A stretch of DNA of 64,000 nt from Picocystis sp. L7 (Eukaryota; Chlorophyta; Picocystophyceae; Picocystales; Picocystaceae), in contig QXJR01000003.1 in assembly GCA_020975725.1 (NCBI GenBank), forward strand, positions 1,302,001-1,366,000. Direction: 5' to 3'. The notes under the pieces were generated by a model. That model was given only the letters and a program-made list of their open reading frames with translations. It did no database searches and was not told the DNA's origin. Below are positions 1-64,000 of this stretch, piece after piece. Position numbers and translations under genes: made by a program. Each line of letters begins with the position of its first letter. Positions within the stretch are counted from its first letter, which is position 1.

Positions 1-642
1 TCCTCCGATGAGATGGGGGTGGAAAGGGAACGAACCCGAGGGGGGGGGAAGGACGTTGGCGGCGTGGAGGGACGAAAGGGGGGGGATGGGGCGTAGGATC
101 CCAGGGACGGAAGGAACCATGCGCGCAGAGGAATGATCGATTCTTTGAAGAAGATCCTCGACGGGAGATGGGACGGGGTGGACGTGCAGTAGGGAAACGA
201 GAACGAGAGGGATCCAGGGGTTCTCATCCAAACATCCGGACGGCCATGGTAGGAACCCAAGGGAAGGGGACCGTACACGTCCACTTTCAACATGCAACGA
301 TCGATCGCGGTAGAGCGTCGCACAGACAAGTGCGACGCCCTGTCGAAGTTCAAGGAAGTGCTTGGAAATTACCATGCAGGTTCGACATGCGACGAGATCA
401 AGCGAAGATCCAAGCGACACCCGGTATCCATCGTCGCACGAAACGCATGTGGAAAAACGTGCAATCCATTGCAAAGCCTGCCTAAAAGGCCAAAGCCATC
501 GGACACGGCGCGGAACAGAGTCTTGCGAATGTGCATGTTGCGATTTCGCCATGTCGTTACGATGCTTGTTTCCATGGTTCGATGTCACATGTACCGTGTC
601 ATTCACAAGACACATGCCATACGAGCACGCGAGCTTCGACAG
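1..642. other. Unrecognised left flank
   Basis: No open frame here resembles a known family, and no tRNA, repeat array or gene edge was seen. The last 11 bases (632-642) match the 11 bases just inside the right LTR of the neighbouring Ty3 element (12328-12338). That is the only structured feature noted. Confidence 0.6.
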
Positions 643-1155
643 TGTTACAAAGCGTCCGTGAGGAGCACTTTTACACACGTTTCGCTCTGATGAGCTTCGA
701 CCTTCCACGGGCGAAGGTGGGAGAGGCCGGTTGGGCCTTGAAGCGATTCCTTCCTTGTTCTCACGAAGGGGGGTTCTTCGGCTCCCTAGCAAGAGGGACA
801 CCGCGAGAAAGCTTCCGGTGGTCTTCAAGAGCAGTTGGCGTGTGAAAACGGCGCGCCAAGCTCGTGGGAGAGGCGCCGTGGCTCTCGATGGTCAAGCAAG
901 TTCTCTCTATTTCAAGGCAAGGATGGCTCCCCTAAGGGCCACCATAGGAGGGAGCGCTCCAAGCGGAGCTCCCTCTCAAACCAGCGGTTGCTGGTGGTCA
1001 CGTGGACCCCGCGTCCCGATCGGACGGTCCAGCACTGAGCTTGTGATTCACCGAATCTATTCGGACAACATCCTCACCCTTCGTTGTCCCTTGAAAGATT
1101 CCGAAAGATTCGCCCGTTGCTAGGTCCCTTTCAGTCCCGGTTCTCCCGGTCAATT
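643..1155 (-). repeat. Ty3 LTR, left copy, first segment
   Basis: This segment matches 12339-12851 of the right LTR. The LTR resumes at 5887 after the Copia insertion, giving 644 bp in total, the same length as the right copy. Confidence 0.95.
1151..1155. repeat. Copia target-site duplication, left copy
   Basis: CAATT, repeated at 5882-5886 on the other side of the element. Removing one copy restores a 644-bp Ty3 LTR. Confidence 0.95.
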
Positions 1156-1607
1156 TGTTAGAGGATGTGATCAATATCCTCAGTGGATTCTGATTCAGTG
1201 GGTCAGGCACAGGGCAGCTTGAGTGGCAGGTGTTGATAACACGTACGGTCGCGATCCGTTGACGTGTAGTGGCAGTCGGCGATGGTCGAGGACGCTTGAG
1301 TTCGCGGCTGTGACGAAACACTTCGTGGCATGCAAAAACTGAATTACAGGTGAGCGCGCGAGAGCTTATATAGTGCTCTTGAGCGAGTACTACGAGGTCA
1401 CGTGCCGTGGAAAAATCCGCAGGCTGACGTGAATCTTGAAGGTCTTCTTTGCTTGGCTATGGGGTTCCTGTGAGGGCGTCCTTTTCCTTGACGTCGTCGG
1501 GGGTTCCGTCTCGAGTCCTTGGATTCTCTGGTTTTGGCGGGTCCATGGTTCGTCCCTTGGCTCTTGTCCCAGGTTGAAACCCTAGTCCAGAAGGGATATT
1601 TCCAACA
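1156..1607 (-). repeat. Copia LTR (3' copy in element sense)
   Basis: 452 bp, identical by eye to 5430-5881. The end of the Copia reading frame lies inside it (to 1457). Confidence 0.96.
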
Positions 1608-4600
1608 CTCCCACTCATCCTGGTGCAAGAGTCATTCATTCCAAGTTGTTGGATGCATTCTCTGAACTTTTTGCTTGTAAGTTGCTTGGTCAGGTAATCG
1701 GCCCACATTTCTTCAGTGGGACAGTAGATCAGTTTTACTTCCTCTCTCATTGCTCGCTCTCTGATGAAATGATGCTGCACATCAATGTGCTTGGCCTTTG
1801 TTACTGATTGTGGGTTTTTCAGTAATCGTAGTGTGGATTGATTGTCGATGTGTACTAACACTTCCACTTGGTTGATTGTCAATAGCTGTTGGATGAAGTT
1901 TCTTATCCAGAGGCCTTCTTTAATTGCTGCAGCTGCAGCCTGGTACTCTGCTTCAGTTGTGGAGGTTGCGATGGTAGGCTGGAGCTTGCTCTGCCATGAT
2001 ACGAGTCCTCCCATGACTATGATGGCATAGCCTGTTCTTGATCTTCGGCTGTTTCTGTCTCCAGCATAATCTGCGTCGCTGTATATGGTGACTGTCAGCT
2101 TTTCTTTCGGGTCTTCATGAGTTGCTCTATATGTCAGTTTCATGTTTTCAGAACCTTTGAGATACTTGAGCGTGCCCCGCAAAGCCTTCCAGTGAGTTCG
2201 TTTGGGGCTGCTGTTGTATCTGGCAAGTGCTGATGCTGCCTGCACTATGTCAGGTCTGGTGGTCCCGCTCAGGTACTGTAATTGTCCCACTATTCTTTGG
2301 TAGTTGTTGTGGTCTACTGTCTCTTCTGTTTCAGTGTCGATCAGTGGTACTGATAGTGGGATGCTATTAGGTTTGCAGTCAGTTACTTTATGATCTATCA
2401 GGTATTCCCTTACTTTGTTTCTTTGGTCCATGTTTAGAGTTCTGCTCTTCCGGTCTCTGTTAATGGTGATTCCCAGAAAGGTTTTTGCTTCTCCCAGGTC
2501 TGTCACTTTGTAAGTTTCTTTTATGGCACCCTTTATCTTTTGGATGATTTCTATGTTCTTGCTGGCTATCAGTATATCGTCAACATAGAAGCACAGATAA
2601 CAGTCTCCTTGGTTAGTCATGCATTTCAGCACACTTGGATCCACTTCAATGCAATCAAATCTCAGTTGTTTGAGAGTGTTAGTCAGTTCCATGTTCCATG
2701 CTCTTGGTGCTTGCTTGAGTCCATATAGGCTCCTGTTAAGCTTTAAGACTTTGGTCTCTTGGTCCACATGCAGTCCACAAGGTATTTTTAGGTAAACTTC
2801 CTCTTCCAATTGTGCGTTGAGAAATGCAGTTTCTATATCCATCTGGTGCAGCTCCATGTCCATTTGATTGACTGCTGCAAGAAAGATTCGCAGACCTGTT
2901 TTACTGACCACAGATGCGTAAATTTCTTCATAGTCTACTCCAGGTCTCTGGTGGCATCCCAGTGCCACCAGTCTTGCCTTATACTTGGTAATGTTGTTCT
3001 GGCCATCGCGTTTCACTCTGAATATCCATTTTGATCCAATGGCCTTTTTGTTTTTGGGCAGATCAGTGATTTCCCATGTTCTCATTTTTGATAATGATTC
3101 TAACTCGCTGTTGATTGCTTCTGTCCACAGGTCCTTGTCAGGTCTGTTCATGGCCCTTTGGTATCCATCGAACTTGTCAGGTAGGCTGTTTACTGTTAGA
3201 GCTGTGAAGTTTCTTTGTCTGTTCGGTCTGAGATCATACCTCTTGACATGTTCTTCTTTCTTTTCTTCAGTTGGGTCACTTTCACTGCTTTCTGCATCAT
3301 CTGTGTCTGATGATTCCTCCCACTGATCTGGTTCATTTTTTAATTCTTCTTGGAAGGTAAGTTCAGTTGGCTCATCTGAGGGTCTTGTATATACACCCAT
3401 GTTTGATTCTATGAATCTGACATTTCTGCTGGTGACCATTCTGTCCTCCAGCAGTACACGATATGTTGTGGAATTTTCATATCCAATGAATATTCCTTTT
3501 TCACTTCTTGGTTCGAATTTTCCAGTTTGTTTTGGCACTGGTTTGAGTACCCAAGCTTCACATCCAAAAACTCGGAGATGTTTTATGGATGGCTTTACCC
3601 CACTGAGAAGCTCAAGGGGAGATTTGGTTTCTTCTGTGTGGGTTGGGGGCAGTCGGTTTCGCACATGTACATAGGCCCTTACTGCCTCACCCCAATATTT
3701 TTTGGGTAAGTTTGTTGCGTTGAGCATTGAGCTTGCATGCTCTCGTATGTCACGATGCAATCGTTCTGCATCGTTCTGCTGGGGTGCGTATCCAGCGGTT
3801 CTTTCGTGCACTATTCCTCGATCTGACAAGAAATCTGCGAGCTTTCTGCCCAAGAACTCCTGGCCTTGGTCCGTTCTGATGGCTTTTACTTTGCTGGTGC
3901 CATTGGACTTTCTCTCAAGCGTGGTGATAGCAGCTCTTGCATATTTTCCAGCTTGTCCTTTACCTTCCATAAGGTATATGAGTGTTGTTTTGGTTGCATG
4001 GTCCAAAACGGATAGGTAGTAATGCTGGTCACTAGGTGTGGGTGGATGTATGGGTCCTACCACATCCATGTACAGTAAGTCCAGTGGCTTATAATGGTAA
4101 TTTTTGGGTTGAAACTTTGTTGCTGACTGTTTGTTTGCAATGCATGTCTCACATGGGTCAGTCAATTTGTATGGTACTCTCAGTTTTCTCAATCGTTCTG
4201 CGTGCACATGGCCCAGTCTTTGGTGCCATGTTTTAGCTGTGGCCTGCAGGCAATAGTTTGCTGACTCGTTTGCCTTTGCTTGCAGTTTCAAATGATTGTG
4301 CCAGATAGTGCACAGACCTCTTTTGAAATTCACTGTGGCTCCTTTGCTAACCATGCAGTTCACAGACAGCAGGTTTGTGGTCAGCCCAGGTATGTAGAGG
4401 ACATTGTCCAGTTCAACAGGTGGTGAATGTTCATCCTTCAGTGTAAGTCTCACTTTTCCTCTGCATTCAGATTTCAGTTGTGATCCGTCAGCAATTACGA
4501 TCGAGGTTTCGTATTCTTCAATGGTGCTGACCTCTAGGTACTCCTTGTTCCCGGTCATGTGCCAGCTGGCTCCGGAATCTATTATCCAGTTGTCATCGTT

Positions 4601-5398
4601 TTTGGTTTCTATTTCTGGTCCTCCAGCCATGAGCGCCATTGACTTTGCATTTGTTCCATTCAGAGTTTTGTCTCCGTACTTCCTGGTTCTTGGTGGGTAG
4701 TCTCCTTTGAATTTGAAGCAGTTTTGGAGTGTGTGACCAGTCTTATGGCAGTATTGGCAGGTAATCTTCTCGCCGTCAACTTTCTTCTTGTCTTGGGTCA
4801 CATAGGCGTTTCCTTTCTTTAGGTAACTTTCTTCATATGTGAGGGATTCCCTCACTTTGGCCATAGTAAGTTTGCAGTGGTAGTGCTTCAACACTACTGT
4901 CACCGTGTGGTAGTTGGCAGGCAGTCCTTCCAGTACTGCACTTGCCATTTCTTCTTCACTCAAGTCTACATTTACTTGTCTCAGTTCATCAACTATTTGG
5001 ACAATAGTGTTGATGTATTGGTCAATCGATTGGTCATGATGCTTTTTTGCCTTGTTGAGTTTCTGCCGAAGTTCTGTTTCACGTTGCTGACCTGTCTGTT
5101 GATACAGGTTCTTCAAGACTGTCCATACTTGATGTGCAGTGTCACATCTTGTGATGTGACCACTGTATTCTGAGTTGACACAGTTTATGATGAGGCATCT
5201 AGCCTTCTGAACTTTTCCATAAATACAGTTGTCTTCCATCTTCATATCTCCATTTTCTTCCATCTTGATATCTTGTTCATTAGAGGTCACATCCCAGAGA
5301 TTGTGGATCCTGAGATAGTTCTCCATTCTCAGGAACCATTGTCTCCAATTTGTGCCGTCTAGTTCAGGTACTGCTGATGCTCCTGCTGGATCAGTCAT
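1457..5398 (-). CDS. Copia gag-pol polyprotein
   Basis: Fossil-type entry, part of the Copia element. A single frame of about 1313 residues in canonical Copia order: gag (UBN2/DUF4219 type), CCHC knuckle (CQYCHKTGHTLQNC), aspartic protease (WIIDSGASWHMTG), GAG-pre-integrase (WHQRLGHVH), integrase core, reverse transcriptase (YVDDILIAS) and RNase H (SDADYAGD, TSTTEAEYQA). Protease, then integrase, then reverse transcriptase separates it from Ty3 elements. The frame is open throughout, and its last ~50 codons are encoded by the LTR itself. Confidence 0.96.
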   Translation of the reverse strand: MTDPAGASAVPELDGTNWRQWFLRMENYLRIHNLWDVTSNEQDIKMEENGDMKMEDNCIYGKVQKARCLIINCVNSEYSGHITRCDTAHQVWTVLKNLYQQTGQQRETELRQKLNKAKKHHDQSIDQYINTIVQIVDELRQVNVDLSEEEMASAVLEGLPANYHTVTVVLKHYHCKLTMAKVRESLTYEESYLKKGNAYVTQDKKKVDGEKITCQYCHKTGHTLQNCFKFKGDYPPRTRKYGDKTLNGTNAKSMALMAGGPEIETKNDDNWIIDSGASWHMTGNKEYLEVSTIEEYETSIVIADGSQLKSECRGKVRLTLKDEHSPPVELDNVLYIPGLTTNLLSVNCMVSKGATVNFKRGLCTIWHNHLKLQAKANESANYCLQATAKTWHQRLGHVHAERLRKLRVPYKLTDPCETCIANKQSATKFQPKNYHYKPLDLLYMDVVGPIHPPTPSDQHYYLSVLDHATKTTLIYLMEGKGQAGKYARAAITTLERKSNGTSKVKAIRTDQGQEFLGRKLADFLSDRGIVHERTAGYAPQQNDAERLHRDIREHASSMLNATNLPKKYWGEAVRAYVHVRNRLPPTHTEETKSPLELLSGVKPSIKHLRVFGCEAWVLKPVPKQTGKFEPRSEKGIFIGYENSTTYRVLLEDRMVTSRNVRFIESNMGVYTRPSDEPTELTFQEELKNEPDQWEESSDTDDAESSESDPTEEKKEEHVKRYDLRPNRQRNFTALTVNSLPDKFDGYQRAMNRPDKDLWTEAINSELESLSKMRTWEITDLPKNKKAIGSKWIFRVKRDGQNNITKYKARLVALGCHQRPGVDYEEIYASVVSKTGLRIFLAAVNQMDMELHQMDIETAFLNAQLEEEVYLKIPCGLHVDQETKVLKLNRSLYGLKQAPRAWNMELTNTLKQLRFDCIEVDPSVLKCMTNQGDCYLCFYVDDILIASKNIEIIQKIKGAIKETYKVTDLGEAKTFLGITINRDRKSRTLNMDQRNKVREYLIDHKVTDCKPNSIPLSVPLIDTETEETVDHNNYQRIVGQLQYLSGTTRPDIVQAASALARYNSSPKRTHWKALRGTLKYLKGSENMKLTYRATHEDPKEKLTVTIYSDADYAGDRNSRRSRTGYAIIVMGGLVSWQSKLQPTIATSTTEAEYQAAAAAIKEGLWIRNFIQQLLTINQVEVLVHIDNQSTLRLLKNPQSVTKAKHIDVQHHFIRERAMREEVKLIYCPTEEMWADYLTKQLTSKKFRECIQQLGMNDSCTRMSGSVGNIPSGLGFQPGTRAKGRTMDPPKPENPRTRDGTPDDVKEKDALTGTP

Positions 5399-5429
5399 GA
5401 TGTCTCGAGAGTCAACAAGGCTCTTAACC

Positions 5430-5881
5430 TGTTAGAGGATGTGATCAATATCCTCAGTGGATTCTGATTCAGTGGGTCAGGCACAGGGCAGCTTGAGTGG
5501 CAGGTGTTGATAACACGTACGGTCGCGATCCGTTGACGTGTAGTGGCAGTCGGCGATGGTCGAGGACGCTTGAGTTCGCGGCTGTGACGAAACACTTCGT
5601 GGCATGCAAAAACTGAATTACAGGTGAGCGCGCGAGAGCTTATATAGTGCTCTTGAGCGAGTACTACGAGGTCACGTGCCGTGGAAAAATCCGCAGGCTG
5701 ACGTGAATCTTGAAGGTCTTCTTTGCTTGGCTATGGGGTTCCTGTGAGGGCGTCCTTTTCCTTGACGTCGTCGGGGGTTCCGTCTCGAGTCCTTGGATTC
5801 TCTGGTTTTGGCGGGTCCATGGTTCGTCCCTTGGCTCTTGTCCCAGGTTGAAACCCTAGTCCAGAAGGGATATTTCCAACA
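5430..5881 (-). repeat. Copia LTR (5' copy in element sense)
   Basis: 452 bp and promoter-bearing in element orientation. It contains a TATATAAG box on the minus strand near 5640 and is identical by eye to 1156-1607. Confidence 0.96.
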
Positions 5882-5886
5882 CAATT
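5882..5886. repeat. Copia target-site duplication, right copy
   Basis: CAATT, matching 1151-1155. Confidence 0.95.
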
Positions 5887-6017
5887 CGTCGACTAATCGA
5901 GAGATTAGTCCGGGGGGATGTCCAATGAACTGATCAGCAGTTGGGGTCTTGTGTCTAACTGCTAGTGGTACAAAGAAGAGCATGGCTTCAAAGGAGTCAG
6001 GCTTACCCGGCGTAACA
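5887..6017 (-). repeat. Ty3 LTR, left copy, second segment
   Basis: Continuation of the left LTR after the Copia insertion. It is identical by eye to 12852-12982 and ends in GTAACA. The bases at 5882-5886 repeat 1151-1155 as the Copia target-site duplication. Confidence 0.95.
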
Positions 6018-6044
6018 CTCTCCCGGCTCCTGGCATTCAGCTCA

Positions 6045-9000
6045 TCATAGCTGAAAGTCATAGACATAGGCCAGAGGATCGTAGAGCATACCCTTGACCT
6101 GCTGCTCGCTGTACGATTCTGTCTTTCCATCTGTCCACATTACTTCCAATTGTCCTCCACTGTCGTTGGTCACCACTCCCTGATAGTATGCAGATTTGTG
6201 ATCTCCCATGTGGAAGAACTCGTGTACCACACAGCCAAGCAGGTTGACTGGCATAGTCACTTTGGGCCTGCGTCGGGTTTGGTACGGCAGTTTCACGTAA
6301 GTCCAGGTGTTCACCATTACAGGTTCTGGCGATTGGAGGTATACTGTTTTCTTGTGTGTCCTGACAGCATCATAATTAGTTGGGCTGATGCCCTGCTCAG
6401 GTATACATCCATTGTTTTCTTCGAGCGGTAAGAATTCCTCCAGCAGGGTGGAAGTTTCATCCACCCAAAAGAAGCGTTGCGATGCATCGGCCAGGTTGCT
6501 TTCAATCCAGTAACGCACGGGGCACGTAGGAAATACAGAGTAGTCCCGTAACAAGTATCGTCGAATACGATAAGCGGCGGCTTCATTTTGCATGGCTGCA
6601 CTATCCGGTAGCGGCGCCGTAGCAGGTTGCGTATGCTCGTCCATGGGGAAGAGAGTAAGATCTGAATCTACCCAATGTTCCAATCTGTTGGCATGGATAC
6701 GGTCTGCAAAGGAAGAGCCTGGTGGTAGGTCCAGTTGGTAGGCTCCATTCTTCAGCACTTTCTTGATGAGGTAAGGACCTACAAAGTAAGGGTCCAATTT
6801 GTGTTTGTCAGTGGGTCCCTTGAGCCCATACTGAACTTTTACCTTGTCACCCACAGCAAAGACCTTCTTCGGTCGGTGCGCAGTTGCTTCAGCCACTTTC
6901 TGTGCAGCCTTCAACAGATTCTCCTGCACAGCCTGATACACAGTGCGGTGTTGTTCCAGCAAGGTTGTAACTCTCCTGTCAAAAGTTGTGACCGTTTGAT
7001 TATCAGCAGTTCCATCCCTTCTGGGTAGTTGAAGGTGCCATGGTAACCTGGATTGGCAGCCGTACAGTAGCTCAAAAGGGGAGTGCTTGGTAGCATCATG
7101 CACGGTATCATTGTATGCATGTGCTGCTGCTTGCAAGTATTGATCCCAATGATGTTTGTCAGCACAAGTTGTTCGGAGGGTCTGCAGCAGCGTACGATGT
7201 TGCCGTTCAGCACCACCTTGTGACTGCGAGTGATACGGTGTCCCCGTAACATGACGGGCACCCAACGCTGCGCAGAATGCTTGGAACAGCGCTCGATAAG
7301 CCGGTCCATTATCTGTATGGATATGCACAGGTGTGTGAAACCTGTTAATTAAATTGTCCATGAGACATTGAGCTTGTCTATGAGCACTCCAGGTGGAGTG
7401 GATGGGTATATAGATAGCATATTTGGTAAATCTGTCCACTACTGTCAGCACTGCGTTGTGACCCAGAACTGTAAGGGGCAAGTTCTCCACCATGTCCAGC
7501 ACCACTGTGTGGAATGGGTAAGGGTAAAACCTCATCTCAGGACAGAGTGGTATGTGTCGTAACCGGTTACCTGGTTTCTGAAGCTGACAGGCAGGACAGC
7601 GAGCGACGAAGTGCTCGATGTGCGATCGAATCCCAGTCCAGGTGAAATGTCGCTTGGCGTCTGCGAGCGTACGGGCTGATCCAAAGTGTCGATGATCGTG
7701 TACCATGTGCAGCAACTCCTGTCGTAGAGCGTTATCTGCTGGTACCACCAAAACTGGTTGAGCGTTTGTCGATTGATCGAACAGCAAACCATCGCGAACA
7801 GTTGTGCCCTCTGGCGGTGCGTCCAGTAATTTCTGGTAGTCAGGATCCGCTTTAGCGGCGACGCGAATTCTGTCCAGTATGGGAGGTAACTGACCAGTAA
7901 GACCTGTACGCAACGATTGCGCTGATTGTTGATCTGTAATAGACGCGATTGACCCACACACAGTCCCAGCAGGACTGCGGCCGGCTAGCAGTCGAAGCGT
8001 CCGTGTGTTGTTCAGCCATCGGTGTAACATGTGTGCAATCCAACCCATGGGGAAGGCGTTGCCGCACATGCGCTGCCGGCTGGTTTCGCTGACGTTGAGC
8101 GCTGCAGTGTCACCAACCTGCATACCGACGAGTCTTTCTCGCTCGCTGATGGTCAGCGGGCGTAGAGTCCCATCTTGATCGTGCACCCAGGTGGAACGTG
8201 AACGGTCGCTGTGCGAGCGTTCGCTGGCCATTAAAGTGGGGCACTTCAAGCGGGGTTGATTCAATGCGTCTAACGGCACCTTTGATCCAGGTTCTAGACA
8301 ATCCTGCCAGGTCATAGGTGTTGCCCCCCTGTGTTCAGGCTCATGCTTGAGGGGTGGTAGAGAGGTCCAGCACAGCCGGACTCGCGCTTGCGCACAATAC
8401 TTTGAGAGGTCTTCACATATGGGCTCTCCAAACCAGTGTGCAATCTTGTCCAGGTGGGTCTTCAAGTGCGCCGCAAACGGCGTGCATTCCAATATGTAAT
8501 CAGGCGATCGCAACCGTTCGTATATTTTTGCTACTGCTGTGAACAGTTCGCGCGTATCGTACAACCCAAGCGGCGGTTTCGAGGGATCGGTGTTCGCCCT
8601 CGAGAATGGCTGACAGGGCACCCCAGCAATCAGCAGGTGGACTTGGGGGAGCTTCCGTCGATGCGCCAAGGCGGTCACATCGTCTCCATAGCGAAAGATG
8701 TCCTTACGTGTAAACAGGCCAGGCCGTGCCAAGCGAACCTGATGAAACACACGTGCGATCACGCTGCAGCAATCCTCATTCTCTTCCACTGCGATGTAAT
8801 CCAAAGTAATGTTGCTTGATTCTGGTATCGCATGTTCCAGCGCACGCAAGGTGGTTCCCATACCTGCACATAAGTCCAGAATGCAGTACGTATCGGTGTC
8901 GTTGACCTTGGCTGAGTGCCTGGAAAGGTAATCAGGTCCAACATTCTCTGTGCCTGGTCTGTACTCCACCTTGAACGGGGCGAAGTATGCCAGCTTTTCG

Positions 9001-10787
9001 ATCCATCGCATTTCGCGCGGTGACAACTGCTCCGTAGCCTTTGTTCCAATGAACTGACTGGCCTTGTTGTCAGTGATGACAGTAAACTGCTGGCCAAACA
9101 GGAGGTGTCTCCAATGCTGCAGTGCATACAATATTGCACAGGTCTCTTTCTCAGCAGGATGATAGTTTTGCTGAGCTGTGTTGAATTTCTTAGACCAAAA
9201 TTCTACAGGATGCCAATTTCCTTGGTGATCCTGTTGCATTAAGGCTGCTCCCATTCCCACATCTGAAGCGTCGGTTTCGACCCGTATAGGTCTGTCCTCA
9301 TCGAAAAGCGCTAGTACAGGTGCTGTGGTCAGGGCTTTAATCAGTTCTTGATAGGCATCCTCCTGGGGCTCCTTCCAGTAGGATGCGAAGCCGTGCTTCA
9401 GGGCTGCTTGATTCAATTCAGTCAACGGGGCCGCCCGTTCCGCATAGCGAGGAACGAATCGCATGTAAAACTGGCAGAGTCCAAGGAATGCCATGTTTTC
9501 ACGCTGCGTGCGAGGACGCGGAAACTGTTTGATCTTGGACAGCAGGTGATCGGTGCACGCGAGCTGACCGTTGCGAATGGGGAACCCAATCCATTCCAGT
9601 GTACTCATGAAAAAGTGGCATTTGGACCTTTTCAACCTAATATCGGCACGATCGCAGGTGGCAAAGAACTCTTCAAGATGTTTGAAGTGTTCTTCAACTG
9701 TTTCTGAGTGGACAAGGATGTCATCCATGTACACTTTTAGGTACAGTAGATGACCAAACACCCTGTTCATCATACGTTGGAACATCGCGGGTGCGTTTGC
9801 TGCCCCCATGGGCATCACCTTCCATACAAACGAACCGAATGGGGTGACGACCGCTGTCTTGTCGATGTCGTCAGGGTGCATACGGATCTGGTGAAACCCA
9901 TCCAGGGCATCAAGCGATGAGAAGTACTTGGCTCCTCTGAGGTTTTGTAAGTAATCATCGATCCGCGGCAGCGGATATCTGTCTTTGATGGTTACATTGT
10001 TCAGCAGGCGATAATCGAAAACGACTCGCCATCCCCCATCCTTTTTTGGGACCAGGATCACTGGGGCACCCCAACTGGATCCTGCGCATAGGTCCATCTT
10101 TCCAGCCTCAACATACTCGGTCGCCAGCTCTTTGAGGGCAGTCTGCTGTTGGGGGGATAACCTATAGTAATTTCTGTATTGCGGAGTTGCTCCTTCCTCC
10201 ACCTGGATCTTGAATGTTTCGCCCGGGACACGTTCCGGAGGCAGTTCTGTACGGGGCTCGAATAAATGCTTATACTGCTTGTTCAACAGGTCATCGAGCC
10301 GCTGTCGATGAGCGTCGTCCAGGGGCCACTCATCGCTAACCTGGTTGTGCATGCTGCCAAAGTCTGAGTCTTCGCTGATGAGTTCCGGCGTTTTGTCCAC
10401 AGGCTGAATCATGAGGAGTAGGCAGCCAGGCTTCTTCACCGCTTTACGTGCTTCGCTCCTGGGCACGATCAGGTCCAGTTTTCTTGAGGCAATGAACTGG
10501 TGGTCTCCGTAGACAGTAAATTTTGTGCCATGGTTGTTTCGCAGCACCATGCGGTGATTCTGCCAGTCCAGTGCTGTCAAGTGCTTATGACAGAATGTGG
10601 CTCCTAGAATACAGTCAAATGTTTCTAAGGGAGCAACTCCGAAGTCGATGCTGGATTGGAATCCATCGATCGAGAATCGAGCCTTTATTACTGGGGCAGT
10701 GTGAACCTGCTGGCCCACAGCCACGCTGTAATTGAAGGCTGTTGTTGTATACTGCCAGGACAGACCCTTTGGGTCAGCTTGCTGCAA
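6045..10787 (-). CDS. Ty3 pol with embedded cytosine-5 DNA methyltransferase
   Basis: Fossil-type entry, part of the Ty3 element. About 1580 residues in one open frame. Order: retropepsin-like region near the start (ILGATF), reverse transcriptase with YMDD at about 353-356, RNase H from about 500 (ETDAS at 504), a cytosine-5 methyltransferase at about 634-935, HHCC zinc-binding module at about 1025-1075, DDE integrase core to about 1200, GPY/F-like region near 1336, and a Tudor-like C-terminus from about 1516. Methyltransferase signatures: motif I LDLCAGMGTT (637-646), motif IV GVPCQPFSR with Cys725, a motif VIII-like QARVR, and motif X GNAFP (909-913). The order and the region before motif X look closest to the DNMT3/DRM side, which is an impression, not a phylogeny. 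Confidence 0.93.
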   Translation of the reverse strand: MQQADPKGLSWQYTTTAFNYSVAVGQQVHTAPVIKARFSIDGFQSSIDFGVAPLETFDCILGATFCHKHLTALDWQNHRMVLRNNHGTKFTVYGDHQFIASRKLDLIVPRSEARKAVKKPGCLLLMIQPVDKTPELISEDSDFGSMHNQVSDEWPLDDAHRQRLDDLLNKQYKHLFEPRTELPPERVPGETFKIQVEEGATPQYRNYYRLSPQQQTALKELATEYVEAGKMDLCAGSSWGAPVILVPKKDGGWRVVFDYRLLNNVTIKDRYPLPRIDDYLQNLRGAKYFSSLDALDGFHQIRMHPDDIDKTAVVTPFGSFVWKVMPMGAANAPAMFQRMMNRVFGHLLYLKVYMDDILVHSETVEEHFKHLEEFFATCDRADIRLKRSKCHFFMSTLEWIGFPIRNGQLACTDHLLSKIKQFPRPRTQRENMAFLGLCQFYMRFVPRYAERAAPLTELNQAALKHGFASYWKEPQEDAYQELIKALTTAPVLALFDEDRPIRVETDASDVGMGAALMQQDHQGNWHPVEFWSKKFNTAQQNYHPAEKETCAILYALQHWRHLLFGQQFTVITDNKASQFIGTKATEQLSPREMRWIEKLAYFAPFKVEYRPGTENVGPDYLSRHSAKVNDTDTYCILDLCAGMGTTLRALEHAIPESSNITLDYIAVEENEDCCSVIARVFHQVRLARPGLFTRKDIFRYGDDVTALAHRRKLPQVHLLIAGVPCQPFSRANTDPSKPPLGLYDTRELFTAVAKIYERLRSPDYILECTPFAAHLKTHLDKIAHWFGEPICEDLSKYCAQARVRLCWTSLPPLKHEPEHRGATPMTWQDCLEPGSKVPLDALNQPRLKCPTLMASERSHSDRSRSTWVHDQDGTLRPLTISERERLVGMQVGDTAALNVSETSRQRMCGNAFPMGWIAHMLHRWLNNTRTLRLLAGRSPAGTVCGSIASITDQQSAQSLRTGLTGQLPPILDRIRVAAKADPDYQKLLDAPPEGTTVRDGLLFDQSTNAQPVLVVPADNALRQELLHMVHDHRHFGSARTLADAKRHFTWTGIRSHIEHFVARCPACQLQKPGNRLRHIPLCPEMRFYPYPFHTVVLDMVENLPLTVLGHNAVLTVVDRFTKYAIYIPIHSTWSAHRQAQCLMDNLINRFHTPVHIHTDNGPAYRALFQAFCAALGARHVTGTPYHSQSQGGAERQHRTLLQTLRTTCADKHHWDQYLQAAAHAYNDTVHDATKHSPFELLYGCQSRLPWHLQLPRRDGTADNQTVTTFDRRVTTLLEQHRTVYQAVQENLLKAAQKVAEATAHRPKKVFAVGDKVKVQYGLKGPTDKHKLDPYFVGPYLIKKVLKNGAYQLDLPPGSSFADRIHANRLEHWVDSDLTLFPMDEHTQPATAPLPDSAAMQNEAAAYRIRRYLLRDYSVFPTCPVRYWIESNLADASQRFFWVDETSTLLEEFLPLEENNGCIPEQGISPTNYDAVRTHKKTVYLQSPEPVMVNTWTYVKLPYQTRRRPKVTMPVNLLGCVVHEFFHMGDHKSAYYQGVVTNDSGGQLEVMWTDGKTESYSEQQVKGMLYDPLAYVYDFQL

Positions 10788-11026
10788 TTCTTTGAAGAGG
10801 CGTTCGCTAATGAAGCAGTAACTCGCTAGGGTGTCCAGGTAAGCTTGCGTTCTGACTTTGTGTGGTTTGTTTCCAAAGTAGGTTTCAGCAGCCAGGAATT
10901 CATGTCTAGGCCTGTCATTGGTGAGTGAATGCAGGCAGACTGGATTCCCATCCTTGGTAACCGGGGCGGCTGCAGGTTTCGCTCCCGGCTCCGTCCCGGC
11001 AACCGTAGTTACCGGACGGAGGGTCT

Positions 11027-12292
11027 TCAGTTTTTTGGGGCACCCATTACGGATGCCATTTTACAGGCTGCCTGGTCATGGCCGTAACGGCGGCAGCGCA
11101 GACACAGTGCATGTGCCAGGCACAGGTCCTTCTCTTCTGGAGACAGTTTCGCACCAAGGGGCTTGCTGGCCAGTTTGGTCTGCACCTTGACAATAGAATT
11201 CTTCTGGTCTTCATCCAAATCATCAAAGCGCTTACGCTGCCGTTTGGCCGGTCCACTTCCACTGGATCCACTGCCGTACTTCGTCGATGGGAGAGCGGCG
11301 GCCACTGCTGCTGTTGTCCGAGGAACAAAGCTCCGCTGAAGCTCCCGATTGCGACCGATTGTGGACTGTGGTTTCCAGGTGCTTGGTGACTGCCTCGTGT
11401 CCTTTCTGAATCGATCGTTCTCCTCCCTTTCCAACTTGAAGATGATGGCAGCAAGGTTCCCAGGCTCCATGTCAGGAGCCTTGTCCACTTCAACCAGGTG
11501 GTCCAGGTGCTTGTAAAGTGCACCTTGCAAGTAACTTGGGAGGCCATGCTGAAGACGGGCAAATATGTCATGCTCTGTGAGTGTGCGGCACACTGGTGAG
11601 GTGCTCGCATTCACCACAAAGCTCAGTTGTACCAGCCTGTTGAGATACTGGAGAACATTTTCTGTCCGCTTCATACGGGCAGTATGAAACTCGCGCCACG
11701 CCTCGGGACCAGGGTCTTGGCTTTGGAAAGTCTTGCGGAGGTACCGGTACAGGTCCTCTACGGACGCGAGGGAGGCTGGGTCCCGCATGATCAGATTTTG
11801 GACCATGGCTTTTGCGGTGCCAGCGAGGGCTTGATTAATGGCCAGGACAAGTTGTTCCATTGGCCTATTGAAGGCATAAGCTTGACACCAGCAAAGAACA
11901 TCCCTATACCAGTAGGTGAGGGCATAGGGGTTGTCCTCGAGCTCGAGACCGGTGAACTTATCCGGTTTCTCGAGCGACACCTTCGATATGTTCTTCGAAT
12001 CTTGAAGGGCTGTACCATATAGACTTATCAAGTGCGGCAAACCTTCACGCTCTGATGGAACCATGTCCATCAAAGCTTTCGCATCCGCTTCCGCTTGGTG
12101 AACCCCTTCGGTAGGGTGCGTTCCTTCTTCGCCATCAGTTTCTTCAACTTCCATGGCTTCCGATGCTTGAAGTTCCTCAACAAGTTGCTGAAGCTCTGCA
12201 ACTTTAGCTTCTAGAGACCTCTTTTGGTCTCTTTCTTGCTCAAGCTCCCTTCGTAGGGTGCCCATGCGGGTGGCATGGTCCCCTTCCTCCAT
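11027..12292 (-). CDS. Ty3 gag
   Basis: Fossil-type entry, part of the Ty3 element. About 420 residues from the first ATG at 12292. The N-terminus is a predicted coiled coil (runs of Glu, Gln, Leu and Lys around LRRELEQERDQ) followed by an acidic stretch. The middle is the helical gag/capsid region typical of Ty3 elements. The C-terminus carries one CCHC zinc knuckle (CLRCRRYGHDQAAC), the nucleic-acid-binding signature of nucleocapsid. The frame is open throughout and lies directly inside the 5' LTR. Confidence 0.9.
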   Translation of the reverse strand: MEEGDHATRMGTLRRELEQERDQKRSLEAKVAELQQLVEELQASEAMEVEETDGEEGTHPTEGVHQAEADAKALMDMVPSEREGLPHLISLYGTALQDSKNISKVSLEKPDKFTGLELEDNPYALTYWYRDVLCWCQAYAFNRPMEQLVLAINQALAGTAKAMVQNLIMRDPASLASVEDLYRYLRKTFQSQDPGPEAWREFHTARMKRTENVLQYLNRLVQLSFVVNASTSPVCRTLTEHDIFARLQHGLPSYLQGALYKHLDHLVEVDKAPDMEPGNLAAIIFKLEREENDRFRKDTRQSPSTWKPQSTIGRNRELQRSFVPRTTAAVAAALPSTKYGSGSSGSGPAKRQRKRFDDLDEDQKNSIVKVQTKLASKPLGAKLSPEEKDLCLAHALCLRCRRYGHDQAACKMASVMGAPKN

Positions 12293-12338
12293 TCCGTGGT
12301 AAGCAAGCGAAGTACAAACAAAGCTCAAGCTTCGACAG

Positions 12339-12982
12339 TGTTACAAAGCGTCCGTGAGGAGCACTTTTACACACGTTTCGCTCTGATGAGCTTCGACCTT
12401 CCACGGGCGAAGGTGGGAGAGGCCGGTTGGGCCTTGAAGCGATTCCTTCCTTGTTCTCACGAAGGGGGGTTCTTCGGCTCCCTAGCAAGAGGGACACCGC
12501 GAGAAAGCTTCCGGTGGTCTTCAAGAGCAGTTGGCGTGTGAAAACGGCGCGCCAAGCTCGTGGGAGAGGCGCCGTGGCTCTCGATGGTCAAGCAAGTTCT
12601 CTCTATTTCAAGGCAAGGATGGCTCCCCTAAGGGCCACTATAGGAGGGAGCGCTCCAAGCGGAGCTCCCTCTCAAACCAGCGGTTGCTGGTGGTCACGTG
12701 GACCCCGCGTCCCGATCGGACGGTCCAGCACTGAGCTTGTGATTCACCGAATCTATTCGGACAACATCCTCACCCTTCGTTGTCCCTTGAAAGATTCCGA
12801 AAGATTCGCCCGTTGCTAGGTCCCTTTCAGTCCCGGTTCTCCCGGTCAATTCGTCGACTAATCGAGAGATTAGTCCGGGGGGATGTCCAATGAACTGATC
12901 AGCAGTTGGGGTCTTGTGTCTAACTGCTAGTGGTACAAAGAAGAGCATGGCTTCAAAGGAGTCAGGCTTACCCGGCGTAACA
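12339..12982 (-). repeat. Ty3 LTR, right copy (5' LTR of the element)
   Basis: Uninterrupted 644-bp LTR with TGTTAC/GTAACA inverted ends. Because the element reads on the minus strand this is the promoter-bearing copy. Gag starts just inside it. Confidence 0.95.
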
Positions 12983-15805
12983 CAAAGTGGGCACGAAAAA
13001 GGACAATCAAGCACTACCAACCATGCAAAGTTGCTTTTGTTTTGTTGGTTTCACGGGTTGTTTTTAGTGTTGCCACGAGCTCAATATTGGGCGTGTGTCA
13101 CGCGACGGGGCCGGTCTAGCTTCGGACTCTCCTCCGTCCTAGGGATATGGCCACAAGGGCAATTGCACCGTGCTATTGAGCCAGGAGTATCCTGTCCGCC
13201 GTTTTCCTTTTCTACCATGCATTGGTTCCAAAGGCACTGTGCAATATTCGCCAGGGCCTGGTGGCATGGACGCCGTTGCGCTACCAGATTCCATGTCGAC
13301 ACGACAAGACAATGGAGTTCCATTTGTGGACAGCGCATGTGTCCGCCACCTTCTCCACGACTTGCAACGCCAATGGCCATCTTGCATGGAGGACGTCCTA
13401 AAGCGTCTCCAACGCAGGATTCGCTAAGATGGCCGTTGTAGGACTCTTGTCTATCCATACGGAGCTGGCATTAACCATCATCTATCGTCACCCGCACGCC
13501 ATTGGCGTTTGTAGCAACGATTTGCCCGAAGGGACGATCGTTCAATGGCGCTCGTTGCCAGCCCACCTGTCCAATCAACTGCATCAGTCGAATGGACATG
13601 GCGCACAAATTCACATGCATCTCAAACGACGGCAGTGTTCCGAGGCTCGTCCATGAGCACTTGTGAGAGAGCGAAGGAGTTTGTGCATCCACAATGCGCC
13701 CAACCCGCTCGCCTCCACACGTGGCAGGCCACGAACCCACGTGCATATGCTAATCAAGATATAAGCGAGCATGGAGACCCACGTGAAGGCGAAACTAGGC
13801 AAGGATTAAGCGAGAGCTTTCTTGAAGCATGTGGACGGTGCCGTTGCTTACATGAACGCGGTCTCCTTGGACTCAACGCAACTCCAACGTCCACAAACAA
13901 TCCACAAGGAGGTAAGTTTGAGGACCTTGTCAACGGTGATTTATACTTCATCGCACTTGTTTTTGGCATCGGCAACGACATCATTACGTTGGATCAGACC
14001 CCTGTGATGAGCGTTGCTTTGCAGATGACGGTCGAACCGGCCAAACCAGCACGTAGCCAATAACAACCCTTCATTACATTACCACAAGCAAGTCTTGTGG
14101 GTGAAGTGTTGACGCCCGGCAACCAAAGCGCTCTCCAAATCTTAGAGAGCATCTTAATGGCCACGCCTTGGCCTTTGCCAACCATGTAGATGGCGTCAAT
14201 ACTGAAGTTGTACAAGCGAGACCGGATGGTAAAGGTGGGAAGGTCGTTAGGTAGGGACATTAGGACCGCGATTTCTTTGATGGTGCATAAGATCTTGGCA
14301 TTTATCGCTAGTGGCCCTTGGCTTCATGAATAGGCGAATTTTTGGAAGCCACGACCGCCACTTCGAGGTTTTGCCAAGCAACCAAAGAGGGTCCGCTTTA
14401 AGTGGCCTATGTCCTCCAAGTGCAAGTCACGAAGTACTTGTCGCGGCTCGTCTCCAAGTGAAGGTGGGGTGCTAAAAAACCATTCTAGAGTTGCCGACCC
14501 TTGCCCTGATTGGCACACCCTTTCATATCATGTCTCACATGTTTGCGTTTTGTCAAGTGACGAATACCATAAATTTGGTGCTGCTTACTTGTGCAAACAA
14601 CATCGCCATCTAAAGCCAGGCGTGGAACTTGGCGGGTGGCGCCTTCATGTCCGAATCCTTCGATGGTAGGGCACTCAAGCACTCGGATGAATTAGTAGAG
14701 TTTGATATGCAGCTCAAGGGGGCGTTTTCACATTCCTTGATTCTAGCAGTTTTCAACGGAATTGCAACCATACTATGACCGGCATTTGCTACCTTTAGTG
14801 TATAGAACACGAAAGAGAACCGACGGTGAAGCAGCATCGGTACGTGGAGATGCGTTTCTGTGCGCATGTTGTAGCTGGCCCCACAGGCGGCCTGGTGGTG
14901 CATGCATGGCACACATCCGCAGCGGGTTCATGCCATCATATTATGGGCCCTACGCCCTGTTGGACCGGAGTGCATGCATCATGGTTTGATATTGGGCAAC
15001 CTGCTTGCACTCACAGAAACTGTTGATACATCGCATCTAGTCCAATGCCTCCATCAACGATCGTCAATTGGAGGACACATACTTTTGCACGTTCGAGGTG
15101 GATATTGGATAACTTGACCAGGTGGTCGTGACTCTGGACGATGTAATCATTGGCTTGGACCAACTCAAGCACCCGTTCCCAAATGTGATGTTAGGTCTTG
15201 CCAGGGAATTCGCGTGGCATGGTTATGATGTCTAGCTGTTGTGCCGACTCCGCACGTGCAAGAGTTTCAGTGCATGCCAACAGGGCAACCTTGACCTCCG
15301 TATCTACTGGCCCCCTAGTAGACGAACAGACGTTGTGCAGGCTTTGCCCCACCTACCAGAACCGGGACACCAACCTGAAGATGGGCACAAAGCACATTGT
15401 AGAGGCAGTACGTAGAGCCGTCTTTTGGCCACTTGGTCTCATATGTAAGCGACGCGACAGGAACTGCGGTTGCTCCAAGAATAACCATCGAAACTTTATT
15501 ACAGCAGGAAGAATGATGCCAAGCATGGATTCGTCCACCTGCCATTTGACATTGTGCCGTGAATTGCATCACCAGCAACATTTCTACTTTGGAACGCCAC
15601 GAACGATCCCAGATCAAACAAATGTCGGATGCAGGCTTATTCTAGACATGACACAAGCAAACTCGAATGCACGTGGAAAAGGAACCTGTTCAATGCCAAG
15701 GAATGGGAGATCCACGTGGGTGAGGGATCCCAGAGGTTTGCAAAGGACAGATAAAGGCTAGCCTCTCACATGGAGAGCCATCAGGTGCACAAAGGCCTGC
15801 ATTGC
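12983..15805. other. 2.8-kb stretch with no recognisable gene
   Basis: Only short, unrelated open frames occur on both strands, and none resembles a known family. No tandem array, LTR, tRNA or transposase remnant was seen. Composition looks less coding-like than the gene-dense part to the right. It may be decayed sequence or hold a gene I cannot recognise. Confidence 0.5.
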
Positions 15806-18541
15806 CTAGTACAAAACCCGCCCGCCCACGATTTTCCAACCCACCACACCACCTTTGGCTCCGCGCACCAGCTCGTACTGGGCGCAGTATGTGCTCTTGT
15901 AGGAGTCGCCATTGTGGGGATCCCTAGGATCATGAAGCTGCGCCGCTTCCTGAATCGTGGCTTCAACAACTGCCTTGTCGCCTTCCTTATTCGTGATGCA
16001 CTTTTCTACTTTCAAACTCACCAAAGTGTACTCCCAATACCAGGAATGGGACTTGACCTCCGCTGCGCGCTGTCGCCACTGGCTGAGCATGGGCCCTTCG
16101 AGTATGTTCTCCAGCATCTGAACCTCGTGGTCGCCCCCCAGAGCGAGGGACTTTATACGCTGCCATTCCCGTAATATGTTCTCTGCAAGCTGCTTGTTCA
16201 TGACGGATGTGCCCTGGGAGAGTGGAAGCAAGGAACCCTTCGTTCCCGCCGCCTTGCTGGTCTGTGGCAAGGCCTTTGCACCCGGTGTGGGGCTCAAGCT
16301 CAGCTTGTGCGCACGTAGGATCATGATTTGGGCGTTCAGTTCCTTCTTCACCTGCTCTGGCTTCAAGCGACCAGCCGCCCCCAGCCCAAGCACAGATCCC
16401 GAGAAGCCCAGGCTTGCGGATGCCAACAGCAAGCTCGTCAAATAGCCCAGCCTATCTTTCCAGACGCCATCTCCATCCTTCCTTCCTCGTTTGAGCCTAG
16501 GTGCGAGTGTGCGATCGTGCGTTCGTCCTTCCTGGGATACTCCTTCCAGTATTTCCAGCACCTCCTCCACTTCGGTCGTAGAAAACGTGTTGGATGACCC
16601 TTCCGCCGTAGGTCTCGTCGAGCTCGATGTCTTGACGAAGCTACCGATGACAGGCCTCTCTTTGGCTTCTCGGTCCATCTGCTCTTCCAGCAGGGGTGGG
16701 AGCCTCCCGAGGATCAGGCCCGGTGCGGTCTTGTCTTCCTCCTTGGCAGGCTCTTTCTCGTCCTTCCCTGATTCGGAATCCTCTCGAATTGCATCGCCAG
16801 GGATCCCTTCATCGATCCCACTTCCCTCCCCGCGGACCTCCGCTTTTGCCTTGTTGCCGACACTCGGCGAGGTGGTCTGCTCCGATGGGTCCAGCAACGT
16901 GTCTGTACGTTCCAGGGTCTTTGTGCCCTCGCTCGCCGCTTCGAGCTGTGCTTCTTCGGCCTCCATTCCCTCGAGGAATCGCTCCAAATTGTTCGCCTCA
17001 GCTCTTGCAGGGGGCTTGCCTCGACCCTCCCGCGTTGTTTGCGTTCCCGTCTCTTGTGGATCCCGGGGCGCGGTGTCCCCTTCGGGTTTGGGGGTAACGG
17101 CATAGGCGATGGTGGATTGCAGCTTGTGCAGCGCCTTCCGGAACGGGCTGTTGTTGCGTTCATCCAGCCACTCTAGGTACAGGGCGACCCCCTTGTCTCC
17201 GAACCATTCGTTCAGGTCCGCGTATTGGCTCGAGGTGTCCCGGAAGCGCGGGAAGAGGACTTCGTCCATCCAGCTCTCTGCCAGCACGCACAATCCGGGC
17301 AGGAGGTCCGCCGCGCCTCGAGAGTTCTTCCTCACGAATGCCAGCACGTCTGGATCCACCCCGGGCTGCAGGATGTATTCTTGGGCCTGGTTGGGCTGTC
17401 CGAGCAGCAGGGCGCAGATGGCTCGTTCCAGGTGCACGTCTTGCGCCCCTCCCATTGCATCCCTGGCTAGCTTCTCCAGCATCCGCTCGGCGTCTTCCAG
17501 GCGCGCCGCCGTGCGCGTCTCCCAGGCCTGTGCAATCATGGCCATGGCCACCTCGTACACGAGTGCGGGGTTCGCGTCCCTTCCACCCCCGCTCCGATCG
17601 AACACGGCCACCAGTTCGCCGCTGGAGAGGTATTTGCTGACGTTCCGGTAGAACCTTTCCGCACGTCGTGCATCGCCTTGGAATCCTTTGCCAAAGAGGA
17701 ACCCTTCCACGGCTGCGAGGGCTTGGCTCTTCAGCGCTTGGTCCACGGGCCTCCCTTTGGATCGGTTGGTTTCCGAGGCGGCGCTCGCGAGCACTTGGAC
17801 GGTGGCGTCCGCTTCCACGGCATCCAAAGCGGCTTCCACGTCTTTCCGAAGCGACTTTGGACCGCTTTCCAGCAGTGTCTTGGCGTCTCGAAACCTGGCC
17901 CTGGCTTCCACGGGAGACGGCGGTTTGGCTTCCAGCGCTTCTCGTCCCAGTTCGCAGAGCGCCAGTGCCATCGCGACGGTGGCGTCCTTCGTGGCACCAG
18001 GATACGGCTTGGCGCGCATCTGGAGGAACGCTTTTCCTGTGGCGATGGCGTCGTCGCACCTTCCTGCTTCCAGGAGCAGCAGCAGTGCGCCAGGCACCGC
18101 CGCCATCGGCACGTCCACCACGGTTTCGTCGTCCACGGCCATTCGTTCTCCTACGCATCGATACATCGCGCGTGCTGCTGCTTGCAGGAGCGAAGCACGC
18201 GCTTCGAGGGTCTCGCTTCGCACGTCCGGCACGTCCGGCGGTTCTTCCAGTCTCGTGCGCAGGGCATGGGCCAATCGATCGCCGTCCACGCGTGCGGTGG
18301 CGATGCCGAGGGCCACGTGATCCGGCAGCCGCACGCGCATCGTGTTTGGCGCGGTGGAGGCGCGGCAAACCACCACGCGCGTGCGACGTGCTGGGCTTCC
18401 ATCCGTTCGACGGCTTCGATGCGTCGGGAAGGTACCCACGTGCTCTTCTGGACGCTTGGGATGCACCTTCGAGGACGTGTGCGTGTTTCGTACCTTCCCT
18501 TGCGTCCTGGACGGCGTCCAAGCGGACGTGGAAGGTGCCAT
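15806..18541 (-). CDS. Plastid-division protein, ARC6/CDP1 (PARC6)-like
   Basis: About 911 residues. In plants ARC6 and its paralogue span the inner plastid envelope, anchor the FtsZ ring and contact PDV proteins in the intermembrane space. Seen here: a basic Ser/Thr/Arg-rich N-terminus ending near VVVCRA, which fits a chloroplast transit peptide; an ARC6-type N-terminal region (LPDHVALGI, then SLLQAAARAM); a long helical middle; a charged linker; a single hydrophobic segment near 695-720 (TSLLLASASLGFSGSVLGL); and a C-terminal DUF4101/IMS domain from about 780 (LREWQRIKSLALG, HSWYWEYTL). I chose the start at 18541 because its context is GCCATGG and it gives a transit-like N-terminus; 28 more codons are open upstream. 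Whether it is ARC6 or its paralogue needs a tree. Confidence 0.85.
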   Translation of the reverse strand: MAPSTSAWTPSRTQGKVRNTHTSSKVHPKRPEEHVGTFPTHRSRRTDGSPARRTRVVVCRASTAPNTMRVRLPDHVALGIATARVDGDRLAHALRTRLEEPPDVPDVRSETLEARASLLQAAARAMYRCVGERMAVDDETVVDVPMAAVPGALLLLLEAGRCDDAIATGKAFLQMRAKPYPGATKDATVAMALALCELGREALEAKPPSPVEARARFRDAKTLLESGPKSLRKDVEAALDAVEADATVQVLASAASETNRSKGRPVDQALKSQALAAVEGFLFGKGFQGDARRAERFYRNVSKYLSSGELVAVFDRSGGGRDANPALVYEVAMAMIAQAWETRTAARLEDAERMLEKLARDAMGGAQDVHLERAICALLLGQPNQAQEYILQPGVDPDVLAFVRKNSRGAADLLPGLCVLAESWMDEVLFPRFRDTSSQYADLNEWFGDKGVALYLEWLDERNNSPFRKALHKLQSTIAYAVTPKPEGDTAPRDPQETGTQTTREGRGKPPARAEANNLERFLEGMEAEEAQLEAASEGTKTLERTDTLLDPSEQTTSPSVGNKAKAEVRGEGSGIDEGIPGDAIREDSESGKDEKEPAKEEDKTAPGLILGRLPPLLEEQMDREAKERPVIGSFVKTSSSTRPTAEGSSNTFSTTEVEEVLEILEGVSQEGRTHDRTLAPRLKRGRKDGDGVWKDRLGYLTSLLLASASLGFSGSVLGLGAAGRLKPEQVKKELNAQIMILRAHKLSLSPTPGAKALPQTSKAAGTKGSLLPLSQGTSVMNKQLAENILREWQRIKSLALGGDHEVQMLENILEGPMLSQWRQRAAEVKSHSWYWEYTLVSLKVEKCITNKEGDKAVVEATIQEAAQLHDPRDPHNGDSYKSTYCAQYELVRGAKGGVVGWKIVGGRVLY

Positions 18542-19281
18542 GGCACGTGTCCATCGCACGCGTCCCATGTCGTGTGATGCACGGTTGGGAACAGGTCCAG
18601 GGTCGTTCCCATCCTGCACACCCACACGTCCGACCCTTTCGATCCCCTTTCGATCCCCTTTCGATCCCTACCATCTCGGATGGGTCTGTCCCTACCATCC
18701 CTTCTATCCCTCCTGGGGTCTGTCCCTACCATCTCGGATGGGTCTGTCCCTACCATCCCTTCTATCCCTCCTGGGGTCTGTCCCTACCATCTCGGATGGG
18801 TCTGTCCCTACCATCCCTTCTATCCCTTCTATCCCTCCTGGGGTCTGTCCCTACCATCTCGGATGGGTCTGTCCCTTCTATGCTTTCTATCTCGGATGGG
18901 GTCTGTCCCTACCATCTCGGATGGGTCTGTCCCTTGTATCCATCCCTGCGACCCTTGCCCGTTTTCCGACGTTCCCTTTGGGATCGATCGATGCGAAAGG
19001 ACTCCCTCCCCGGTCCAGTCGGGGTCCAAGAAGGAAAAGACAAGGAACGTGGAGTGCTGGAACCGATCGATGCGACAGTCTGTGGGAGGACAACTGGGAA
19101 GAAAAAAGGAAAACAAACGCTTGCTGACCAAGCACGGAAGAGGGATCAATCCAAATACCATGGAAACGGAGAGATGATGCGGATGGATGGACACGCAACG
19201 GGCCCACGAAAATACAAGGTGCATGGTTATTCGGTTCCAAGGCATGATTCCAATCCGACAGTAGATGTTCCAGAGCAGGGA
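18542..19281. other. Upstream region of the ARC6-like gene with a minisatellite
   Basis: This 740-bp gap holds a short CTTTCGATCCC triplication (about 18635-18670) followed by a 58-bp tandem repeat (18671-18945). The rest, to the end of the SCYL1-like gene, has no recognisable gene. It is the likely promoter of the ARC6-like gene. Confidence 0.6.
18671..18945. repeat. 58-bp minisatellite
   Basis: The CTCGGATGGG motif recurs at 18675, 18733, 18791, 18858, 18891 and 18916. The regular spacing is 58 bp; one unit is longer by a 9-bp insertion (TTCTATCCC) and the last units are shortened. Each unit pairs CTGTCCCTACCATCTCGGATGG with CCATCCCTTCTATCCCTCCTG. Frames running through it are low-complexity artefacts. 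Confidence 0.9.
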
Positions 19282-21654
19282 CTAAAGCCCATCGTCGCTG
19301 CCCTTGCTCCCAGGACCACCTGGAGCGCTCCTCCTCGTTGCACCCAGCTTCTTCATCGGCTCGCCTTTTTTCATGGACCCTGCACCCCCAGGCCTGGCAG
19401 AAACGCGCGAACCTTGAGATCCTGCAGTTCTTCCCGTGCTTATTGCTGGTGCTGGGGCGGACATGCCCAGCTGATCCCATAATTTATCCTCCTCCGATTT
19501 CATTCGTCCAGGAGGGTTGCGTGCCATCCCACCTAAGGACATGGACCCCGCATGACCTTGAGTCTTGCGGGCAGGAGCCGGCGGAGGAGCAATGGGCTTG
19601 ATGGGACGAGAAGGAGGAGGTTCCGGGATGGGGATGTCAATGTCATCCCAGCCACCATCGTCGTCCCCGAGCTGTGCGGGCATGTCCTCGTCCATGAGCG
19701 ATGTCGATGTTCCAGCCGGTGCCGCTGCAGTGCTTGCGTGCAAATTGAGAGGTGTTGGACCAACAGAGGCAGGACGGGACGCGTGTGTTGTGTCCGCCCG
19801 GGTGGGATCCTGCAATGTCATGGCGGACATCTTTTCTAAAGATGCCACCTCGCTTGCCTTGGCCGTCTTCAAATTGGAGAACGAGGACACCGCCCAGCCA
19901 AGCAATGAGCTTGCGCTTCCGTGTCCATCCCCATTGGCTGTGGAACCGAAAGACTCTGAAGCCTTTCTCTCGCTTGCGGAAGAAGCATCTTCCTCGTCCA
20001 GCTTCTTCGCGTTCTCTTGCAGAATACCAAAGAACACTTTGGTAACTTTGAATGCTTCTTTTCTCACCTCTTGCACTTTGTCGACCATCATGGGGGACAC
20101 AGCAGGCAGGGCCCGTTGGGCGATCTCGTCGGCCGTGTAGTACTTGGCGGTGGACCCCATGGAGAGCAATCCCGCCGATCTGGAAGGAGGAAAGCTGTCT
20201 TTCAGGGCCCGACAAAAGGCGTTCAACAGCACCCGTTCGCAGGTCGATTTGCCCAGGTATTGTGCGATGTTGCTGAGCAGGATGGTCGTGTTGGCACGGA
20301 TGGACGGTTCCGCATCCACTTGAAGCTTGGCCAGATGCTTGAGCAAGCTTCCAGCCAAGGTCTTTTCTTTCATTTTCGGGGCCAAGGAGGCGATCGACTT
20401 CAAGGTCAGCTCCCTGATGTATCCAGTTTGATCTAGAAAGCCCGTGCTGATCTTGGGATAGAGTTCCCCATCCACCACCTTCGGATCCATGTGGGGCGCA
20501 ATCTTGTCCATGTGGAGGAGGAGGGTGATACGTATGGTTCGTTCCGGGGATCCGCTCAGCTTCACGATGCAGGGGGAAATCTTGGACGAATAGGTCTGCT
20601 CGTCCAGGCCCTGGCCCAGCTTCAGCAGGAGGTTCAGGGCCGAGGCAGGTGCGTTGTTGTACTCCAGAGCATTGATGACGAGCGGGAGCAGCGTGCTCTT
20701 CACCACTGGTGGTGGGATGGAATCCACCTGGTTCGGAAGCTTCTTGAAGAAGGTGTCCTTCTCGAAGTCGTCCTTGAGGGCAAAGTTCTCCAGGAACGCC
20801 ATGGTATCCACCAGCGAGTTGCTGAAGAATGCCGAGTTGGTCAGCCTGGAGGGATTCATCCTCTTGGACGGGTTGCTGGCCAGGAGCCTTTGGTAGTCGG
20901 GGAGGAGTGCCTGGGGTATGTGCTGCGTCCTCCGGAGTTCCTCCGTGCGATGGAGCTGGTCCTGGGCAAAGACTTCCTGGATGAGACATCCGAGTCCCCA
21001 GGCGTCGATGGCCCAGGGAGGCGAATCGTGGATGGCGTCCCAATTCCCTTTGGCGAACTCTGCCGGTTTGTACTGCTTCTGCACCATCCATGCGAAATCT
21101 TGGAGCGGCCATTCCGGCAGGTTGGTACCTTTCGCATCGCTGAGCAGGTCGAATCCGTGCAGCTTCCATTCGAGCTTCTCGGTGACCACGACGGCATCCA
21201 TGCACACGTTCCCGTGCACGAGCTTGCATTCGTTGTTGAGGAAGCTCACGGCCGCCGTGATCTGCTTGAGTCCCCATGCCATGTATTCGTTCCTCTGTTG
21301 GACGGTGAAATCCTTCATGCTTTGCAGCACTTCTCGGAGCGTCCTCACTCGTTCGGTGACCACGTACACCACCGGTCCTTGTCCGTCGTCTCCGTTCTCG
21401 AGGTCGTAGCTGTCGATGAGACGCAGCACGTTCGGATGCCTCACCGTCCGGAGCCTCTTGGCGCCGTTCCTGGCCGCTCGGATCTCCTCCGCGTTTCCTC
21501 GCTTGCGGAACGCGGTGGCCGGTTCGCTCCCGTCTCGCGGCTGGGCGTCCGCCAGCGTCCACCCTCCCCATCCGGGACGTTGCTGTGCATCCATGACGTA
21601 CGGAACCGCGGATGTGGCCCGTCCCACGAGGCTGCTGAGGAAGTTCATGGCCAT
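19282..21654 (-). CDS. SCY1-like pseudokinase (SCYL1 type)
   Basis: About 790 residues. SCYL1 proteins are catalytically inert kinase-fold adaptors at the Golgi, linked to COPI-dependent retrograde traffic. Seen here: an N-terminal kinase-like domain at about 20-290 with VKRL-type and HGN-type segments (KRLRTVRHPNVLRLID, LVHGNVCMDAV) in place of the catalytic HRD and DFG motifs; HEAT-like repeats at about 330-540; and a long polar tail with an acidic WDDIDIP motif and basic C-terminus, as in Scy1 proteins. The start at 21654 gives MAMNFLSSLVG, matching the usual N-terminus; the 19 codons upstream look unrelated. It is divergent from the DNAJC8-like gene. Confidence 0.9.
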   Translation of the reverse strand: MAMNFLSSLVGRATSAVPYVMDAQQRPGWGGWTLADAQPRDGSEPATAFRKRGNAEEIRAARNGAKRLRTVRHPNVLRLIDSYDLENGDDGQGPVVYVVTERVRTLREVLQSMKDFTVQQRNEYMAWGLKQITAAVSFLNNECKLVHGNVCMDAVVVTEKLEWKLHGFDLLSDAKGTNLPEWPLQDFAWMVQKQYKPAEFAKGNWDAIHDSPPWAIDAWGLGCLIQEVFAQDQLHRTEELRRTQHIPQALLPDYQRLLASNPSKRMNPSRLTNSAFFSNSLVDTMAFLENFALKDDFEKDTFFKKLPNQVDSIPPPVVKSTLLPLVINALEYNNAPASALNLLLKLGQGLDEQTYSSKISPCIVKLSGSPERTIRITLLLHMDKIAPHMDPKVVDGELYPKISTGFLDQTGYIRELTLKSIASLAPKMKEKTLAGSLLKHLAKLQVDAEPSIRANTTILLSNIAQYLGKSTCERVLLNAFCRALKDSFPPSRSAGLLSMGSTAKYYTADEIAQRALPAVSPMMVDKVQEVRKEAFKVTKVFFGILQENAKKLDEEDASSASERKASESFGSTANGDGHGSASSLLGWAVSSFSNLKTAKASEVASLEKMSAMTLQDPTRADTTHASRPASVGPTPLNLHASTAAAPAGTSTSLMDEDMPAQLGDDDGGWDDIDIPIPEPPPSRPIKPIAPPPAPARKTQGHAGSMSLGGMARNPPGRMKSEEDKLWDQLGMSAPAPAISTGRTAGSQGSRVSARPGGAGSMKKGEPMKKLGATRRSAPGGPGSKGSDDGL

Positions 21655-21996
21655 GCCGATGCGCTCGTTGCGACGTTCAAACGTCCAGCTGCAACGTCGG
21701 CGAGGCCACACCCCTCAAAACAGCAGTTGCACCCCCCACCTCCTCCCCCAAACCTCAGGGTGCGGATCGCACGTCGGACCAGATGCACCCCCGCGGTCCA
21801 TCGGGGAGAGGGAAGGCCTGAGAGAGACCGCGTGGACCGCCGGTCTTTGAGCGGTCTTTCGTCCCGGATCCGGGGGGTGCTGAGGACCCCCTTCGGGTCC
21901 CCCCCCACCACCCTCGACCATAAAAAAAAAGAGAAAATCGGGATAAAAAGGGAAGGCGAGGAGGATTTTTTTTCACGAAACGCGAGTGGACGTGGC
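21655..21996. promoter_or_regulatory. Shared upstream region of SCYL1-like and DNAJC8-like genes
   Basis: A 342-bp gap between divergent starts. It contains C-rich runs near 21727-21752 and 21900-21912 and an A-rich tract near 21921-21960. No specific factor site was identified. Its role as a bidirectional promoter is inferred from gene orientation. Confidence 0.45.
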
Positions 21997-22871
21997 ATGG
22001 ACGTCGAGGATGGTGGTGGCGAGGACGCGCTTCAGGAGTTCTACAGCCACGTGAAGGAAGCGACGAGGGATGCAGAGGTGGAGAGGTAGGTCCGTGGATC
22101 GTTCCGTCGGACGTGGAACCGAAAAAAGGCGAGCGAATCGACCGGTGGGTGCGTGAGAAGGAGCGGAAACGTGGCGTCGAAGACCCACAGGACGAGCCTG
22201 GACGCATCCCACGGAACGGAACGAGCGGCTGACGAGAGGAAACGCACGTACGGACGAAAAAACGAAGGGTTCTGGGTGCGTTTCGTCTGAATCCCTTCGA
22301 CATCTTGGACCTGCGCATGGACGCATCCAAGAAGGACATCAGCAAACAGTTCAGGAAGGTGTCGCTGCTCATCCATCCAGACAAATGCAGCCACGAGAGG
22401 GCGAAAGAAGCGTTCGAAGTGGCCAACGCCGCCTACAAGATGATTCAGAACGAAGAAGAAATGAATTTCACCCGCGCTGCCGTGGAACAGGCCAAGGAAA
22501 TCGTGCTCGCCGAACGCGCCAAGGAAGTCCAACGAGACCACGCACTGAGCACCCTGCACAGGTTGAGAGAAGGCGAAGAAGAAAAGTGGAAGCATTCCGA
22601 CGAGTTTCACTATCGATGGAAGATCCAAGCACAAAAGGTGCTCACGAACATGGAATGGAAAAAGCGCAGGTTTGGAAAGAGGATTCGAGAAGAAGAAGAA
22701 CGGGTGCGGAAAGACGAAGAAGAAGAGAAAGAGAAAGCGAGAGATGCACAGAAGCAACAGAAGACCTGGGAAGAAAGGCGAGAAGAAAGAGTGGGGGGAT
22801 GGAGGCAGTTTATGAAGACCAAAGAAGCCAAAAAGAAGAAGAAGAAAGCGGAAGTCTTGGGCGTCGTCTGA
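21997..22871 (+). CDS. DNAJC8/SPF31-like J-domain protein (one intron)
   Basis: Two exons, 21997-22085 and 22268-22871, about 230 residues. DNAJC8 is a spliceosome-associated J protein. The joined N-terminus reads through GAFRLNPFDILDLRMD, the conserved DNAJC8 lead-in to the J domain; the J domain carries HPDK (LLIHPDKCSH). The C-terminal half is a Lys/Glu/Arg-rich helix ending in a KKKKKK run, with the DNAJC8-like WEERREERVGGWRQFM. The intron (22086-22267, 182 bp) has GT-AG ends, phase 2, and a GCTGAC branch-point-like motif. Without splicing the 29-residue N-terminus would be lost. AATAAA at 22932 is a likely polyadenylation signal. It converges on UTP11. Confidence 0.88.
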
Positions 22872-22945
22872 ACGCAAGGCTCGTCCTCCGTGTCCTTGGT
22901 CGCCTGGGGATGACGGCATCGAGAGAAATAGAATAAACCAACGTT

Positions 22946-23719
22946 TCACCTCTTCCTCTCTTTCTTCCATTTGTACACAATTTGCACATCGCCCGTGTCT
23001 TCGTCGTACAGGCGGATCTTTCTCTTGCTACCCCTTCCAGCCAATTCCTTCTTCAAGGACAGCCTGTCCCTCACCGCGACCAGCTTGTTGTGCCTATGGG
23101 TTCTCTGCTTGAGCTCTCGATATGCCGCCCGCTTCATCCGATTCGTTTTTTTGACTTGAAGCTTGCTTTCGAGCTTCTCTCTCTTGGACATCCCACGGTT
23201 CTCTTCCAGCTGTTGCGACCTTGGACGATTGTACGTGCGACGGAGTAGTGGTTCGGGCGTGTCAAAATGCTTGGAAGGATCGAACGCTTTGAGCTCGTTT
23301 TCGTCCTCCACGAACACCGTGTGTTTGTTTCGTTTCGTGGATCCAATCCGGTGCAGGTTGGCTTTCATCTTTTCGATCTTTTGGGCTTCGGCCTGCGCCT
23401 TGAGGTTGACGTATCCCACGTCTTGCGTCCTCATGAGCTGCAGCTGATCCTGCGTGTATTTGTTCGCTTCTGCAGTCTCCACGACGTGCAGCCCATCCTT
23501 CGTCTTCGCGCTCTGCATGGCGAAGTGGAACTCATCGGGATTCCGCAGCGCCGCCTTCTCCTGCAGCTTCTTGATGGCATCTTCTTTCTTGTGGTAGTCC
23601 TTGGCCCGCTGCACGTAGTCGGATTTCTTTTCCAGGAGTCCAAGCTTCTTCCTGTGCGACAGCTGGGATCTCTCCTTGTGGGTCTTTCTCTTCACAGCGT
23701 TGCGAAGCGAGGACGACAT
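22946..23719 (-). CDS. UTP11: UTP11, U3 snoRNP/SSU processome component
   Basis: 257 residues, full length for the family. UTP11 belongs to the small-subunit processome that cleaves pre-18S rRNA in the nucleolus. The N-terminus MSSSLRNAVKRKTHKERSQ, then KDYHKKEDAIKKLQEKAALRNPDEF (shown split: KDYHKKEDAIKKL, ALRNPDEFHF) and the C-terminal YKWKKERKR are family hallmarks. The protein is highly basic throughout. It is divergent from DIM1, another 18S-maturation factor, with 270 bp between starts, and convergent with the DNAJC8-like gene with only 74 bp between stops. Confidence 0.95.
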   Translation of the reverse strand: MSSSLRNAVKRKTHKERSQLSHRKKLGLLEKKSDYVQRAKDYHKKEDAIKKLQEKAALRNPDEFHFAMQSAKTKDGLHVVETAEANKYTQDQLQLMRTQDVGYVNLKAQAEAQKIEKMKANLHRIGSTKRNKHTVFVEDENELKAFDPSKHFDTPEPLLRRTYNRPRSQQLEENRGMSKREKLESKLQVKKTNRMKRAAYRELKQRTHRHNKLVAVRDRLSLKKELAGRGSKRKIRLYDEDTGDVQIVYKWKKERKR

Positions 23720-23989
23720 CGCGACGCGAGCGCGACCACCGTCCTCGACACGTGTGAGACGTCCTTCCCTTTCGCCCCCTTACTATCCCCCTTCGAACCT
23801 GGATCGATCTCCTTTGGAACCCGGATCGATCCCCTTTCGAAACCGGGGACGCCCGAAACGAAAGGGAAGGAAGAGCAGACGTGGGAGGAGGGTGGGAAGT
23901 TAAGTCCACCAGTTCACCAGGAGATCGCGAAGGCGAGGTGCGGATTGCGGCGGCATTTGGTCGCGGTGTTGCGAAGGTTTTGGGAAGCC
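23720..23989. promoter_or_regulatory. Bidirectional upstream region of UTP11 and DIM1
   Basis: A 270-bp region between two divergent ribosome-biogenesis genes. It holds a repeat-like block at 23789-23848 with the 13-mer GAACCCGGATCGA at 23817-23829, which also occurs upstream of the PLD and SufB genes. The regulatory role is inferred. Confidence 0.5.
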
Positions 23990-24988
23990 ATGCCGCGCCA
24001 GGTGGACCGAGCGTTCGGCCTACGCGCGGCCTCGGGAGGGGTGCACAAGGGAGGGAAGGGAAAGGACGGGAAGAGGGCCGTGCACAGTTTCCAATCCATC
24101 GAGTTCCACAAGAGCAAAGGACAGCACATCCTCAAGAATCCGATGCTCGTCAGCACCATCGTAGAAAAAGCAGGACTACAATCCACAGACACGGTGCTGG
24201 AAATCGGACCCGGTACAGGGAACCTCACCATGAAGCTTCTCGAAGTCGTGAAGAAAGTCGTGGCCGTGGAAGTGGATCCGAGGATGGTCATCGAACTGCA
24301 GAGACGTGTGCAAGGGACCGCTCTGTCCAGCAAGCTCCAAATCATCCAAGGGGACTTCCTCAAGATGGACCTGCCGTACTTTGACGTTTGCGTCGCAAAC
24401 ACGCCGTACCAGATTTCTTCCCCGCTCACCTTCAAGCTGCTTGCACACCGGCCCATGATGCGTGCCGCCATTCTTATGTTTCAAAGGGAATTCGCGATGA
24501 GGTTGGTGGCCAAGGCCGGGGAACCGCTCTACTGTAGGCTTTCCGTGAACACCCAGCTCTTGTCTAAGGTCAGTCATTTGTTGAAGGTCTCCCGGAACAA
24601 CTTTCGACCACCCCCCAAGGTGGATTCCAGCGTGATTCGGATCGAGCCGAGGAATCCTCCGGTCCTGGTAGACTTCAAGGAATGGGATGGGATGATACGT
24701 TACTGCTTCAATCGTAGGAACAAAACGCTGGGTGCCATCTTCAAGCAGGACAACGTCATCAAGAACCTGGAGGAGAACCACAAGCATTTCAAGGCATTGC
24801 GCAAGGGCACCGTTCCTTCCGAGGACATGGATGTGGACATGGGAGACGTGGGCAGTTTCAAGGCGAAGGTCCTTGGACTCTTGGAGGAGAGCGGCTACGG
24901 GGAGAAGCGTTCGGCGAAGATCTCGGAGGACGAGTTCATGGACCTCCTGTCTCTGTTCCACAAGAACGGCATCCGTTTCTCCACCTGA
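23990..24988 (+). CDS. DIM1: DIM1, 18S rRNA dimethyladenosine transferase
   Basis: 332 residues. Dim1/KsgA enzymes transfer methyl groups from SAM to two adjacent adenosines in the 3' terminal hairpin of small-subunit rRNA. Seen here: SAM-binding motif EIGPGTGNLT (Glu71, GPGTG 73-77), acidic VEVDPRM, catalytic motif IV NTPY (137-140), and the Dim1 C-terminal helical extension (WDGMIRYCFNRRNKTL). The start at 23990 (AAGCCATGCC) gives the eukaryotic lead-in ending FHKSKGQHIL. The nuclear Dim1 form is favoured over a plastid or mitochondrial one, since no targeting peptide is evident and the C-terminal extension is present. Confidence 0.95.
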   Translation: MPRQVDRAFGLRAASGGVHKGGKGKDGKRAVHSFQSIEFHKSKGQHILKNPMLVSTIVEKAGLQSTDTVLEIGPGTGNLTMKLLEVVKKVVAVEVDPRMVIELQRRVQGTALSSKLQIIQGDFLKMDLPYFDVCVANTPYQISSPLTFKLLAHRPMMRAAILMFQREFAMRLVAKAGEPLYCRLSVNTQLLSKVSHLLKVSRNNFRPPPKVDSSVIRIEPRNPPVLVDFKEWDGMIRYCFNRRNKTLGAIFKQDNVIKNLEENHKHFKALRKGTVPSEDMDVDMGDVGSFKAKVLGLLEESGYGEKRSAKISEDEFMDLLSLFHKNGIRFST

Positions 24989-25223
24989 ACACGCGTGCCT
25001 TGGCACATTCCTTTGGGTCCCATGGCCTGGCAGAACCAACCCCGGTCCATCTCCCTCCTTCCGCCCCTGTGTCCCTCGCCTCGGCCTTCCCCGTTCCCGA
25101 GGGGATGGCTGCAGCATGGACCGACGAGGACGAGGGGAGGGAGGGAGAGGCTGGGAGAGGATTGGACGTGGCCTTCGGCGCACCTCGAGCGCAGTCGCGT
25201 CGACGTGCCGTCGCAGAACAGAC

Positions 25224-25469
25224 ATGGTGTGTCCCCTGCGGTTCGTGGTCGTGGGAATCAGTGCCGTGCTGGCTCTGATCATCGCGTGGTTCGGACTGGT
25301 GGAAGGAAACGAGACGACACGGACGGAGGAGGAGGAAAACGAAGGACGAAGGAAGGACGGGAACGTGGCAAGGCTGCTGTGGGACATGGTCACGGGAAGG
25401 TACCTCTACGACAGGTGCTGCGAATGGAAAGGAAGAAAACAGACCCGAAGTGCTGCGAAAGCGACTTGA
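25224..25469 (+). CDS. Small single-pass membrane protein (MVCPLR family)
   Basis: 81 residues. The N-terminus MVCPLRFVVVGISAVLAL is a likely signal anchor or transmembrane segment of about 20 residues; then come an acidic linker and a C-terminal WDMVTGRYLYDRC. I recall uncharacterised land-plant proteins with the same MVCPLR start and a terminal SGRYLW-like motif, so this may be a conserved green-lineage family of unknown function. That link is from memory and untested. A longer in-frame extension exists upstream but is low-complexity Arg-rich. It lies 235 bp downstream of DIM1 on the same strand. Confidence 0.55.
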   Translation: MVCPLRFVVVGISAVLALIIAWFGLVEGNETTRTEEEENEGRRKDGNVARLLWDMVTGRYLYDRCCEWKGRKQTRSAAKAT

Positions 25470-25990
25470 CCAAGGGAAACGTCGGGACACGTGGTGCACA
25501 CCCGCCGCGAACCTTGGCCCGAGCGGAAGGATGCGACCAACACGCACGTCCTCGTCGATCGGCGATGACGTGCGGCGTAGGCTCGATACTCGTCGTTCTC
25601 GTCCGTCGGGAGGGTCGCTGGGTTTCGCCCTGCGAAATGTGACCGTGCAGGTACGATGACCGTGCTTGCCCAGGTTTTCCAAACCGACAAGCCGGACGTC
25701 CAGGTCTGCCCGGTGAGAAAACGAGTCCCGGTCAGCTCCATCCGCAAATTCACGAGCACCGAAACCGCAGAGCACCATGCACAGGATGGCGGAGGGGAGC
25801 TCAGTGGAAGGCATGCAGGTAAATGTGTGCTTTTCACCATGATGTGGTATGTATTTGTAAATTCCATCGTTCGCATCATCGCTCCCTGCCGTTTTCCAGC
25901 ACGACGCACGTTCTCGTCGACGTACCTCCTCTCCTTCGCGGGGAGCTGCGATGCAAGCATGGATGACATGGATGCATCTGCTCCGCGTCC
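25470..25990. other. Gap between small membrane protein and NUDCD2-like gene
   Basis: A 521-bp region between convergent genes. No frame on either strand resembles a known protein, and no array or RNA gene was seen. Confidence 0.5.
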
Positions 25991-26553
25991 CTACGTGCCA
26001 CTCGCCACCCCGCCCATGAATTGACTTGCATCCGGGCAACATCCCGTGACTTCCGCGTCGGAAAAGTCAAAGCCTGGGTTTTCCCTTTGGAATCGTTCCA
26101 ACAGGAGTCGCCTCCTTTCTTGGCTTTCCTTGACCGCATCGAACTGCCCTTGTCCCAGCAGGAGGCTCTTCCACGTCTTCCCGCGTTCCCGTTTGGCAAG
26201 GACGAGCGTGATCACACCGTCTTCCAACGTCCAACAGGAATCGCTGGTCCGGATGGGTTCGCTCCACCGGTGATCGAGGTACGGCGAGTTCCCACGGAGC
26301 GCGAGCCGCACCCCGTCCTTCTTCAGCTGCACCTCCAGGTCCTTGGCACGGCATCCTTCGGGTGCATCGACGTACACGTTGACGTCGTCCACGGTTTGTT
26401 CCCACGCGTAGGCTACCTTTCCTGTACCATCCGCACCTGGACCATCAGCACGTCTCCTTCGGGACCCACCGTCGCGTTCTACGGTTCCCCGGACGTACCT
26501 CCCACCTCCACGACGTGCCTGTCGCGTTCGCTCGGCGCGACGCGGTCCGCCAT
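25991..26553 (-). CDS. NudC domain protein, NUDCD2-like (one intron)
   Basis: Two exons, 26499-26553 and 25991-26436, about 166 residues. NUDCD2-type proteins have a CS/p23 fold and act as Hsp90 co-chaperones. Seen here: AYAWEQTVDDVNVYVDAP (start of the CS domain), CWTLEDGVITLVLAKR, WKSLL, and a NUDCD2-specific tail LLERFQRENPGFDFSDAEV. The short intron (62 bp, 26437-26498) has GT-AG ends, phase 1, and a GCTGAT branch-like motif close to the acceptor. Exon 1 gives MADRVAPSERDRHVVEVG. Reading straight through instead joins an Arg-rich N-terminus with no homology, so the spliced form is preferred. Confidence 0.85.
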
Positions 26554-27286
26554 CGACGCAGCACGCCGCTCGAAGTGGCGGCCAAGCGCGCGTGCGCCAG
26601 GAACGTCGACGACACACGCACCTCGGTTAACCCTCGTGTTAACCGACCGAGGCGGCTCGGGTCCCCCCGGGTCAGGTTGTTGTCCGAATCGTCTTTTCCC
26701 AGTGGGTTTTGGGTGAGAGAGATCGATAATTATCACCAGTCATTCACTACCTGGTATTACAGTTCCACTCACGAGCGTACGAATCACCAAACACCAGGTT
26801 CCAAGTTTGACTGTACGTGTGTTCCAACGGTTCCAGTTGCCGTGCTCTTCAGGTCTTCTCGTAGGCTCACGAGTCCAACACAGCAGCAAGCGTCCACGCT
26901 TTTCTCTCTACCCGTCCCTTCTGACACTCCACTGGAGTGTATCAGGTGGGGGGCAGTGCTACCGTCCCATGCACTACAGGCTACCTACCACTGCAGTCTT
27001 CTGTGACGGGGTGACCCCGTCCCTTCGATCCCTACCGAGACGCGAAACCACCCTCTGTTGGGTTTGGGAGTATCTTCTCCGAACCGGGGGGACTCGAGTG
27101 AACCATCATGATTGTACCGAGGTCCACAGCCAATTGACTAATAAGAAGGAGACCGGTTGATCGAGGGGGAACCGTGGTCGAAAGGAGGGACAGTGGGGAT
27201 GAACCCAAGAGGAACCGATCCGGAGGAGGGGGAGAGAGAGACGGAGAGGTCTCTCTTGGAGACGAGAGCACGTGCTTGGAGCGGCG
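26554..27286. other. Upstream region of NUDCD2-like and Erv1 genes
   Basis: A 733-bp gap between divergent starts. A palindromic GGTTAACCCTCGTGTTAACC element lies near 26625-26645. No gene-like frame was recognised. It probably contains both promoters. Confidence 0.5.
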
Positions 27287-27847
27287 ATGGAGCGCGAAGA
27301 GCGGCCCCATGCAGGACGTGCGTTGCGCAGCTTTGTGCACCACACCTTTCGTGGAGCCTCGGACGTCCTCTGGCATCGAAACATCGGGTCGGAGCCGCGG
27401 TCGGACCGTCGAAACGAGGCGACCCGCGAGGCACACCCAGGAACCAAGGCGTCGGAAAGCGCGAAGAGCGGCGGGACGTTGCCGCCCCTGCAAGGCGGAA
27501 GGGTGGATCGAGAGGTGCTGGGCAGGAGCACGTGGACCCTCCTGCACACGCTAGCTGCGCAGTTTCCCGAAAAACCCACCAAGCAGCAGAAGAAGGACGC
27601 CAAGACCCTCCTCGACGTGCTCACCAGGATCTATCCCTGCGGTGAGTGTGCACAACATTTCCAGAAGCTCATCAAAGACCATCCACCCGTGGTGGATTCG
27701 GGACCGGACTTCGCGCAGTGGATGTGCAGGGTGCACAATGTGGTGAACAGGAGGCTCCACAAGCCGGAGTTCAATTGCGAACGCGTGAACGCAAGATGGG
27801 GAAGGCTCGAGTGTGGAGAAGAAGACTACTGCGAATTGCTAGGCTGA
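27287..27847 (+). CDS. ERV1: Erv1/ALR sulfhydryl oxidase, plant type
   Basis: 186 residues. Erv1 is the FAD-linked thiol oxidase of the mitochondrial intermembrane space that re-oxidises Mia40 and passes electrons to cytochrome c. Seen here: GRSTWTLLHTLAAQFP (FAD-binding helix), the active-site pair CGEC (118-121), HNVVNRRLHKP and a second CxxxxxC at the C-terminus (Cys176 and Cys182) after ERVNARWGRL. Plant Erv1 carries its shuttle cysteines at the C-terminus as CX4C, whereas animal and fungal forms use the N-terminus; here the spacing is CX5C. The start is the ATG at 27287. AATAAA at 27872. It is convergent with IWR1. Confidence 0.92.
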   Translation: MEREERPHAGRALRSFVHHTFRGASDVLWHRNIGSEPRSDRRNEATREAHPGTKASESAKSGGTLPPLQGGRVDREVLGRSTWTLLHTLAAQFPEKPTKQQKKDAKTLLDVLTRIYPCGECAQHFQKLIKDHPPVVDSGPDFAQWMCRVHNVVNRRLHKPEFNCERVNARWGRLECGEEDYCELLG

Positions 27848-27928
27848 TGCATCGTCGCACGCACATAATCCAATAAACCACCGAGATGGATCCTGCACCT
27901 CGGCATGGATGCGGACCTCCACGTTTAT

Positions 27929-28891
27929 TCACAGGTAGTCTTCGTACTCTTCGCTGCTCCTGGACCAGTCGCTGTTGGAGTACGTGCCGTCGCCCATCAA
28001 CCCTCTACGGACGGACGGGAAGCTGTCCGGCTCGTCCGGATAGTCGTTGCCTACGTAGTTTTCGTCGTTCGAATCCTCGGAATCGTAGAACTCGTCGTGT
28101 TCCTCGGGACCGAAGTACAGCATCTCGGGATCGTTCGCGACTTGCACCACCGGAGCCGATCCGTGGTCTGCGTCGTCGTCGTCGTCGGGCACGTACAGGT
28201 CGTACACGTAATCGTCCGTCGTGGCTCTCGCATCTCCGTGCTCTACCTCTTCTGGAGAATGTTCCGGACCTCCTTCTGTTCTCTCGTCGAATGAACCGTG
28301 CGAGAGATTCGCGATGGCTCTCGTATCGACGTGAAGGAGGTCATAGATCCGAAAGGCGTCCTGCAACGGATCGAGTGTGCTTGCATCGGTGCCTGTCCTT
28401 CGGCTTTGGACCTGGGTGTACCGGACCGTCCTTTCCATTTCCACCTTGTCTTTTCTCAGGTTCTCCAGTCTGGTCTCGGACTTGCTTCCAGCGGTGCTTT
28501 TCCTCAGTTCCTTGCGCACCTTCTGCCTCTGTTCGATCTTCTCCATCAGATCCTTGGCCGATTGGCTGTGGGCGAGGTGCGGCATTTCGAAGGTCTCCAC
28601 CTTCCTGTACATCATGCGAACCACCTTGTTCGTCTCTTCCGATCCTTTTTCATCCCTTCCCGCGAGTTGGAGCGCCCGTTCGACGTCTTTGGCGAGCTCT
28701 TCTCCTCGTTTGTACCGTTTCCCACGGTCGAATCGACGCCACGTCTCTTCGAGCACGATGGCCTCCTCGGGCGGCGCCGACCTCTTCCGCTTCACCCGCA
28801 GCACCCTGGGTTTCTCCTCCACCTTTCCATCCGACTCGTCTGCGCCTCCTCCACCTCGAATCCCCCCATCCTCCTCCTCGTGGCGTTCCAT
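27929..28891 (-). CDS. Iwr1-like RNA polymerase II import factor (RDM4/DMS4 type)
   Basis: About 320 residues. Iwr1 binds assembled RNA polymerase II and directs it into the nucleus; the Arabidopsis orthologue RDM4/DMS4 is also needed for RNA-directed DNA methylation. Seen here: a basic N-terminal PRVLRVKRKRS (KRKR nuclear-localisation-like), a helical charged middle, and the signature Iwr1 segment near the C-terminus, DDYVYDLYVPDDDDD, then DSNDENYVGNDYPDE. The start at 28891 (MERHEEEDGG) is the first ATG in good context; upstream codons are open but Arg-rich. It is divergent from the REX1-type exonuclease, with a 30-bp minisatellite in the shared upstream region. Confidence 0.88.
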   Translation of the reverse strand: MERHEEEDGGIRGGGGADESDGKVEEKPRVLRVKRKRSAPPEEAIVLEETWRRFDRGKRYKRGEELAKDVERALQLAGRDEKGSEETNKVVRMMYRKVETFEMPHLAHSQSAKDLMEKIEQRQKVRKELRKSTAGSKSETRLENLRKDKVEMERTVRYTQVQSRRTGTDASTLDPLQDAFRIYDLLHVDTRAIANLSHGSFDERTEGGPEHSPEEVEHGDARATTDDYVYDLYVPDDDDDADHGSAPVVQVANDPEMLYFGPEEHDEFYDSEDSNDENYVGNDYPDEPDSFPSVRRGLMGDGTYSNSDWSRSSEEYEDYL

Positions 28892-28980
28892 CGCGCGTGC
28901 GCTTTCGGACGTGATGCGCGACGTGCACCGTCCCAATGGACTTAACCCATGCGCTTAACTCCCCCCCCTCATTCCCTCGG

Positions 28981-29130
28981 ATGAACTCGATCCGAGTGAA
29001 CCAGAGGGATGTGAACTCGATCCGAGTTAAGTGGAGGGATGTGAACTCGATCCGAGTGAAGTGGAGGGATGTGAACTCGATCCGAGTGAAGCGGAGGGGT
29101 TGTGAACTCGATCCGAGTTAAGTGGAGGGG
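28981..29130. repeat. 30-bp minisatellite between Iwr1 and exonuclease genes
   Basis: Five copies of a unit based on GTGAACTCGATCCGAGTTAA with a GTGGAGGGAT tail. GAACTCGA recurs at 28983, 29013, 29043, 29073 and 29104, so the spacing is 30 bp with one 31-bp unit. It fills most of the 254-bp gap between divergent start codons and ends about 15 bp before the exonuclease ATG. Confidence 0.93.
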
Positions 29131-29145
29131 TTCCGTGTGGGAGCG

Positions 29146-30936
29146 ATGGCGATGGCGCACGAGTTGGAGGCGCAGCACGAGGAGGAGGAGGGGGAAATCG
29201 TGGGCGAAACGAGGGTGGGAGAAGACGCACCGAAGAGGAAAAGAGAAGGGGAAGAAAACACGCCCAGAAGGAAGAAGAAAAAACAGAGGAAAAGAGTGGA
29301 ACAAGGCAAAGGAAACGCACAGGACTACGTCGACGTCTATGGACCTGATGCAAGGGCCGCGATCGAACTCAGGCACGACGGAGAGGCCTTGCGCGTCCTG
29401 GACTTGCAAGGATTGCTGCTCTGGGTTCTGGGCGATGGTATGAGCCCGAAATGGGCGTTCGTGAGGAACAAGCCCCTCGTCCGACGTGTGGTCATGGTTA
29501 TGGCCAGCGGACTGGACATGGGACTGATCGAGAGGAAAAAGCATCTCATGGAAAGGACGATGGAGGTGCTCGGAAAACCTCTCCCCTTCGCAGCGGTGGC
29601 ATCGACGGCAAACACCACGGCAACCATCGGTTCCCTGTTGAGCGTGCAGAGAAAGCGCAAGCAAAAGGAACAACTGGTCAAAATCAACCGGGAAGCTAGA
29701 CCGCCTCTCCCACCAACGCACTACACCATGTCTCCGGCAGAACTGAAAGACAACAACTATCCCATCCCCATATTGCTGGAGGATCAAACGCTAGCATGCC
29801 CAGAAGGTTACGTGGCGACCCAGCCTGCCGGTAAGCTAGCACCCGGATCTCCTGGAGCCCCCGCGTATGCAATGCTTTCTCTGGACTGTGAAATGTGTTA
29901 CACCAAGAACGGATTGGAACTCACGAGGGTCACGGTTCTTGACGAGAACCACAAGGAAGTGTACGACCAATTCGTTCAGCCCGAGGATCCCATCCTTGAC
30001 TACAACACGAAGTACTCCGGGATCACTGCCGAGACGCTCAACGGTGTGACGAAAACCTTGCACGAAGTTCAGCTGGACTTCTTGCGTATCGTGGCGCTGG
30101 AGACGATACTAGTTGGTCATTCCTTGGAGAACGATCTTTGCCAACTGAGAGTGATTCATCCCAACGTCGTTGACACGTCCCTCCTGTACCCGCATCCGAG
30201 GGGACCCCCTTTCAAGCCAGGTTTGCGGTTCCTCACAGAGAAATTTCTGGGCAGAAAGATTCAGGAGGAGACCCATTGCTCTGCACAGGATGCCAACGCC
30301 GCGATGGAACTGGCTTTGTTGAAGTTTCAGAACGGGCCAACGTTTGGAGAGATCAAGCAGGAAGGCGAGCCGTTGCTGGAGCTTTTGGCACGTCTGGGAC
30401 ACACTTCTTCCCTGGTGGACAGAAGGCACATTTTGCACAAATTTGCATCTGGGAACGCGAATGCCATTGTTTGTGGTTCAGACGATGACGTGGTTGCCAA
30501 ACTGAAGCAGGAAGCAAGCAACGGAAACGCAACGTTCATTTGGGGTCATTTGAACGGGCTCAGCGAATTCTACAACCAGCGGATGAAGGAGCGCCAGTTT
30601 GTAGCCCATCACGGCGGCTCCTTGCTGGAGCACTGCACGACCCCGGAGAACCTCGCGAAACGTTTTGAGGAGGAGGAAAAGACCATCGACTCCATCTTGG
30701 TGACCATCGATCGTCGCATCGCGGAAATATACGATCACGTGGAGCCCAACACGCTCGTGATGGTGACATCTGGTCATGGCAACACAGCAATGGTGAAGAA
30801 GATGATGGAGGAGCGGCACAAGAGAAAGCAGGGTGTTTTCGACTTGCCCGGTTGGACAGACTGGTGCGAGGAGTTGCTCACCCAGTCCGTGAACGAAGCC
30901 AAGCGGGGCCTTTGCTTCGTGTCCATGAAGCAATGA
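29146..30936 (+). CDS. REX1/SDN-type 3'-5' RNA exonuclease (DEDDh)
   Basis: 596 residues. Members of this group (yeast Rex1, animal REXO1/REXO5, plant SDN5-like) trim 3' ends of 5S rRNA, tRNA and small RNAs in the nucleus. Catalytic residues visible: LDCEMC with Asp247 and Glu249, GHSLENDL with Asp330, HCSAQDA with His377 and Asp382. A lysine-rich N-terminal stretch (PRRKKKKQRKR) is a likely nuclear or nucleolar signal. The C-terminal 200 residues are a family extension that could include an RNA-binding fold, which I could not identify. The start at 29146 is preferred, as earlier in-frame codons lie inside the minisatellite. AATAAA at 31014. Confidence 0.9.
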   Translation: MAMAHELEAQHEEEEGEIVGETRVGEDAPKRKREGEENTPRRKKKKQRKRVEQGKGNAQDYVDVYGPDARAAIELRHDGEALRVLDLQGLLLWVLGDGMSPKWAFVRNKPLVRRVVMVMASGLDMGLIERKKHLMERTMEVLGKPLPFAAVASTANTTATIGSLLSVQRKRKQKEQLVKINREARPPLPPTHYTMSPAELKDNNYPIPILLEDQTLACPEGYVATQPAGKLAPGSPGAPAYAMLSLDCEMCYTKNGLELTRVTVLDENHKEVYDQFVQPEDPILDYNTKYSGITAETLNGVTKTLHEVQLDFLRIVALETILVGHSLENDLCQLRVIHPNVVDTSLLYPHPRGPPFKPGLRFLTEKFLGRKIQEETHCSAQDANAAMELALLKFQNGPTFGEIKQEGEPLLELLARLGHTSSLVDRRHILHKFASGNANAIVCGSDDDVVAKLKQEASNGNATFIWGHLNGLSEFYNQRMKERQFVAHHGGSLLEHCTTPENLAKRFEEEEKTIDSILVTIDRRIAEIYDHVEPNTLVMVTSGHGNTAMVKKMMEERHKRKQGVFDLPGWTDWCEELLTQSVNEAKRGLCFVSMKQ

Positions 30937-31141
30937 CACGTTTCCTTGTGTTGGGACAGGCTCCGGGGTGATTCCATCCCCATCTCGTGGTTTCTATTTT
31001 CGAGACACACGTCAATAAATCAAAAGGCGCGAGCTCCGTGCACATCATCCCCCACGTGCACGTCCGCCCTGGTCCGACCGTTCCAATCGAATACACCAAA
31101 ACCGGACGCAAAAGAGAAGTGTCACATCGACCGAGGATGTT

Positions 31142-31306
31142 TTCTAGTCAATCTCCTTAACCGCTCGGACATATCTGCCATGCTGAACGTCTCGTTCAGC
31201 CATTGATGCGTGTGCCTTGGTTCCTCTCGAACGAGAGACACCGAAGGATGTGTGGGAAACACGCAGACACCAGGACTCGAACCTGGGCGGGCAGAGCCCA
31301 ATTGAT
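31142..31306 (-). tRNA. Permuted tRNA-Ser(AGA)
   Basis: On the minus strand the 3' half comes first (31306 down to 31262), then an 83-nt spacer (31261-31179), then the 5' half (31178 down to 31142). Joined 5'-3' they give an 82-nt tRNA. The acceptor stem GCAGATA/TGTCTGC has 7 pairs including one G-U, with discriminator G73. The D-stem is TCC/GGA. The anticodon stem ATTGA/TCAAT is perfect, with loop CTAGAAA and anticodon AGA. The long variable arm is GGGCTCTGCCC, and the T-arm CCAGG-TTCGAGT-CCTGG is perfect. The pre-RNA ends form a bulge-helix-bulge: CTAG pairs with CTAG, flanked by 3-nt bulges AAA and GGA. Cutting after the second base of each joins positions 37 and 38, the canonical intron site. 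Box B therefore precedes box A. A TTTT run follows near 31110. Confidence 0.93.
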
Positions 31307-31485
31307 CCCTAGAAAGTTTTCGGGTAGAAACCTGTCCTCAGCCAGTGACACAGACAGGGGTTGTCCAGGTCGGGGGCAAGAAGGTATAGGTAAGCTCCGA
31401 GCATCGAGAGGATCCAGGTGGACTCGTGATCGGATCGGCATCGACGTGGCGCACATCGAGACGTGCGAGGCGGATTGGAGGCGCC

Positions 31486-32139
31486 ATGGCGACGCATGCG
31501 ACGGTGAAATCCGTCCACAGGAACGTGCAGGAGAAGGGAAAGGAGGTGGAACGGTCGGTGTCGGGATGCAGGGGCTTGCAGCGACGCGCGGCCTTGGCCT
31601 GGTTGCTGCCTGCGACGGCGAGCTACGCCTTGGCCTCGCCATCACGTGCTGCGGTGGGATTCAAGAAGACGATCACGCCCAGGAGGAGGAGCTCGCCTGC
31701 CGAGGTGCAGGAATTCTTCCAAGGCGCGCAAGAAGTGGGCGGTGTCCCTGTGCGGGACCTCCAGGAAGGCGCGGGAAAAGAAGCACGCGTGGGCGACTCC
31801 GTCGTGGTGCATTTCGACTGCTTGTTCCGCGGTCTGGACGTCGCGTCCAGTCGCGAGGCGAGGCTTTTGGGGGGCAATCGAACCATCTCCGAACCGTACG
31901 AGTTCATCGTTGGCGACAGGCTCGAAGACGTGCTGGAACGAGCGAATTTCTCCAGCTCGACCAAGAGCGGAGGTCCCAAACCGCCACCGGCGCTGTTCTT
32001 GGCCACACAAGGCATGCGCGTGGGTGGAAAGCGATCCGTGCTGGTGCCGCCAGAGCTTGGATATGGAGACAAGGGATACTTGGAGATCCCTGCAGGCGCC
32101 ACGTTCGAACTGCAGGTGGAGCTGTTGGACGTGCGCTGA
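31486..32139 (+). CDS. Thylakoid-lumen FKBP-type peptidyl-prolyl isomerase
   Basis: 217 residues. FKBPs catalyse cis-trans isomerisation of prolyl bonds, and many plant members reside in the thylakoid lumen. Seen here: a basic N-terminus followed by a twin-arginine plus hydrophobic stretch, RRAALAWLLPATASYALA, and an Ala-x-Ala-like cleavage site (SRAA), which fits a chloroplast transit peptide with a Tat lumen signal. The FKBP domain follows (VHFDCLFRGLDVASSREARL, then PYEFIVGD, then GGKRSVLVPPELGYG). The arrangement resembles plant FKBP18/FKBP16-type lumenal proteins. The start at 31486 has context GCGCCATGG. Isomerase activity is not assured, because many lumenal FKBPs have diverged active sites. 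Confidence 0.85.
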   Translation: MATHATVKSVHRNVQEKGKEVERSVSGCRGLQRRAALAWLLPATASYALASPSRAAVGFKKTITPRRRSSPAEVQEFFQGAQEVGGVPVRDLQEGAGKEARVGDSVVVHFDCLFRGLDVASSREARLLGGNRTISEPYEFIVGDRLEDVLERANFSSSTKSGGPKPPPALFLATQGMRVGGKRSVLVPPELGYGDKGYLEIPAGATFELQVELLDVR

Positions 32140-33885
32140 TGCAGGAAAGGTGGAGGCGACGCCGAGCGTCGGTTGTCGCCTCCGACTCCGCCATGCGTGG
32201 TCGGCTCGGGCGTTCTGCGCTTCGAACGGACGGATGCGCGGCATGCTGATGCGAACCCATGGATCGTCCGGCGTTCTTGACGTCGCATGGACCGTGGTTG
32301 GTTCGCTTGTGCGGCAGGACCGCGTGTCGAACTGGTGTCGGTGTCGTCGACACGCCTGCAACAACCGAACCTCGTCCGTTGCACGCGTCCTTTGTATCGG
32401 TTGAATTCCGTCCCATGCTCGACCTCATGGCGTGCTTCTGAACCGGATTTTCATTCTTTCTGGCGCAAACCCAAGGAGATGAACCGCTCCCCACCGTTCA
32501 ATTGCGTTGCATGTTGCTTCGCATTCCACTCCTTGTCGGTCGCCACCGCGTGGGTCGGACCTTGGCAGCACGCAGGAGTGGCGAGTTCGAGCACGCGTGC
32601 ACGATGTTCGATTTCGAACCTCGACACGCGCGAGAGGTACACCGCATGATTTCACCGATCCATGGCGCAGGAACACATCGGTCCACGCGCCATTCCACTC
32701 GAAACCGCGCTGATGCCCATCGCCGGAAGCATTCACACCAACACCCGTTGGAGAAAAAACTCCCTTCTCCCAAACCCTGGGCCCGATCCACTCGAAGACC
32801 TCCGGCCTCCACCACGAGAGGGTCCAGGGGAGAATCTTCTCTATCCTCGGAAGTGGAGAGGGAGAGATCGTGGATCCGTTCTCATCCCAAGAGCGGATGC
32901 ACGAAGGCGATGCAAGCGACGGGAGGGCCCGCGAAACGCGGAGACCGGCTATTGGTGTGTTTCGGATGCGACTCCACGCGACGGCCAGCGTTTGGATGTT
33001 GGAACATCGATCGTACGTCCCTTCCACATTCTCGTATCGTTCTCATTCCGTTCCTTTCTCCCAAGGGAGATGTGTCTTTGGTTCTCATGGATCCACCGTG
33101 TTCAGAAAGGATGAGCTTTGATCCCTTTGCACACGTTCCAGCGACCTTCTTGGGAGGTGAATGTTGTGGCAAGGCTTGACGATCCGGTGGGTCAATCGAC
33201 AAGGTCCGTTCGATGCACGTGTAGCCAGTGAGGGTCTCGAGGAAGTCAAGAGTTTCGGGGGGAAGCTTGTGAGGAGGAAGGACGCTCGTCGATGCGGGCG
33301 AGCGAGGGGAAAACTACGATCATCGGAAGGTTGTCATGCGCTCTCCGTCGTGCGACGAATGGGTCTATCCGAGGCAGGTAGAAGGCAGGGCATTGCGGTG
33401 TGCGACGGTGCGTTGGACCGCCGTCCGAAGATGCCTTTCGATGCTCGATTGCGACGTCCAGCGTTCCATTCCATCACGTGGTGATGGTGGCCGGATTGGT
33501 TCGTGGACTTGGTGGTTTCGTGTCGGGATTCCGACCGATGGGCTTGTCCATCCAAGGAAGGATGGGGTCCTTTCGACCCCTTTCAACCCAACGCTCCATT
33601 GGACCCGCCTCGGGTTCAACCCCACCGATCCTCCTTCTATCCGTGGCTCACTTTCCCCCACCTCCTCCTCTGCGCCGATCGATCCCTTGCCCGCCCCCTT
33701 TCCCTCCCCGCACGGTGCGTTTCGGCCCCATCGGTCCGGTCCCCGAGGATCCGGTGGCGGCGCCTGCACGCCCACTCAAACGCACTCGTCGTGCTTTGGT
33801 GCGCCATTTCGATCCGATCGCACGAAGCGAGGCGCGCGTTCTGCGCCTGGATCGGACGCCTGGGAGGTCTGGGAAGGCCGTGGTG
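32140..33885. other. 1.75-kb gap between FKBP and Toc75 genes
   Basis: No recognisable protein, RNA gene or array. A run of CCTTTCGACCCCTTTCAACCC-like words near 33567-33610 resembles repeats seen upstream of other genes. The Toc75 frame stays open back to 33400, so part of this stretch could encode a longer presequence. Confidence 0.5.
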
Positions 33886-36030
33886 ATGCAGAACGCCAAG
33901 GCGAACGGACGTGGAGGATGGAGGTGGAGGAAGGTGGCGGTGCGTGCCGGGATCGGAGCCGCCGGGATCGCATGTGCAGCGGCTATGGCGCCGGCGAAAG
34001 TGGCCGGCGGTGGCCGTGGCGGAGGGTTCCGCGGCAAGCTGGGAGGTGATGGAGGTGGAGGAGGTGCCAATGGACCGCAGTGGTTGCTGGCCAAGGCCGA
34101 AGAGGAGGACGAGTTCGAAGAAACCGCCGAAGAAGAGCAGCAAAGGAAAGCGGAAGAGGAAGAAGAAAGGAGGAGGAGAATCGACACGTCCGGTGAATTC
34201 TACGTTACCAACGTCAAGTCCAAGGATCTACCCGTCGGACCCGGTGTGCCCACCGAAGACGAGCTCTTCGAAACACTCGAATGCCAACCAGGAACCATGT
34301 GCTCCAGGGAAATCGTCCAGAGAGACATGGACGCCCTCATTCAGAGCGGACTCTTCGACGACGTCAATGTCAAAGTCGGACCCGACACGGAAACCGAAGA
34401 ACCCAACGCATGCACGCTTGAATACTCCTTCCAGGAGAAAATCTGGCCGCAAGTGGAAGGGTTCTCCATCGAAGGATCCACCCTGCTGCCCAACCAGGAA
34501 ATCTCCGACGAGATCATGGACACCCGACCAGAAGGACCGTGCACAGTGCGCACCCTGGCCTTCTGCAAGAACATCATCGAAAAGTGGTACCAGGACCGGG
34601 GATATGTGTTTGGAACCGTCATCTCCTTCGATGGCATGGAAAGCGGGATGGTGACCGCGCATTGCGTGGAAGGACGCATCGAAAAGGTGGAGCTGGTGAA
34701 AGTGGACGATTCAGGAAACCCGAAGAATGAACCACTGGAGGTCAATCAGGATGTCATCATGAGGGAACTCCCGTTCCGCATCGGGGAGCTCTACAACATT
34801 GAGGATGGACGAAAGGCCCTGCGTGATATCTTCCAACTGCAGTTGTTTGACAATGTTCAGGTGGTGCCCCAGCCTGAGGGTAGGGATCCCAATGCCGTCA
34901 GCGTAGAAATCATGCTGAAGGAAAGGCCCATGAAAACGGCAGAGTTGGAGCTGGAGTGGGGAATCGCACCGAATGCCAAAGGAAAGCCAGCCATTGCATC
35001 CCTCCGTCCCGGAGGTCAGGTCTTCTTTGAGCATCGCAACTTGGCGGGCGAAGGCAGGGTTGTGTCGGCCAGTTTGTCTACTGGTGACTTGCTTTCTCCA
35101 CAGGATGACCTGGGCTTCAAAGCAGAGTATGTCCATCCATACTTCTGGAGCCCCACAGATCCAAACAAGGCGGCTCTCAATGTGTTGGCGTTCAATTCGC
35201 GTAAGCTTTCGCCCACCTTCACCAGTGGATCGCCCAGGGAACAGGTGCCCCCAGTATTTGTCGATCGTCAGGGCGTCAAGGTAGGCATCAGTGAGACGTA
35301 CAGTCGTAACAGCAAGGGATACTTTGGTGTGGTTGCCCAGGACGTGACCACCAAGGATGAAGCCGGACAGGTTTGCACCAACGGTCTACGTGCCACGCCT
35401 ACTGGTCAATACTCGGCCTCGGGTCCTTCGACAACGATCTCTGGCAAAGGACGTGACCGCTTGCTGTATCTGCAGGGTTCAACCGTGCGGGATACAACAT
35501 ACTTTTTGAACGGTTGTCCGGTCGGAGCCCGGGACATATTCACGATAGAGCAAGGGATTCTTGGCGGCTTCTTCAACCGTCACCACATGTCTTCCACGCG
35601 TTTTATTTCTTTGCTGAAGCCGAAGGAGGGCTCCTCCCTCCCGCCGGTAGTTGCAGTTTTGCATGGTAGGTTGAGCAACACGATTGGGGATCTTGCCCCT
35701 TACGAATGTTTTGCATTAGGGGGCCCATACAGTGTGCGAGGTTATAGCGTGGGTGAGCTAGGTGCAGCCCGCCGTACAGGTGAGTTTGCGGCAGAGCTTC
35801 GACTTCCCATCCCACGCTTCAATACGCAATGCTACGGATTCTTTGAGCATGGAACAGACTTTGGATCTTCAAAGACTGTGAAAGGCAACCCCACAGACTT
35901 TTACCGCCGGGCAGGGTCCGGGAGCAGTTGTGGTGTGGGAGTCCGCACTGGTTCTGTGCGCTTTGAATTCATTCGAGACATGAACGCAGGCAAGGGCCAT
36001 TTGTTCGCTACCTTCGGTGAGCGCTTCTGA
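33886..36030 (+). CDS. Toc75-like outer-envelope import channel
   Basis: 714 residues from the ATG at 33886. Toc75 is the Omp85-family pore through which nuclear-encoded proteins cross the outer plastid envelope. Seen here: an N-terminus rich in Arg and Ala, then a glycine-rich segment at about 41-64 (GGGRGGGFRGKLGGDGGGGG), as in Toc75, where polyglycine arrests the protein at the envelope; a charged Glu-rich spacer; POTRA-like repeats from about 98 to 360; and a C-terminal 16-strand-type barrel with GGPYSVRGYSVGELG and a terminal aromatic residue (FATFGERF). The start is uncertain: the frame is open 486 bp further upstream, and a longer transit peptide is possible. The glycine stretch favours Toc75 over OEP80. 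Confidence 0.9.
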   Translation: MQNAKANGRGGWRWRKVAVRAGIGAAGIACAAAMAPAKVAGGGRGGGFRGKLGGDGGGGGANGPQWLLAKAEEEDEFEETAEEEQQRKAEEEEERRRRIDTSGEFYVTNVKSKDLPVGPGVPTEDELFETLECQPGTMCSREIVQRDMDALIQSGLFDDVNVKVGPDTETEEPNACTLEYSFQEKIWPQVEGFSIEGSTLLPNQEISDEIMDTRPEGPCTVRTLAFCKNIIEKWYQDRGYVFGTVISFDGMESGMVTAHCVEGRIEKVELVKVDDSGNPKNEPLEVNQDVIMRELPFRIGELYNIEDGRKALRDIFQLQLFDNVQVVPQPEGRDPNAVSVEIMLKERPMKTAELELEWGIAPNAKGKPAIASLRPGGQVFFEHRNLAGEGRVVSASLSTGDLLSPQDDLGFKAEYVHPYFWSPTDPNKAALNVLAFNSRKLSPTFTSGSPREQVPPVFVDRQGVKVGISETYSRNSKGYFGVVAQDVTTKDEAGQVCTNGLRATPTGQYSASGPSTTISGKGRDRLLYLQGSTVRDTTYFLNGCPVGARDIFTIEQGILGGFFNRHHMSSTRFISLLKPKEGSSLPPVVAVLHGRLSNTIGDLAPYECFALGGPYSVRGYSVGELGAARRTGEFAAELRLPIPRFNTQCYGFFEHGTDFGSSKTVKGNPTDFYRRAGSGSSCGVGVRTGSVRFEFIRDMNAGKGHLFATFGERF

Positions 36031-37441
36031 GGAGCTTGTTTTTCACTTGTAAATTGCTCCTTCAATCAAAGTTGCGCATTTCGTTTTCGGGTACCTCTGT
36101 TCTTGACAAAAGTGCATCCTCAGCCGTGCCTGTTGAATTGTGCGTCATCACCTGCGCCGATGAAGGAGCGTGATGGCGGTATATCGGGATCACGAATGCA
36201 TGCAAGAGTATCTCAAGGGCGAAAAGATGTTTCTTTACCGTGTCAGCCCACGTGTGGTTGAAAAGGAGTTTTTCAGGATTGTGTCGTAATCTTAAGAAAC
36301 AAAGTGATGGGGGTCAAGGAGCATTTTTGTAAGGAACCCATGGTCTCCGGCAAAACGGGCTCAAGTGATGGCATCGATGCCTCATTCCCATCCCTTTCAA
36401 AGCATTGAATCGGACGCTTTGCGTCATGGCGATGATTTTTCAATGGGATTACTTGAGCATGTTGCCACGAAGCCGTAGGGAATCTCCCCCCTTACCTTGG
36501 CTTGCAGTTGTGAGTCACATCTTAGTTGTCTATTCCCAACTTGCGTATCATCAATGCGAAGTAGAACCTAACCTTCTTGCAAGTGCAATTTCGTGCCTTT
36601 TGGGACACTACAATGGCCACTTGAAACGCATTTCAACGTCATACTTCAAGCGTGCCGCCATTCTCCTCGAGCACATCGTGTAACGAACAGTGAAAATTGT
36701 GCGGGCGTTGCGGCGATGGCACCGGTCATCCTTGCAAATTATTTTATGCATAGCCAAAGAATATTGCTTTTGTTTCGTGAATGTCATGGAGAGCGTGCGC
36801 CTAGCGACACTTCAAGTCACCGCCGGACGAAAATGCCATTCGTGCCCTCGTTGAGGGGTGCAAAACTTGTGTCGAGTGGCTAGCAAGGAATCATGGTCCC
36901 ACGATCACCATGTCAAACTCATAACATCTTGACCACGCTTGGCATGATTCAAAGCAAAGGGACCTCCGTTTCTTGTGCCAGTGTTGCGTTTTCACCCTAC
37001 AACCAAGGTCTGTTTGCCACAGATCACGTTCATCATCCTTTGATACGCCAAGAGACCTCGTCACTTGCACTTGAATACAACGGAAGCCTTGTTTGGGTTC
37101 CTCGGCCCTCTTTTGCCATTCCACACGAACAAGTCGAACGACGCGTTTGGTTATCCTCCGCGTCGTGCGTCCCACGAGATCGAAAGCCTTCTCACCGAGG
37201 AGGACGCGATCCATTCGACGAGGTACGGGGGTAGGTATGCGTTCCCTTGTCCTCTAGTTTCCCTTTGCGTGCGGTTTGGTTGCTTGGCAAGCGTTCCTTG
37301 TCTTCCCCCTGGTCCGTGTGGCTGTTCCCATTGCCTTTCCCTTGGGGATGGGTGCTTGCACGTGGTGGTGTCCTGGCCAGGGGAGAGGGGAGCCATGCTC
37401 GAAGGTCCTCCAAAGTGCAGGTGGACGTGGTCGGATGCGCG
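36031..37441. other. 1.4-kb gap between Toc75 and MON2 genes
   Basis: Only short frames with no recognisable homology. The first 100 bp hold the Toc75 3' end, with TGTAA in CACTTGTAAATTGC. The last 200 bp are probably the MON2 promoter and leader. No RNA gene or repeat array was seen. Confidence 0.5.
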
Positions 37442-40400
37442 ATGGCCATGCCGTCGGATTGGATCGCGACGCTGGCCGCGGACCTGCGAGCGATGGCCGA
37501 GGAACCTCCGACGCGTGGAGAAGCCTTCGCCGCGTGGAGGAGCGGGGAAAAAGGGACGAGCCGACACGAACGCGCGCAGGAATCCGCGCGGAAGGCCGCG
37601 TCCGCGCTGCAACGAAGCGACGTGGACGAGGAGACGAAGCTGCAAACGTGCTGGGAGGCCTGCTTCGAAGCGCAACGGTGCCATGCTGGACGCATGCAGG
37701 CCCTGGGACTCGCAGGTGCGCAGAAGATGGCCGCACACGTCGCCATGAACGCTTCCCAGTTCCGACAGATGCGGGACGAGCTGCCGAAACTGGCCACGAG
37801 CGGCGATGGACAAGTGCAGCTGAGGACGCTCCAGGTGCTGCTCACCATGCTCCAAGTGCAACAACAGGTGCAGGAACGAGCAGAAGGCGTGGCCATGGAA
37901 GTGGCCATGCGATTGCGGGCCAACCGGAAGGATCCAGCGGTGAAGAGTGCAGCAGATGCCACCGTGAGACAAGCAGTGGCATGTGCATTGGAAGGCATGG
38001 ACACGGACAGGGAAGGCAAGCCTTGGGAGACCGCGCGTAAAACCAGCAACAACGATCCGCCTGCGCCCCATCCCAAGGATAGTAGCTCCGCTGGAATCGA
38101 TGGTGAAACCAGGCAAGCGCAACGAGACCAGCTGGACATCGCACGAGCCAGCGGAGAGGAGCTGGTGCATGGCATGGTGCAGGACCTCATCACCATGGCA
38201 GGGGAAGGCACGCCCGTGTTCCTCAATGCTCCCGCGTTGCCAAGGAAGCAAGCACTGGAACTCCTCGACATGGCACTGCAAAACCATGCCAACACCCTCC
38301 AACAGAGCAAACGGACCTTGCAAGGATTGCTTCGCAAACGACTGGCACCCCTGCTGCACAAAGTGCTTGCAAAAGCGGCAGGAAGGAACTATGTGCTGGA
38401 CGTTCACGAAAGGGATGCCTTTGCCACCGCAGCCGTCAAATGTGCCACCTCCTTTGTCCTCCAGTTGCACTCCGTCGTAGAGGACGAAGCGTACCAGCTC
38501 CTCGAAGATATTACCTCGCTCAGGGATGGACCCTACACGAATGATATGCCGTTTGAACCTAGGAAGGCGGATGCCTCTGCACTAGCAGCCCTGTGCAGGA
38601 TAGTGTCAGACATGGCGTTCGTCCGTTCCTTGTACGAGAGGAAACGAGGAGTCCTGGGGGAGCAAAATTACCTGCAGAGAACCATCATCATTGCTTCCCA
38701 GGTCACCCGCAGAGCCATGCAGGCTGATCAAGACTGGGAGCCTTGTTCATTGGGTGACGTTGCCGTACAATTTGCTCGTCCTGACCCTGTGCATGAAGAC
38801 GAAATTGCACTGGAAGATCCTGTTGCCCACGCTACACATGAGGCTTCCCTTGCAGTGCTTCTGTTTCTGGGCCTTGCCTCGACCGTTGATCGATTGGCAG
38901 AAGCAGCACAATCGCACCCTAATCCAAACACCGAGCGCGGCTTATTGCCCAGCTGGAAACCAGCGTTGGCCCGTCAGCTCGTTTCGGACTTGTGGGGATC
39001 GCTCCTTCCAGAGCTATCACGATGGCTTTCCTTGTGTAAGGAGCCAGACCACTCCCCCCATGCAGTTGAGTGCATGTCCGTGGCGCTTCTTCGGGCACTT
39101 CAGCAAATTGCACAAGCGGCTTCAGCCGTGCAAGCATCCGCAGCGAGGGACGGTGCACTGGCTACCCTGGGCGCCTATGCACTTCCAAGAACAGACACAG
39201 AATCTGTAGGAGTGGATCAGCTACAGGCCCAAGCCCTGCGCACTCTTTTCAATACCATCCACTGTCTTCACCAGGGCCTCGGTGCAGCATGGAGGATTGT
39301 ACTGTTGCCTCTTCTTGAGCTGGATGCCACGATCGAGCAGGCTGGACTTACTACCGACACAGATAACTACGTCGTGCGAAAGGGCTCCATTGGTAGAACC
39401 TTCAGCAACATGTCAAATTCAGGTTCAATGAGCAGTAGTGGATCCCAAAATACCAAAGCTCAACGCCAAGGGCGGTCGGCCTCTGCAGATAGTGCCCATC
39501 TATCGGTGTTGGCTATTGCATGCACACAACTGTTTGCTGCAACGGCGCTCTGGGACATCGCAGATGCGAAGGATGCTATGGATGCCTTAGCAGCGCTGTC
39601 CCGGGCTGGTTTCACTGGTGCAACACAACGCATGGTTGACATTGCTCTAGCACAGCTTCCTGGATCACCCGCTATGCAGCAGAAGGAGGAAGAGACCATC
39701 CAGAACTCACGGTCAATGGCGGACATCCAGGAGAGGGCGGATACACTTTGGCACTCTTGCTCGCAGCACCTTCTCAAGGACATCATGCGTAGCGATTCTG
39801 CACAGATGCGTCGTGCCGGAGCAGAAGCACTGTCACGAATGGCTGACTTTGCTTTGTCCACGGATAACAAGGACGGTCGCATCAACGGCACTACAAGAGC
39901 GCAGGCTGCGGTTCAACTTTGGTGCAACTGCACCAATAAGGAAAGTGGTCTATCGGCCGATGTTGTAAGCGCCGCATGGGAGGCATTGCGTCGAAGTGCC
40001 TCGCAGCATTCAGAGCCGCTTTCTCGTGCCTGGGACACCTTGCTACCCTTGCTAGCATCTGCTGCAAAAGAAGGTATCTGTGTTGCGGCTGCCTTTGACG
40101 TGACTCAGCGTTTGGTGGAAGACGAATTGCATGTGTTGCCATGGAAGGCACACAAGGCACTGGCCGATACTTTGTATTGCTTTTGCACCCAATGCAATGA
40201 CCTGAATGCGTCTTTGACTGCTATCAGGCTCCTGTGGAATGTGATAGATGCACACGCACGTCTGCTCGAAAAAGAGGGTGCCGGTCAGGAAGCGTCAGAG
40301 GCTCTGTCTCTTCAAGCGTTTGCAGCACTGGGTGCCTGCTTGGTCGATGAGCGGCCTGAGGTGCGTTTGGGAGCCTTGCGAACACTTGTGGCTGCACTTG

Positions 40401-42166
40401 GAGGCCGGGCTGGAAGGAGCCTTAGCTCAGATGCAAAGCTTTCTGCCTTGGCATATGCTATGTTACCCCGATTGGGTCAAGTCCAAGCTCTAAGGAATGC
40501 AAGTTGCCAATCGCTGGTAAGGCGCTCTGTGTCCTCCCACTCTGGTCAGCAACGTTCAAACAGCGCCGCAAGTAACAAGTTACTGCTGGTCCACCACTCT
40601 AGGGATACTGCTTGGAAGGCATGGGACGAGACTCTGTCAGAAGCCATTTCTGGAACAGCTCGCACCGCTTTGCTACTCCTGCCGACATTGGCTGATGCAC
40701 GGTCTCCACGTACGACACCAGGTTCATGGTTCAAGTTCCGCTCCACGAATTCGGAGGACGATGAAATGAGGTCCTACCTCCGAGAGAAGGAGAAGGAGCT
40801 GCAATTGACAGTAGAAACAGCAGAAGAACTGGCTGAAGCAGCTGGTGAACTGCTGCGCCAAGCAGAGGCACCATCCTGGCAAGAAGCATGGCGCCGCACT
40901 TGTGCGACCCTAGCACACTTTGCCCACGATACAAGTGACATTGCTGCAACAGCTGCTGTGCGGGCGTTGGAATCCCTCTGCGACAATTCCTTGGACCCAA
41001 TGGCAAGAAAGTCTGCTTGCGATACCCTTGCCCTCCTTGTTCTTGATGGAGTTGTGCCATCAGCAAAGGCAAGGAAAGCTCTTGGCACAGCCTTGCAGAA
41101 CGCCAGGCATTCATTGATGTGCAAGGAAGAAGAAGACATTATGGATGCAAGGTTACTCCAGGCCTTGCGTCAAGTGGCACCTGACAGTGTAGTGGCATGG
41201 AGAGAGGCTCTGCACGCAACCCCCCAGCCTTGCGGCGAGGGAGCATCCACTGTGATGCTTGAGGAAGCATGTAAGCTGCTACAGGATGCCAGCGTGGAGC
41301 TCTCCTTGATTGCAGAGACCAGCTTAGCCCTGCCTACATGGGCTAAATCACTTAGCCAAGCTTGTACTGCGGCTGATGCTCTTGCAGCCGCATGCCAGCG
41401 AGGGTCCCCAGACTCCTTTCATGCTCTTGCCAAGCTTTGCACGGAAAGAGCATGTGTTGGAGTTGCCCAGGCCATTGCAAAAGTCTTTGCCATAGAGCGT
41501 TCTTCCTCCACCTACTACTCGCCCACCATGGTGCATGAAGATGGTGAGGAGACGTCTGCAGAAGAACCTCGTCCTCTCTTGGATTCCAAGCTGGCCCTGG
41601 TCGATGCTCTGTATGCAGCAGCAAAAAGGTGTCGTGCACGCGAGGAACGCAACCGTTCGGCGTCCTTTGCATCAGCCTTGGAGGTGATTGCCGTTTGCAA
41701 GCAGGCCGAGCTGCGGGAGAGCGCCATGGATGCCTTGCAACAGCTTTGTGGGCCCAATGGAGCGGCTGAAGACGCCCTCCCACGTTGGTTGAATCGATGT
41801 CGATTGGAGGCCAATTCTCATAGTGTCCAACGCAGGAAGCGTGCGTTGGAGAGACTGGGAGAGCTCTATGTTTCTAGGCAGGCGGTGCGGGATGCATTGA
41901 AGGCTTTGACGGAGAACATCGGTGTTTCCCTTGGGGGAATGGAGGAAATGCTGGTACTTTTGGAAGGGGATCCTCCAACCGAAGCACAGGCTCAGGAGCA
42001 CCTTTTGTTTGCATACGAAGCTGTCTGCAAAGCGGCTCAGGTATCGCTGGGACAGCCCAAAGGCACGGAGCAGAAAGGGGCGGGAGAAGAACAAGAGGTG
42101 CACCTTCTGGCCATCGGTTTGCTGATGCGGATCGGGACAATACTGGGCTTGTTGGGCCGAAGGTAG
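37442..42166 (+). CDS. MON2 homologue (BIG/GBF-related Golgi scaffold)
   Basis: About 1574 residues. MON2 resembles the large Arf-GEFs but lacks a Sec7 domain and works in endosome-Golgi and vacuolar traffic. Seen here: an N-terminal DCB-like helical region (LQTCWEACFEAQRCHAGRM, then QMRDELPKLA and LRTLQVLLTMLQVQ), a HUS-like region (ALELLDMALQNHANTLQQS, LLRKRLAPLLHKVL), and HEAT-like repeats to the end. No Sec7 catalytic motif is visible. The start at 37442 gives MAMPSDWIATLAADLRAMAE, matching the usual MON2 start of a short helix; the 65 open codons upstream are not helix-like. AATAAA at 42194. It is convergent with PITHD1. Confidence 0.8.
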   Translation: MAMPSDWIATLAADLRAMAEEPPTRGEAFAAWRSGEKGTSRHERAQESARKAASALQRSDVDEETKLQTCWEACFEAQRCHAGRMQALGLAGAQKMAAHVAMNASQFRQMRDELPKLATSGDGQVQLRTLQVLLTMLQVQQQVQERAEGVAMEVAMRLRANRKDPAVKSAADATVRQAVACALEGMDTDREGKPWETARKTSNNDPPAPHPKDSSSAGIDGETRQAQRDQLDIARASGEELVHGMVQDLITMAGEGTPVFLNAPALPRKQALELLDMALQNHANTLQQSKRTLQGLLRKRLAPLLHKVLAKAAGRNYVLDVHERDAFATAAVKCATSFVLQLHSVVEDEAYQLLEDITSLRDGPYTNDMPFEPRKADASALAALCRIVSDMAFVRSLYERKRGVLGEQNYLQRTIIIASQVTRRAMQADQDWEPCSLGDVAVQFARPDPVHEDEIALEDPVAHATHEASLAVLLFLGLASTVDRLAEAAQSHPNPNTERGLLPSWKPALARQLVSDLWGSLLPELSRWLSLCKEPDHSPHAVECMSVALLRALQQIAQAASAVQASAARDGALATLGAYALPRTDTESVGVDQLQAQALRTLFNTIHCLHQGLGAAWRIVLLPLLELDATIEQAGLTTDTDNYVVRKGSIGRTFSNMSNSGSMSSSGSQNTKAQRQGRSASADSAHLSVLAIACTQLFAATALWDIADAKDAMDALAALSRAGFTGATQRMVDIALAQLPGSPAMQQKEEETIQNSRSMADIQERADTLWHSCSQHLLKDIMRSDSAQMRRAGAEALSRMADFALSTDNKDGRINGTTRAQAAVQLWCNCTNKESGLSADVVSAAWEALRRSASQHSEPLSRAWDTLLPLLASAAKEGICVAAAFDVTQRLVEDELHVLPWKAHKALADTLYCFCTQCNDLNASLTAIRLLWNVIDAHARLLEKEGAGQEASEALSLQAFAALGACLVDERPEVRLGALRTLVAALGGRAGRSLSSDAKLSALAYAMLPRLGQVQALRNASCQSLVRRSVSSHSGQQRSNSAASNKLLLVHHSRDTAWKAWDETLSEAISGTARTALLLLPTLADARSPRTTPGSWFKFRSTNSEDDEMRSYLREKEKELQLTVETAEELAEAAGELLRQAEAPSWQEAWRRTCATLAHFAHDTSDIAATAAVRALESLCDNSLDPMARKSACDTLALLVLDGVVPSAKARKALGTALQNARHSLMCKEEEDIMDARLLQALRQVAPDSVVAWREALHATPQPCGEGASTVMLEEACKLLQDASVELSLIAETSLALPTWAKSLSQACTAADALAAACQRGSPDSFHALAKLCTERACVGVAQAIAKVFAIERSSSTYYSPTMVHEDGEETSAEEPRPLLDSKLALVDALYAAAKRCRAREERNRSASFASALEVIAVCKQAELRESAMDALQQLCGPNGAAEDALPRWLNRCRLEANSHSVQRRKRALERLGELYVSRQAVRDALKALTENIGVSLGGMEEMLVLLEGDPPTEAQAQEHLLFAYEAVCKAAQVSLGQPKGTEQKGAGEEQEVHLLAIGLLMRIGTILGLLGRR

Positions 42167-42495
42167 CCTTGTGAAGCTCCCCTTGGGTTTTGAAATAAAA
42201 GAGCCGCTTGCTTCACTGGTTTCGATTGCAAGGACGCACGCCGTCCCGTTTTTTCATCGGTTTGCTGGTCGCATGCATTCAAGCGTCCACTATCGCACCG
42301 CTTCCTTGGGTCCCGCTTGTCCGCCCGTGGGTCGTGTTCCACGCGCGTTTTCATCTCTCTCTTCATGATCCAAAATTGCGTCGGTTGTCCGCGCGCCGTT
42401 CCCTGGGCCCGTTCTTCATCTTCTGGGCATCGCAAGTACATCGAGGTCTATGGACAGCCGTCTTCGGTCGGACGGGTGTTCTGGATGGTCCTCGT
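42167..42495. other. Gap between convergent MON2 and PITHD1 genes
   Basis: 329 bp holding the MON2 AATAAA at 42194 and probably both 3' untranslated ends. Nothing else was recognised. Confidence 0.55.
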
Positions 42496-43128
42496 TCAGA
42501 GGATGGTGCTTGGTGCGCCGTCCTCGGCTGCGGTGCGGTGATCTTGTACGTTGGGTTTGGCCTCGTAGATCACTTGTTTGGGAGGTTCTCTGGCCGTGTG
42601 CAGCACCCTACCTTTGAATCCCACGAACTGCAGCTCTGTGCAACCTTGATGGACCAAGTTGTCGATGAAGTGGAGGGTGATGCACCTGACTTTTCCAAAC
42701 TTGGTGGGTCGCAAGGGATACTCCACGTGTCCAAGGTTGTGATCGTCGATCAGATCCAGCTCTTGCTGCGGCGGGAGCTGTTCCGCCACGTCGAAATCCA
42801 CGTCCTCGCGGTTCACAAACAACCGCACGCGGCTGGGACCGCTCCCATTCGCACCACCCACGACGCAGAGTGCGCTGCACTGCACGTCCTTGTCGAATGG
42901 GACGTGCAGCAGCATCTCTCGATCGTCCACGTCGCTGCAGACCCGAGCCGACGCGTCGGCGCGACGTTCCCAGTCTCGCAGGAGCTCCTTGGGCGCACTT
43001 CCGCTTCCGTTCAAGCAGGACACGCGCGCTGCATCCACCGCTTCGTGCAGCGACCACAGCTTGGCGCACTCGTGCGCGTCGCAGTCGTGGTCGTGCGCGC
43101 AGCATCCGCCGTTCGAGGAAGGCGGCAT
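42496..43128 (-). CDS. PITH-domain protein, PITHD1-like
   Basis: 210 residues, the usual size. The PITH domain is a jelly-roll fold that in TXNL1 binds the proteasome; PITHD1 is the stand-alone form. Seen here: a His/Cys-rich head (CCAHDHDCDAHEC), then the PITH domain with LHEAVDAARVSCLNG, the conserved acidic DVDDREMLLHVPF, VRLFVNREDVDFDVAE and LQFVGFKGRV. It ends with the family's poorly conserved tail. The start is the ATG at 43128; four in-frame codons upstream begin with TTG. A short tandem repeat sits directly upstream and is probably in its leader. Confidence 0.9.
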   Translation of the reverse strand: MPPSSNGGCCAHDHDCDAHECAKLWSLHEAVDAARVSCLNGSGSAPKELLRDWERRADASARVCSDVDDREMLLHVPFDKDVQCSALCVVGGANGSGPSRVRLFVNREDVDFDVAEQLPPQQELDLIDDHNLGHVEYPLRPTKFGKVRCITLHFIDNLVHQGCTELQFVGFKGRVLHTAREPPKQVIYEAKPNVQDHRTAAEDGAPSTIL

Positions 43129-43144
43129 GGCGCACCCCAACTAT

Positions 43145-43232
43145 CCAACACAATCCGACACAATCCGACACAATCCGACACAACAACGAGACACAACGAC
43201 GAGATACAACGTGACACAACGACGAGACAGGT
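43145..43232. repeat. Short tandem repeat upstream of PITHD1
   Basis: About three copies of ACACAATCCG (10 bp), followed by imperfect copies of ACACAACGACGAG. It begins 17 bp upstream of the PITHD1 ATG, so it probably lies in the 5' leader or core promoter. Confidence 0.8.
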
Positions 43233-44907
43233 CACGAGGCAGGTGATCGTGTGTGTGTGTCCACCCGAATCGAATCGAACCGAATCCCATCCCACAGGGT
43301 AGGGACGAAGCGATGCAGATGATGAAGAAGGAGAAGAGGGACGACGGGAAGGCCAAGCGCATCGCAAGAGAGGAAGGGAGGCGGGCGTGGTGCGCGAATG
43401 GATGGGAAGGCGTCCTCCTCCGCTGCAGCGGGATCCTGCGGCCGTGCTCGGGAAAGGTGGTTCGAGGACGCGTTGCTTGGTCGACCGTGCACTAGTTGGC
43501 CGATGTATGGAGAGGAATGCGGCGTCAAGGAGGAACAAGAGAGGTGCATATGATGGGGAGAAGGGTAGGAGGATGGACTCCACCGCAATCCGAGCAAGGT
43601 CGTGGATGCTTCAAAACAAGAAATGCAAGAATGTAGACAACACAACCAAGATAGATGGCAAAGACGACACAAAGGGTCGAGCGCAGGTGGCAAGGGTGGG
43701 AGGGGGGCGAAAAAAAAATAGTATAGAGAAACAAACACTCTTCAAGAGTGTGCGAGACATGGACAACATGGAAGCAACCGCGGATGGCAAAATGCACACC
43801 GAGGCCGAGACGCCAAAGTCTACATGGACCACACAAGCTCAGGGGCGCAAGAGCAAGCATAGTGATTCCACGGTCATCGTGCTCTACCTCCATCTCTATG
43901 CTAAAGCGATAGCCCGTCCAATAGGCATGAGAACACAGCGACTCGTTGTTCATCCGTGAGGGAGGAGAGGATGAGGAACTCCTAGTAAGTCTCCAGCAAC
44001 GCATTGCGGTTTGATCATGAAGGAGCGAAAGAACTATTACTAGTGCCCTCTTCTACGTCTGACATCACAACCCCGAACATCCGCTGAATCGGCAATATTT
44101 TTATCTTTGACATGCGTACAAACATGGTTAGGGGAAAGCCCAACCTACTTGAGCAAAAAAGTAAGGAGAGTGAAAGCGGTGCCCGTCAATACCATGCCAA
44201 GGCCCGCCGTCAAGGTGTTGCGTGATACATAACAAATGGGATCTCTCGATTGCACCGAGTCATTTAGCAACACTTGATCACCTTTGTTGATCCGGATGAG
44301 CTGAAATCGTTCCTAAATTTTCGGTAGGGTCCTCACCTTACTTTCGAAAGTGCTTGCAATGCGACATGCCGATGGATCCAAATATTGCTCTCGATTGCGA
44401 TAGAGCAATGATCTTTCACAACGGCATGACCAAGGAAAAAACTTTACTTTGGGATGATTCAACGCTAGCGGGACAAACCGCTTGGGAATTGGTCGTAAAT
44501 CTATAGTTGACCCCCGAATTCCGAGAATATATTTCTTTGATTCACGGAGTGCTTCTACATCGGGCACAACACACTACATATGCGTACGACAGGTACAAGT
44601 CTTGTTTGCATGTCGTGAAACAGAAAAGATGATGGAACGTTCAGTTCATGTTACTTTCTTATTTGCATCTTGCCATGCGTTTTCTGGTTAAGAGAATTTG
44701 CCAATGATAGCTAGGCAAGTTGCAAATCCAAAATTCCAACACTTGGCCGTAGTGACACAAATACCGAATGGTCAACAATGCCAGGACTGGCAACAAGCCA
44801 GTATACTTTCTGTGTGGTATGCCGAAGGTGATGAATGGCTATGGCAGAATCTCTTTCAGAGATCCCTCCCAAACATGCCTGCACAGGAGTACTTTTTGGT
44901 AAAAGCT
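43233..44907. other. 1.7-kb gap between PITHD1 and glycosyltransferase
   Basis: No recognisable gene. Short frames around 43387-43960 and 44698-45081 have no family resemblance; the latter overlaps the glycosyltransferase on the opposite strand. The middle (about 44000-44700) is relatively AT-rich. Confidence 0.5.
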
Positions 44908-46200
44908 TTATGGGTGAAATCGCTTCCACTGGTCAAGATATGTCAGCACATATTCTGCAGCCAGAACTGCTCCATTTATCTCTTTCTGAATGTGAATGCC
45001 AATGTCATGGGCTTTGGAGGCAAATCGTGGTTCCAAGCAAGCTTCCATTTGTCTTCGAAGATTGTCCATACTTTTTTCTGATGTGATGGTCTTTGCGGGA
45101 AGACAGCCTGCGCATACCCCAAGGGTGCATGTAAGATCTGCCCAGAAAAATTGATCGAATTCTATGGGGCAAACCATTTGTGGTTTGCCGCAGGTGAATG
45201 CCTTTCCGGCAGTACCTGCACCGCCATGATGCACGATCAAGCGACATCGAGGAAATATCAGATCGTGAGGTACATCCTGGATCCATAGCAGCCCTTCAGA
45301 GGCGAAGCCCAGATTATCTCCATGGCCAAGGATCACCCTGTGTCCTAGTTGAAGCGCAGCTTCTGTCAGCCTTTTCAGGACCTCGGTTTTGTCTTCTGAT
45401 GTGGTAGAACCTAGGCCAACAAAGATGGGCATTTGTCCAGCAGCAAGAAATTCTTCTACGTGCACTGGGAGTTGAGGATGTGTTAGCTCTACAGTGTTGT
45501 GGAAGTAGCCGCATATGAACGTGTGATCGTTCCAATCTGCAGGTCTGGGCAGAACAGTAGGGCTCCATCCACAGAGCGTGAGAGTGCGCTTCTGCAGCAA
45601 CGAAACATAATGGCCTCCCTGCGGAGCGGGTGGCAGTCCAAGTCTTTTCCTCCACTGGTTGATCTGTCGTTCGAAAGGCTTCCAGCACACGTACTCTTGC
45701 AGCATGTAAGATCTGTAATTGCCGAGTGGTGTGCTTGGAATCGAGATCTCCCCTCTCTTTCCCTGTACGGCCAGAAAGGACTTGGCGAAGAAGAAGCAGG
45801 GAAACTCTTTGGTTCTGGTGAAGGGCGTCAGCCAGAGCGCCACGGCTGGGATCTTCATCTTCTCTGCCAGATGGACTGCGTACACGGTGAACCAGTTGAA
45901 GAGGATGCAATCCACCCCCTCTGCGGCGGCCTCCAGGTCTTCCAGCTGTTTCTCCCACGTCTGTTGAGCTTCTCCACCATCCGTGTGTCTACCATTGCCT
46001 CTTCCATTGCTGCTGCTGCCAGCCAGAGGCCACCACTCCACACCTGTGCCATCCGCCAGCCTGGACCACTCCACCTGGCAGAGCAGCCTGGCCTCCACGC
46101 CGCGCTCCTGCACCGCCTTGGCGACGTGCAGCACCGGTTCGACGTCTCCACGCGATCCACCTGCGCACAGGACCACGCGACGGCGCCTGCTTGCGTCCAT
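44908..46200 (-). CDS. UDP-sugar glycosyltransferase, sterol-glucosyltransferase (UGT80) like
   Basis: 430 residues. GT1-family UGT80 enzymes transfer glucose from UDP-glucose to the 3-hydroxyl of membrane sterols. Seen here: an N-terminal Rossmann start VVLCAGGSRGDVEPVLHVA, an acceptor-domain signature FNWFTVYAVHLAEKMKIPAV, and the C-terminal nucleotide-binding signature FVGLGST, then HHGGAGT at His324-Thr330. The GSRGDVEP and HHGGAGT motifs are typical of sterol glucosyltransferases and their bacterial kin. The start at 46200 gives MDASRRRRVV; 62 codons are open upstream but look random. No PH or GRAM domain is attached, as in plant forms. Substrate is inferred. It lies 189 bp downstream of the DEP gene on the same strand. 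Confidence 0.82.
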   Translation of the reverse strand: MDASRRRRVVLCAGGSRGDVEPVLHVAKAVQERGVEARLLCQVEWSRLADGTGVEWWPLAGSSSNGRGNGRHTDGGEAQQTWEKQLEDLEAAAEGVDCILFNWFTVYAVHLAEKMKIPAVALWLTPFTRTKEFPCFFFAKSFLAVQGKRGEISIPSTPLGNYRSYMLQEYVCWKPFERQINQWRKRLGLPPAPQGGHYVSLLQKRTLTLCGWSPTVLPRPADWNDHTFICGYFHNTVELTHPQLPVHVEEFLAAGQMPIFVGLGSTTSEDKTEVLKRLTEAALQLGHRVILGHGDNLGFASEGLLWIQDVPHDLIFPRCRLIVHHGGAGTAGKAFTCGKPQMVCPIEFDQFFWADLTCTLGVCAGCLPAKTITSEKSMDNLRRQMEACLEPRFASKAHDIGIHIQKEINGAVLAAEYVLTYLDQWKRFHP

Positions 46201-46389
46201 CCTCGCTTGCGCGCGGCCAGGCGCGAATGAGAAGTCCAATCGGCATTCCCGAGGGTGTCGGTTGGAGACTTGGGAAAGGGTGGAAGAAACCTTGTACAGG
46301 CGTCCGTGGACCTCGCCCCGGACGCACAACAAATGCATACAACGGTGTGGGGTCAAATGGATGCCCATGCCGTGCCCTGAAGCCAAAGA

Positions 46390-47997
46390 TCAACATGGGT
46401 TCAAAGGCTGCACTACCAAAGACTCGTGCCAGAGTTCAAAACGCCACAAGTATTCCTCCTGACGCGTCTTGGCCATGATAGCTACCGGCTGAGCGTTCAG
46501 GTACTTGGCCAACTCGAAATTCCCGACCCCGGTGTTCAAGCTCATCGTGGATACATCCAAAGCGTGCTGCCAAAAGGTGAAGGTGTAGACGTCCCTCGTG
46601 TTGTAAGAAAGCTTCTTCAGCGCGGAAGGAGACGTGAGAATCTTTTTGCGGGTCCCCGCTTTGATGGGGGTTCCGTCCTCCCTACACAGTGGAGGCCCCG
46701 CAGAGGACATGTCCTCGTCAAATGGTGCTGTGATAGTAGGTGCACTGTCCTCGTCCGGAGAGATGCAGATGACCTGGCTGGAAGAGGCGAGTTTCGACAG
46801 TAGCTTTGGCTTTGCCGATGTGATTCCGGATGCCTTCATCGTGGGAGACACAGCGGACAAGATGCTCACCACCAGATTCACAAACCATATGCTGGGCAAG
46901 TTCAGCAACGGCCTGAACCATTCTTGGCCGGTAAACACGTCGTTGAAGCTAACCTCCTTCTTGAACCTACCTTGCACCACCGTCTGCAAACGCCTTCGTC
47001 GACCGGCAAAGATGCTATCTGGCGAATCATCCAATCCCGCGATGTAGACCACCATTCTACCTTTGAAGTAGGGAGACTCAAACTCAATGGGAGTATTGCC
47101 ATTGATGGGCAGATTGTTTTGATCCATGTCCGCATTGAGAATTTCCGTATTTACTACTGCTTTGTTCACGCGCATGAGAAGAGGACGGTGCTTCCATTCG
47201 TCCAGTGGAGGAAGCTGCTGCAGCGAAGTCTCCTGCAAAGATGGCGCTCTGGTGACCGGGATGTGCTCCGCGGTCTGCATGCCTTGTTGATAGACGTTGA
47301 AATAATCTGGCACGTGGATTTTCCGAAGTTTCCTGTTGTATCGGTAGACCTCCAGGAGGTGGAACGAGCAAAGTACACAAACCATGAATGCAGGGACTCG
47401 GCAGCTCTCGTAAGCAGACAACACGATAAAGGACAGCATCAACAAAAGCGAAGTTGCAGAAATCAAACTTCTTTGGACCCCATTCAATCCAAGCTTCAAT
47501 GCGCTCAGGCTGTCCACTACCCTGATGTGGTCTTCTCCGACCTGTTGCAGGGCAGCAGCTAGGCTCTCCATTCCGTTCTCCGTGTTCTTCTCCACCTTGT
47601 TGAGAGACCTCTGGACCCTCGCAACTTCTTTCGCCAGGCTCCAGCTTGGATTTTGCTTCACTTTTCCCAGCGTCTTGTGCTTTGTTTTCCTTGTTTTCAG
47701 AGAATCTTCCACCAGCCCGTCTTTTTCGTCGAGGTTGAACCGGTAGAAGAGGTAGGCGTTCTGGAAGAGGTGTTCGTGGCAGACGTGGTGCAGCAGTCCC
47801 ATGAGAAGCATTCGGTTGCCGAGTTCCACGGCCTCTTCTGCGTCGATTGCGTGTCCTTGCTCCACCAACCAGTGCACCGCTTGTTCACCGACGAAACAGG
47901 ACGTGTACATCTGCAGGTGGTACATCCGATCCTTGATGGACACACCTCTTCGCATCTCTTCCGCCAGCCGCACGATCTCCATCTCGTCTCCCGCCAT
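46390..47997 (-). CDS. DEP-domain and DUF1769 membrane-associated protein
   Basis: 535 residues, function unknown. Residues about 8-95 form a DEP domain (RMYHLQMYTSCFVGEQAVHWLVEQ begins it; shown split: YTSCFVGEQAVHWLV, AVELGNRMLLMGLLHHV). DEP domains bind membranes or GPCR/small-GTPase partners. Two hydrophobic segments at about 175-215 follow (LISATSLLLMLSFIVLSAY; AFMVCVLCSFHLLEVY). A DUF1769-like domain occupies about 300-390 (GRMVVYIAGLDDSP, FAGRRRRLQTVVQGRF, EEVSFNDVFTGQEW-like). DUF1769 proteins are known mainly from fungi, often as lipid-binding-like modules. The ATG at 47997 (GCCATGC region) fits. It shares an upstream region rich in E2F-like sites with the TPR gene. Confidence 0.75.
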   Translation of the reverse strand: MAGDEMEIVRLAEEMRRGVSIKDRMYHLQMYTSCFVGEQAVHWLVEQGHAIDAEEAVELGNRMLLMGLLHHVCHEHLFQNAYLFYRFNLDEKDGLVEDSLKTRKTKHKTLGKVKQNPSWSLAKEVARVQRSLNKVEKNTENGMESLAAALQQVGEDHIRVVDSLSALKLGLNGVQRSLISATSLLLMLSFIVLSAYESCRVPAFMVCVLCSFHLLEVYRYNRKLRKIHVPDYFNVYQQGMQTAEHIPVTRAPSLQETSLQQLPPLDEWKHRPLLMRVNKAVVNTEILNADMDQNNLPINGNTPIEFESPYFKGRMVVYIAGLDDSPDSIFAGRRRRLQTVVQGRFKKEVSFNDVFTGQEWFRPLLNLPSIWFVNLVVSILSAVSPTMKASGITSAKPKLLSKLASSSQVICISPDEDSAPTITAPFDEDMSSAGPPLCREDGTPIKAGTRKKILTSPSALKKLSYNTRDVYTFTFWQHALDVSTMSLNTGVGNFELAKYLNAQPVAIMAKTRQEEYLWRFELWHESLVVQPLNPC

Positions 47998-48719
47998 GCT
48001 CGCTTCCCGCGCTTTTCACCGCCAATCTGGTGTCGCCGCCGCGTCCTTCCCGCGAAAAATCTGGCGGGAAGGTCCCGCCACTCCGGGAGAACGTTCCCCT
48101 CCTCTCGATTCCGACTCCAGTCCAGTTGCAGTTGGGGAGTGACCCTACAAGTGGTGGGTTGGACTTGTTCCACACCCTCTGGTGGGACGCATGGGACCTG
48201 GGAACAGGTCCATGCCCCACCGTGTACGTGGAGGATGGTAGAGGCTGTGTCCCAGGAAGCGACGATTGGACCCATCCATCCCTCGTGCGTCCGTGTGTTG
48301 GATAAATGCAGGTCCGTGCCATTGCGCCCTCCGGATCCTGCCCATCGGCCTCTTGCTGTGCGCTTCCTTTGCAACCAAGAAAGGAGGAGGGGACCCTGCG
48401 CCTGTGCATCCCACCACGTCCATCACCATGGTTCCTCGGTGGAGAATCTTCTCTCCCGCTTCGCCAACCTGTGCTGTTGCGCCCTCCGAGGATCCGTCTC
48501 CCAACCACCCAACTGTTCCCGTGCTTGACCGGGACCCCCGATCGGACTCCCCCTTCTATTTCTCGGACGAAAGGGAAAGGACGGGGATCGAACCCACCGG
48601 ATCCGACCTCGAAGGTGTCGGCGACGCTTCGTTTCCCGCCAGATCCGACCTCCGATCCGCCTTCCCGCCAGATCTTTCGCGGGAAACCCGGTCCTTTGGC
48701 GCCAACTTTTGCGACGGAT
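47998..48719. promoter_or_regulatory. Bidirectional upstream region with clustered E2F-like sites
   Basis: A 722-bp region between divergent DEP/DUF1769 and TPR genes. It contains TTCCCGCG at 48004, TTCCCGCGAAAA at 48047-48058, GGCGGGAA at 48063-48070, TTTCCCGCC at 48632-48640, TTCCCGCC at 48662-48669, the palindrome TTTCGCGGGAAA at 48675-48686 and TTTGGCGCCAA at 48695-48705. These match the E2F/DP consensus TTTSSCGC in either orientation, with clusters near each start codon. No recognisable coding sequence lies between. Confidence 0.65.
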
Positions 48720-49840
48720 ATGGCGTCTGGAAGCGGCATCAATGGCGGGATCACCGCCTCGGACGGCTTGGAAACGTGGAGCGGAGGAGGTCGAAGGAAC
48801 GACGTGCCCAACGGGATGGACGTGGACCAGCAGCAGAAGTTCACGGTGCGCAAAAAAAGGGAAAAGCAGAGAGGGAAAAGGGCGAGAAAGGGAAGGATAT
48901 TGGACGCGTCGGAGATGCTGACCGTAGGACGAAACGCATGCAGGAATCCAGCTTCCGCGAGTTTGCCAGCCGACCCGAGAACAAGCATCTCATGGATGCA
49001 CACCAGAGGAAGGAGATGAAGAAAGCGATGAGGTTGCAGAGAAAAACACAAGCAGCCAGGTTCCAACAGGTGGTCATGGAAGCGGACTACGAAGCCCAAA
49101 AGAACATCGCGCCCTTCCTGGAATATCGAAGCCTCAAAAGGGTCGTACAGACATTCACCAACGATCCCAACAACGACTTTGGGAAGTGGGCCTGCAATCC
49201 GAGGGTCTTGGAGATGCTTTACAGAGCCAAAGAAGCCATCGACAACGGAACCATGACCGAAGAAGAAGTGGAACACATGATGCTCTCATACATCAAGTCT
49301 GACCAGAACCCAGGGAGAGAAGTGTTCAAAATGAAAACGCAACAGAAAGCGAGGTTGGCCACAGAACAACTTGTGGGTGCACTCAATGAACATTTGGAAG
49401 AGAGGAGAGCTGGAAACGATGCTTACAAGGCCAAGAAGTTCGAGGAAGCCATGCACACGTATCAGAAAGCACTGAGCATTGTGAATCTTGTTGCGGGCAT
49501 GAGCAGCGAGGACCAAAAGGAAATCGATGTGAACAAGGCATCCTGCCTGCTCAACATTGCAGCAGTGCATATTGCAAAGAAAGAGTACGGTTCAGCCATC
49601 CGCAAATGCACGGAGGCCCTGGAGATTGATGACGCGAACATCAAGGGACTCCTCCGAAGGGCGAAAGCGTATGCAGGGAGAAGGGAATTCGAAAAGGCCC
49701 ATGCAGATCTGAGCAAAGTAAAAGACCTCGAACCCTGGAACCTCGAAGCAGAAGAGGTGGGAAGGCATATTCGCACCCTGAAGGCACAAGATGCTGACAA
49801 GGAGAGAGCACTCTATGCTGAGATGTTCTCTTCCGATTGA
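48720..49840 (+). CDS. TPR protein (one intron)
   Basis: Two exons, 48720-48845 and 48944-49840, about 340 residues. Exon 1 encodes a polar head (MASGSGINGGITASDG, with MDVDQQQKFT). Exon 2 encodes a basic helical region (REFASRPENKHLMDAHQRK begins it) and then three TPR repeats at about 210-320 (AGNDAYKAKKFEEAMHTYQ, CLLNIAAVHIAKKEYGSAI, GLLRRAKAYAGRREFEKAH). TPRs mediate protein-protein contacts. This arrangement resembles co-chaperone TPRs of the FKBP/AIP type, but the rest of the protein is unfamiliar. The intron (48846-48943, 98 bp) has GT-AG ends, phase 0, and GCTGAC about 20 nt before the acceptor. The donor GTGCGC is weak, so the junction is fairly but not fully secure. Confidence 0.7.
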
Positions 49841-50870
49841 ACAAATGTTTTGTCAAACTCAAGGCCCAATGTCAGCATCAGTTTGAAGTCTGCGCAGGCA
49901 CCACAGCGTCTCCGACACGCTGATAGTGTTGAACAACTTAAACGGGCTGCAGGAACACTTCTGCAAGCGAACACCGAACTCTTGTAGGGAATGAAATCAA
50001 GATCTCCCCCCTCCTTTCTAGTACTATTCTTCTACTCGAATCACAGAAAACTGAATTTGTATGTCTAACAGCCTCGTATTGGACCACCCTGATGCATCCG
50101 ATGTTTCACAATGCCAGCGAACTGTACAAAGGAGCTGTGTTCACGCATGCCCCTAGCGTCGAGTACGACAGATCATTGGTTGCTGTTCCTGATATTCAAT
50201 CATGCTCCAGCTACCATCACTCTTCCATGCTACCAAATAAGTGTGATCCAGTAGGTAGACCACCCGCGCATTCCGCTTCAAAGCCTGTTTGACTGTACCT
50301 GGAAGCGGAAAAACAATCTCGGGCAATGGTAAAGTGTGCCCATGACATGCGCAGCACCATGCATATGGAGTACAAGGTATTCTACATACAAGTTCTGAAA
50401 AGTAGGTGGGGGTGTTGATGCTTTGCAAGGAAAGACCAACACCTGACTTTCAGAGCCACAGGGGTTTGCTGGTCCAGTTAGTGGATAAGCAACATCAAGT
50501 CTTCGAAAGCAAGGCATCGATGGGGACAAGCCACCCCGATCGATAGAAACAGATTCTGGGCGCGATTTCTAGACATACTAAAAGGAATTGTAAGCTTGTT
50601 GACCCGGTGCAATAATCTGTGCTGGAAGAGTTGCTACATCCAAAGCATACCAAGGGAGAAAAAACATCTGCGTTGGAGGCCAACTTTATGAGCGCTCAAA
50701 AATATCCCCACAAGAAAAGCTTGCTTTATTTCATCCAACAACGTGAGACGTACAACTAGGTGGTTTCACCTACCTGACCATCGACAGTATCTTATTGATC
50801 TGTACATTATTCAAAAAAGTGCTGGGAAGCATGAACGCAGGTACAAAAAGCCAGAATACAAGGCAGAAAC
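49841..50870. other. 1-kb gap between TPR and PLD genes
   Basis: The region between convergent genes is longer than other convergent gaps in the window. A minus-strand frame at about 50153-50340 looks protein-like (see the separate entry). The rest shows nothing recognisable. Confidence 0.45.
50153..50340 (-). CDS. Possible exon of an unrecognised gene
   Basis: The minus-strand frame reads LPLPEIVFPLPGTVKQALK, then VVYLLDHTYLVAWKSDGSW and a stop at 50153. The mix of conserved-looking aromatic and charged residues looks like real protein. A second fragment in another frame just upstream (around 50400-50500, LTGPANPCGSESQVLVFP) could be an earlier exon, with GTATGT as a possible donor near 50390. 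I do not recognise the family. It could equally be a decayed gene. Weakly supported. Confidence 0.25.
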
Positions 50871-53726
50871 TCAAGTGAAAAGACTGCTCCCGACAAAATA
50901 TTCGCTGCTGACTAAGCTAGGCCTCAGGTCTTCATACTTCATGAAGGCAAGTGGGTAAGTAACAAGATGGCCTTTGACCCTCTGAAGATACTCGCTAGCT
51001 CCAGTGAGTGCTTTGGGAAATTCAGAAGGCGACTGTGCTTTCAGAGCGGCTTTGGTAAATATGGTGCTATTCGCAATCCCTGAGAATGCCTGCAGGTAAA
51101 GATTCTCATTGTCTCTAGCTGTCTTGCACCAGGTATCATAAAAGAACGTGTCCGACGTTGGGTCGTCAAGTAATCCCTCGGTCTCTCTTCCCAGCCATCC
51201 TAAGTGCTCGGACATCAACCTGATACGAAGCGAATGGACAAACTCTGAGATACTGTGAAAGCGGCCATTGACTTTGACCTGCTTGGAGGTTCCATACTCA
51301 AGCAGCAAAGCTATCTCACTATCCCGTTCACCCAACAGGCTTCGATCATTGATGTTGGGTGATCCGATGATGGCAGCGGTGTCATCCACAATCATGATCT
51401 TTGAATGGACATAAACTTGACTGGTAGTAGGTTTTCCATTTCCCGAGAGGTGACCAAATGTCCGTAAGCCACAGACGGAAATATAATCCTCTGGATTGCC
51501 ACCACAGGCTTTGACCCCCTCTAACAATGAGCTTCCGCCTCTTGAAAGGGTCTGGAATTGCCAGTGCATGATTGCCCTGTACGTGGTCCCAGCGCTGTCT
51601 AGTATTCCTCCGGGGAATCCTGGCTCCAATGGGATCAGGATGAAAATCTTAAATCTCTCCTTTGCCTCCACAGCTCGCATCAGCCTTTTTCTCAAGGCCT
51701 GAAGAATACGGTTCTTCACATCTGAGTTGCCTTGTTCACCTGACACAAAAAACTGGTTTTCGATGTAGATAAAATTCTGAGACTCTTCAATCAAAGCCAA
51801 GTAAGCTTTGTAGATGCTGGTCTCTTCCCTTCGCGGACAGCCAATGGACCACTGCCCTACCGAACGCAAAACCTGACAGTAAACACGGTGGCGGTCCTCC
51901 GTGCGTGTGGGACCCAAAGCAATGTCAAAAAGGTTTGCCACTTTTTCATTTCCTTCACGTATGCTTTCCTGCGCAACTGGTGACTGTTCTGGTGTCAGCC
52001 CTTCCACGTACGAACCCTCGAGGTCGTGCCTGTTTTCCAAAACGGTAAGGTCAGGCAGTGTCTGCCACGGAACAAGGAGTGGCTGGTGAGCTTCTGCAGC
52101 CATAGTATGTACAGCAAAATTCCAGCACTGGACAAAGTGCCTGGCCACATCCAATGCAGGAAGCCCCCAAACTGCACAATGAACATCATGCCAAGGCATA
52201 CGTGGGATCTGGGTCCGATCAAACACATCCTCCATTGGGCGGTCCCAGGAAGTGGGTTCGATCACTCTGGGGTTGTAATAGTCCAATCCTGGCCACACCT
52301 GTCCGTCAACATCATCCAACTTATGATTACTTGTATCAAAGCGACCAAAGCATAGATCAAGGCCACCAACGAATGCAATACTGTTGTCAATTGCCACGAT
52401 CTTCTCGTGATGGCTCCAAAGCTGGGCAGACGTGACATTCCCATCCGGGTGGCGCACAACGTGGATGTTTTCATGGTCAAGCAATTGTTTCATGTACTCA
52501 GACTTCAACGACATAGCTAGGGTCACCTCCTTATACATCAAGATGTAGACCTGAACTCCTCCATTGGCTCTTTCATTCAGAAGCTCCCTTAGCGTATCAC
52601 GCTTCATGTAGGGCCGTCGTAAGCACAGCTCTGGACAAACCCACCAGCCAGCAATAAAGATCTGGTGTGATGCCTCTTCAATGGCATTAGCAATGGCTGC
52701 AAAAGCATCCTCGGCATCCACAAACCATTTGCTAAGGGCCCCTGTGGAAGGCGACCGTGGAGGGGCAAACGAACCGTGACGCGATGGTGAGCACCATCCC
52801 GTCTCCTGCCGCGAAATTTCGTTGATGGAAGCTGCCCAATTGTAGGTGTCTCTTGCTCGTTTCGTTCTGAGCAAAACTTTTTTGTACCCGCAGGTGACAA
52901 GGATAGTATATTGGTCCTGTATCCAAGCACAGCGTTTTTGGAAGATGCTTTCTGATGGCAGAGCATCAAACACAACTACCTCTATAGGATGGTTTCCCGG
53001 TCTCGCAGCACTTCTAGACGTGTAGAAGGCCAGGAATCCTGGCTTGAGGACAGCCCACACCCTCACCCAGTTTTTCCTGAAAGTAGCCATCATACCCGTG
53101 CAAGGTCCACACGCATCTCTTTTGTTGGTGGTGGAGACGAACACGTTCCCTTCTTCAATTCTCTCTCCATATTCCCTGGCAAACGACATGCGACTGACTC
53201 TCAGGAAATCTTTGACCTGCGGCAGCACTACATAGCTAGGGTCAAGGATCTCTTTCATACAATCCATGACGAAGTGCTCTTCGTCTTCTCTCCGGAACAC
53301 TCCTTTGAGGGTTTCAGCTTTGAGTGCAGGCAGCTCTTGCACGCCGTCTTCTCCTTCCGATTCCGGAAGCAATGCACGCAGTTCCATACCTGTGAGTTCG
53401 TCCACGCGTTGCAGTGCACCTTGGGCTTTCCGGAGCGCCTTTTCTCCGAATTTCTGCACCCTTTCTTCGAGGCAGATCGTCTTGAGCGCCCAGTGCAGCT
53501 TCAAGAACTGCACCAAGTCCTTGTGTATGGTCCAGGTGTGGTCCCTGCATCGCAAGCGCACCACATACACGCGATATTCCAATCCGATCAAGGTGCGTGC
53601 TTCGGTCACGCCTTCCACGTGGAAGCGCACGTTCGCGCCTACGAACACGTCATGCAGTTCTTCTCCCTCCAAGTCATCTTCCACGCGCGTGGGAAGCAAT
53701 GGAACGCCGTCGCGTCGGCCGTGCAT
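50871..53726 (-). CDS. Phospholipase D with PX and PH domains (PLD-zeta type)
   Basis: About 951 residues. PX-PH PLDs hydrolyse phosphatidylcholine to phosphatidic acid and choline at membranes and are activated by phosphoinositides. Seen here: a PX-like region at about 45-115 (LIGLEYRVYVVRLRCRDHTW), a PH domain at about 230-340 (KNWVRVWAVLKPGFLAFY), HKD motif 1 at His440, Lys442 and Asp447 (HHEKIVAID), and HKD motif 2 at His774, Lys776 and Asp781 (HSKIMIVDD), with ENQFFVSG between. This is the PLD-zeta/animal PLD1-2 architecture; C2-type plant PLDs lack PX and PH. The start at 53726 is the first ATG; the frame is open further but begins at a GTG and enters the minisatellite flank. Confidence 0.93.
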   Translation of the reverse strand: MHGRRDGVPLLPTRVEDDLEGEELHDVFVGANVRFHVEGVTEARTLIGLEYRVYVVRLRCRDHTWTIHKDLVQFLKLHWALKTICLEERVQKFGEKALRKAQGALQRVDELTGMELRALLPESEGEDGVQELPALKAETLKGVFRREDEEHFVMDCMKEILDPSYVVLPQVKDFLRVSRMSFAREYGERIEEGNVFVSTTNKRDACGPCTGMMATFRKNWVRVWAVLKPGFLAFYTSRSAARPGNHPIEVVVFDALPSESIFQKRCAWIQDQYTILVTCGYKKVLLRTKRARDTYNWAASINEISRQETGWCSPSRHGSFAPPRSPSTGALSKWFVDAEDAFAAIANAIEEASHQIFIAGWWVCPELCLRRPYMKRDTLRELLNERANGGVQVYILMYKEVTLAMSLKSEYMKQLLDHENIHVVRHPDGNVTSAQLWSHHEKIVAIDNSIAFVGGLDLCFGRFDTSNHKLDDVDGQVWPGLDYYNPRVIEPTSWDRPMEDVFDRTQIPRMPWHDVHCAVWGLPALDVARHFVQCWNFAVHTMAAEAHQPLLVPWQTLPDLTVLENRHDLEGSYVEGLTPEQSPVAQESIREGNEKVANLFDIALGPTRTEDRHRVYCQVLRSVGQWSIGCPRREETSIYKAYLALIEESQNFIYIENQFFVSGEQGNSDVKNRILQALRKRLMRAVEAKERFKIFILIPLEPGFPGGILDSAGTTYRAIMHWQFQTLSRGGSSLLEGVKACGGNPEDYISVCGLRTFGHLSGNGKPTTSQVYVHSKIMIVDDTAAIIGSPNINDRSLLGERDSEIALLLEYGTSKQVKVNGRFHSISEFVHSLRIRLMSEHLGWLGRETEGLLDDPTSDTFFYDTWCKTARDNENLYLQAFSGIANSTIFTKAALKAQSPSEFPKALTGASEYLQRVKGHLVTYPLAFMKYEDLRPSLVSSEYFVGSSLFT

Positions 53727-53808
53727 CGATCGAAGCGCGGCGCGATGCGCATCGCCGAACGCGAAATGACGAGCGAAATGGACGTCGTCGCCATCGTTCC
53801 TTTCGAAC

Positions 53809-54415
53809 CCGAGACGAATTCCCTTTCGAAACCACACGGAGTTGCCTTTCGATCGAAGGAAGAGGGACCTTACGAACCCGGATCGAGTTTCCCAACGGTC
53901 GAAGGCATCGGGTTCGAAACCACAGGGGGTTCCCTTTCGATCGAAGGAAGAGGGACCTTACGAACCCGGATCGAGTTTCCCAACGGTCGAAGGCATCGGG
54001 TTCGAAACCACAGGGGGTTCCCTTTCGATCGAAGGAAGAGGGACCTTACGAACCCGGAACGAGGTTCCCAACGGTCGAAGGCATCGGGTTCGAAACCACA
54101 GGGGGTTCCCTTTCGATCGAAGGAAGAGGGACCTTACGAACCCGGATCGAGTTTCCCAACGGTCGAAGGCATCGGGTTCGAAACCACAGGGGGTTCCCTT
54201 TCGATCGAAGGAAGAGGGACCTTACGAACCCGGATCGAGTTTCCCAACGGTCGAAGGCATCGGGTTCGAAACCACAGGGGGTTCCCTTTCGATCGAAGGA
54301 AGAGGGACCTTACGAACCCGGATCGAGTTTCCCAACGGTCGAAGGCATCGGGTTCGAAACCACAGGGGGTTCCCTTTCGATCGAAGGAAGAGGGACCTTT
54401 CGAACCCGGAGTGCC
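53809..54415. repeat. 88-bp minisatellite upstream of PLD
   Basis: GGCATCGGG recurs at 53904, 53992, 54080, 54168, 54256 and 54344, an exact 88-bp spacing, with a partial first unit from about 53809. Copies are nearly identical. Each contains CTTTCGATCGAAGGAAGAGGG, CGAACCCGGATCGAGTTTCC and GGTTCGAAACCACAGGG. Because 88 is not a multiple of 3, the same peptides appear in all three frames, so the open frames across it are not genes. It begins about 85 bp upstream of the PLD ATG. Confidence 0.97.
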
Positions 54416-56002
54416 ATTGGTCCGTGTGGGAAGAGAGGTGGACGGGATGGACAAGAATCTCCATCTTTAGCATGCGAGGGAAGAAGGTCGGTTGGAGATG
54501 CATGTTGATCCGTTCGAGAAGCAATGACGGCTTCGGATCCGGGACGAATGTGCCTTTCCATTGAAACACACCCATTCCAATGTGGGTGTGTGTTCATGCG
54601 AGATGAGCGAGATTCGAAGGAGTCGAGCACTTGGATGGGTCCGGCGTAGAAAGACAATCCATGGACCATCCAACACCCGTGCCTGTGGAAGCGAACCACA
54701 CGACGTGATGCAAGACGAGCCTCGACGATCCTTCTTGGCACCGGCCATTTCGAATACGATGCACAAGTAGGGGAACGGGTGCAAAGCATCGAGTTGCCAG
54801 CGTTCCCCCTTCCACCCAAGCTAGCTCCTCCAAGCCACCACCCCATCCGGACGAACCACGAGGTTCGTTCGACGCTTTCCCAAGGTCCGTGCGGGCTTTT
54901 GGATGGCATCGACCAAGAGTTTGGCTCGCGAGCTGCTCGTCACGCTCGAACGACGGTTGGTGCCGCGGACGACGGACGTACGGAAACGCTACAGGGGCGG
55001 TAGCTTTCGGGCGCGACGGTTCTCGCCCAACCCTGGCTTCCCTTCCTCTGCGGTGTCTGGGCGCGTGTCCCCGGGCGCGGGAGGACGACACCAGGAAGGA
55101 CATCGACGGGGTCGGTGGAACGAGGGGAAGAGGAACGTGTGCCGCGGAGGACGATGGGGGGACGAGACCGGGTCCACATTCTCGGAGGAGCGGTTTCCCT
55201 CAAGCGTCCCTTCGGACCGATCCACCCCCGAAGCCATCGCACCGACCGTCCGATGTGCGGTACGTCGACAGATTCGATCCATCGACGGTGGAGAGACGTC
55301 CGGGGTCTCGTCCCCGTCCAGTCTGTCCCGAGGGGGGCTCCTGCTTCCCTCGGGGAAGGAGGATCTGGACCGTCGATGTATCCGAGAACGTCCCCCAGCC
55401 CCATCTGCACCGTCCAAGGATCCTTCCTTTTTTCTCTTTTTCGGGCCTCGATCCCGGGCGCCGCCTCTACCCGTCCCCCCCGAACCCCCTTCCTCCACGC
55501 CCACCGTCCAACCCTCCTCCTTCCCCCCGCATCCCTCGCCCCGTTTCCCCGCCCTCCACCATCGCCCGCGGAGCACCCCGTCCTCCGCGCATCCGTCCGT
55601 CGTCCCCTCCCTTGCCCCTCGCCCGTCCCTTACTCTCCCTCGCCTTCGCCCATCCCCCGCGGAGCCTTCCCTTCCCCTGAACCCCTCCACTTAACTTTTC
55701 TCGGTCGAAGAGCACGTGCTCGGCCATTTCGAAGCGTGCGTGCTCGTGCGCGCACGCACTTGGCGGCACCTGGAGCGCAACGAACGCGAAGCTGGGGAGC
55801 TGCGACGGCTTCCGAACACCGATCGAGACCCGTGGCAGGCCTGTGGCGCCTCGGAAGAGCCGCGGAAGCGGCGAAGGCCGAGCACGCGAGCAAAGCACGA
55901 GGCATGACCGCCACGGACCGAGGCGCGATCGCGTGACTGCGGAAGCAGGAGAGCGACCTCGAGGCGTGTTCGCCGACGAATCGGACGACACCGAACGTGA
56001 AC
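54416..56002. other. 1.6-kb gap between the minisatellite and WNK
   Basis: Contains a possible two-exon gene (54903-55907; separate entry). 55430-55700 is strongly pyrimidine-rich and low complexity on the plus strand. Long frames on both strands there are Pro/Arg/Ser-rich artefacts of that composition. Confidence 0.45.
54903..55907 (+). CDS. Possible two-exon small protein
   Basis: Exon 1 would start at the ATG at 54903 (MASTKSLARELLVTLERRLV) and end at a GT near 55006. The intervening 55,010-55,710 stretch is pyrimidine-rich and ends with CTTAAC and TTTTCTCG before an AG near 55708. Exon 2 (to the stop at 55907) reads HVLGHFEACVLVRARTW, then RHLERNEREAGELRRLP. The helical, Arg/Glu-rich sequence and a stop after about 65 codons look plausible for a small mitochondrial LYR/FMC1-like assembly factor. 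That similarity is only an impression. Exact junctions are not fixed and a middle exon may be missing. Confidence 0.3.
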
Positions 56003-58522
56003 ATGACCGACTCGGCCAAGAGCTCGCGGACGGACCTGGACAGCGAACCCTCCAGCGAAGAAGGTCCGCAGCACGTGTACACACAAGGCGTGGTGCGCCG
56101 AGTGGATCCCAAAAGCCAAGAGAACGAGACGGAACACGTCGTCGGTGCCAACGAAGACGACTCGGGAATCGTCGAATGGGATCCCACCAATCGATACTGT
56201 CGGGTACGTGATCCAACGAACGCGTGGGACGGTGATCCACGCGGGGACGCCTGCCACGAGAGGGCAAAAGGAAACAACGCGTGCATGCGATCCCTCGAAC
56301 GTGCGGAAATGCAAGACGCCGAGGCGATCGGGAGGAGGGGAAGCGAGGGCGCGAACGCCGAGCCACGGATGGATACGGCGGCGGTGGAACGAAGGATCGC
56401 CCAGGTGTGGGAGCGAGCCGTGCTTTCTTGCTAACCTTCCTGCCTCGCTTTTCGGGGCTGCCTCCCTCTCCAGTACGACGAGATCCTCGGAAGAGGGGCA
56501 TACAAGACCGTCTTCAAGGCGTTCGATGAACACCTGGGGATCGAAGTCGCGTGGAATCAGGTCCATGTGGATGAGCTGGTGACCAGCAAAGAGGACAGGG
56601 AAAGGCTCTTCCGGGAAGTGGAGATGCTGGAATCTATACACCACAAGAACATCATGAAAATCTATGCCTCGTGGGTGGACAAGAAGAAACACAACATCAA
56701 CTTCATCACTGAAATGTTCACGTCAGGCACGCTGAGGCAGTTTCGCAAGAGGCACAAATACCTCGAGTTGAAAGCTCTGAAGTGTTGGTCCAGGCAGATC
56801 TTGAGGGGGCTGCTGTACCTCCACGGGCGCACCCCTCCCATCATCCACCGCGATCTCAAGTGCGACAACATTTTCGTGAACGGAAACACGGGAGAGGTGA
56901 AGATTGGAGATCTTGGCCTGGCCTGCTTGATGAAAGTCGGCCAGAGCACGGCGCACAGTGTGTTGGGTACGCCAGAGTTCATGGCCCCAGAACTGTACGA
57001 GGAGAATTACGACGAGCGCGTCGATGTGTATGCATTTGGCATGTGCTTGCTAGAGCTGTTGACCTGCGAGTACCCCTATGCAGAATGTGCCAATGCTGCC
57101 CAGGTGTTTAGGAAAGTCTCGGCTGGAAAGCTTCCTTCCTCTATATCAAAGGTTACGGATCCACAAGCAAGGAAATTTGTGGAGTCGTGCTTGGCTCCCG
57201 TGGACATAAGGATGTCGGTTCACGAGCTGTTAGAGAGCAAGTTCTTGGAGGAGTCAGAGAGTGGTGTGGAGGGCAAGCCGATCCACATGTTGAGGGATAA
57301 CGAGAGAGATGCAGAGGTGCCGGAGTCAGAAGGGCTGCAGGAAGGCCCTGAATCTCCATCGCGTTTGTCCACGAGCGACGACGGCCACACGAGGGTTCGC
57401 CAGTGTCGTGTCCGCGTGCGTCCCAATGAAGATGGAACGCTCACCCTACGCCTCAAAATATGTGATGCAGAGGGCTGCACCAAGACCATCGAGTTCCAGT
57501 ACGACCATGAGACCGATACCTCCGAAGGGGTGGCGGGAGAGATGGTGAGTGAGTTCGGCTTGTCTGAAGAAGATGTCCCCGCTATAGCGCTCGAAATTGA
57601 GAAGGAACTGGACTTTCTTAGCCATGAGATGGAGCACAATCATGAGGGGTACATGGACATACTGAAAAGGCAGTTTTCTTCTGCCTCGATGGACTTCGCG
57701 GCTCGGTCCAGGGAAGCATCCCCAACCCCACGGGAGAAGTCGCCAAAAGTGACCGACTTGGAGGGTCCCAAGAGCCCACACCATGCCCATCAGCAGGAAC
57801 CGGAAACTACCAAAGACGATACAAGTGAACATGAAGAGGGCACGATGAGCATGCAGGGATCGGGACTTGAACCTATCCCGGAGACGGGGACGATGACCTC
57901 CATGGCCGATCCTTTGCCTGGAAAGGATTCAAATATTGTGCGCCATGAACTGGAGAGGCAGCCGTCCTTGGCAGATCAGATTGAGAAGAAGCGAAAGGTT
58001 CTGGAGTTGTTTGAACGTGATAAGATTTTGGAGTTTGAGGATCTGATGCGCCGCGAAGAAGAAGAGTTTAAGCAACAACAAGAAGCTCGTCGTTTGGAAT
58101 TTGAGAGAGAATTAGAACGGCAGCGGCATGAGATCATCATGAAGGCTTTGCAGGTGGGCACTGCAATGGAATCGACCATCCGCGAGTCTGAATCAGGTGA
58201 GGTTGGAGTCCAGCAAGAAAAAGAGTGCACATCCCCTGTGCCAGTTGTCAGCGAAGAGCCCCAAGTGTGTCCAGTCAGCTTGGCAAGGGACGCTTCTGAC
58301 TTGCAATCGGTGGGGATTGTGGAGGACAAACTTGTTGATTCTTTTTCAAACGTGTCAGTGACGGAAACAGGCAAGAAAGATACTGAAAAAGCCGAGCGTT
58401 TGAAGCTCAAAATGCTGGAGATGGAGGCTAAGGCTCTCCAGGGCTTAGGGAAGGGCTCTGGTTCTGTTTCTTCCATGAGGGATTCGTCCTCCAAGCGTAG
58501 TGCACACCCCACCCGTGCCTAA
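56003..58522 (+). CDS. WNK-family serine/threonine kinase (one intron)
   Basis: Two exons, 56003-56203 and 56474-58522, about 749 residues. WNK (with no lysine K) kinases control ion transport and, in plants, flowering and stress responses. Seen here: the joined start of the kinase domain WDPTNRYCR-YDEILGRGAYK, with the WNK catalytic Lys in the glycine loop (Lys78); AWNQ where other kinases have the AxK lysine; HRDLKCDN at His192-Asn199; DLG at 213-215; and GTPEFMAPELY. An OSR1_C-like domain follows at about 375-440 (LTLRLKICDAEG), then a coiled coil (about 560-620). The intron (56204-56473, 270 bp) has GTACGT donor, CTCCAG acceptor, phase 0, and GCTAAC branch motif. AATAAA at 58522. Confidence 0.93.
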
Positions 58523-59472
58523 ATAAATGTGTCTGTCCTTCCCTCCCTTGCATCTGTATTAATGTCCCTGTAGAGTGGCTACTGTATGTGCACCTGCGAT
58601 ACCACCTTTAGATTGTTTAGTTTGCCAGCAGGTCTTGATGGCGAGTGGGTCTTGTTCCGTACGCTTGCCTATGGAGGGTCCGTTGGCCAGTCCTGGGAGT
58701 CTGTGAAACTGGCCGGTGAAATCATGTACGTCCCTTTTTCGTTACACGAGATGTTTCCGTTCTTGCCGATCATTTCTATCTTGACGGTGCGCTGCCTTTA
58801 TGGTTGTAGTTGGCACGACAGCTCTGCTACTGTGGCGGGGAGACGGGCGAATCATTGCCTCGGGTGTTGCACGTTCTCTTTTGAAGGGGCAAGCAGTTTA
58901 TTCCGTCTCAAAGCCACGTGGGATCGCATCGTGCTCCTTGTTCCATTCCATTCCGAATGTTCTCAACCTTTCGGATCCATGGAGCCTCGTCACCTACCCA
59001 TCCCATCGGGTTTGGATCTGAACGTCTTCGTTTCTCTTTGGTCCTTGTCCACCGCTCTCCAAACCAGTGCGGGATGGAGGGGTTGGTGTCCAATCCAGTT
59101 CATCATGCATCTCCTGTTCGTGGATGTCACTGACCCTGGGCATCCTTCCTGTATCCTCCCTCTCCTGCGAGACCCATGGACTTGGTACTTCCTTCCCCAG
59201 GTGCAGATGCAGCATCTCTGCCCAGGTCCACGTGGTCCTGGTCCCCCCACCCACACCCACACGGTGGAGAAGAAACTCCCGTTTCGGGGTGGGGCGACCC
59301 CAGTGCCCTGTCACGCGTGGGGTCGCCCTTCCCCCTCTGTCCCCCCCTTTGGAGGGGGGTCTGAGGGGGGGGGGAGAGAGACGTCTTGGGGTCGGTGGAT
59401 CAATGACAGGGAGGGGACAGGGAGAGGGAGAGGGAGACCCTGGGATTGACAGGGAGTGGGAGCACCGCGGCC
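58523..59472. other. Gap between WNK and calumenin-like genes
   Basis: 950 bp: the WNK 3' end, then sequence with an open frame from 58586 to 59449 that has no recognisable homology and ends in G-rich runs (59340-59470). The G-rich and AGGGAG-rich stretch just before the calumenin ATG is probably its leader or promoter. Confidence 0.5.
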
Positions 59473-60729
59473 ATGTCCAGGCTGGCGATGGCGATGTGGG
59501 CGATGGCGTGGTGTTGGTGCCACGTGGCAGGTCGCAAGATGCGCCTGGAGAACCGACACAACGGCCCACCCGCGCCCGAACGCGCCCACGCCCAGATGGA
59601 CTTCGATCCCGTGGCGTATGCACACGTTCATGCACGTGATGTCCAGCACCATGGAGACGAACGGATGGAAGAAGACGAAATGGAATGGAACGCGGACTGG
59701 TACGAACACCATCGAGACGTGCTCGAACAAGAGGTGGAGGATCCTGATGATCATGGATGGCACGGATACCATGGACACAATCCAGAAGAGGATTGGTCCG
59801 CTACCGGAAGGCTCCGTGAAGTGTTCCCAAGCGTAGACAAAAGCAAAGATGGGAAAGTGTCCATGCAAGAGCTCGTGGATTGGATCTACGATCACAAGCT
59901 AGACATTCAAAAACACAGGGCACAGGAAGAAATCAGATGGGCCAAGATAGACATCTGGGACGATCGAGATCACGAAGACGTGGATGTGGAGCATGCGACC
60001 GTTTCCTGGGAAGAATATATGGAGTCTCATGGAAGGACACCCACTGGAGAAATCAAAACATACCACGGAGATACGCATGAGCAAGCTATTGGAGACGTTC
60101 CCGCGCACCATGGAGGAGAAAACAATCCTGGTTTCGAACACGACGATCGGGCGGATCCGGATGAATCCAAAACGTCTCCACCAGCTCCCGCAACTTACGA
60201 CCTGACCAACTCGGATCGGTGGACCAAAAGAGCTTCTCTCCTGTGGAAATGGGCGGACAAGGATGGAGATGATCTGCTGGATTTGGAGGAAATGAGAGAG
60301 TTTCTCAAACCACAGTTGGACGGAACTCAAGAGAACGCTCGTACCCTGCTTGAGGCGGAGATGGCGTATGCTGATGAGGATGGCGACGAACGCATCTCAC
60401 AGGAAGAATTTGAAGACCACCTGTACTACCAACTGCATGACGAGCATAGCTGGGAAGATGGACATCGAACCAGGGAGGAAATCTTTGATGACTTGGACCA
60501 TAATGGGGACGGATTTCTGGACCGTGGAGACTTGGAACCGGTGGTCTCGATGATTTTCCCGCCAGTAGTGGAGCGGGCCAGAACAGAAGCAAAGGAGATG
60601 ATGGAGGACGCAGACACCAATCATGATGGCATGTTGAGCCTGGACGAGATGCTTGAGAACGTGCACGTGTTCTACGATCCAGTGATGGGTGCAGAAGATT
60701 ACTACTACGACTATCATGATGAACTGTAA
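59473..60729 (+). CDS. Calumenin/reticulocalbin-like ER calcium-binding protein
   Basis: 418 residues. CREC proteins are low-affinity, multi-EF-hand Ca2+ binders of the secretory lumen. Seen here: an N-terminal hydrophobic signal (MSRLAMAMWAMAWCWCHVAG), a His/Asp/Glu-rich segment, and EF-hand loops DKSKDGKVSMQE, DKDGDDLLDLEE, DEDGDERISQEE, DHNGDGFLDRGD and DTNHDGMLSLDE. The C-terminus is YHDEL, an HDEL-type ER-retrieval signal, which places it in the ER lumen. The start at 59473 is the first ATG that begins directly with the signal peptide. It is convergent with SufB, 138 bp between stops. Confidence 0.92.
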   Translation: MSRLAMAMWAMAWCWCHVAGRKMRLENRHNGPPAPERAHAQMDFDPVAYAHVHARDVQHHGDERMEEDEMEWNADWYEHHRDVLEQEVEDPDDHGWHGYHGHNPEEDWSATGRLREVFPSVDKSKDGKVSMQELVDWIYDHKLDIQKHRAQEEIRWAKIDIWDDRDHEDVDVEHATVSWEEYMESHGRTPTGEIKTYHGDTHEQAIGDVPAHHGGENNPGFEHDDRADPDESKTSPPAPATYDLTNSDRWTKRASLLWKWADKDGDDLLDLEEMREFLKPQLDGTQENARTLLEAEMAYADEDGDERISQEEFEDHLYYQLHDEHSWEDGHRTREEIFDDLDHNGDGFLDRGDLEPVVSMIFPPVVERARTEAKEMMEDADTNHDGMLSLDEMLENVHVFYDPVMGAEDYYYDYHDEL

Positions 60730-60867
60730 GGTCCCAAAGGAACCTGGCTCACTGCACAGCAAGGGGAGTAGTCAAACAAGAAAGTGTGAAAACAGCTGTT
60801 GTAGACAGAAAATACCTCATTTACAACCTTAACAAAATAAGGAACTGTCCTCTGGCGTAATGTACAT

Positions 60868-62448
60868 TCAACCAACTGATCCTTCCAGCTTCAACGACAT
60901 CAACTGATTCACCTCCGCAGAGAACTCCATCGGTAACTCATTGAATACCTCTCGGCAGAAGCCACTGATGATCATTCCCACTGCTTGCTCCTGGTCAATA
61001 CCACGTTGCTGGAAGTAAAACAGCTGATCCTCCCCGATCTTCGAAGTGGACGCTTCGTGTTCCACCTTCGCAGAAGGATCTTTCACTTGGATGTACGGGT
61101 ACGTGTTTGCTCCTGCACGGTCTCCGATGAGCATGGAATCGCACTGGCTGTAGTTCCGTGCATTCGTGGCATTGGGACCCACTTGCACCAGGCCACGGTA
61201 ACAGTTCATCGAGTTCCCTGCCGAAATGCCTTTTGAGACGATCCGGCTTCTCGTGTTCTTCCCATTGTGTACCATCTTTGTGCCCGTGTCTGCTTGCTGC
61301 ATGTTGTTCGTGAGGGCCACAGAATAAAACTCACCAATGGAGTTGTCGCCTTTGAGTACCACACTGGGATACTTCCAGGTGATTGCAGACCCCGTCTCCA
61401 CCTGTGTCCAGGATATCTTGGAGTGATCCCCATCACAGAGCCCTCTCTTTGTGACAAAATTGTAGATACCACCACGCCCTTGTTCATCCCCTGCATACCA
61501 ATTCTGGACGGTGCTATACTTGATTTCTGCATCCTTCGCTGCGTACAGCTCCACAACGGCTGCGTGCAGCTGGTTGGTATCGTAGGCTGGGGCCGTGCAT
61601 CCTTCCAGATAGCTCACGTAGCTTCCTTCTTCTGCCACAATGAGGGTCCGTTCAAACTGGCCGGTCTCTTGCGCATTGATGCGGAAATACGTGGACAGTT
61701 CCATGGGACTTTTCACTCCCTTGGGAATGTAGCAGAAGGATCCATCACTGAAGACAGCAGAGTTGAGTGCCGTGAAATAGTTATCTCCCACTGGCACGAC
61801 AGACCCCAGGTAATTCTTGACGAGGTCCGGGTACTCCTTGATGGCTTCGGAGATGGAGCAGAAGATGACACCTGCCTTGGCCAGTTCCTCTCGGAATGTG
61901 GTGGCAATGGAGACGGAGTCGAACACCGCATCCACGGCCACGTTGGCCAATCGCTTCTGTTCTCCAAGCGGGATGCCCAGCTTATCAAAGGTGGCCAACA
62001 GGTCCGGATCCACCTCGTCCAAGCTCTGCTTCTGTTCCTTCATCTTCGGTTCGGAGTAGTAGATGATGTTCTGGTAGTCGATGGGTGGATAATGGTTGTC
62101 CGACCAGTCCGGTTCCTTCATGGTGAGCCACTTGCGAAACGCCTTGAGACGGAAGTCCAGCATCCACTCCGGCTCGTTCTTCTTGGCACTGATGAGGCGC
62201 ACGGTGTCTTCGCTCAGTCCACGCGGGATGGTGACCGCGTCGATGTCCGTCTTGAACCCCCATTTGTACGGCTGGCTCAGCAGGCGACGGATCTCCGTCG
62301 TCTCTTCCGTCTCCGTAGCAGGAGCGGGCGCGTCCGTGGCCGCACGTGCCTCCACCACGCGCCTGTGCACCTTGCTGTGGCACAGAGGCGCGCGAGACGT
62401 GCGCGAACGCGTCGGAAACGCGGCGCATGGTCGACGAAGCGTGGCCAT
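60868..62448 (-). CDS. SUFB: SufB, plastid Fe-S cluster scaffold
   Basis: 526 residues. SufB, with SufC and SufD, assembles Fe-S clusters in plastids. Seen here: an N-terminal transit-like segment of about 45 residues ([20 protein letters not shown]; Arg/Ser/Ala-rich, ending near [13 protein letters not shown]), then the conserved body: [43 protein letters not shown]-like and QCDSML segments, [18 protein letters not shown] and [15 protein letters not shown], ending [14 protein letters not shown] and SLKLEGSVG. Full length compared with the family. In red algae and glaucophytes the gene is plastid-encoded, so a nuclear copy with a transit peptide supports a green lineage. The minus-strand start sits beside a GAACCCGGATCGA repeat (62518-62530). 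Confidence 0.97.
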
Positions 62449-62926
62449 GGCGACTTCGATGCGAAATGAAGCACGTACCGAGCACCACCTGGGTTCGTCT
62501 CGGGTTCGGGCGGGTTCGAACCCGGATCGAAAAGGAAAGCTTGAAAGGGGAGACCGGGAAAGAGGCCCCTTTCGAAAGGGGAGGGAGGGTGAGGAACATC
62601 GCGCGCAGAGGACGAGGATCGGCGTTGGATCCGGAGGGGAAGATCTCGATCCCTCCGCGGGGCATGGATCCGTACGGTACGAATCGCACCACGATGCACG
62701 GAATCCGGACCGTGACTGGGCCGAAGACCAGACCGTCCTCGAACAAGGTTAACTCGTGTGATAAAACAAGCAAGGTGCATGCGAACGAGCCCAAAAAGTC
62801 GGGTCAGGAGAGGGATGTCGTCAGCGTTTGACAGGAGAAGGAATTCGAAGGGACACCCAGGTGCAAGGGGGGGGCATTGGAGACGAGGGAAGACAGGAAC
62901 ATCTTTCTGAATTGAATACGTGCGAA
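62449..62926. other. Upstream region of SufB
   Basis: 478 bp. 62505-62580 carries GGGTTCGAACCCGGATCGA and CCCCTTTCGAAAGGGG, palindromic words related to the PLD minisatellite and the UTP11/DIM1 promoter. No recognisable gene. It probably contains the SufB promoter and the 3' end of the next gene. Confidence 0.5.
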
Positions 62927-63222
62927 TCATTCCACTAGGTGCAGCCCAACACGCATGCCACACGTGTGGATGTCCAAACCCTCCATCTGGCCAGATTCGA
63001 GTGCCGAAGCCAAGGGTTCAAGGGCATCCCATGGGGTAGGTTGAGGCAGCAGGCACGGACGATGTGCGCAAACATCAGGAGCTAAAGGATGGACACTCCC
63101 CTGCAAAGCCTGCATGCTTTCACCGTCGATCCAACGAGAGAGGAACCAATCCCTCGTTTGCAAAAGTTGCCCATGGCCGTGTTCGAACACAAACACAGTC
63201 CGAAGTCCATCCATCAACGATT
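62927..63222 (-). CDS. Possible last exon of the neighbouring helicase gene
   Basis: The minus-strand frame SLMDGLRTVFVFEHGHGQLL, RDWFLSRWIDGESMQAL, then a stop at 62927 looks like genuine protein. A pyrimidine-rich acceptor (TTTTTCTTCTCATGCCCAG) precedes 63222. If the helicase frame used a GT donor near 63371, the frames would join in phase. The donor is poor and I do not recognise this segment, so it may instead be a separate gene or a decayed end. Confidence 0.35.
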
Positions 63223-63360
63223 CTGGGCATGAGAAGAAAAATGCCAAAATGACTTATACTTGCGAGAGCTTCATATGGTTGGCAGCAATGTTTCCCGGAT
63301 TCTTTCACGCGCAACATCAAAGACGCTTGCGCTAGCACGGCCAGAAAAGTAGCTCTGGCA

Positions 63361-64000
63361 CTAGAGATGACCTTTAACTTTGGGGTCGTTCTCCATGGCT
63401 CGTAGAGCTTCCCAGTCTGCTTCCTCCTGGATCTGGTCCACCAACAATGCGGGGGGCAAGCAGCCCGGAGCGCAGAGTGTGGCAACACTGAGTAGATGGC
63501 CCCAGCTGGTTACTGATTGAAACGCGGAAGGTAGGCCAACCACAATCAAATGCCTCCGCGCACGAGAAAGTGCGACATTCACCCGTTCTGCCGAGTCCAA
63601 AAACGAGCCCCCGCGTGTCTTGCACAAGGACAAGACAATGATGTCCTTCTCAGAGCCCTGGAACGCGTCAACAGTGGAAACTTGAACTGCGGAGACGCCC
63701 ACCTCTTTGTCCACGTTGCCCATATGGTTGCTGATGCAATGCGCTTGAGCCCTGAAGAAAGTAATGCAACCAACTTCATGTGGAGGGACACCGGCCTTGA
63801 TGAGGTGTGTAACAACCGAAGTGACCATGGAGGCTTCTGGTTCGTTGTAGGCACTCCTTGTACCGTCGTATTTCTCCCTTCCCTGAGGATGAAACATCCA
63901 CACCAGGGGGGGTAAACCAGGCAGACTGGAGGACCTCTCCTCTGCACTCACTCCATGCAGTAGGCGCCCCGCATAGAAAAGCACATTCGGAACATCGGCA
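63361..64000 (-). CDS. UPF1/SF1 helicase, C-terminal part (runs off the window)
   Basis: At least 207 residues, continuing beyond the right edge. This is the second RecA domain (AAA_12) of UPF1-group superfamily-1 helicases, which unwind RNA or DNA using ATP. Seen here: motif IV/V-like VGCITFFRAQ, motif V STVDAFQGSEKDIIVLSL and motif VI RVNVALSRARRHLIVVG. The short C-terminal tail ends at 63361. Candidate relatives are ZGRF1, MOV10, DNA2-like and SEN1 proteins; without the N-terminus I cannot choose. It may be spliced to the possible exon at 62927-63222. Confidence 0.85.
   Translation of the reverse strand, partial: ADVPNVLFYAGRLLHGVSAEERSSSLPGLPPLVWMFHPQGREKYDGTRSAYNEPEASMVTSVVTHLIKAGVPPHEVGCITFFRAQAHCISNHMGNVDKEVGVSAVQVSTVDAFQGSEKDIIVLSLCKTRGGSFLDSAERVNVALSRARRHLIVVGLPSAFQSVTSWGHLLSVATLCAPGCLPPALLVDQIQEEADWEALRAMENDPKVKGHL

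Follow-up and report, generated by a model that had tools for sequence, protein, structure and literature searches.

Within the 64-kb stretch of DNA analyzed here (the window), positions 31142-31306 of the minus strand, an exact extent, carry the two halves of a tRNA-Ser(AGA) in reversed order. The features of the gene, its flanks and the two neighboring open reading frames (ORFs) are collected in Table 1. CCA is not encoded in the 3′ half, and the discriminator base is G. An earlier note on this DNA had proposed a permuted tRNA-Ser(AGA) gene with its 3′ half upstream of its 5′ half, an 83-nt spacer between them and box B ahead of box A, and the coordinates bear out the arrangement on each of these points.

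Table 1. The permuted tRNA-Ser(AGA) gene and its surroundings, in window coordinates.
Feature	Position	Strand	Remarks
3′ half of tRNA-Ser(AGA), positions 38-73 (45 nt)	31262..31306	−	comes first in the gene; carries the long variable arm and the T arm
Spacer (83 nt)	31179..31261	−	links positions 73 and 1 in the pre-tRNA; without a run of four T
5′ half of tRNA-Ser(AGA), positions 1-37 (37 nt)	31142..31178	−	encoded second
Anticodon AGA	31145-31143	−	inside the 5′ half
End of leader	31307..31312	−	CTAG at 31312-31309 is the partner of loop positions 32-35; next come the two G of the GG^A bulge
CTAG, loop positions 32-35	31144..31147	−	pairs with leader CTAG; AA^A comes next
Box B (GGTTCGAGTCC)	31273..31283	−	read 31283-31273; upstream of box A
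Box A (TGTCCGAGCGG)	31161..31171	−	read 31171-31161
TTTT, candidate Pol III terminator	31110..31113	−	28 nt past the 5′ half
Flanking ORF	29122-30936	opposite to the tRNA gene	no Pfam match; taken by eye to be a Rex-type exonuclease
Flanking ORF with FKBP domain	31426-32139	opposite to the tRNA gene	

When the two halves are joined between positions 37 and 38, ARAGORN calls the resulting 82 nt as a complete tRNA-Ser(aga). The stems of the reordered molecule pair as had been claimed: the acceptor stem forms 7/7 pairs and the anticodon stem 5/5, the D stem has 3 bp, and both the T stem and the long variable arm are formed. In the unjoined 64-kb window no tRNA was called, either by ARAGORN or by Rfam at the gathering score, and with the Rfam threshold relaxed, the 661 bases surrounding the gene gave three weak matches, none of them a tRNA. 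A single locus judged by eye could mislead, and the halves might be tRNA-like pieces brought together by chance or reversed by misassembly. A structural scanner for permuted tRNA genes, applied to both strands of the window, found one match, the Ser(AGA) gene; on 40 Markov sequences of 64 kb, each scanned on a single strand, it found nothing. This scanner was designed after seven permuted genes were already known; over 93 examined loci, many of them overlapping (304,867 bases), it matched only in the 12 loci that contain those seven. With the same design and a matching junction helix present at seven separate places, chance or artefact is an extremely improbable explanation. Judged by its sequence, the segment is a type II (37/38) circularly permuted tRNA-Ser(AGA) gene.

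The six further genes of the same design lie elsewhere in the 20.5-Mb, 30-contig genome, of whose contig C1 the window is positions 1302001-1366000, and specify Ser(CGA), Leu(TAA), Ala(CGC), Ala(AGC), Pro(TGG) and Pro(CGG), with spacers of 44, 43, 42, 28, 71 and 98 nt, respectively. ARAGORN calls all seven with the expected anticodon once their halves are joined; run on the unjoined loci, it did not report these genes, so that the tRNA genes of comparable small algae may have been undercounted. A DNA search of the genome with the joined Ser(AGA) gave four matches: an ordinary Ser(TGA) gene (contig C22), the two halves in the window, and a 3′ half on contig C10 that is part of the permuted Ser(CGA) gene. 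A gapped Ser/Leu pattern identified two places, Ser(CGA) again and the permuted Leu(TAA) on C5; one gapped Ser/Leu pattern gave one match each in collections of viral contigs and of genome contigs, both of them adjacent ordinary tRNA genes. A class I 5′-half motif occurred at 14 places, of which the five inspected comprised permuted Ala(CGC) (C6), permuted Ala(AGC) (C26), a 5′ exon of Tyr and two non-tRNA sequences. Finally, a probe of nine plant tRNAs produced 11 matches, four of which are the halves of Pro(TGG) (C28) and Pro(CGG) (C26). A covariance model of artificially permuted class I tRNAs (R1) was dropped: its best scores, 25.3 and 22.7 bits, fell on an ordinary Lys locus, it missed both serine genes, and it covered only a portion of Leu(TAA), scoring 14 bits. 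Only 37/38 joins were found, in searches aimed at that type, and genes with other joins could be missed; as the census is also incomplete, seven is a lower bound. The same incomplete census of this genome holds at least 31 ordinary nuclear tRNA genes (Tyr included) and no nuclear gene for Gln, elongator Met, Pro(AGG) or some Arg, Val and Leu isoacceptors.

The splice junction had been described in the earlier note as a canonical bulge-helix-bulge. Its elements stand: leader CUAG and loop bases 32-35 (CUAG) form a 4-bp helix between the 3-nt bulges AA^A and GG^A, the join falls at 37/38, and the helix and bulge lengths (4 bp and 3 nt) obey the splicing-endonuclease rule. The strict motif does not stand, because UUU in the leader faces AAA. 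With the helix thus able to lengthen to 7 bp (CTAGAAA/UUUCUAG), neither the second bulge nor an outer helix is assured, and the junction is of the relaxed hBH type, the form given for green algae and nucleomorphs in a 2014 review (PMC3978253). Across the seven genes, the junction helices pair at 27/28 positions (25 Watson-Crick) through differing sequences, namely CTAG/CTAG, CTCG/CGAG, TTCG/CGAA (two genes), TTAG/CTAA, TTTG/CGAA and CTTA/GGAG, the one mismatch being in the helix of Leu(TAA). Sliding the register gave a mean of 11.8 pairs and a maximum of 18 over 99 registers, compared with the 27 observed. Swapping leaders among the seven genes gave a mean of 21.6, and 27 pairs were reached in 6/5040 arrangements, as expected because three leaders share CGAA; the high mean signifies that much of the pairing is shared by all loops, and the gene-specific part therefore rests on few positions. 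Under the same junction rule, the introns of ordinary genes form 4/4 pairs in Tyr(GTA) and 3/4 in initiator Met, an ordinary gene with an 18-nt intron. The nuclear Tyr(GTA) gene, on contig C23, has a long intron of 202 nt at 37/38.

Computed folding provides a point against a functional permuted gene: the predicted energy optimum of the Ser(AGA) pre-RNA is not a cloverleaf, keeping 5/24 target pairs and lying 6.2 kcal/mol below the constrained cloverleaf fold. Across the seven pre-RNAs, the optimum retains between 0 and 18 target pairs, and the constrained fold lies 0.1 to 9.2 kcal/mol above it.

A trans-split gene would have the same junction motif, and some archaeal split halves are encoded close together (PMC3978253), so the halves might instead be separate neighboring transcripts that are paired and spliced in trans. 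In all seven genes, however, the halves lie on one strand, 28-98 nt apart; none has a run of four T between the halves or elsewhere inside the unit, and each has one 24-66 nt after the second half. Random window positions satisfy both demands (150 nt without such a run, then 71 nt with one) in about 9% of cases. As far as sequence can tell, the 7/7 pattern supports one transcription unit, and we consider a split tRNA very unlikely. Two points on the other side come from Leu(TAA): its leader has a run of four T at −49, and its junction helix the mismatch noted above.

How such a unit is started was approached through its upstream and downstream signals. TATA-like sequences are reported within 50 bp upstream of most permuted genes of Cyanidioschyzon merolae; green-algal members need not have one, and for some of them only an ambiguous AT-rich region is described (PMC3978253). 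In the Ser(AGA) gene the closest upstream TATA is at −82, beyond the first 50 nt, which counts against the proposed gene. With a TATA within 100 nt upstream in only 2/7 permuted genes (5/30 ordinary genes have one within 60 nt), an upstream TATA was rejected as their general driver. Two other candidates also failed. An extra downstream box B that would restore the A-to-B order was sought as GTTCRANYC on either strand of the seven trailers, over 141-200 nt, and did not occur; an extra upstream box A is present in 1/7 leaders, that of Ser(AGA) at −38, the background rate being 7.6% per 120 nt. The 130-nt flanks of 30 ordinary nuclear tRNA genes (7,550 bases) contain GTTCRANYC 8 times, at 7/30 genes, compared with 11 times in the 64-kb window, both strands counted; these could be extra TFIIIC sites. 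The longer GGTTCRANYCC occurs 787 times genome-wide (380 + 407), compared with 142 (67 + 75) for the reversed pattern, and many among the places listed are the palindrome GGTTCGAACCC.

The genome also encodes candidate machinery. Two proteins have a tRNA intron endonuclease domain, one nearest by sequence to solved Sen34 chains and the other nearest to Sen2. A 1629-aa ORF contains a B-block TFIIIC domain (41 bits, cut-off 22), with a GTF3C1 match below the cut-off (21, compared with 30) and no match among solved structures. Since the B-block model also matched in 8/14 prokaryote control genomes, in 4 of them above the cut-off, assignment of the protein to TFIIIC as a subunit is probable but not proven. 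C. merolae differs here: homologues of TFC1 and TFC3 are reported as not identified in that alga, for which TATA-directed transcription has been proposed (PMC3978253).

Permuted genes are proposed to originate by duplication followed by loss of the outer halves (PMC3978253), and the locus could accordingly be an unexpressed relic of a tandem duplication, while a different locus supplies the tRNA-Ser(AGA). Against this, every stem is intact, as is the junction, and no other Ser(AGA) gene was found. The earlier note had called for a check that no unpermuted copy exists; the DNA search with the joined tRNA found no contiguous Ser(AGA) elsewhere in the genome, and a Ser/Leu 5′-half motif with one mismatch allowed occurred at 21 places, which ARAGORN, scanning them all, resolved into Ser(GCT), Ser(TGA), organellar genes and a single spurious call of an Arg gene with an intron, with no further Ser(AGA). 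In eukaryotes, UCU and UCC are normally read by inosine-34 of tRNA-Ser(AGA). These codons are frequent here: TCT and TCC make up 136/317 serine codons in five long ORFs of the window. Given that no unpermuted Ser(AGA) was found and that UCU and UCC are common, the permuted gene is probably functional and, as their usual reader, probably essential, and a relic is highly improbable. A second copy, divergent or unassembled, is possible.

We are thus highly confident in a functional nuclear type II circularly permuted tRNA-Ser(AGA) gene whose product would mature by Sen cleavage, ligation and a circle. RNA polymerase III would produce a single RNA comprising the leader, 3′ half, 83-nt spacer, 5′ half and a trailer up to the T run. 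The substrate of the Sen2/Sen34 endonuclease, which would cut after position 37 and before position 38, would consist of the anticodon stem, the GGA bulge and the CTAG/CTAG helix; a ligase would join 37 to 38, giving a circle with its acceptor end closed by the spacer; and RNase P and tRNase Z would remove the spacer before CCA is added. The observations made here are the sequence anatomy, a junction helix that seven genes maintain with differing sequences, the lack of any unpermuted copy among the sequences found, and the Sen2- and Sen34-like genes; transcription, the circle, end processing and charging are extrapolated from published work on other algae.

As a kind, permuted tRNA genes have been known since 2007. 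The earlier note's list of carriers, a few small algae, some archaea and nucleomorphs, is incomplete, as Auxenochlorella has them too (PMC12636532, preprint PMC12633428); that green-algal nuclear genome is of similar size, and a standard search of it likewise gave an incomplete tRNA set (PMC12636532). The 2014 review counts 34 permuted genes with spacers of 1-74 bp (PMC3978253), a maximum exceeded here by Ser(AGA) (83 nt) and Pro(CGG) (98 nt). Close in kind are Ostreococcus and Micromonas (Maruyama 2010, via the table of PMC3978253), in which the genes are likewise green-algal and nuclear, with a 37/38 join and an hBH motif. Permuted Ser(AGA), Ser(CGA) and Leu(TAA) are listed for M. pusilla, and all three are permuted here, although the M. 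pusilla Ser(AGA) spacer is 64 bp, shorter than the present one (PMC3978253). In contrast, Cys(GCA) is permuted in several Ostreococcus and Micromonas species and ordinary here, the ordinary, intron-bearing initiator Met gene sets this genome apart from the same comparison set, and permuted Ala(AGC), Ala(CGC), Pro(TGG) and Pro(CGG) do not appear in the 2014 table (PMC3978253).

The chlorarachniophyte nucleomorphs of B. natans and A. amoebiformis share the same two type II isoacceptors, Ser(AGA) and Ser(CGA) (PMC3978253, PMC4494063). The spacers of B. natans are 5 bp, including that of its listed permuted Ser(AGA), far from the 83 and 44 nt of the pair here (PMC3978253); for the pair in A. amoebiformis, permutation in the green ancestor of the plastid has been postulated (PMC4494063). 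In C. merolae (Soma 2007, via PMC3978253) the halves are likewise reversed around a BHB-type junction; a circular intermediate was demonstrated there, and four join positions are known in that alga, compared with 37/38 here (PMC3978253). Relative to the literature compared, the novelty lies in these members, the two spacer lengths and the set; no report linkable to this genome was found in the literature searched, and prior publication is possible.

Whether permuted tRNA genes are ancient or of recurrent origin is a debated question (PMC3978253), for which a further green lineage with the permuted serine pair, together with Ala and Pro cases, offers a comparison. The pair would fit an early origin. 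A wider scenario, in which the Ser(AGA)/Ser(CGA) pair goes back to a single ancient rearrangement, inherited from an early green alga and retained in Micromonas, the chlorarachniophyte nucleomorphs and here, with permutation later spreading to Ala and Pro, and in which Pol III with TFIIIC accepts the order box B - box A instead of using an upstream TATA, is tentative, and we think it rather less likely than its contrary. Since it has a probable TFIIIC B-block protein and places box B before box A, this alga could also reveal how Pol III initiates on genes of this kind.

The remaining sequences examined concern the genome and its surroundings. SufB, encoded in the window, is 82-86% identical to its counterparts in Pyramimonas and Micractinium and is green-algal. 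Contig C30 (26% GC) is, by eye, the plastid, with ndh, chl and photosystem genes; the best named identities of its ndhD, among the best 120 of 8000 matches, are 65% (Chlorokybus) and 64% (Nephroselmis astigmatica), and in a tree of 17 chosen sequences it stands beside Nephroselmis at 88/88, below the support mark. Contig C29 (66% GC) looks mitochondrial by eye; its tRNA clusters recur as direct copies (shifts of 37,159 and 80,888) and as inverted copies, and the contig may run on beyond one full turn of a circular molecule. The window also contains two retrotransposon ORFs, both on the minus strand: a Copia-type ORF of 1313 aa (1457-5398) with gag, integrase and reverse transcriptase domains, and a Gypsy-type ORF of 1580 aa (6045-10787) with reverse transcriptase, RNase H and integrase domains, in which a match to a C-5 cytosine DNA methylase lies between RNase H and integrase.
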